DNA from: a virus
Strand: one strand, 5' to 3'
Length of the DNA: 21,148 nt
Virus record (IMG/VR): IMGVR_UViG_3300013093_003307
Coordinates: 1 to 21,148 of that record
Part shown: positions 1 through 21,148 of the stretch, piece by piece
Position numbering within the stretch: position 1 is the stretch's first letter
How the letters are laid out: the number at the start of each line of letters is the position of its first letter
Made by a program: the position numbers and the translations under genes
The notes under the pieces: model-generated
Told to the model about the DNA's origin: nothing
What the model saw: only the letters and a program-made list of their open reading frames with translations
Databases searched by the model: none

Positions 1-22
1 CATCAAATCTATTAGTTGTCAT
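1..22 (-). CDS. Start of an unidentified phage gene (partial, runs off the left edge)
   Basis: Only seven codons are visible, reading MTTNRFD from an ATG at position 22. They are called as a gene start because a late-promoter core (GTAAATA) lies five bases upstream of the ATG, the same arrangement as for the gp13- and gp54-like genes here, and because a terminator closes the preceding gene just upstream. No Shine-Dalgarno sequence is present. The product cannot be identified from seven residues. Confidence 0.5.
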
Positions 23-27
23 ATTTT

Positions 28-34
28 TATTTAC
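28..34 (-). promoter_or_regulatory. T4-type late promoter (GTAAATA)
   Basis: On the minus strand the sequence reads GTAAATA, followed by five bases and then ATG at position 22. The TAAATA core is shared with the other late-promoter candidates in this window and resembles the T4 late element TATAAATA. If transcription starts about six bases downstream, as in T4, the mRNA would be essentially leaderless. Confidence 0.55.
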
Positions 35-36
35 TG

Positions 37-63
37 AAAAAAATAGCCCCCTAAGGGGCTATT
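37..63 (-). terminator. Rho-independent terminator after the 541-aa gene
   Basis: Positions 42-50 (AATAGCCCC) and 55-63 (GGGGCTATT) form a perfect nine-base-pair stem around a four-base loop. On the minus strand the stem is followed by a run of seven T (complement of the A run at 37-43). It begins 12 bases past the stop codon of the 541-aa gene. Confidence 0.9.
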
Positions 64-75
64 GGGTCATACTGC

Positions 76-1701
76 TTATTTTTTACCCTTGCCCTGTATA
101 TTAAGGGCAAAGTTAGCACGTTTTTTTTCTAAAGGTGTGCCTCTTTTCTTTAGACTTTTCAGTTTATCTGTTCCAATCTTTTTGTCTTGTGGAATACCTT
201 CTTGTTTGTGTAGGGCACCTTTCTTAACTGTCTTGGCAGCTTTACTTAGACTTTTATCATCGCCTTCTTTAGTCTTTTTCTTACCGCCCATTTGATCTTG
301 GCCTTTGGCACCGGCGATAACGTCACCGCGTGTTACCTTGTCATAGGGAGGATAGTTGTTAGCTAGATTGCCATCGCCTTTTTTCTTTTTAGATTCATAC
401 ATGCCGTAGCTGCCACCACCACCTGCCATTATACCAGGCCCTGCGACTCCTGCTTGTCCGGTATGGTCTTCGTCAGCTATCATCTCATGGCCGTTTCTAT
501 TATGGTAATGTTCACAGCATTTAGTGTGGAAATCTTCCCAGCACTCGTTATACTTGTTCGTGATGTGTTTATGGAACTTGGGGAAACTTTCCATGCAGTC
601 ATGTAGTGCCTGCATGTTTTCGTGTTCTAAAGCCACGCCCATAGTCTCTGCGCACTTAACGCAGGCTTCTACATCGGCGTGTTCAATCTTAGGTCCTGCG
701 TGATTGTGATTTAGGCCTTCGTTAGCTTTTTTTTTACCGTGTACTGGACAGGCTTTTTTGCCTTTCTCTTCGCAACAGCAATCAGCTTTGGCTTCGCTAA
801 CAAACTTTTTATATTCTGAATATAGTTGATCTTCTAGGTCTTCGGCCATCGCGGTAGGCTGTGTGCCTAATCCGTGTCGTGAAGCGCCTGCTCCCATATT
901 AGGATTATAAGAAAAATCGTTGGAGTTACCTAGAGGAACATTTGTGGGATCAGCAGGAGTGTTGTTGTAGGCCTCGTCTGCTTTTTGATCTTTGTCTAGT
1001 CCTGGCAAGTCTTCTTTGTCTTCGATCTGACTTAACTTATCGGCCATGTCGCGTATTTCGTCAGCCATAGAACTAACAGGACTGTCTGTACCGCCACTAC
1101 CTAGCCCTTGAGCTGACATTGGTTCAGCGGCTCCGGCTCCGCCTGCATCTCCAAATCCAGCTGTAGACATAGGCATCTCTTCTTCGTCTGTCATAGGCAT
1201 ATCGTCCATGGCCCCGTCTTCGGGTTCATCCATATCATGCATTTCATCGCCGGGCGCATTCATTTTATCTAGCGCTGATCTCATAGCATCTTTAGCATCC
1301 ATTCCGTGTGCCATAGGAGCTGTCTGTATCATAGATGTTTGAGGACCATCTACAGCAGGCATGTGCTCATCGCCTACCTTATGTACGCCTGCGAGATTTA
1401 AAATATCACTTAGCATACTGCTGACTTCAGCGCCATCGGCTGCTGTGGCATTGATACTGAAACTTGCTGGAGGACGGGGATGTGCGTTCATCATCTCACC
1501 GCCACCTAGTTCCATGATGCCGCATTCTGCTACCGGTTTTAAACCACTTAGTGCTTTTAGTTCATTAACTGATTTAAGTTCAGGAAGTTGGGGCATCTGA
1601 TCAGCCTCCATGACTTTCTTTCCAGCGGCTAATGGATTAGCTACATTTGGATTTTTAGAATCTAGCTCTGCTAGTCTCTGTAGTACATTGATCATTTGCA
1701 T
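76..1701 (-). CDS. Virion-associated protein, 541 aa, with Cys/His-rich module
   Basis: I cannot assign a function. The overall plan resembles large, low-complexity structural proteins of marine T4-like phages (from memory). Residues 1-110 look folded and helical. Residues 130-180 are very acidic and Met-rich. Residues 211-232 form a helix (MADEIRDMADKLSQIE). Residues 308-404 are strikingly rich in Cys and His (DCCCEE, CPVHG, CVKC, HTKCCEHYH). Residues 436-541 are Lys-rich and probably disordered. There is no signal peptide or membrane segment. The ATG at 1701 has an AAGGA ribosome-binding site nine bases upstream. The gene follows the 203-aa gene after one base, so the two are probably co-transcribed from the late promoter at 2332-2339, and it ends at a terminator. 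The Cys/His cluster suggests metal binding, which is inference. Confidence 0.8.
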   Translation of the reverse strand: MQMINVLQRLAELDSKNPNVANPLAAGKKVMEADQMPQLPELKSVNELKALSGLKPVAECGIMELGGGEMMNAHPRPPASFSINATAADGAEVSSMLSDILNLAGVHKVGDEHMPAVDGPQTSMIQTAPMAHGMDAKDAMRSALDKMNAPGDEMHDMDEPEDGAMDDMPMTDEEEMPMSTAGFGDAGGAGAAEPMSAQGLGSGGTDSPVSSMADEIRDMADKLSQIEDKEDLPGLDKDQKADEAYNNTPADPTNVPLGNSNDFSYNPNMGAGASRHGLGTQPTAMAEDLEDQLYSEYKKFVSEAKADCCCEEKGKKACPVHGKKKANEGLNHNHAGPKIEHADVEACVKCAETMGVALEHENMQALHDCMESFPKFHKHITNKYNECWEDFHTKCCEHYHNRNGHEMIADEDHTGQAGVAGPGIMAGGGGSYGMYESKKKKGDGNLANNYPPYDKVTRGDVIAGAKGQDQMGGKKKTKEGDDKSLSKAAKTVKKGALHKQEGIPQDKKIGTDKLKSLKKRGTPLEKKRANFALNIQGKGKK

Positions 1702-1702
1702 A

Positions 1703-2314
1703 TTATCGTTTCCTTGGATCTGTAGCCTGCTTTAATAGCGACTTGTTATTTTGCGGGATATCATTTAAAGTCTGACCTGGGTTCTTGATAATATCATCTG
1801 GCTTAGACTCGGGTATGACTTCACCTCTCTCTCTTCTCTGCAACTTCAAGATATCGTTTAGTTCTTTGACGAATCCTGAGTTGTATTTGTCACCGTAGTA
1901 ATCTTCAAACTTGGCATTTGGAGATTCTTTATATTCTCCATCATTGAGCAATGCCTCTGTTCTTTTTTCTACTGGCTCTTGGTATGCTTCTGTAGGATCA
2001 CCTGGTGTTTTTACTATTAGGTGTTCTTTAGGAATATTGATATTGTTATTTAGGTATTCTGTAAGTTCGAACGGTGTAGTTGGATAATCTACTGTAACTT
2101 CATAGATAGAAACTAGTTCATTCCTTAACTTAGGAAAATCTAAAGGAAAGCTCTGCACAGGAGTTGTTCCTGATTTTTTAAAACTAGAAACCTTGAACTT
2201 ATCTAGTAATGATTCCAGTTTGGTTTCGTTGTCTTTGTCAAAAGCTCCGGCGATTTTAACTCTAAAGTTATATTTCTTAGTGCTCTCGGACAGTAGTTGT
2301 TTAAATGATGTCAT
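1703..2314 (-). CDS. Phage protein, 203 aa, possible internal head protein
   Basis: Function is not established. The N-terminus MTSFKQLLSES looks like the capsid-targeting sequence of T4 internal head proteins (for example MKTYQEFIAEA), which the gp21 prohead protease cuts after an L/I-x-E motif; here L-S-E sits at residues 8-10. Residues 15-85 (from YNFRVKIAGAF) look like a compact alpha/beta domain. A segment near residues 85-112 (PFELTEYLNNNINIPKEHLI, then DPTEAYQEP) recalls a conserved family of T4-like marine phages (from memory). The tail from about residue 160 is charged and Pro/Asn-rich. The ATG at 2314 has AGGA seven bases upstream and a late promoter further upstream inside the end of gp16. 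The 541-aa gene follows after one base. Confidence 0.8.
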   Translation of the reverse strand: MTSFKQLLSESTKKYNFRVKIAGAFDKDNETKLESLLDKFKVSSFKKSGTTPVQSFPLDFPKLRNELVSIYEVTVDYPTTPFELTEYLNNNINIPKEHLIVKTPGDPTEAYQEPVEKRTEALLNDGEYKESPNAKFEDYYGDKYNSGFVKELNDILKLQRRERGEVIPESKPDDIIKNPGQTLNDIPQNNKSLLKQATDPRKR

Positions 2315-2330
2315 GTCAGTATCCTATGCT

Positions 2331-2804
2331 TTATTTATTAAGATTTTTAAGTTTTTCAAGGATGCTGTTACGATCCGTGACGATGAAGCCTTCACCTTCG
2401 ATCTCGTCACCCTTGCCGCTTTTCTTATCTATAGCTAGTTTTTTCAGCTGTAGATCTACCATTTTCAGCTTCTTTTCAATCTTATTTGTTTTGGCTGTTA
2501 TAGCGGCATTAAGCATACCTGTAGCCACTTCAAACATACGAGCGCTATATTTGGGCTCGACCTGCATACCTAGATCCATGATGTCATCATAGGCTTCTTC
2601 TGCTTTCTTTGCTAGATTATCTAGTTCTAGATCTGATATATCTCCTAGCCCTCTCACACGAGGTAGGGCACTGGCTATTTTATCAAACTCTTCTAGTTTT
2701 TCTTCTAGCGAGATTACGGGATTTTCTGGTAGTGTTTCCGGAAGGGGAGCAGATTCTTCCTTGAGCGGATTTATATCTAATAGTTCTTCTAGCTTCTTTG
2801 TCAT
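2331..2804 (-). CDS. Terminase small subunit, gp16-like
   Basis: Small terminases recognise phage DNA, stimulate the large terminase and help load DNA into the prohead. The 157-residue length is close to T4 gp16 (164). The centre, residues 66-125, is a long charged helical hairpin (AKKAEEAYDDIMDLGMQ, then SARMFEVATGMLNAAITA and KTNKIEKKLKMVDLQLKK). This matches my memory of marine phage gp16 proteins, where an 'ARxFEV' stretch sits between two long helices. The first 35 residues are acidic and Pro-rich, and the last 25 look flexible. The start is 13 bases past the gp4-like stop codon and has no clear ribosome-binding site, so translational coupling is likely. The large terminase gp17 is not in the window. 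The assignment is by pattern memory, not alignment. Confidence 0.72.
   Translation of the reverse strand: MTKKLEELLDINPLKEESAPLPETLPENPVISLEEKLEEFDKIASALPRVRGLGDISDLELDNLAKKAEEAYDDIMDLGMQVEPKYSARMFEVATGMLNAAITAKTNKIEKKLKMVDLQLKKLAIDKKSGKGDEIEGEGFIVTDRNSILEKLKNLNK
2332..2339 (-). promoter_or_regulatory. T4-type late promoter (AATAAATA)
   Basis: The minus strand reads AATAAATA, seven of eight matching T4 TATAAATA. It overlaps the stop codon of the gp16-like gene and lies 17 bases before the ATG of the 203-aa gene, leaving room for an AGGA ribosome-binding site in the leader. Confidence 0.6.
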
Positions 2805-2817
2805 AGTCTACTACTTA

Positions 2818-3258
2818 TCACATCTTTTTACCGGTATGGTATAAATCATGTTCTGTTATAATACGGAACTTCATTCCGTTCTGGCTACAGTAGGCCTTGG
2901 CTGCCGCCCATTTAACCATGTTACGTATGTACTGCGCCTGATTGTAGATATTTTTGCCTACCTTTTCTTTCAGGGTTTGATTGGCAGGTTTTATCTCCCA
3001 TACTTCGGCACGTTTTTGTTTTTTATTATCTTGGAATATGACCAAGAAGTCAGGTACATAAACAGTAGGTTTACCGCTTAGAGGATCTTTGTAGGGTATT
3101 TTTATACTTTCGCTGGCCCATTGATGTATCGCTTCGTTCTCATCGCACATCTTCATAACCGACAGCTCCCAACTACTACGGAAACGAGGTGTCCCTAATC
3201 CTATGTATTTTTCTGGATTCTTGATGCTAAAAAATCCCTGATTAAATCTTAGACTCAT
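2818..3258 (-). CDS. Head completion protein, gp4/gp50-like nuclease fold
   Basis: T4 gp4 (gp50) finishes the DNA-filled head before tail joining and has a TnsA/Vsr-like endonuclease fold. The 146 residues are close to T4 gp4 (150). The nuclease-like signature is intact: RSSWE at residues 27-31, VPDF at 68-71 and WEIKP at 87-91, giving the E...PD...ExK arrangement of that fold. The closing part (MVKWAAAKAYCSQNGMKFRIITEHD, about residues 114-138) matches the family's pattern of a helix followed by 'FxIxTE'. The ATG overlaps the TGA of the upstream 125-aa gene (ATGA), indicating translational coupling. The gp16-like gene follows directly. Family assignment is strong; catalytic activity is not shown. 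Confidence 0.88.
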   Translation of the reverse strand: MSLRFNQGFFSIKNPEKYIGLGTPRFRSSWELSVMKMCDENEAIHQWASESIKIPYKDPLSGKPTVYVPDFLVIFQDNKKQKRAEVWEIKPANQTLKEKVGKNIYNQAQYIRNMVKWAAAKAYCSQNGMKFRIITEHDLYHTGKKM

Positions 3259-3632
3259 GCTATTATGTTTCTCGATACTTCATCAGCAGTAGTCGAAAGA
3301 TTTGATGTACCTAGGCTGCTAGTTTTAAATCTGTTAGTGTTCAATATTTCTGCCACTATGGTGCTTAACTGTAGGCCATTTAACTTTCTCAAGGTATCTA
3401 TAATAGTATAAGCATCTGAGTTGGTTAGTTTGGCCTGGCTGAGTATTATAGTAGCTATAGATCTAGCATTCTCTAAACTAAATCCAGCTCCTTGGAAGAA
3501 ACCGGTCACTGCCGCCAGGTCTTGATCACTAAGACTAATAGGCTTCTGATAGAAAGTACTGAAATATTGCACAGTGGCATCTGAACTAGATCCGCCTGAT
3601 GTAGATTGGGGAATGTTATTGTATAAGGTCAT
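3255..3632 (-). CDS. Phage structural protein of unknown function, 125 aa
   Basis: No firm function. The first 25 residues are Ser/Gly-rich and probably disordered. Residues 27-95 (YFSTFYQKPISLSDQDLAA, then a helix-rich stretch) look like a small helical domain, followed by a short tail with NRFKTSSLG near residues 100-108. The pattern recalls a small protein found near neck and tail genes in T4-like marine phages (from memory), where it is listed as structural. It sits inside a tightly coupled operon: its ATG overlaps the TGA of the gp54-like gene, and its own TGA overlaps the ATG of the gp4-like gene. The context therefore supports a virion-assembly role. Confidence 0.75.
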   Translation of the reverse strand: MTLYNNIPQSTSGGSSSDATVQYFSTFYQKPISLSDQDLAAVTGFFQGAGFSLENARSIATIILSQAKLTNSDAYTIIDTLRKLNGLQLSTIVAEILNTNRFKTSSLGTSNLSTTADEVSRNIIA

Positions 3633-4801
3633 ACTTTATTATAAGTTATATTAGAAGGCTGGGCTGTAGTGGTAGGGGCGCCGCCGTTAAATCCCACTCC
3701 TGGAAAACTAAATCCAGGAGGTATGACCGAACTACCTGATTTGGCGCTGGTCGCTATACTATTCAGCTGAGCCAATCCCTGGTTAGTTAGTTCATTGACT
3801 GTGGCCGCTGTATTAAGATTAGAGACATTTTTAGCTAGGTTAGCAGTCTGAATAGCTACCTTGGCAAATGCCCATGGATCATTGGAAGATAATGCGGCGG
3901 AGAATGATCCGTTGGCTCCGAATATTCCTGTGGCTCCTGCTACTACTCCCCCTTCTCCAAAAAGACTACTGCTACCACCTCCCGCGATAGCTAGAGGGCT
4001 AGGAGTGGTATCGTAATGTGTTTTGTTAAAGGCCGGTTTGATGTTTCCTGTATTTCCTTTATCATAGGCTATAGTCTCATATGCCAAGGTCATTTTATTT
4101 TCTAAGAATTTATTTCCTTGATTTTGATCAACATCGCCATGCCTCCATTCTTTGATGATAGGATTTATCAAAGTAAAACTATAATATTTTTGTTTGTTCA
4201 TCAGATAAATCGTAATGCTATCAAAGAAGGGATATTTATTTTGAGGATCATAACCATATCTGGTAGGTTCCACTGAGTATTTGTTATCGCTATTATAGTA
4301 TTGCTGTTGTACAAGGCTTATATATCCCTGATTTCCCGGAGAGTTAGCAGGACTATAATACCCATCAGCGAACATATAGTTATAATAGGCGAACCAAAGA
4401 TCACTAGTGGCATTGGCCTGATCATCATGGAACGTTATATTCAGTGGTAGATATTCTAACTTGGTAGTTACCTGTGTTTTCCTATTGTATTGATTCAATG
4501 TCTCAGTCGATATATTGAATTTAGGAAGATCAGCAGATTTAACTAACTGGCCGATAGTATTCCCATCATACATCCTATTTTTCCAACTTTGGCTGATGAA
4601 AAACTTATTTGCTACCTGCGCTGATCCTGAGGCAGCTCCTAGAACATTGCTGTTTATTTGGAATGTAACATAGTATATCCATGCTGTTTTAGGTGCGAAA
4701 TCATAAACACCATCTGCTCTGTATAGCTTACTGGCATGTTCTTGATCACGCATCCAGCCTTCAGATAATACTGTAGATAGGAAAGATGTAAAAGCGCTCA
4801 T
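3629..4801 (-). CDS. Baseplate tail-tube initiator, gp54-like (gp48 family possible)
   Basis: T4 gp54 and gp48 cap the baseplate hub and start tail-tube polymerisation; both contain a tail-tube-like beta domain. Here residues 35-250 look like such a domain: WIYYVTFQIN at 41-50, LVKSADLPKFNIST at 86-99, then QVTTKLEYLPLNITFHDD at 110-127, the strand pattern of tube proteins. Residues 265-390 are Gly/Ala/Ser-rich and helical, comparable in place to the low-complexity end of T4 gp54. In T4 gp48 the tube-like part is C-terminal, so gp54 fits better. The length is 390 versus about 320 in T4 gp54. The gene follows gp19 after a terminator and has its own late promoter five bases before the ATG, with no ribosome-binding site. 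Choosing gp54 over gp48 is inference. Confidence 0.7.
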   Translation of the reverse strand: MSAFTSFLSTVLSEGWMRDQEHASKLYRADGVYDFAPKTAWIYYVTFQINSNVLGAASGSAQVANKFFISQSWKNRMYDGNTIGQLVKSADLPKFNISTETLNQYNRKTQVTTKLEYLPLNITFHDDQANATSDLWFAYYNYMFADGYYSPANSPGNQGYISLVQQQYYNSDNKYSVEPTRYGYDPQNKYPFFDSITIYLMNKQKYYSFTLINPIIKEWRHGDVDQNQGNKFLENKMTLAYETIAYDKGNTGNIKPAFNKTHYDTTPSPLAIAGGGSSSLFGEGGVVAGATGIFGANGSFSAALSSNDPWAFAKVAIQTANLAKNVSNLNTAATVNELTNQGLAQLNSIATSAKSGSSVIPPGFSFPGVGFNGGAPTTTAQPSNITYNKV

Positions 4802-4806
4802 AGCAA

Positions 4807-4814
4807 TATTTATG
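4807..4814 (-). promoter_or_regulatory. T4-type late promoter (CATAAATA)
   Basis: The minus strand reads CATAAATA, seven of eight matching T4 TATAAATA, then five bases, then the ATG of the gp54-like gene at 4801. It lies directly after the gp19 terminator, so the operon gp54-like, 125-aa, gp4, gp16 restarts here. There is no room for a normal leader. Confidence 0.7.
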
Positions 4815-4818
4815 TGAT

Positions 4819-4848
4819 AAAAAAAGGCCCCTAAGGGCCTTTATTTTT
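4819..4848 (-). terminator. Rho-independent terminator after gp19
   Basis: Positions 4823-4830 (AAAGGCCC) and 4835-4842 (GGGCCTTT) form a perfect eight-base-pair stem with loop CTAA. Minus-strand transcription ends in a T run opposite the A run at 4819-4825. The opposite side is also T-rich (TTATTTTT at 4841-4848), so the element might work in both directions. Confidence 0.9.
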
Positions 4849-4855
4849 AGGTCTA

Positions 4856-5485
4856 TTAGCTTGTAGCTACTTGACCTAATGTCCTTGCTACTGAGGTACC
4901 AATACCACCTAGAGATCCATCACCGTTGTATTGTAGTGCGTTATCAAACTTAAGATCTAAGGTAATATCCATAGCATCGCTGGTTTTGTAATCACCTTGT
5001 TGATATGCGGCTTTTTGTATGTAGCAACCATAGAGTTCAAACTGTTCAAGAGTAGTTGGAGAATTTGTTCCATTTCCACCATCTAGTATCTCGATATTAG
5101 TTTGGAATTTATAATCACTTCCCGATGCCGCCGAACTCTGTTCAAAGAAATCAAACTGTTTCTGGATCTGTTGACCAACTAACTGTGTTACTGCGTTGGT
5201 TACGTCATCTCTTAACACGATCTGCACAGCATCCCATGTATATTTTCCAGCATAGTTTATCTTACTGTTATATACATTGAGTTCTACGTTTTCCCAGGAA
5301 ACACTTGGACGACCTGCAGTCACGACCTGTTTAGTTAACTCGAATGTGTTATTATTAGCACCGAATCCAACGAATGTTACTCTGAAACGATATTTCAGTT
5401 TTGGCATCAGTAAGCCCTGGTTAGCGGCGCTCTGCCCGCCTCCAGCTAAAGGTACTGAATAATTTATTAAACTAGATATTGCCAT
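4856..5485 (-). CDS. Tail tube monomer, gp19-like
   Basis: This is the major tail-tube subunit, which forms the hexameric-ring tube inside the sheath. The 209 residues compare with 163 in T4 gp19. The protein shows the tube beta-sandwich pattern: LKYRFRVTFVGFG early, VTAGRPSVSWENVELNVYN and YAGKYTWDAVQIVLRDD in the middle, and FELYGCYIQKAAY and MDITLDLKFDNALQY near the end. The start is placed at the ATG at 5485. An in-frame TTG at 5488 is only four bases from the Shine-Dalgarno GGAG at 5493-5496, whereas the ATG has the normal seven. It lies between gp18 and the gp54-like gene, the expected tail neighbours, has a late promoter at 5507-5513, and is followed by a strong terminator, as suits a very abundant protein. 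Confidence 0.93.
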   Translation of the reverse strand: MAISSLINYSVPLAGGGQSAANQGLLMPKLKYRFRVTFVGFGANNNTFELTKQVVTAGRPSVSWENVELNVYNSKINYAGKYTWDAVQIVLRDDVTNAVTQLVGQQIQKQFDFFEQSSAASGSDYKFQTNIEILDGGNGTNSPTTLEQFELYGCYIQKAAYQQGDYKTSDAMDITLDLKFDNALQYNGDGSLGGIGTSVARTLGQVATS

Positions 5486-5492
5486 CAAAATG

Positions 5493-5498
5493 CTCCTT
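5493..5498 (-). promoter_or_regulatory. Ribosome-binding site that sets the gp19 start
   Basis: The minus strand reads AAGGAG followed by seven bases and ATG at 5485. The spacing rules out the adjacent TTG codon at 5488 as the start. Confidence 0.75.
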
Positions 5499-5506
5499 AT
5501 TCTTTA

Positions 5507-5513
5507 TATTTAC
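5507..5513 (-). promoter_or_regulatory. T4-type late promoter (GTAAATA)
   Basis: The minus strand reads GTAAATA in the short gap between gp18 and gp19, 21 bases before the gp19 ATG, leaving a leader that contains the AAGGAG ribosome-binding site. The same heptamer precedes the gp13-like gene and the partial gene at the left edge. Confidence 0.55.
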
Positions 5514-5515
5514 CA

Positions 5516-8500
5516 TTAATTTGAACCGGGGAATCCAGCACCAAGATTTCCTGATGCTATAGCGCCTGTATTCAACAGTCTCAATGGTATATAGATAAAC
5601 TCAACTGCTTTAACTGGTTCGATAGCCGCATCCAACCATAGTTCGTTTCTATCGATCCTTGCTGGTGTGTTGTTGCTAGAATCGCAAACTACAATATAGT
5701 CATAGATAGCACGTTGATTGACTAATTCAATAAACAGACTTTCTGCGGCTTTTTGTATTGCGGCTCTAGTACCAGAATCATTTGGTTCAAACAGATAAGG
5801 TTGAGCCAAAATACCTAGCTGGCGTCTTAGATAAGCTACCAATCTAGCTACGTTGATCCTGTCTAACGCACTTGCTGTGTGGGCCCTAGTATAGTTACCA
5901 TAGTTAACGATACCAACCCCATTTAGTGTTGCTAAAGGATTGATCTTTCCATTCTGAGCCATTACATCGCGTGTGCTCTGTGGTAAGGCTGCCGTAATAA
6001 AATCACCTGCGCTATCTACATAACCTACTGATGTAGCATTATCGATAGCTCCTCTGTTCACACCGCTTGGAGCAAACCAAGGATATGATTTCTGATCGCT
6101 TTCAATAATAGTGCGTATCATCATATGGCTTGGTGGTACGATGATAGGATTTCCTGTGTTATCATTCGTATAACCACTTGGATAGAACATAGCCATGTAG
6201 TCATCATAACTAACAGCGCCTTGCTCTCCATTATCAACAGCACCGGCTGCGTTGGTACCCCAGTTGGCTAGAGAAGTAGTATCGCTAGGTAAACGGAATG
6301 GAGTATCTCCCACTACAAATCCTGTGTAACCTCTATCAGAATTTAGTTCGATCAAGTTCTGTATCGCTTCTGGGTATCCAGGGCAAGCAGATAGATTGAA
6401 TATAACTGTATCGGTATCTCTAGCTTTTGTATTTGTATCTATAGCTGATTTCAAACTCGCTACAACAAAGCCTCGCTGTGCATATCTTCCGAATACACCT
6501 CTACCTAAATAGTCATTAGGGCTAACTGTTACCCAACGGTTAGCGTTATATGGGGTAGTGTTACCTTGACCCTCCATTGGGTCATTTTGATATCTAGGAT
6601 TGACACCGTTGTTTTCGTAGATGTTGATATAACCGACTTCATATTTCTTGACGTTGTATCCACTACGACGTAGATTCCATAAGCGTGTGCCTTCTGGATA
6701 TAGTGCTGGATCCGGTGCGTCTGGATCTAGATAGTTACTTGTCAACAATGATTTAATAGAGCTTGGTTGAGTAGCCTGACCACTTGTTGCCCAGCGTGCG
6801 TCAGCAAATACCCAGCCATTAGGTGTAACGTGATCGGAAGGATCTTGTAGGACCCATGTTAAAGTATTGCCATTGTAAACATATATAGCTTGGCCATATA
6901 TAACTGAACTTGAGCTGTTAATCCATATATCACCGTTTTCTAATGCTGTACCATCGCTCTGTTTAGTAGGTTGTACTGCGGCTATGATAGGTCCATTAGG
7001 ATCGCTGTTAGGGAACGCAGGATCAACTCCTTGGTAACCATTACCAGCATATTGATATCCTACCCATGTAGTGCCGTTATGATATAAGATATCAACATCT
7101 TCTAGATTACTTCCATACCATAACTGTCCATTAGTTGGGCTAGTCGTTGGTTCTGTAGTTAATGCTTCAAATACCAACGGAGCCCAGTTTGAACCTTTGA
7201 AGGTATATGAATCAAAAGCTCCTGGAGCCAGTAGATTCGCTGTAGGATTATTTCCTGTAGCTGTATAGCCTAATGTGCTGAGTATGCCTGTTGAGTTGAT
7301 ATCAGTTAGACGGAAATCTCCACCACTTGCATGAGTGATTGTTAGATAACCACTACTGTTGATACTGGCGCTGATTTCTGCAAATCCGGCAGCACTGATC
7401 TGTGTCACTATACTAGAACCACTCACTGTAGTACTTGTTGATCCTGTGCTAGCAGTGATAGTAGCTACTGTGATAGTAGATGTATTTTGATATCCGTTTA
7501 TTCCGGGGATACTTTCATCTATTGAGAAACTGTAAACGGTAGTAACTGTACTAGCGCCTCTATGAATAACAAAAGACGATACGCTTTGTCCGCCTACTAT
7601 AGTAGTAGGTTTAGTAGCTGATCTACGCATGACTCTAAACTCAGCTTCTTTGGGACTATTATATGTATTCTTACCGTGGTCGAAGTTGCTTTCTACGAAT
7701 AAGGTACCTACTGCTATCTGGCCACCACCGCCTACTGGATCTAGAGCAACTAAGGCTGCATCTGTTCCGCCATATATAGGAGCAGAAACTGTAGTCCATA
7801 CTGCTGTATTCGCATTGTATAATCTAATGATCCAATCAGCACCAACGCTAGCGCTGGTTGTCTTGACGTATACACTACCACTAGGTACACCCAGTGAAGC
7901 ATATTTAGGAACTTGTGTATGCGGTGCTAGTGTCAATGCCACAGGAGCATATGTACCTGCTGTCAATCCTAACGCTACTAGAGTTGATGTCGTTCCACTT
8001 AGCACGATTTGTCCATCGTTAGTGGTTACCCCGTCGGCTCTAGAATCAGCATATAGTTCTATATAACCGCTACTGTTAACCTTGGCTCCTACACCGTTCT
8101 GTGGCATTAGGCTATTGATAGTTGTAGCCACGCTGTTAGTAGATGTTGATCCAATAGTGATCTGTGTTCCATTGATATAGAATGTGCTACCACCTGTTAG
8201 GCCTTGTATACCAGTGCTGGTCACCAATGGATAGCTTGTTACCCAAGAGTTAGATTTAAATGTGTATCCGCTGATGCTGGATCCAAACTGTGATTCTGTA
8301 TTAGTACCAACGATCACCCAGTTATTGGATTCGTTTTTGTACCATACTTGACCTTTATTCATGCTGGTAGCGACTACAGCATAGGCACCTAATGTACCAA
8401 AACTTTGATTAGGAGTCAATCCATCTGCAGTGTCTGTAGCTGAGTTACTGTCATCGATGATTAATGGTGTTTGTAAAGTGAATACTTTGTTTACAGCATC

Positions 8501-8950
8501 CCACTCATAAACTCCAAACTGTGTGTTGCCTGTATCTAACCAATATGTTCCATTGACTGGTAGACCAGTTGGAACAGATGCGCTAGCTGATAACTGGCTT
8601 AGATCGATATTAGCTCTAACAACATATGCTAGGTTGTTAACACCTAAACTGCTGTAGGCAGCCTGTAATCCATATTCATTTTGCTCGCCGCCGTTGATGC
8701 TGTTACCTTGGCTATCTGTAGGGAACAGAGGTGTACCAAATGTATTAACTAGATCTAGTTGACTTGAAATCGTATATACTGTACCTGCGTTAGCTGGTAT
8801 AGTTCCCTGGGCAATAACTCCGGAACTATTAATTTTGTTTGCGGCCGATGCTACGAAAAACATCGGAACCGTTCCAGGGGCAGCTGGTGTGTAAAAACTC
8901 TGGTCTATTACGCTTACTGATACGCCTGGTGAATTTAGTGTTGTTCCCAT
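5516..8950 (-). CDS. Contractile tail sheath protein, gp18-like, with very large central insert
   Basis: The sheath subunit contracts to drive the tube through the host envelope. The conserved ends are clear. Residues 1-115 carry LNSPGVSVSVID and LDLVNTFGTP. Residues 810-1144 carry YPWFAPSGVNRGAID (956-970), ALDRINVARLVAYLRRQLG (1028-1046), YLFEPND (1052-1058) and YIVVCDSSNNTPARIDRNEL (1085-1104). T4 gp18 has 659 residues; this has 1144. The excess lies at about 125-800 as repeated surface-type modules: short Gly/Trp hairpins (near 129-158, 193-216, 354-389, 600-632, 663-703) and two related beta domains (about 255-335 and 456-565) that resemble flagellin hook-IN-type folds. The start has AGGAGA seven bases upstream and a late promoter at 8983-8989. 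gp19 follows. Confidence 0.96.
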   Translation of the reverse strand: MGTTLNSPGVSVSVIDQSFYTPAAPGTVPMFFVASAANKINSSGVIAQGTIPANAGTVYTISSQLDLVNTFGTPLFPTDSQGNSINGGEQNEYGLQAAYSSLGVNNLAYVVRANIDLSQLSASASVPTGLPVNGTYWLDTGNTQFGVYEWDAVNKVFTLQTPLIIDDSNSATDTADGLTPNQSFGTLGAYAVVATSMNKGQVWYKNESNNWVIVGTNTESQFGSSISGYTFKSNSWVTSYPLVTSTGIQGLTGGSTFYINGTQITIGSTSTNSVATTINSLMPQNGVGAKVNSSGYIELYADSRADGVTTNDGQIVLSGTTSTLVALGLTAGTYAPVALTLAPHTQVPKYASLGVPSGSVYVKTTSASVGADWIIRLYNANTAVWTTVSAPIYGGTDAALVALDPVGGGGQIAVGTLFVESNFDHGKNTYNSPKEAEFRVMRRSATKPTTIVGGQSVSSFVIHRGASTVTTVYSFSIDESIPGINGYQNTSTITVATITASTGSTSTTVSGSSIVTQISAAGFAEISASINSSGYLTITHASGGDFRLTDINSTGILSTLGYTATGNNPTANLLAPGAFDSYTFKGSNWAPLVFEALTTEPTTSPTNGQLWYGSNLEDVDILYHNGTTWVGYQYAGNGYQGVDPAFPNSDPNGPIIAAVQPTKQSDGTALENGDIWINSSSSVIYGQAIYVYNGNTLTWVLQDPSDHVTPNGWVFADARWATSGQATQPSSIKSLLTSNYLDPDAPDPALYPEGTRLWNLRRSGYNVKKYEVGYINIYENNGVNPRYQNDPMEGQGNTTPYNANRWVTVSPNDYLGRGVFGRYAQRGFVVASLKSAIDTNTKARDTDTVIFNLSACPGYPEAIQNLIELNSDRGYTGFVVGDTPFRLPSDTTSLANWGTNAAGAVDNGEQGAVSYDDYMAMFYPSGYTNDNTGNPIIVPPSHMMIRTIIESDQKSYPWFAPSGVNRGAIDNATSVGYVDSAGDFITAALPQSTRDVMAQNGKINPLATLNGVGIVNYGNYTRAHTASALDRINVARLVAYLRRQLGILAQPYLFEPNDSGTRAAIQKAAESLFIELVNQRAIYDYIVVCDSSNNTPARIDRNELWLDAAIEPVKAVEFIYIPLRLLNTGAIASGNLGAGFPGSN
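6550..8580 (-). repeat. Coding region of diverged repeat modules inside the tail sheath gene
   Basis: The segment encodes about residues 125-800 of the sheath protein. Two beta modules align by eye: SVATTINSLMPQNGVGAKVN with SSGYIELYADSRADG (273-307), against SIVTQISAAGFAEISASIN with SSGYLTITHASGGDF (513-546), each then running into a 'LxxLGxTAxG' turn (ALGLTAGTY; TLGYTATGN). Each is also flanked by YTFKSNSW (229-236) or YTFKGSNW (582-589). Repetition is at the protein level; no long exact DNA repeat was seen. Boundaries are approximate. Confidence 0.7.
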
Positions 8951-8982
8951 TGTTGAATCTCCTAATTTGGATCACTTTGTTT

Positions 8983-8989
8983 TATTTAG
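8983..8989 (-). promoter_or_regulatory. T4-type late promoter (CTAAATA) for gp18
   Basis: The minus strand reads CTAAATA 32 bases before the gp18 ATG, leaving a leader with an AGGAGA ribosome-binding site at 8958-8963. It shares the TAAATA core with the other late promoters in the window. Confidence 0.6.
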
Positions 8990-9014
8990 CGATACCACAA
9001 GATTTTTTACCGTA

Positions 9015-9021
9015 TTAAATA
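9015..9021 (+). promoter_or_regulatory. Possible late promoter (TTAAATA) for the HNH-type gene
   Basis: TTAAATA lies 29 bases before the ATG at 9051 and shares the TAAATA core of the late promoters. It falls within a short palindrome at 9011-9023 (CGTATT-A-AATACG), so it might instead be a protein-binding site. Confidence 0.35.
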
Positions 9022-9050
9022 CGTTTGTAAAGGGCAACAAAAGGGCGCAT

Positions 9051-9389
9051 ATGTCGAGATTATTATGTAAAAAATGCGGAACTAGGCCAAGGGCTGTTAA
9101 CTATCACAAAGAGGGCAAGACCTATTATAGGAGTCAGTGCGACCATTGTGTTAGGGGAAGAGAAGAAGGAATCCCAAGATGGGCCAGGGCAGGATACAAG
9201 TTAAAACTGAAATGCGACAAATGCGGCTTCACTAGCAGATATTCCAAACAGTTCAATGTATATCACATAGATGGAAATTTAGATAACTGTCGCCATGCTA
9301 ATCTCAAATCAGTATGTGCCAACTGCCAGAGACTACTACTAGATGAAGGCGTCAGTTGGAGACAGGGAGATTTGGTACCAGATTTTTAA
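9051..9389 (+). CDS. HNH-type, double zinc-ribbon protein
   Basis: This is a small 112-residue protein, probably a nuclease or DNA-binding protein. Four CxxC pairs are visible: C6/C9, C30/C33, C55/C58 and C89/C92, which could form two zinc sites. Between the last two pairs, YHIDGNLDNCRHANL at residues 71-85 matches the HNH pattern, with the His-containing turn and the Asn about 10 residues later. The ATG at 9051 is preferred over an in-frame TTG at 8967, because the TTG sits inside the gp18 leader and would put 28 unrelated residues before the first zinc motif. Similar proteins lie near gp18 in marine T4-like phages (from memory). Its last 38 bases overlap the convergent dNMP kinase gene. Cleavage activity is inferred. 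Confidence 0.75.
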   Translation: MSRLLCKKCGTRPRAVNYHKEGKTYYRSQCDHCVRGREEGIPRWARAGYKLKLKCDKCGFTSRYSKQFNVYHIDGNLDNCRHANLKSVCANCQRLLLDEGVSWRQGDLVPDF

Positions 9390-10002
9390 TCTGCTGGAAA
9401 AGATCATCGATCGTGGAATCATTAATAACGATATGATCTATATTACCACCGACCCAGCTGTATTCGCTAGAGTGTACATTGTGAGCAGTTAATCGATTTT
9501 TACTTAACGCCCAATCCAAATTTCCATTAGGTCCAGCATTATAGTGTTCAGCATCTATAAACCATTCAGGATCGGCGCCTCTCTTTATTCGTACCACGAT
9601 GCCACCACTGTTGTGTATAGCAGTTATCTCGTTAGGAAATCTAACATCGCTGATCACTATGTCATCAGTAGTTTTGCGCATCTTATTTTCTAGGCTAGCT
9701 ATCCACATGTCGTTATGGAATCCGTTGCGGATAACGTCTGTGCCCCAATACTGCAGGACCCAACGGGGAGTCAGCGTAGGCATATTCAATCTCTCAGCCC
9801 ACCATGGATCTACCTGTTCTCGCCATTCGCGACCTTCTTTGGTCCTGCCTTCTAGTAATGTTCGGTCCCAACCGAATACCGCGGCTACAGCATCTTTGAG
9901 TGTGCTGGCGAAACTGTCTCGTCTAAATCCGTGGAAGTTAACTAAGTAATCTGCGGCTGTATCTTTACCGCTGCCTATTAAACCAACAAAGCCTATAATC
10001 AT
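9352..10002 (-). CDS. Deoxynucleoside monophosphate kinase (T4 gp1-like)
   Basis: The enzyme phosphorylates dNMPs to dNDPs to feed phage DNA synthesis in the cytoplasm. The ATP-binding P-loop is GLIGSGKDT at residues 7-15. Other family features are QYWGTDVIR at 84-92, VISDVRFPNE at 116-125 and HSSEYSW at 177-183. The 216-residue length is near that of T4 gp1 (241). The start has an AGGAGA ribosome-binding site four bases upstream. A possible late-type element (TATAAACA, 10016-10023) precedes it, but readthrough from gp13, 45 bases upstream, is equally possible. Its 3' end overlaps the convergent HNH-type gene by 38 bases. Confidence 0.93.
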   Translation of the reverse strand: MIIGFVGLIGSGKDTAADYLVNFHGFRRDSFASTLKDAVAAVFGWDRTLLEGRTKEGREWREQVDPWWAERLNMPTLTPRWVLQYWGTDVIRNGFHNDMWIASLENKMRKTTDDIVISDVRFPNEITAIHNSGGIVVRIKRGADPEWFIDAEHYNAGPNGNLDWALSKNRLTAHNVHSSEYSWVGGNIDHIVINDSTIDDLFQQIKNLVPNLPVSN

Positions 10003-10015
10003 AGTGTCTCCTGCT

Positions 10016-10023
10016 TGTTTATA
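10016..10023 (-). promoter_or_regulatory. Weak late-promoter candidate (TATAAACA)
   Basis: The minus strand reads TATAAACA, one mismatch to T4 TATAAATA, 13 bases before the ATG of the dNMP kinase gene. It breaks the TAAATA core shared by the other candidates, so it is marginal. Confidence 0.3.
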
Positions 10024-10047
10024 GTTTATTACATTTAGATGTAGAGA

Positions 10048-10884
10048 TCAACCCCTGGTAAACCACATTGGTGTTTGATTATCGTGATTATTAATCAATT
10101 CAAGTTCTAGTTTTTCGATTAGTTCTCTACCCTCAGTTTTGAGGGCCTGTCCATTTAACTGTGTTCCGCCTTGTGGACTAGCGATAGTGGCGAATTTTTC
10201 ACGTGCTTCACCTAGCATGATCTTACATAGTGCTAGAGTATAATCTTTTAACCATATCCCTGAATAGGTATCTGTATATAGTTGGAAATCTGGACGTTGA
10301 TTATACATCCATAATAAGACACTTTCTTGTCCTCTTGGACGCTGTGTGATGCGTAGCTTTTTAGTTACAGAGTTAAAATCAAACAGGATATAACTACCAA
10401 ATAACTTACCTACTTCTTTCTGATAACTAGCGAACATATAGTAGGTAGCGATACCTCCCATGTTGCTGGTACTAAGCAAATAGGTATTGCTGTAGGCTAG
10501 ATTAAATGGCTCAAATAATGATCCGCCATCACCACCGCCTGTCCTTGAGCCGATGCTACGTCGGAATATCTCACGGACGCTTTGGACTTCTCTAGGTAAT
10601 ACATATTCGTTCTGATCGATCTCTAAGGTCAAGAATCCAAAACTTTCTTCTACAGCATTACTACTGCGCTGACGATACTTGGCCAATGCTTTATCTATAG
10701 CTGTATTGTAATGTGCGGGATCGAGCTCAACGTCAACCATTCCATAACCTAACATGGTTCTAACATATTCGACAACATCTTGGCGTGACACTTCAAGCTG
10801 TTTTAGATACGCCTCGTAATCCGGAGTTATGGGATTAGTAGGAGGATACGCAGGATTAGGTGGGTAATTGTTGTATTGGGCCAT
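10048..10884 (-). CDS. Neck / head-completion protein, gp13-like
   Basis: T4 gp13 and gp14 form the neck that closes the filled head and receives the tail. Of 278 residues, the first 25 are Pro/Asn/Tyr-rich. A helical domain follows at 30-75 (SRQDVVEYVRTMLGYGMVDV, then LDPAHYNTAIDKALAKYRQR), like the 'LG.p.v.vel.d.q...ai..al..y' opening of head-completion proteins. A beta-rich domain follows at 80-215. T4 gp13 has 309 residues. The link to gp13 also rests on the divergent partner being gp14-like with gp15 next. The ATG has no ribosome-binding site; a late promoter heptamer ends five bases before it. Identification is moderate, since gp13 proteins are very divergent. Confidence 0.65.
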   Translation of the reverse strand: MAQYNNYPPNPAYPPTNPITPDYEAYLKQLEVSRQDVVEYVRTMLGYGMVDVELDPAHYNTAIDKALAKYRQRSSNAVEESFGFLTLEIDQNEYVLPREVQSVREIFRRSIGSRTGGGDGGSLFEPFNLAYSNTYLLSTSNMGGIATYYMFASYQKEVGKLFGSYILFDFNSVTKKLRITQRPRGQESVLLWMYNQRPDFQLYTDTYSGIWLKDYTLALCKIMLGEAREKFATIASPQGGTQLNGQALKTEGRELIEKLELELINNHDNQTPMWFTRG

Positions 10885-10889
10885 ACTGT

Positions 10890-10896
10890 TATTTAC
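10890..10896 (-). promoter_or_regulatory. T4-type late promoter (GTAAATA) for gp13
   Basis: The minus strand reads GTAAATA, then five bases, then the ATG of the gp13-like gene at 10884. It lies back to back with the plus-strand late promoter for gp14, separated by one base. Confidence 0.6.
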
Positions 10897-10897
10897 C

Positions 10898-10905
10898 TAT
10901 AAATA
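10898..10905 (+). promoter_or_regulatory. T4-type late promoter (TATAAATA, perfect consensus) for gp14
   Basis: An exact match to the T4 late promoter element lies seven bases before the ATG of gp14. With a T4-like start site about six bases downstream, transcription would begin at or next to the start codon. The whole gap between gp13 and gp14 is 28 bases and holds both divergent promoters. Confidence 0.8.
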
Positions 10906-10912
10906 TACTACT

Positions 10913-12127
10913 ATGCCACGCCTAAGTTTATATAAACCAGAAAAAGGTCCGGATTTCAGATTCCTAGACCGTGTTATCAACGAACAATTCCAAGTAGGAG
11001 GCACAGATGTTTTCGTGCACAAATATCTAGGACCAGTAAACCCGCAAGAAGGCGAGAGTAGCCCTGCGATACCTAACAACGGAAACTATATTTCTGAACT
11101 AGGAATACAAGATCTGTTATTCATGGAAAACAGAGATAGGAAATATGAACCTGATGTTTATCAGATGCGTGTCATCTATACGATGCAGGATATAGATTTC
11201 AATCTCAGCCAGTTTGGATTATTCTTACAAAATGATAATATCATGGTGACTTTCCATCTAAGGACCACCTATGATGCACTGGGACGCAAAATAATGGCAG
11301 GAGATGTATTAGAACTACCTCATCTAAAAGACGAATACGCACTCGACGATAGCACAGTGGCTTTAAAAAGATTTTATGTAATAACTGATGTAACGAGAAC
11401 TGCATCAGGATTTAGCCAAACGTGGTACCCGCACCTGCTGAGAGCTAAATGCCAACCACTAGTTGATAGCCAAGAATTTAAAGAGATACTTGATTCCCCT
11501 TCAGGAGATGGTAATAAGACCCTACGAGATGTACTCAGTACCTACAATACCAATATACAGGTCAATGAAGCTATCATACAACAGGCTGAACTAGATGTTC
11601 CATTAAGTGGATACGATAACACCGCCTATTATGTTATACCACTTAATGCTAATGGATTATCTGGATCAGTAGATGTCACAACAGGCGTTGATGTTAGCAG
11701 TGATAACAATGCCCTCGATGCCAGTTTCGTATTAAGTTCCAGTCCGGAAGGAAAAAATACTCAATATCAAGGATACTTGACCAATGGTGCTATCCCGCCA
11801 AATGGTGCTCCTATCACCATGGGAATAACGTATCCTACAGATCCCGTGGTAGGACAATACTGCCTAAGGATAGATTATGTACCAAACGTCATGTATAAAT
11901 GGGACGGACACTACTGGGTATTTGTTGAAAGTAGCGTAAGGATGACCCTGGATAACTTCGGAGCCAACGATGTAGCCCCAGGCACATTGAATGCTGGAAA
12001 AGCTATCAATCAAACACAGCTCGGTACATTCGTTAATAATACCAATACCGTCACTGTCGGTAATGTAACTATGCCGCAAAGACAAGCATTGAGTAAAGCA
12101 CTAAGACCGAAAGCAGATAAATTATGA
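10913..12127 (+). CDS. Neck protein, gp14-like, with C-terminal extension
   Basis: gp14 completes the neck together with gp13. The protein has 404 residues; T4 gp14 has 256. Residues 1-180 carry the core: FMENRDRKYEPDVYQMRVIY (70-89), FNLSQFGLFLQNDNIMVTFH (96-115), then RKIMAGDVLELPH (125-137) and FYVITDVTRTASGFSQTWYP (154-173). This follows the T4 gp14 order 'FSNFGMQ...EGDLIYFP...'. The rest is an extension containing a Gly/Trp module (VMYKWDGHYW, 326-335) like those in gp15 and gp18. The ATG at 10913 follows a perfect late promoter; an in-frame TTG at 10868 would overlap gp13 and is rejected. Its stop overlaps the gp15 ATG (ATGA). Function is inferred from order plus pattern memory. Confidence 0.75.
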   Translation: MPRLSLYKPEKGPDFRFLDRVINEQFQVGGTDVFVHKYLGPVNPQEGESSPAIPNNGNYISELGIQDLLFMENRDRKYEPDVYQMRVIYTMQDIDFNLSQFGLFLQNDNIMVTFHLRTTYDALGRKIMAGDVLELPHLKDEYALDDSTVALKRFYVITDVTRTASGFSQTWYPHLLRAKCQPLVDSQEFKEILDSPSGDGNKTLRDVLSTYNTNIQVNEAIIQQAELDVPLSGYDNTAYYVIPLNANGLSGSVDVTTGVDVSSDNNALDASFVLSSSPEGKNTQYQGYLTNGAIPPNGAPITMGITYPTDPVVGQYCLRIDYVPNVMYKWDGHYWVFVESSVRMTLDNFGANDVAPGTLNAGKAINQTQLGTFVNNTNTVTVGNVTMPQRQALSKALRPKADKL

Positions 12128-13506
12128 GCCAGTTTTTTTATGATGGACAGGTAAGGAGATTCCTTACACAGTTTATACGTGTCATGAGTAACTTTAGTTA
12201 CAAAGATGCTAGGGGTAATCTTACACAGGTACCGGTACGGTATGGTGACATGAGTCGACAGGTAGCACAGATTATTAGTAAAAATAGCGAGAATGTCATC
12301 CAAAGTGCTCCGTTTATATCTTGTTATATTAAGGATCTACAGTTTGATCGAGATAGGATGCAGGATCCTAGTTTCGTAGAATCTGTGCAGATAAGAGAAA
12401 GAGGTACGAATGCCGATGGATCACAATACGTAAACACACAGGGTCAAAACTATACGGTACAGCGCATGATGCCTACACCCTATAAGGTGACCTTTAATGC
12501 CGATATATGGGTAACTAACACTGAACAAAAACTACAACTATGGGAACAGATAGCTGTGTTGTTCAATCCTGCTTTAGAGATACAGAGTTCTGACAACTAT
12601 ATCGATTGGACCAGTTTAAGTTATCTAGAGATAAGCAGTATGGTTTGGGAGAGTCGAAGTATTCCCCAAGGATTAGAAAGTGATATCAGTGTGTGTAGCA
12701 TAAGTTTTAATAGTCCTATATGGATCACCCCTCCTGCTAAGATACTGCAGATGGGCATCATCACCAAGATCATAGCCAATATCTATGCCGAGCCAACAGG
12801 AACATTAGAAAATGCACCTTATTCTACATACCAAGGTTTAACTGATCTCTTCGAAGGACAGACTCCTACCGCTAGGACCGCCATAACTCCTGGAAATTTC
12901 GATCTATTGGTATTAGATGGAGTAGCGAGCCTTATACCATATAAGGATGATCAGTTGTATAACAGTTTGACCAGCACATCATCAGTGCATTCAGTCCAGT
13001 GGCAGACGCTATTGGATTTATATCCTGGAGAATTTACAGCAGGATTGAGCCAACTTAGATTGAATACTCCGTCAGGGACACAGATCATCGCTTATGTCTC
13101 TTTGAATCCTTTAAACGATTTTAACCTAAATCTAAACTTTGATCAAGATACTATTCCTTCTAATACCATAATCGACGGTAGAGGTACTATTGATGCCATC
13201 GTAGATCCTACCACACTAAATCCAGGAATCACTAAGCCTAATACAAGATATCTAATATTAGAAGATATTCCCTCTGATGCCAAGGCATGGAAGAATCTCA
13301 ATGGTTCACAGTTCATAGCCCACGCTAATGATATAATAACAACTAATGGAACGACATGGAGTGTTATTTTCAATTCCGCAGAAGTTACTTCAACTACCTA
13401 TATAACTAATACATATACAGGGATACAATACAAATGGGATGGTACGCAATGGACCAAATCTTTTGAAGGTGTGTATGATAGAGGTAACTGGAGTTTAATA
13501 TTATAA
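12124..13506 (+). CDS. Tail sheath stabiliser / tail completion protein, gp15-like
   Basis: T4 gp15 caps the finished tail and docks it to the neck. Residues 1-205 match its layout: FFYDGQVRRFLTQFIRVMSN (4-23), VPVRYGDMSRQVAQII (36-51), then PTPYKVTFNADIWVTNTEQK (117-136) and ISFNSPIWITPPAK (193-206), paralleling T4 'YFYNSSFRRY...VPITYAS...SPIKMIYELSIFTRYED...GWMYPP'. The protein has 460 residues against 272 in T4. The extra half has two Gly/Trp modules: NGTTWSVIFNS (408-418) and GIQYKWDGTQWTKSF (433-447). A near-identical ending is familiar from marine T4-like phage gp15 (from memory). The start overlaps the gp14 stop, and the Nudix gene begins at the next base after the stop. Confidence 0.85.
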   Translation: MSQFFYDGQVRRFLTQFIRVMSNFSYKDARGNLTQVPVRYGDMSRQVAQIISKNSENVIQSAPFISCYIKDLQFDRDRMQDPSFVESVQIRERGTNADGSQYVNTQGQNYTVQRMMPTPYKVTFNADIWVTNTEQKLQLWEQIAVLFNPALEIQSSDNYIDWTSLSYLEISSMVWESRSIPQGLESDISVCSISFNSPIWITPPAKILQMGIITKIIANIYAEPTGTLENAPYSTYQGLTDLFEGQTPTARTAITPGNFDLLVLDGVASLIPYKDDQLYNSLTSTSSVHSVQWQTLLDLYPGEFTAGLSQLRLNTPSGTQIIAYVSLNPLNDFNLNLNFDQDTIPSNTIIDGRGTIDAIVDPTTLNPGITKPNTRYLILEDIPSDAKAWKNLNGSQFIAHANDIITTNGTTWSVIFNSAEVTSTTYITNTYTGIQYKWDGTQWTKSFEGVYDRGNWSLIL

Positions 13507-13929
13507 ATGCAGATAGTTTGCAGTGGCGGTTTATTCTTAACTAAAGATACTAAAAGATTTTTATTCTTGCTAAGGACTCAAGGAAAGACAGCAGGAACAT
13601 GGGGCCTTGTGGGCGGAAAGAAAGAACCACAGGACCATACGCCCTATGATGCTCTTAAAAGAGAAATAGAAGAAGAAGTAGGCAAAACTCCGGTCATAAA
13701 AAAAATAGTTCCTTTAGAACTATTCACTAGTAACGACCAACAGTTTCAATATAATACCTACGTTTTGATCGTAGAAAAAGAATTTATCCCGACGCTCAAT
13801 GATGAGCATTCGGGATATGCTTGGTGTGACCTTAACGCATGGCCTAAGCCATTACACCAGGGTGTTAAAACCAGCCTCAATAATCGATCTATAAAAACTA
13901 AGATCGAACTATTGCTAGAGTTGATTTAA
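13507..13929 (+). CDS. Nudix hydrolase
   Basis: Nudix enzymes hydrolyse nucleoside diphosphates linked to another group, for example damaged dNTPs or sugar nucleotides. The 140-residue length is typical. The Nudix helix is REIEEEVG at residues 57-64, fed by VGGKKEPQDHTPYDALK at 40-56. Compared with the usual GG-x2-E-x-GE-x5-A-x2-RE spacing there is one extra residue before the helix, and the GE dipeptide reads QD. The catalytic REx2EExG residues are intact. Other fold features are the GGLFLTK first strand and FQYNTYVLIVE. The ATG directly follows the gp15 TAA, so it should be translated from the gp14-gp15 late transcript. Its end overlaps the convergent 100-aa gene by four bases. Substrate is unknown. 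Confidence 0.88.
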   Translation: MQIVCSGGLFLTKDTKRFLFLLRTQGKTAGTWGLVGGKKEPQDHTPYDALKREIEEEVGKTPVIKKIVPLELFTSNDQQFQYNTYVLIVEKEFIPTLNDEHSGYAWCDLNAWPKPLHQGVKTSLNNRSIKTKIELLLELI

Positions 13930-14228
13930 CCGCCTAGTATCGCTGTAATACGAGTAGCTAGATCAGCATCAGTCCATGTTCCACGAACTGCTAGATAAGC
14001 ATCACCTTCCCATACTGTAATCGTGCGTTGGATCTGTGGATCTGAGCTCAATAGTACAGTAGCTTCTACTGATTGTGGGCGTCCTGGACCAAAAAATCCA
14101 CCAGGTTGTGTTGGATCATAGTTCCAACCAAAGTTTTCACGTACTTCTAGTACAGTGACTTGATTTGAAGTTACTGCTGGGATAGCAGGTGTTACTTCAA
14201 CGGCATTTTGTAATGTGATTTGTGACAT
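13926..14228 (-). CDS. Small phage protein of unknown function, 100 aa
   Basis: I do not recognise the family. Residues 1-24 are Val/Ala/Pro-rich (MSQITLQNAVEVTPAIPAV). A Gly/Pro-rich centre follows (NYDPTQPGGFFGPGRPQ, about 36-52). The last half looks like four or five beta strands and a helix (VEATVLLSS, RTITVWEGDAYLAV, DADLATRITAIL). It has no signal peptide, membrane segment or cysteine. It has its own late promoter (14250-14257) and an AGGAGA ribosome-binding site five bases before the ATG, so it is probably a late, possibly structural, protein although it directly follows the glycan-enzyme operon. It converges on the Nudix gene with a four-base overlap. Confidence 0.75.
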   Translation of the reverse strand: MSQITLQNAVEVTPAIPAVTSNQVTVLEVRENFGWNYDPTQPGGFFGPGRPQSVEATVLLSSDPQIQRTITVWEGDAYLAVRGTWTDADLATRITAILGG

Positions 14229-14249
14229 CTAAGTCTCCTTTTATAATAG

Positions 14250-14257
14250 TATTTATT
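14250..14257 (-). promoter_or_regulatory. T4-type late promoter (AATAAATA)
   Basis: The minus strand reads AATAAATA followed by CTATT, 21 bases before the ATG of the 100-aa gene. It overlaps the last two bases of the upstream kinase gene, so it makes the 100-aa gene a separate late unit. Confidence 0.65.
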
Positions 14258-14873
14258 ATCTTCCCCAGCCTACCCTGGTCCAAATGCGTTCGTGTGCCCA
14301 AAATAGGAATACTTTAGTAAAGATCTCAACTCCGCTAATAGCAAGTGCCATTTTTGCCTGACCTGTGATGATAAAACTTAATATAAATGTATCAACAGTT
14401 CCCAGGGTTCTCCAGCTGACTGCTTTAGCTATGCTTCGTAAATGGCTTTCGCTTTTAGGTATGGCTAGAGAAGCTGAAATGCTTTTAACCCACTCATCGC
14501 TCCAATCGGTTACATGATAATCTACATCGATAGGTTTTTGGAATACTTTGTTAGTATCTTCAAATCTACCCGCTGTGATAGTATCCATCCATATTACTAT
14601 ATCAGCATCAAACGCATCTCTCAGGTCTTGTGTGGGACATACAAAATCACATATGGCGAAATCAACTTCGGCTTTCTTGGCTAGATCACCCATGCGCTCG
14701 ACCTGCCGCTTACGGCCTTCTGGGCTGAAATCCCAATCATTGTACTGCTCACGGACAGCATCGGCGTTAAACCATTTAACCGTGTGGGTAAGCATGAGCC
14801 TTTTTACGAGCTCTTGGCTAAACGTGGTTTTGCCGGATCCCGGCAGGCCCATTACCAATATCTTTTTTGTCAT
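14256..14873 (-). CDS. APS-kinase-like P-loop domain fused to DUF2061 membrane domain
   Basis: Adenylylsulfate kinase (CysC) makes PAPS, the universal sulfate donor, from APS and ATP. Residues 1-135 match CysC: P-loop GLPGSGKT (9-16), FNADAVREQYNDWDFSPEGR (35-54; CysC has DGDxVR...FSxxxR), VERMGDLAKKA (58-68) and CDFVCPTQDLR (75-85; CysC FxxPxxxxR). Residues 146-204 match DUF2061 (PF09834): SIAKAVSWRTLGTVDTF, then two hydrophobic stretches around 160-192 and FWAHERIW. That domain is membrane-associated and of unknown function. The ATG overlaps the GT4 stop (ATGA), making this the last gene of the operon. A sulfotransferase four genes upstream would use PAPS. Gluconate-kinase-like or other small-molecule kinase activity cannot be excluded. 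Confidence 0.82.
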   Translation of the reverse strand: MTKKILVMGLPGSGKTTFSQELVKRLMLTHTVKWFNADAVREQYNDWDFSPEGRKRQVERMGDLAKKAEVDFAICDFVCPTQDLRDAFDADIVIWMDTITAGRFEDTNKVFQKPIDVDYHVTDWSDEWVKSISASLAIPKSESHLRSIAKAVSWRTLGTVDTFILSFIITGQAKMALAISGVEIFTKVFLFWAHERIWTRVGWGR

Positions 14874-15781
14874 TTTGATAATCTATCTATCAAACCTTGC
14901 CACTCTAAGATACGTGTATTCCAAGAATAGAAACCATTATAGTATTCGTTCTGTCTCTTAAGTAACTCTTGTGTATTGGTCGTCCAATATTGGTTAATCG
15001 CCCTATTAAGAGCGTGAGCGAATCTCTCTGCCATTATATCTCTATTAGGTCCGTAAGGTATATAATCTGCCCATTCTCCGCAGGTTTCAGGTAAGGCACC
15101 GTGTCCTGTTGTAACTACTTTACATCCCGAGATCAATGCTTCGATTGCACTTATACAACTTGTTTCTTCAAAGGTATTAGGATAGGCAAATATGTGTGCT
15201 TTCTTAACAGTATCTCGCACTATATCGTTAGTGGCATAGCCGTGATATGTGATGCCCGGTGTATTCCTGCACTCTTCCCATAGGTGATCAAATTGACCTT
15301 TGGTCTGTTCTTCAAACTTAGGTCCATATATCTTAGTACTAGAAAATACATCGAGTTCTACATCAGAACGATTCAACAGCTTAAATGCCTTGATCAATAT
15401 ATCCAACCCTCTCCAAGGAGTTGAAGTGTATACTAACTTAAACTTCCCTTGTTCTCTAGGAATCCATTGGCACGGTTGGCTGGCATTTTTTATGACCATA
15501 CATTTATAAGCAGGCATCTTGAACTCTTTTAAGAACTTTTCATATTGCCAATGGCTAACCCAAACGAAGGCATCTATTTTTTCTACAAACTTAGGATCTC
15601 CCATCAGAGCTACAGTTTCTTCGTTAGTGTTTAACTGTTGCCATAATATATTTTTTTTAGTAGGATCTATATATTGAGGATCGCAAAAACTAAGGATTAG
15701 ATTAACTTTATCTTTGTAGCCGGTTTTCAACAGTTTATCAACTGTATAATACATGAGCTCACTTCCGCCTAATGGTTTCAT
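14870..15781 (-). CDS. Glycosyltransferase, GT4 family (GT-B fold)
   Basis: GT4 enzymes transfer sugars from nucleotide-sugar donors with retention of configuration, usually in building surface polysaccharides. The donor-side motif is intact: E206-x7-E214 within FEETSCISAIEAL (204-216), followed by SGCKVVTTGHGALPE (218-232). The start of the second Rossmann domain is KFKLVYTSTPWRGLDILIKAF (113-133). GGSE at residues 5-8 is the usual N-terminal glycine loop, but the first beta strand that normally precedes it is missing; an in-frame stop lies nine codons upstream. The 303-residue length is short for GT4. The start overlaps the stop of the GmhB-like gene (ATGA). Acceptor and donor are unknown. 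Confidence 0.88.
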   Translation of the reverse strand: MKPLGGSELMYYTVDKLLKTGYKDKVNLILSFCDPQYIDPTKKNILWQQLNTNEETVALMGDPKFVEKIDAFVWVSHWQYEKFLKEFKMPAYKCMVIKNASQPCQWIPREQGKFKLVYTSTPWRGLDILIKAFKLLNRSDVELDVFSSTKIYGPKFEEQTKGQFDHLWEECRNTPGITYHGYATNDIVRDTVKKAHIFAYPNTFEETSCISAIEALISGCKVVTTGHGALPETCGEWADYIPYGPNRDIMAERFAHALNRAINQYWTTNTQELLKRQNEYYNGFYSWNTRILEWQGLIDRLSK

Positions 15782-16428
15782 AGTGCCTCCGCAAACTTCA
15801 TAAGATTATCATAGATTTTTACTTTTGGTTGTAATAATCTATAGATAGGATTTTTGAGTTTTTCAGCGGTCTTCTGACCTTTACCGGTTAACACTAGTAC
15901 AGGAGTAGCGCCGGCTTTGTCTGCCATGACTAGATCTTCGATACTATCTCCGACATATACTCCCCCGGAGATCTTTACCCCCGGACTATTAGACTCAGCA
16001 TGTTTGAATAAACCAGTATTAGGTTTAGCATAAACATCTTCTTTACGACTACTGGTGTTATACCATATACCGTCAATACTAGTGCAGCCTGCCTGTCCTA
16101 ATAGCTGTAGCATGTGTCTATTACAATCTTCGACCTGTTCTATCGTTACTTTTTTCTGCACGACTCCTGGTTGATCAAACAATATTACTATCTTGTGTCC
16201 TTTACTGCGTATCAAAGCTACTGCTCTAAATGATCCATCTATAGGGTTGAATGTGTCTGGACCTGTGATAGCATCTCCGCATTCTACCATGACACCGTCT
16301 CTATCTAATGCGATAGTGTATTTGTCAAAGGTTGTAGGCATCTGTAGAGGAGTATAGACGCCTACCCCCTGTTGTTCTGCTATCGGTGCGTTGGTAACTA
16401 TGCTTTTTTCTACACTAAAACGTCCCAT
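15778..16428 (-). CDS. HAD phosphatase, GmhB-like (heptose bisphosphate phosphatase family)
   Basis: GmhB removes the 7-phosphate of D-glycero-manno-heptose 1,7-bisphosphate during ADP- or GDP-heptose synthesis. The ATG at 16428, four bases past the previous stop, gives 216 residues; an upstream TTG at 16542 would overlap the previous gene by 110 bases and is rejected. HAD motif I is ALDRDGVM (residues 41-48, D42 and D44). Motif III Lys lies in KPNTGL (135-140). Motif IV is VGDSIEDLVMADKAGAT (159-175). Motif II is odd: LFDQPGV (83-89) stands where GmhB has TNQSGI, so the Ser/Thr is Phe. The Cys-rich zinc loop of many GmhB proteins is absent. About 37 residues precede motif I. The substrate is therefore uncertain; histidinol-phosphatase-like activity is an alternative. 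Confidence 0.78.
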   Translation of the reverse strand: MGRFSVEKSIVTNAPIAEQQGVGVYTPLQMPTTFDKYTIALDRDGVMVECGDAITGPDTFNPIDGSFRAVALIRSKGHKIVILFDQPGVVQKKVTIEQVEDCNRHMLQLLGQAGCTSIDGIWYNTSSRKEDVYAKPNTGLFKHAESNSPGVKISGGVYVGDSIEDLVMADKAGATPVLVLTGKGQKTAEKLKNPIYRLLQPKVKIYDNLMKFAEAL

Positions 16429-16432
16429 GTGA

Positions 16433-17221
16433 TTACTCGTATAATGATTTAATATCGGGCGGTGTTGCTCCGCCATATCCAGTCGGAGACATATTTTGTC
16501 CTTTCTGCATATTGTCGTACCAAGCTTCAAAGTTTCCAGCAAATCTCTTGGTTCCTATATGCCCGCAGGTTATAGTTGGGTCTAACCAAACCGGTATGCC
16601 ACCGTCGTTTAGTTTCTGGCATACTAGTATATCTTCGCTAAAAATCTCGCCGTTTTTAATCTCTACATCAAATATCCAACGACGCACTTTTCCTTGATCT
16701 TTTTCTTCGTAAGGCGTGCTGTTATCCCATAGATACTGTACGGCAGCCTTGGACATACGTAAGAATCCTGTACCTAATCCTTCTGCATGTATTAAACCAT
16801 TGCTAGGATCTCTCGATCTCTTGGTATCTAATATCTTGGCCACATATTGTTCTAGATCACCTTTTTTACGATATGTTCCACCGACTACATCTACCGGATG
16901 GTTCAACAACTTAAAAAATTCCTCAGGTACCCAATCTATATCACTGTCGATAAACACTATATCATCAAATCCACTTTCTATCATTATGCCCATGAGATCG
17001 TTCCTAGCACGCTGTATCAGGGCATCATAACTTAACCATATAGGCATGATCTCTATACCTAGTTGTAGTCCCATGCGTATAGTCTGGATGAGGCTGTTGG
17101 CATACCACACTTCGATACGACCGTCATAACATGGAGTTCCTATCAATACCCGCCGAGGTTGATTCTGGGGTGCTTGAGGTTCCTGTAGTTGTTTGTTAAA
17201 TTTTCTGCTTATTCTATCCAT
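16433..17221 (-). CDS. Glycosyltransferase with DxD motif (GT-A-like)
   Basis: Probable cytoplasmic sugar transferase. Residues 1-22 are Gln/Pro-rich. Then come RRVLIGTPCYDGRIEVWY (23-40), IQRARNDLMG (69-78, an 'ARN' motif common to GT-A enzymes), the metal- and nucleotide-binding DSD within FIDSDIDWVPEE (90-101), EGLGTGFLRMSK (147-158), SEDILVCQKL (195-204) and CGHIG (219-223), whose His may complete metal binding. This order fits GT2-type enzymes and resembles glycosyltransferases of other T4-like marine phages (from memory). The 262 residues are enough for one GT-A domain. The start overlaps the end of the sulfotransferase gene by 13 bases. No membrane segment is seen. Confidence 0.82.
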   Translation of the reverse strand: MDRISRKFNKQLQEPQAPQNQPRRVLIGTPCYDGRIEVWYANSLIQTIRMGLQLGIEIMPIWLSYDALIQRARNDLMGIMIESGFDDIVFIDSDIDWVPEEFFKLLNHPVDVVGGTYRKKGDLEQYVAKILDTKRSRDPSNGLIHAEGLGTGFLRMSKAAVQYLWDNSTPYEEKDQGKVRRWIFDVEIKNGEIFSEDILVCQKLNDGGIPVWLDPTITCGHIGTKRFAGNFEAWYDNMQKGQNMSPTGYGGATPPDIKSLYE

Positions 17222-18024
17222 AGTATTTGTCTCTTTATATGATCAAAATCAAACTTCCAGAAACTCTGTCCAACATTTTGTTGCCATAGATCTGATGGGA
17301 TGATCGGTTTTCTCTGTTTATATTCTACTTTTTTCCTAACTGTATGTAGACCCTTTATGTTGGTAGCTTCATCAAACTCGTCGTAGCTATCTTCGACATT
17401 ATCAAAATCGTGATCATAGTAGGGTTCGTTTAAGAAACCATATATCGTTTCCATAGTTTCTTGTGGCCTTTTAGATAGCGCATCATAATCGACTACGCAC
17501 AACATATCTTTTTCATTGCTGAAAAGGGCCTGTTTTAGACAGGTAATAGGACCTGCTACATATCCGTTGTTTGGATCCATCAAAGATTGAGATCTATGAT
17601 ATACCGTGCCTAGATCTTGGTGATGATATAAGGCTTTTATCGTATAGGGATTCTTGGCATTGAGCTGTTCAAAACTGTCCAATATCCAAGGCACATCCCT
17701 TATACAGATGATGATCTTGCTACCGGGGAATAGATCTCTTACCAGTGGAGTCTGCGAAGTCCAGGCACGATTAGTATTAAAACATACTTCATTACCATCT
17801 TCGTAAAATGCCTTAAAAAGACCTTTGATCAACCTTTGGCGTTTTTCTATAGGTACCGCAGACTCCATACCTACGCTGGCGTGTGTAGTGGTTAATATGT
17901 TCCTGGCATAATCATGCAATGGATCACTTATCTGTGCGGTAAATCTAGGATTTTGTTTTAGGATTGATGTTAATAACGTAGATCCACTACGCGGTAATCC
18001 TGATATAAAATGATATTTTTGCAT
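17209..18024 (-). CDS. PAPS-dependent sulfotransferase
   Basis: The enzyme transfers sulfate from PAPS to a hydroxyl or amine, usually of a carbohydrate. The 5'-phosphosulfate loop is intact: GLPRSGSTLL (9-18). The 3'-phosphate-binding segment follows as KIIICIRDVPWILDSF (103-118) with R109 and S117. The 271-residue length is normal for a single sulfotransferase domain. No signal peptide or membrane anchor is seen, so it should act in the cytoplasm. The ATG follows the NodU-type stop codon with no gap (TAAATG), so translation is coupled. Four genes downstream lies an APS-kinase-like protein that would make its co-substrate. The acceptor is unknown; the glycosyltransferase neighbours suggest a glycan. 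Confidence 0.9.
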   Translation of the reverse strand: MQKYHFISGLPRSGSTLLTSILKQNPRFTAQISDPLHDYARNILTTTHASVGMESAVPIEKRQRLIKGLFKAFYEDGNEVCFNTNRAWTSQTPLVRDLFPGSKIIICIRDVPWILDSFEQLNAKNPYTIKALYHHQDLGTVYHRSQSLMDPNNGYVAGPITCLKQALFSNEKDMLCVVDYDALSKRPQETMETIYGFLNEPYYDHDFDNVEDSYDEFDEATNIKGLHTVRKKVEYKQRKPIIPSDLWQQNVGQSFWKFDFDHIKRQILWIE

Positions 18025-19719
18025 TTATTTTATTATTAGCTTTCCTACTTCTGATAGATATAGATATTTTATATCCGATCTTGCCAGCGTGTCAATGGCA
18101 TCTTCTAGTGTTTCAACCAAAGGATCACCGGCTAGATTAAAACTGGTATTAAACAACATAGGAACTCCGGTCATCTTATAAAACGAGTTAATCAGATTAT
18201 AGTAGTCTATATTGTCACCCTTACTTACTGTTTGTACACGGCATGTTCCATCTACGTGAGTTACAGCAGGAATCTCTCCTAGTTTACTAGGTAATACATT
18301 GATGGCATACATCATAAATGGGCTAGATTTCAAGCCTCTCATCTCAAACCATTCGTGCGCATATTCTTCCAATACACTTCCAGCGAATGGTCTGAACCAT
18401 TCACGACCCTTGACCTTGTTTACAAAATCTTTACCATTAGCACCGCGAGGATCAAATAAGATACTTCTATTACCTAATGCTCTAGGGCCTGCTTCGGCAC
18501 TTCCCCTAAACATGGCCACGATATTTTGATCGACCAATAACTGTGCGATATCATCAGGTGTGACATCATCCACGACCTTAAGGTTTTTACTATGTATCGC
18601 TTTGAGATCATCATATGACGGCTCTAGGCCTAGATATAAGGTAGTAAGAGGATTAGGAATAGTGCTGTTGCTATGTAGATGCCATGCTAAAAGCGCCAGA
18701 CCTAGTGCTGTTCCACCATCGTGTGCTATGGGATCTACATAGATATTAAGCTCGGGAAATCTTTCTAGGTAATAGTAGTTGGCTACACAGTTAAGTCCAT
18801 AGCCTCCTGCGATAACCACATTCTTTTCTCCTGTCTTCTGTACAGCTAACTCGATGATATCGCCCAGTTGTTCCTGCGATTCTTGCTGTATGTGCCAGGC
18901 TAGATTCTTGTCTATATCACGGACCTTACTGAAATCATGATGCCATACAGATGGATCTTGGGTCCTGCGCAAGTATGTAAATCTATTTTCATCTATTAGA
19001 GCACCGGCCGGATACATAGGTTGCAATAGATTTTTGTTGCCTTTACCTTCTACAAAGAAATTAGGTATGTTAGAGTCATACTTTCCGTAGGGTGCTAGTC
19101 CCATGGTCTTACCAGCTTCGATAAAACCAAATCCTAGATAGTTACTGACAGCTTCATAGGCTTTAGTGATAGTGACAGAATTATCAAACTCCTGTACTCC
19201 GTTGTCAAAATATCTAGCACTACCGTCAGCATAGCGTTTATACACGGTATCAAACCCATTGGGATAACTGCACTTGTAGATGCTTTCTGTTTCAAATCCA
19301 CTGGTAACAGGACTATCTTCTGCGTCGCCCATCTTGGCGCTGTGTACACTACCGGCACCATCGGCTATCACTGCTACAGCAGTAGTGAATCCACTATTAT
19401 AAAAAGCGCCTGCGGCATGTCCAAGATGATGCTGATGTCCAAGATTAGTTACTTTTACCTTGGGATTAAACTTGCGGACCAGTGCTGTATAAGCATCTTC
19501 ATAGGTCCAAGGTAGTTTGACTAGGTCGGGGCTGGTTCCGCCGATCACTAGTTCATCTACATGTGTGCTTTCTAACACAGTCAACATAGCACGGAAAGGA
19601 TTGCCGTCATATTTCATACGGCTTAGACGTTCTTCTTCTGCGTAGAATACTACCTTGCCATCCGATACCAATGCCGCTGACCCATTATGTCCAGGATTAA
19701 TCGCTAGTATATTATACAT
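18025..19719 (-). CDS. O-carbamoyltransferase, NodU/CmcH family
   Basis: NodU-type enzymes transfer a carbamoyl group from carbamoyl phosphate, through a carbamoyl-adenylate, to a sugar or antibiotic hydroxyl. The 564-residue length is typical. The N-terminal Kae1-like domain has INPGHNGSAAL (7-17), the metal-binding HHLGH (97-101) and VIADGAG (117-123). The active-site cleft has GGYGLNCVAN (305-314). The C-terminal YrdC-like domain has FRGSAEAGPRALGNRSI (404-420), REWFRPFAGS (439-448), HVDGTCRVQTV (488-498) and FNTSFN (523-528). All key motifs are intact. The start overlaps the GT9-like stop by one base. The acceptor is not known; the neighbours suggest a sugar of a surface glycan. Similar genes occur in marine T4-like phages (from memory). 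Confidence 0.95.
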   Translation of the reverse strand: MYNILAINPGHNGSAALVSDGKVVFYAEEERLSRMKYDGNPFRAMLTVLESTHVDELVIGGTSPDLVKLPWTYEDAYTALVRKFNPKVKVTNLGHQHHLGHAAGAFYNSGFTTAVAVIADGAGSVHSAKMGDAEDSPVTSGFETESIYKCSYPNGFDTVYKRYADGSARYFDNGVQEFDNSVTITKAYEAVSNYLGFGFIEAGKTMGLAPYGKYDSNIPNFFVEGKGNKNLLQPMYPAGALIDENRFTYLRRTQDPSVWHHDFSKVRDIDKNLAWHIQQESQEQLGDIIELAVQKTGEKNVVIAGGYGLNCVANYYYLERFPELNIYVDPIAHDGGTALGLALLAWHLHSNSTIPNPLTTLYLGLEPSYDDLKAIHSKNLKVVDDVTPDDIAQLLVDQNIVAMFRGSAEAGPRALGNRSILFDPRGANGKDFVNKVKGREWFRPFAGSVLEEYAHEWFEMRGLKSSPFMMYAINVLPSKLGEIPAVTHVDGTCRVQTVSKGDNIDYYNLINSFYKMTGVPMLFNTSFNLAGDPLVETLEDAIDTLARSDIKYLYLSEVGKLIIK

Positions 19720-20654
19720 TATTTTGTTTTCTCTATGTCTGCTACGATCATGTTGTAGATATTAGTGATTTCACTCTCATCAAAATCCATCATAGTATCA
19801 TTATAACGATCTGCTAACACGCTGTCTAGTCCAGTGATACGTATCGGACTGTATTTTTTCTGTCCTGCTTTCTCTATGATTTGGAAATAATCTGGATAGC
19901 TGGTATTGACAGGGAACGTGCTACCAAATATAACAGTTCCTGGACAACCTACTGCACGTGCCATATGTTGTCCCACCGAATCTACCCCTACGAAATAGTC
20001 AGCATAGCTGATCAATGATGCCCACATGCGTAGGTCAGTCTGTGGAGGTAACTTGACTGTGTAACTGTCGGTGGTGATCTGTAGTTGTTGCTCTCCGAAA
20101 AATATCATGTTATACCTAGCGGCCAGTTTCTTAGTCAGGCTGATATAGCCATCTGCGCTAAGGCTACGGCTGGCGCTGTCGATGACATCATTGCGATCCA
20201 AGGTAGCACCTCTACCGAATGGTTGTATCACGATAGTTTTGGCTTTCTGCTGTTGCTGTTTGACATCAGCTATGGTATTGACTGCCCATTTTTCTTCAGT
20301 CTTGCTGAATATCATCTTAGGAATACCTAGATCACTATGATCTGTAGTTCCATTGATCTCTCTATCAAACCCTTCTACTAGACTGATCTCTTGGCGGAAG
20401 TAAGCAGGTAGCCTATAGGGCTCAGGAGTCATGATTAGATCTGCTTCTTTGATCACATTGTCCCAGATGCCTTTGGTGTCTGCGCCATAGGTACGATCTT
20501 GTAGTTCCGGAATGCTCCAAAGTAGATAGTCCCAAGCGGGTATGATCAGCGCCCAATCTAGGGTTGGGTTGAGTCTGTTGAATTTGAGTAATGCGGGTAT
20601 TGCCGCGATAACACGGCCTGCGCCGCCATCGATGTAGATTATTGTTTTTGCCAT
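19719..20654 (-). CDS. Glycosyltransferase, GT9 (heptosyltransferase)-like
   Basis: GT9 enzymes transfer heptose from ADP-heptose to lipopolysaccharide core; related ones act on other glycans. The 311 residues begin MAKTIIYIDGGAGRVIAAIPAL, the family's 'GxGDxixaxPal' opening. The donor-domain signature is clear: YFVGVDSVGQHMARAVGCP (220-238), then VIFGSTFPV (241-249), matching the GT9 'vGvDSG.mHlAaAlg.P.v.lFG.t' region with SVGQH in place of SGxxH. The ATG at 20654 has AGAGGA four bases upstream. An in-frame TTG at 20705 lies in the -35 box of the promoter and is rejected. It is the first gene of the seven-gene operon. The heptose donor is inferred from the family and from the GmhB-like gene nearby. 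Confidence 0.82.
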   Translation of the reverse strand: MAKTIIYIDGGAGRVIAAIPALLKFNRLNPTLDWALIIPAWDYLLWSIPELQDRTYGADTKGIWDNVIKEADLIMTPEPYRLPAYFRQEISLVEGFDREINGTTDHSDLGIPKMIFSKTEEKWAVNTIADVKQQQQKAKTIVIQPFGRGATLDRNDVIDSASRSLSADGYISLTKKLAARYNMIFFGEQQLQITTDSYTVKLPPQTDLRMWASLISYADYFVGVDSVGQHMARAVGCPGTVIFGSTFPVNTSYPDYFQIIEKAGQKKYSPIRITGLDSVLADRYNDTMMDFDESEITNIYNMIVADIEKTK

Positions 20655-20676
20655 TGAATCCTCTGATTGATACAGT

Positions 20677-20705
20677 AATATATACTGATAATTATCAGAA
20701 GTCAA
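20677..20705 (-). promoter_or_regulatory. Sigma70-type promoter for the glycan-enzyme operon
   Basis: On the minus strand, TTGACT (20705-20700) and TATATT (20682-20677) are separated by exactly 17 bases. Each hexamer matches five of six bases of the bacterial consensus. A start about seven bases downstream would give a 15- to 20-base leader holding the AGAGGA ribosome-binding site. No TAAATA late element is present, so host-type polymerase and early or middle expression are predicted. Confidence 0.7.
20685..20698. promoter_or_regulatory. 14-bp perfect palindrome in the promoter spacer (possible operator)
   Basis: CTGATAATTATCAG is a perfect 14-base palindrome lying wholly inside the 17-base spacer of the sigma70-type promoter. 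A second inverted repeat, CAGTA-ATATA-TACTG (20673-20687), overlaps it and covers the -10 box. There is no T run, so it is not a terminator. A repressor dimer bound here would block polymerase. Confidence 0.6.
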
Positions 20706-20718
20706 TGGCCTGGCGGAT

Positions 20719-21148
20719 TTATTGTGGTTCTACTAGGCTACGTAATCTATCCACTTCGATACTGAGTTCTTGGATAGCACGTACTAGTACTGGTAAAAGT
20801 TTACCCGGAGTAGCTTCTAGCCTCGATCCATCTTCGTTACTGATGATCAAATTCAAGTAATCAGTAGCTGTGAATTTCTTTTGGACCTCATCTAGTTCCT
20901 GGGCGATAAATCCAGCTTCTGGTATTCCTACCTTGGCTCCGTCCCTCATATTCCAATCGAACTTAACTGGACGTAGTGCGCGAACGAATTCTAATCCAAT
21001 CGGTAGTCCACAGATATTAGTCTTATCTCTGCAGTCTGATAGTGCTGTTATGCTAGTTTGCTGTGCACGTATAGTGGCGATCGAGCTATTACCTAGCGTA
21101 ATGGTATTACTACATGTTGCGGCTAATCCTACAGCACCATTACCTAAG
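20719..21148 (-). CDS. Tail fibre C-terminus with Peptidase_S74 self-cleaving chaperone (partial)
   Basis: The reading frame is open from the right edge to the stop at 20719, so this is the 3' end of a longer gene. A first internal ATG at 20949 is not the start. The visible part begins with a repeat-like beta region (NTITLGNSSIATIRAQQ). Then comes ALSDCRDKTNI, the S74 signature 'SDxRxK'; the Ser codon is at 21037-21039 and the Lys codon at 21022-21024. After it come GLEFVRALRPVKFDWN, GFIAQELDEVQKKF and the closing helix LLPVLVRAIQELSIEVDRLR. S74 domains trimerise, fold the fibre and cut themselves off before the Ser, which here would release 106 residues. The fibre binds the host surface, next to an operon predicted to alter glycans. 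Confidence 0.9.
   Translation of the reverse strand, partial: LGNGAVGLAATCSNTITLGNSSIATIRAQQTSITALSDCRDKTNICGLPIGLEFVRALRPVKFDWNMRDGAKVGIPEAGFIAQELDEVQKKFTATDYLNLIISNEDGSRLEATPGKLLPVLVRAIQELSIEVDRLRSLVEPQ

Follow-up and report, generated by a model that had tools for sequence, protein, structure and literature searches.

A large T4-type phage carries, next to a tail-fibre gene, seven genes whose enzymes probably assemble a heptose-based sugar and modify it chemically. The conserved unit within this set is a pair of genes, encoding a GT9-like glycosyltransferase (gene A) and an O-carbamoyltransferase (gene B); the grouping of all seven is local. That this fixed pair recurs beside fibre genes in several unlike phage lineages points to these phages coating their own fibres, or less likely the host surface, with an unusual sugar. 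We put at roughly an even chance the reading that the locus is a glycan-decoration module, coupled to tail-fibre genes and with A and B as its core, whose acceptor is a virion protein.

The window, the whole stretch of DNA analysed, comprises 21,148 nucleotides (positions 1 to 21,148 of IMG/VR record IMGVR_UViG_3300013093_003307). The seven genes lie close-packed on its minus strand at 14256–20654, 3' of a fibre gene that ends in an S74 domain (Table 1), and an ORF check of the window confirmed the order, strand and packing given in the first-pass annotation. A and B overlap by one base, B and C abut, C and D overlap by 13 bases, D and E are separated by four bases, and E/F and F/G each overlap by four. 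Gene A starts at the ATG at 20654; the TTG at 20705 chosen by the ORF caller was rejected, as it adds 17 amino acids that are absent from most relatives. Gene E starts at the ATG at 16428, where its relatives (215–218 aa long) also begin, and their starts rule out a TTG at 16542.

Table 1. Coordinates of the glycan-related genes and the adjoining fibre gene in the window.
Feature	Coordinates	Strand	Description
Gene A	19719..20654	-	GT9-like (heptosyltransferase-fold) glycosyltransferase, 311 aa; first half of A-B pair
Gene B	18025..19719	-	NolO/NodU/TobZ-type O-carbamoyltransferase, 564 aa; second half of A-B pair
Gene C	17209..18024	-	sulfotransferase, 271 aa
Gene D	16433..17221	-	GT-A fold glycosyltransferase, IDSDI (DxD) motif, 262 aa
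Gene E	15778..16428	-	HAD-IIIA phosphatase, GmhB-like, 216 aa
Gene F	14870..15781	-	GT4 glycosyltransferase, 303 aa
Gene G	14256..14873	-	P-loop domain (APS-kinase-like) joined to a DUF2061 membrane domain, 205 aa
Fibre protein, C-terminal end (S74 intramolecular chaperone)	20719..21147	-	Peptidase_S74 8e-10

The T4-type assignment is based on sheath, tube, sheath stabiliser, head closure and Ad2 genes. The phage is akin to the Atu_ph07/Phosso/PA5oct group and has a near-identical copy in IMGVR_UViG_3300022602_000029 (193,746 b). As a host marker, psbA was detected in one distant contig across two contig sets and in none of the window clade, which is therefore probably not a cyanophage clade. 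Rfam and tRNA scans gave no matches. The T4 late promoter TATAAATA had few matches, some of them directly 5' of virion genes, their number not exceeding the shuffled expectation. Purifying selection acts on each of the seven genes, with dN/dS of 0.02–0.10 against three relatives (L003, L008 and L010) where dS could be estimated, dS being saturated for several genes. These values, and the occurrence of the same families together in dozens of contigs, indicate that the gene set is not a product of chance.

Gene B matches Carbam_trans_C (3.4e-59), Carbam_trans_N (7.4e-22), phrog_1601 (3e-153) and, in the PDB, TobZ (3e-49). It keeps the HHxxH and GPRALGNRS motifs, and shares both domains, HHxxH and GPRALG with the O-carbamoyltransferases NodU, NolO and TobZ. 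NodU acts on a Nod factor and TobZ on an aminoglycoside. The phage branch of gene B, unlike these enzymes, is tied to gene A. When loci were searched for by B alone, A lay directly upstream in all 77 that could be tested (53 clusters at 90% identity), so that the two were never found apart. Their trees also match (mirror-tree r=0.904, n=58; 0 of 999 permutations). The pair occurs in the jumbo T4-like clade, in cultured marine cyanophages and in a podovirus-type phage. C, D and F lie within 7.5 kb in 26–27 of 27 relatives. Independent occurrence of the genes, named in the first-pass annotation as grounds for refutation, was thus not what the relatives show. The proposal that all seven genes form one unit was not borne out either: D to G vary in order and content. 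Phage ‘LPS clusters’ are already known (PMC2984593, PMC7824862); our literature search found no report of a fibre-linked A–B pair or of its spread across lineages.

Gene A combines a familiar fold with an odd active site. Pfam Glyco_transf_9 matches above its cut-off (1.8e-7) in the C-terminal part only (residues 213–269), phrog_8954 matches at 1.9e-75, scores lie below the NCBIfam equivalog cut-offs, and a PDB profile search found no relative. The AlphaFold2 model (pLDDT 83) shows a WaaC/WaaF-type GT-B fold, its nearest PDB folds (E 3e-11 to 4e-8) being a GT9 protein of V. parvula, WaaC, WaaF and TibC, an autotransporter O-heptosyltransferase. Structural relatives of both A and D (a GT-A fold, below) came from the predicted folds. 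Alignment of gene A homologues to E. coli WaaC/F/Q/U with hhalign (E=1.4e-7) covered the region of the C-terminal ADP-donor motif, which reads GxDSxGQH...GST.P in gene A and VDTGLSHLTAA...GPTDP in WaaC. GxGR and DSxGQH are invariant among 26 aligned sequences. GT9 enzymes have an Asp in the N-terminal GD motif, and this catalytic residue is invariant in four E. coli GT9 proteins. In gene A, by contrast, an Arg follows GGxG in 79 of 80 homologues at the place of that Asp (WaaC Asp13), an equivalence set by the sequence motif alone, as hhalign covered only the C-terminal half. With Arg for the catalytic Asp, heptosyl transfer by gene A would not be assured, and it is the gene context alone that points to possible transfer from ADP-heptose. 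All ten ‘cellular’ matches to A are on MAG contigs where A lies beside B, mostly with cyanophage-type fibre synteny, and are therefore probably misbinned phage DNA.

Gene C matches Sulfotransfer_3 (2.4e-14; 54.6 bits against a cut-off of 27) and has the 5'-phosphosulfate (PAPS) loop PRSGSTLL. A sulfotransferase flanks the pair in 27 of 27 window-clade neighbourhoods, a count that, for neighbourhoods without the close orthologue, includes a second, divergent paralogue; the GT-A enzyme (D) and the GT4 enzyme (F) are each present in 26. Gene D matches no Pfam family and gave only chance matches in a PDB profile search, but it matches phrog_1574 (3.8e-22), and its model (pLDDT 85.8) resembles STIV A197, collagen GLT25D1 and the PBCV-1 capsid glycosyltransferase. 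Gene F matches Glycos_transf_1 (4.1e-11) and phrog_2170 (1.3e-34). Gene E scores 89.5 bits against NCBIfam GmhB PRK08942 (1.8e-25), below the equivalog cut-off of 178. Its motif II is FDQ against the T/S-N-Q of HAD enzymes (TNQ in some relatives), and inspection by eye did not reveal the Cys/His zinc loop of GmhB. A homologue of E adjoins B in 28 of 53 non-redundant loci, antisense there; it is on the same strand in the subclade of the window, and elsewhere antisense beside B or absent. Gene G contains an APS_kinase domain (6e-8, reaching the Pfam domain cut-off; 24.6 bits against the apsK equivalog cut-off of 138.7) and DUF2061 (1.9e-18), and it alone of the seven has a membrane segment by hydropathy. 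Its relatives consist of a kinase plus nucleotidyltransferase of 264–285 aa with DUF2061 as a separate 70-aa gene, and only the kinase half is retained in the window. The view that key motifs are mostly intact therefore holds overall, with exceptions in A, E and G. Phage loci that combine a sulfotransferase with a carbamoyltransferase were not found in the literature.

The link to fibres, proposed from the window, extends to several phage lineages. The full upstream fibre gene (L002:3914-7303) encodes 1130 aa, of which 21% are Ser or Thr. The pair adjoins fibre genes in jumbo T4-like phages and in the cyanophages P-SSM2, S-SSM7 and S-CAM3. A podovirus-type contig of 55 kb, which carries portal, major head, polA and RNR genes, likewise has the pair beside genes for fibre or virion proteins.

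The proposed heptose component gains support from other lineages, where in many loci the pair heads an ADP-heptose set (GmhB-like, HldE-II, HldE-I, cupin and HldD). HldE-II, HldE-I, HldD and GmhB-like genes lie beside it in AG-345-O18, and ADP-heptose genes do so in many of loci L120–L170. Gene E is the only member of this set within the window, and the case for heptose does not rest on it, given its degenerate motif II and its score below the GmhB cut-off. A search for GmhA (PF13580) found none in 17 relatives; this is the wrong marker, since in cyanophages it is an EcbF-type HAD protein that bears the name ‘phosphoheptose isomerase’. HldD and HldE-II models gave mostly weak, ambiguous matches among relatives and one clear case. 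Most window-clade contigs searched have no clear ADP-heptose genes; in one close relative, genes for HldD, HldE-II and a cupin occur away from the pair.

A role in building and decorating a glycan is supported by gene content, pairing and folds. In the proposed pathway, A would use an ADP-heptose-like donor to transfer a heptose-type sugar, which B would O-carbamoylate. Where the host lacks the donor, the phage would bring its own ADP-heptose genes, and the window clade, mostly devoid of these, presumably draws on that of the host. In this clade D and F may add further sugars and C may sulfate the product with PAPS, possibly aided by the kinase G, so that carbamoyl and sulfate groups would be on the same glycan. 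The acceptor would be a virion protein, most likely the Ser/Thr-rich fibre directly upstream. In its fullest form, this proposal is of a fibre-linked enzyme family, an Arg-type GT9 heptosyltransferase in constant company with an O-carbamoyltransferase, that puts a carbamoylated (here also sulfated) heptose on fibres, has spread between T4-like and podovirus-type phages, and brings its own ADP-heptose route if the host makes none; this form is rather less likely than not.

The acceptor is the point at which explanations diverge. Two roles had been suggested, in virion glycosylation and in altering the host surface, and the evidence leans to the virion without settling the matter against the host. 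Remodelling of the LPS or capsule, which would shut out a second phage or free progeny from the dying host and its debris, is somewhat unlikely, although published work reads P-SSM2-type clusters in this way (PMC2984593, PMC7824862). Enzymes that alter a receptor would pair logically with the fibres that bind it, and, like O-antigen genes, D, F and C differ in position and copy. Yet the module lies in a block of virion genes beside fibres in several phage types, and it has no flippase, polymerase, ligase or lipid-carrier gene; both observations argue for a virion acceptor. A to F also have no membrane segment by hydropathy. Marine Synechococcus LPS contains neither heptose nor KDO (PMC4515613), so that cyanophages with heptose genes would not be extending a host heptose core. 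Against the virion, soluble glycosyltransferases can also act on lipid-linked sugars via host flippases, and adjacency to fibres could arise from the exchange of host-range modules. Late virion decoration, probably of the fibres as putative acceptor, is nonetheless favoured over host-surface modification.

Other readings fare less well. A phage NodU-type enzyme of the same Pfam families as B makes 5-carbamoyloxymethylcytosine (eLife 2021, PMC8670742), and DNA glycosylation occurs in T4-type phages, so B might carbamoylate 5-hydroxymethylcytosine (5hmC) while the glycosyltransferases glycosylate phage DNA. This is very unlikely in view of specificity residues, neighbours and thymidylate synthase type. 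Gene B is 25% identical to the 5hmC enzyme, whose ALCNT corresponds to ALGNR in B; the G and R that B retains here are two of the three discriminating residues (TobZ W408, G421 and R423). Thymidylate synthases of four relatives have Asn177 (dUMP type), not Asp, and a hydroxymethylase-type homologue was found in none of 20 contigs searched, many being fragments. The neighbours of the pair are ADP-heptose and fibre genes, and carbamoyltransferases of unmodified contigs adjoin glycosyltransferase genes (PMC8670742). Production of a diffusible carbamoylated antibiotic or toxin, proposed for the S-SSM6a cluster (PMC7824862), is improbable here. It accords with the halogenase, 2OG oxygenase and second carbamoyltransferase that S-SSM7 adds, but B is invariably partnered by a GT9-fold transferase with ADP-heptose genes and not by a halogenase or methylase, and fibre adjacency and the podovirus-type case are left unexplained. 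That the genes are non-functional ‘stuffer’ filling a large head, a possibility raised for cyanophage LPS genes (PMC3037559), is hardly credible given the low dN/dS, the strict pairing with matching trees, and the presence of the pair in a contig of 55 kb.

Since P-SSM2, phage ‘LPS genes’ have been a puzzle, with host armour and junk filler among the readings (PMC2984593, PMC3037559). The present results narrow this puzzle to one conserved two-gene unit, on which selection acts and which is linked to fibres in different lineages. Should the fibres prove to be glycosylated, a sugar made by the phage itself would take part in how environmentally abundant phages recognise their receptors; the unusual GT9 active site of gene A also merits attention.

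Among known systems, mycobacteriophages Che8 and Rita combine phage glycosyltransferases with a glycan on virion proteins, namely the major capsid proteins; in the parts consulted of PMC11256854, which cites this work, enzymes for heptose, carbamoyl or sulfate are not described, and neither is a pair linked to fibres. The closest counterparts are the ‘LPS gene clusters’ of T4-like cyanophages (P-SSM2, S-SSM7 and S-CAM3; T4-GC 302–308), in which orthologues of A (T4-GC302, annotated as hypothetical) and B (GC303) are adjacent between tail-fibre genes, ahead of HldE-II, kinase, HAD, cupin and epimerase genes. The window phage belongs instead to the jumbo T4-like clade, is 34–36% identical to the cyanophages in A and about 47% in B, and has a sulfotransferase, GT-A and GT4 enzymes and a kinase/DUF2061 protein in place of their HldE and HldD.

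Seven minus-strand genes had been proposed in the first-pass annotation to form an operon for a glycan, and this gene content was borne out by ORF calls and family matches. The genes encode a GT9-like transferase (A), a NolO/NodU-type carbamoyltransferase (B), a sulfotransferase (C), a GT-A glycosyltransferase (D), a GmhB-like HAD phosphatase (E), a GT4 transferase (F) and an APS-kinase-like protein with DUF2061 (G). A viral collection was searched with C, then with A, and all seven genes were mapped on each locus retrieved. Of 27 window-clade neighbourhoods holding A and B, all 27 have a C homologue; D and F are each present in 26, G in 17 and an E-like gene in 6. These counts are lower bounds (7.5-kb limit, truncated flanks), and the one for C takes in, on some contigs, a second and divergent sulfotransferase. 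Independent occurrence of the genes in related phages, which would have spoken against a unit, was thus looked for and not seen. Gene order varies: close relatives share the A-B-C-D-E-F-G order of the window, and in others the stretch between A and a fibre gene ending in the S74 chaperone domain holds F, D and the second sulfotransferase.

The conserved unit is the pair of A and B. In a search with B alone, A lies directly upstream in all 77 loci where this position is visible; three further B loci end at a contig edge and are left out of that number. Clustering at 90% identity sorts the B proteins into 53 groups, and distances in A and B are correlated across 58 representatives (r = 0.904; 0 of 999 permutations as high). 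Values of dN/dS are 0.02–0.10 against L003, L008 and L010 (related contigs) in every comparison with estimable dS, and are rough because dS is high or saturated; a reading of the genes as junk filler is untenable at such values.

The window (21,148 bases) comes from a T4-type phage; genes for the tail tube, a long tail sheath of 1144 aa, head closure, Ad2 and the sheath stabiliser lie in the left part of this fragment. The stabiliser has its closest counterparts in the large phages Atu_ph07, Phosso and PA5oct. A 100% identical copy lies on a contig of 193,746 bases (L002), and relatives' contigs reach 354,680 bases; these sizes therefore indicate a jumbo T4-like clade. The Nudix hydrolase gene adjoining the stabiliser is conserved throughout the window clade, at up to 95% identity, and is adjacent in Pseudomonas phage PAC2 too. 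A 140-aa ORF with many CxxC pairs and an HNH-like stretch, HIDGNLDN, had no match in a PHROG search and may encode a homing-type endonuclease. The sole match of another ORF (541 aa), which has Cys/His-rich stretches, is short and weak and falls in a phage cytidyltransferase family. The T4 late-promoter-like TATAAATA immediately precedes a virion gene and the first fibre gene; the former site recurs in L003, L005 and L007, and the overall frequency of the motif is not above that in shuffles.

Features of the window and of compared loci
Feature	Position	Strand	Remark
Seven-gene module	14256-20654	minus	
Gene A start	ATG 20654	minus	start needs care
Gene E start	ATG 16428	minus	start needs care
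Gene G	14256-14873	minus	
G relatives	L010:7508-8299; L031:11199-12047		
Nudix hydrolase gene	13507-13929		
140-aa ORF	8967-9389	plus	
541-aa ORF	76-1701		
Late-promoter-like motif	10898-10905; L002:1523-1530		
2OG-Fe(II) oxygenase (PF13759)	L002:417-1238		
T4-GC306 of P-SSM2	L073:13015-13359		
Ten GTDB MAG contigs	L084-L093		labels Woesearchaeota, Euryarchaeota, Gammaproteobacteria, Rhodobacteraceae, others

The model of A (pLDDT 83) finds its best fold matches in GT9 of V. parvula, WaaC, TibC and WaaF, and the C-terminal donor motif is retained. WaaC has an N-terminal GD that includes the catalytic Asp13 and is invariant in four E. coli GT9 proteins; at this place 79 of 80 A homologues read GR, the equivalence being drawn by motif only because the profile alignment spanned the C-terminal half alone. 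Either the mechanism or the acceptor of A would then differ from those of GT9 enzymes; conservation of GR argues against a dead enzyme. B has both carbamoyltransferase domains (closest solved structures 7xb6 and TobZ), and C has the PAPS loop. D adopts a GT-A fold nearest, in the PDB, to STIV A197, collagen galactosyltransferase and the PBCV-1 capsid glycosyltransferase. E is of the HAD-IIIA type, with motif II reading FDQ in the window and TNQ in some relatives, and F belongs to the GT4 family. Relatives of G (264–285 aa) join APS-kinase-like and NMNAT-like nucleotidyltransferase domains, with DUF2061 as a separate gene; the G of the window fuses the kinase to DUF2061 and has lost the nucleotidyltransferase domain. 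Among the seven genes, only G passes the hydropathy threshold for a membrane segment.

ADP-heptose is the best guess for the donor, given the predicted fold of A and its gene neighbours. On 13 kb of the single-cell marine virus AG-345-O18, genes for a sulfotransferase, HldE domain II, HldE domain I, a small HAD, a cupin and HldD accompany A-B-E; four have rfaE_dom_II, rfaE_dom_I, heptose_epim and GmhB as best NCBIfam matches, all under equivalog cut-offs. The same ADP-heptose-type set follows A-B in many of loci L120-L170. Clear HldE/HldD genes were absent from most window-clade contigs in a profile search, and one relative (L009) has HldD, HldE-II and cupin genes elsewhere in its genome; we infer that most of these phages draw on host ADP-heptose. 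The name 'phosphoheptose isomerase' given to T4-GC306 in public records lacks support, as the sole NCBIfam matches of the P-SSM2 protein, which has orthologues in S-SSM7 and S-CAM3, and of its AG-345-O18 counterpart are EcbF/BcbF-type HAD phosphatases. The LPS of marine Synechococcus lacks heptose and KDO (PMC4515613), so cyanophages with these genes would make a sugar absent from host LPS.

In cultured cyanophages the pair is T4-GC302 and T4-GC303, flanked by tail-fibre genes in P-SSM2, S-SSM7 and S-CAM3. Podovirus-type genes (portal/head-tail adaptor, major head, internal virion protein-like, DNA polymerase I, ribonucleotide reductase) mark a 55-kb contig, L137, on which A-B-E(antisense)-HldE-II-HldE-I-cupin-HldD has an S74 tail fibre on one side and more large genes on the other. 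The pair is therefore common to at least three phage types, and its neighbours remain fibre or virion genes. No clearly cellular member emerged when a genome collection was scanned with an alignment of A; the scan returned ten MAG contigs labelled archaea or bacteria, with A adjoining B in all ten and cyanophage-type fibre synteny on most, so these are probably phage DNA misbinned into MAGs.

What is decorated may be the virion, the host surface or, improbably, DNA. We give the virion about an even chance: the pair adjoins fibres in several phage types, the module shares the strand of the structural block in which it lies and is devoid of export, polymerisation and ligation genes, and a Ser/Thr-rich fibre (1130 aa, 21% Ser+Thr) is encoded just upstream in L002. 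Decoration of the host surface, the published reading (PMC2984593; PMC7824862) and one favoured by the general logic of receptor masking, is held here more tentatively than decoration of the virion.

In L002, a 2OG-Fe(II) oxygenase gene also directly precedes two fibre genes with S74 ends, and such oxygenases likewise occur near cyanophage fibre clusters.

Earlier papers describe glycan clusters of phages, LPS genes of cyanophages and carbamoyltransferases of jumbo phages (PMC2984593; PMC3037559; PMC7824862), and the S-SSM6a cluster was read as a secondary-metabolite or capsule-decoration system (PMC7824862). A literature search covering few subscription papers found none that names the A-B pair or describes how invariant it is, its link to fibres together with ADP-heptose genes, or its occurrence outside cyanophages. 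Glycan clusters and cyanophage LPS genes are thus known, and the invariance, context and wider spread of the pair are apparently new.
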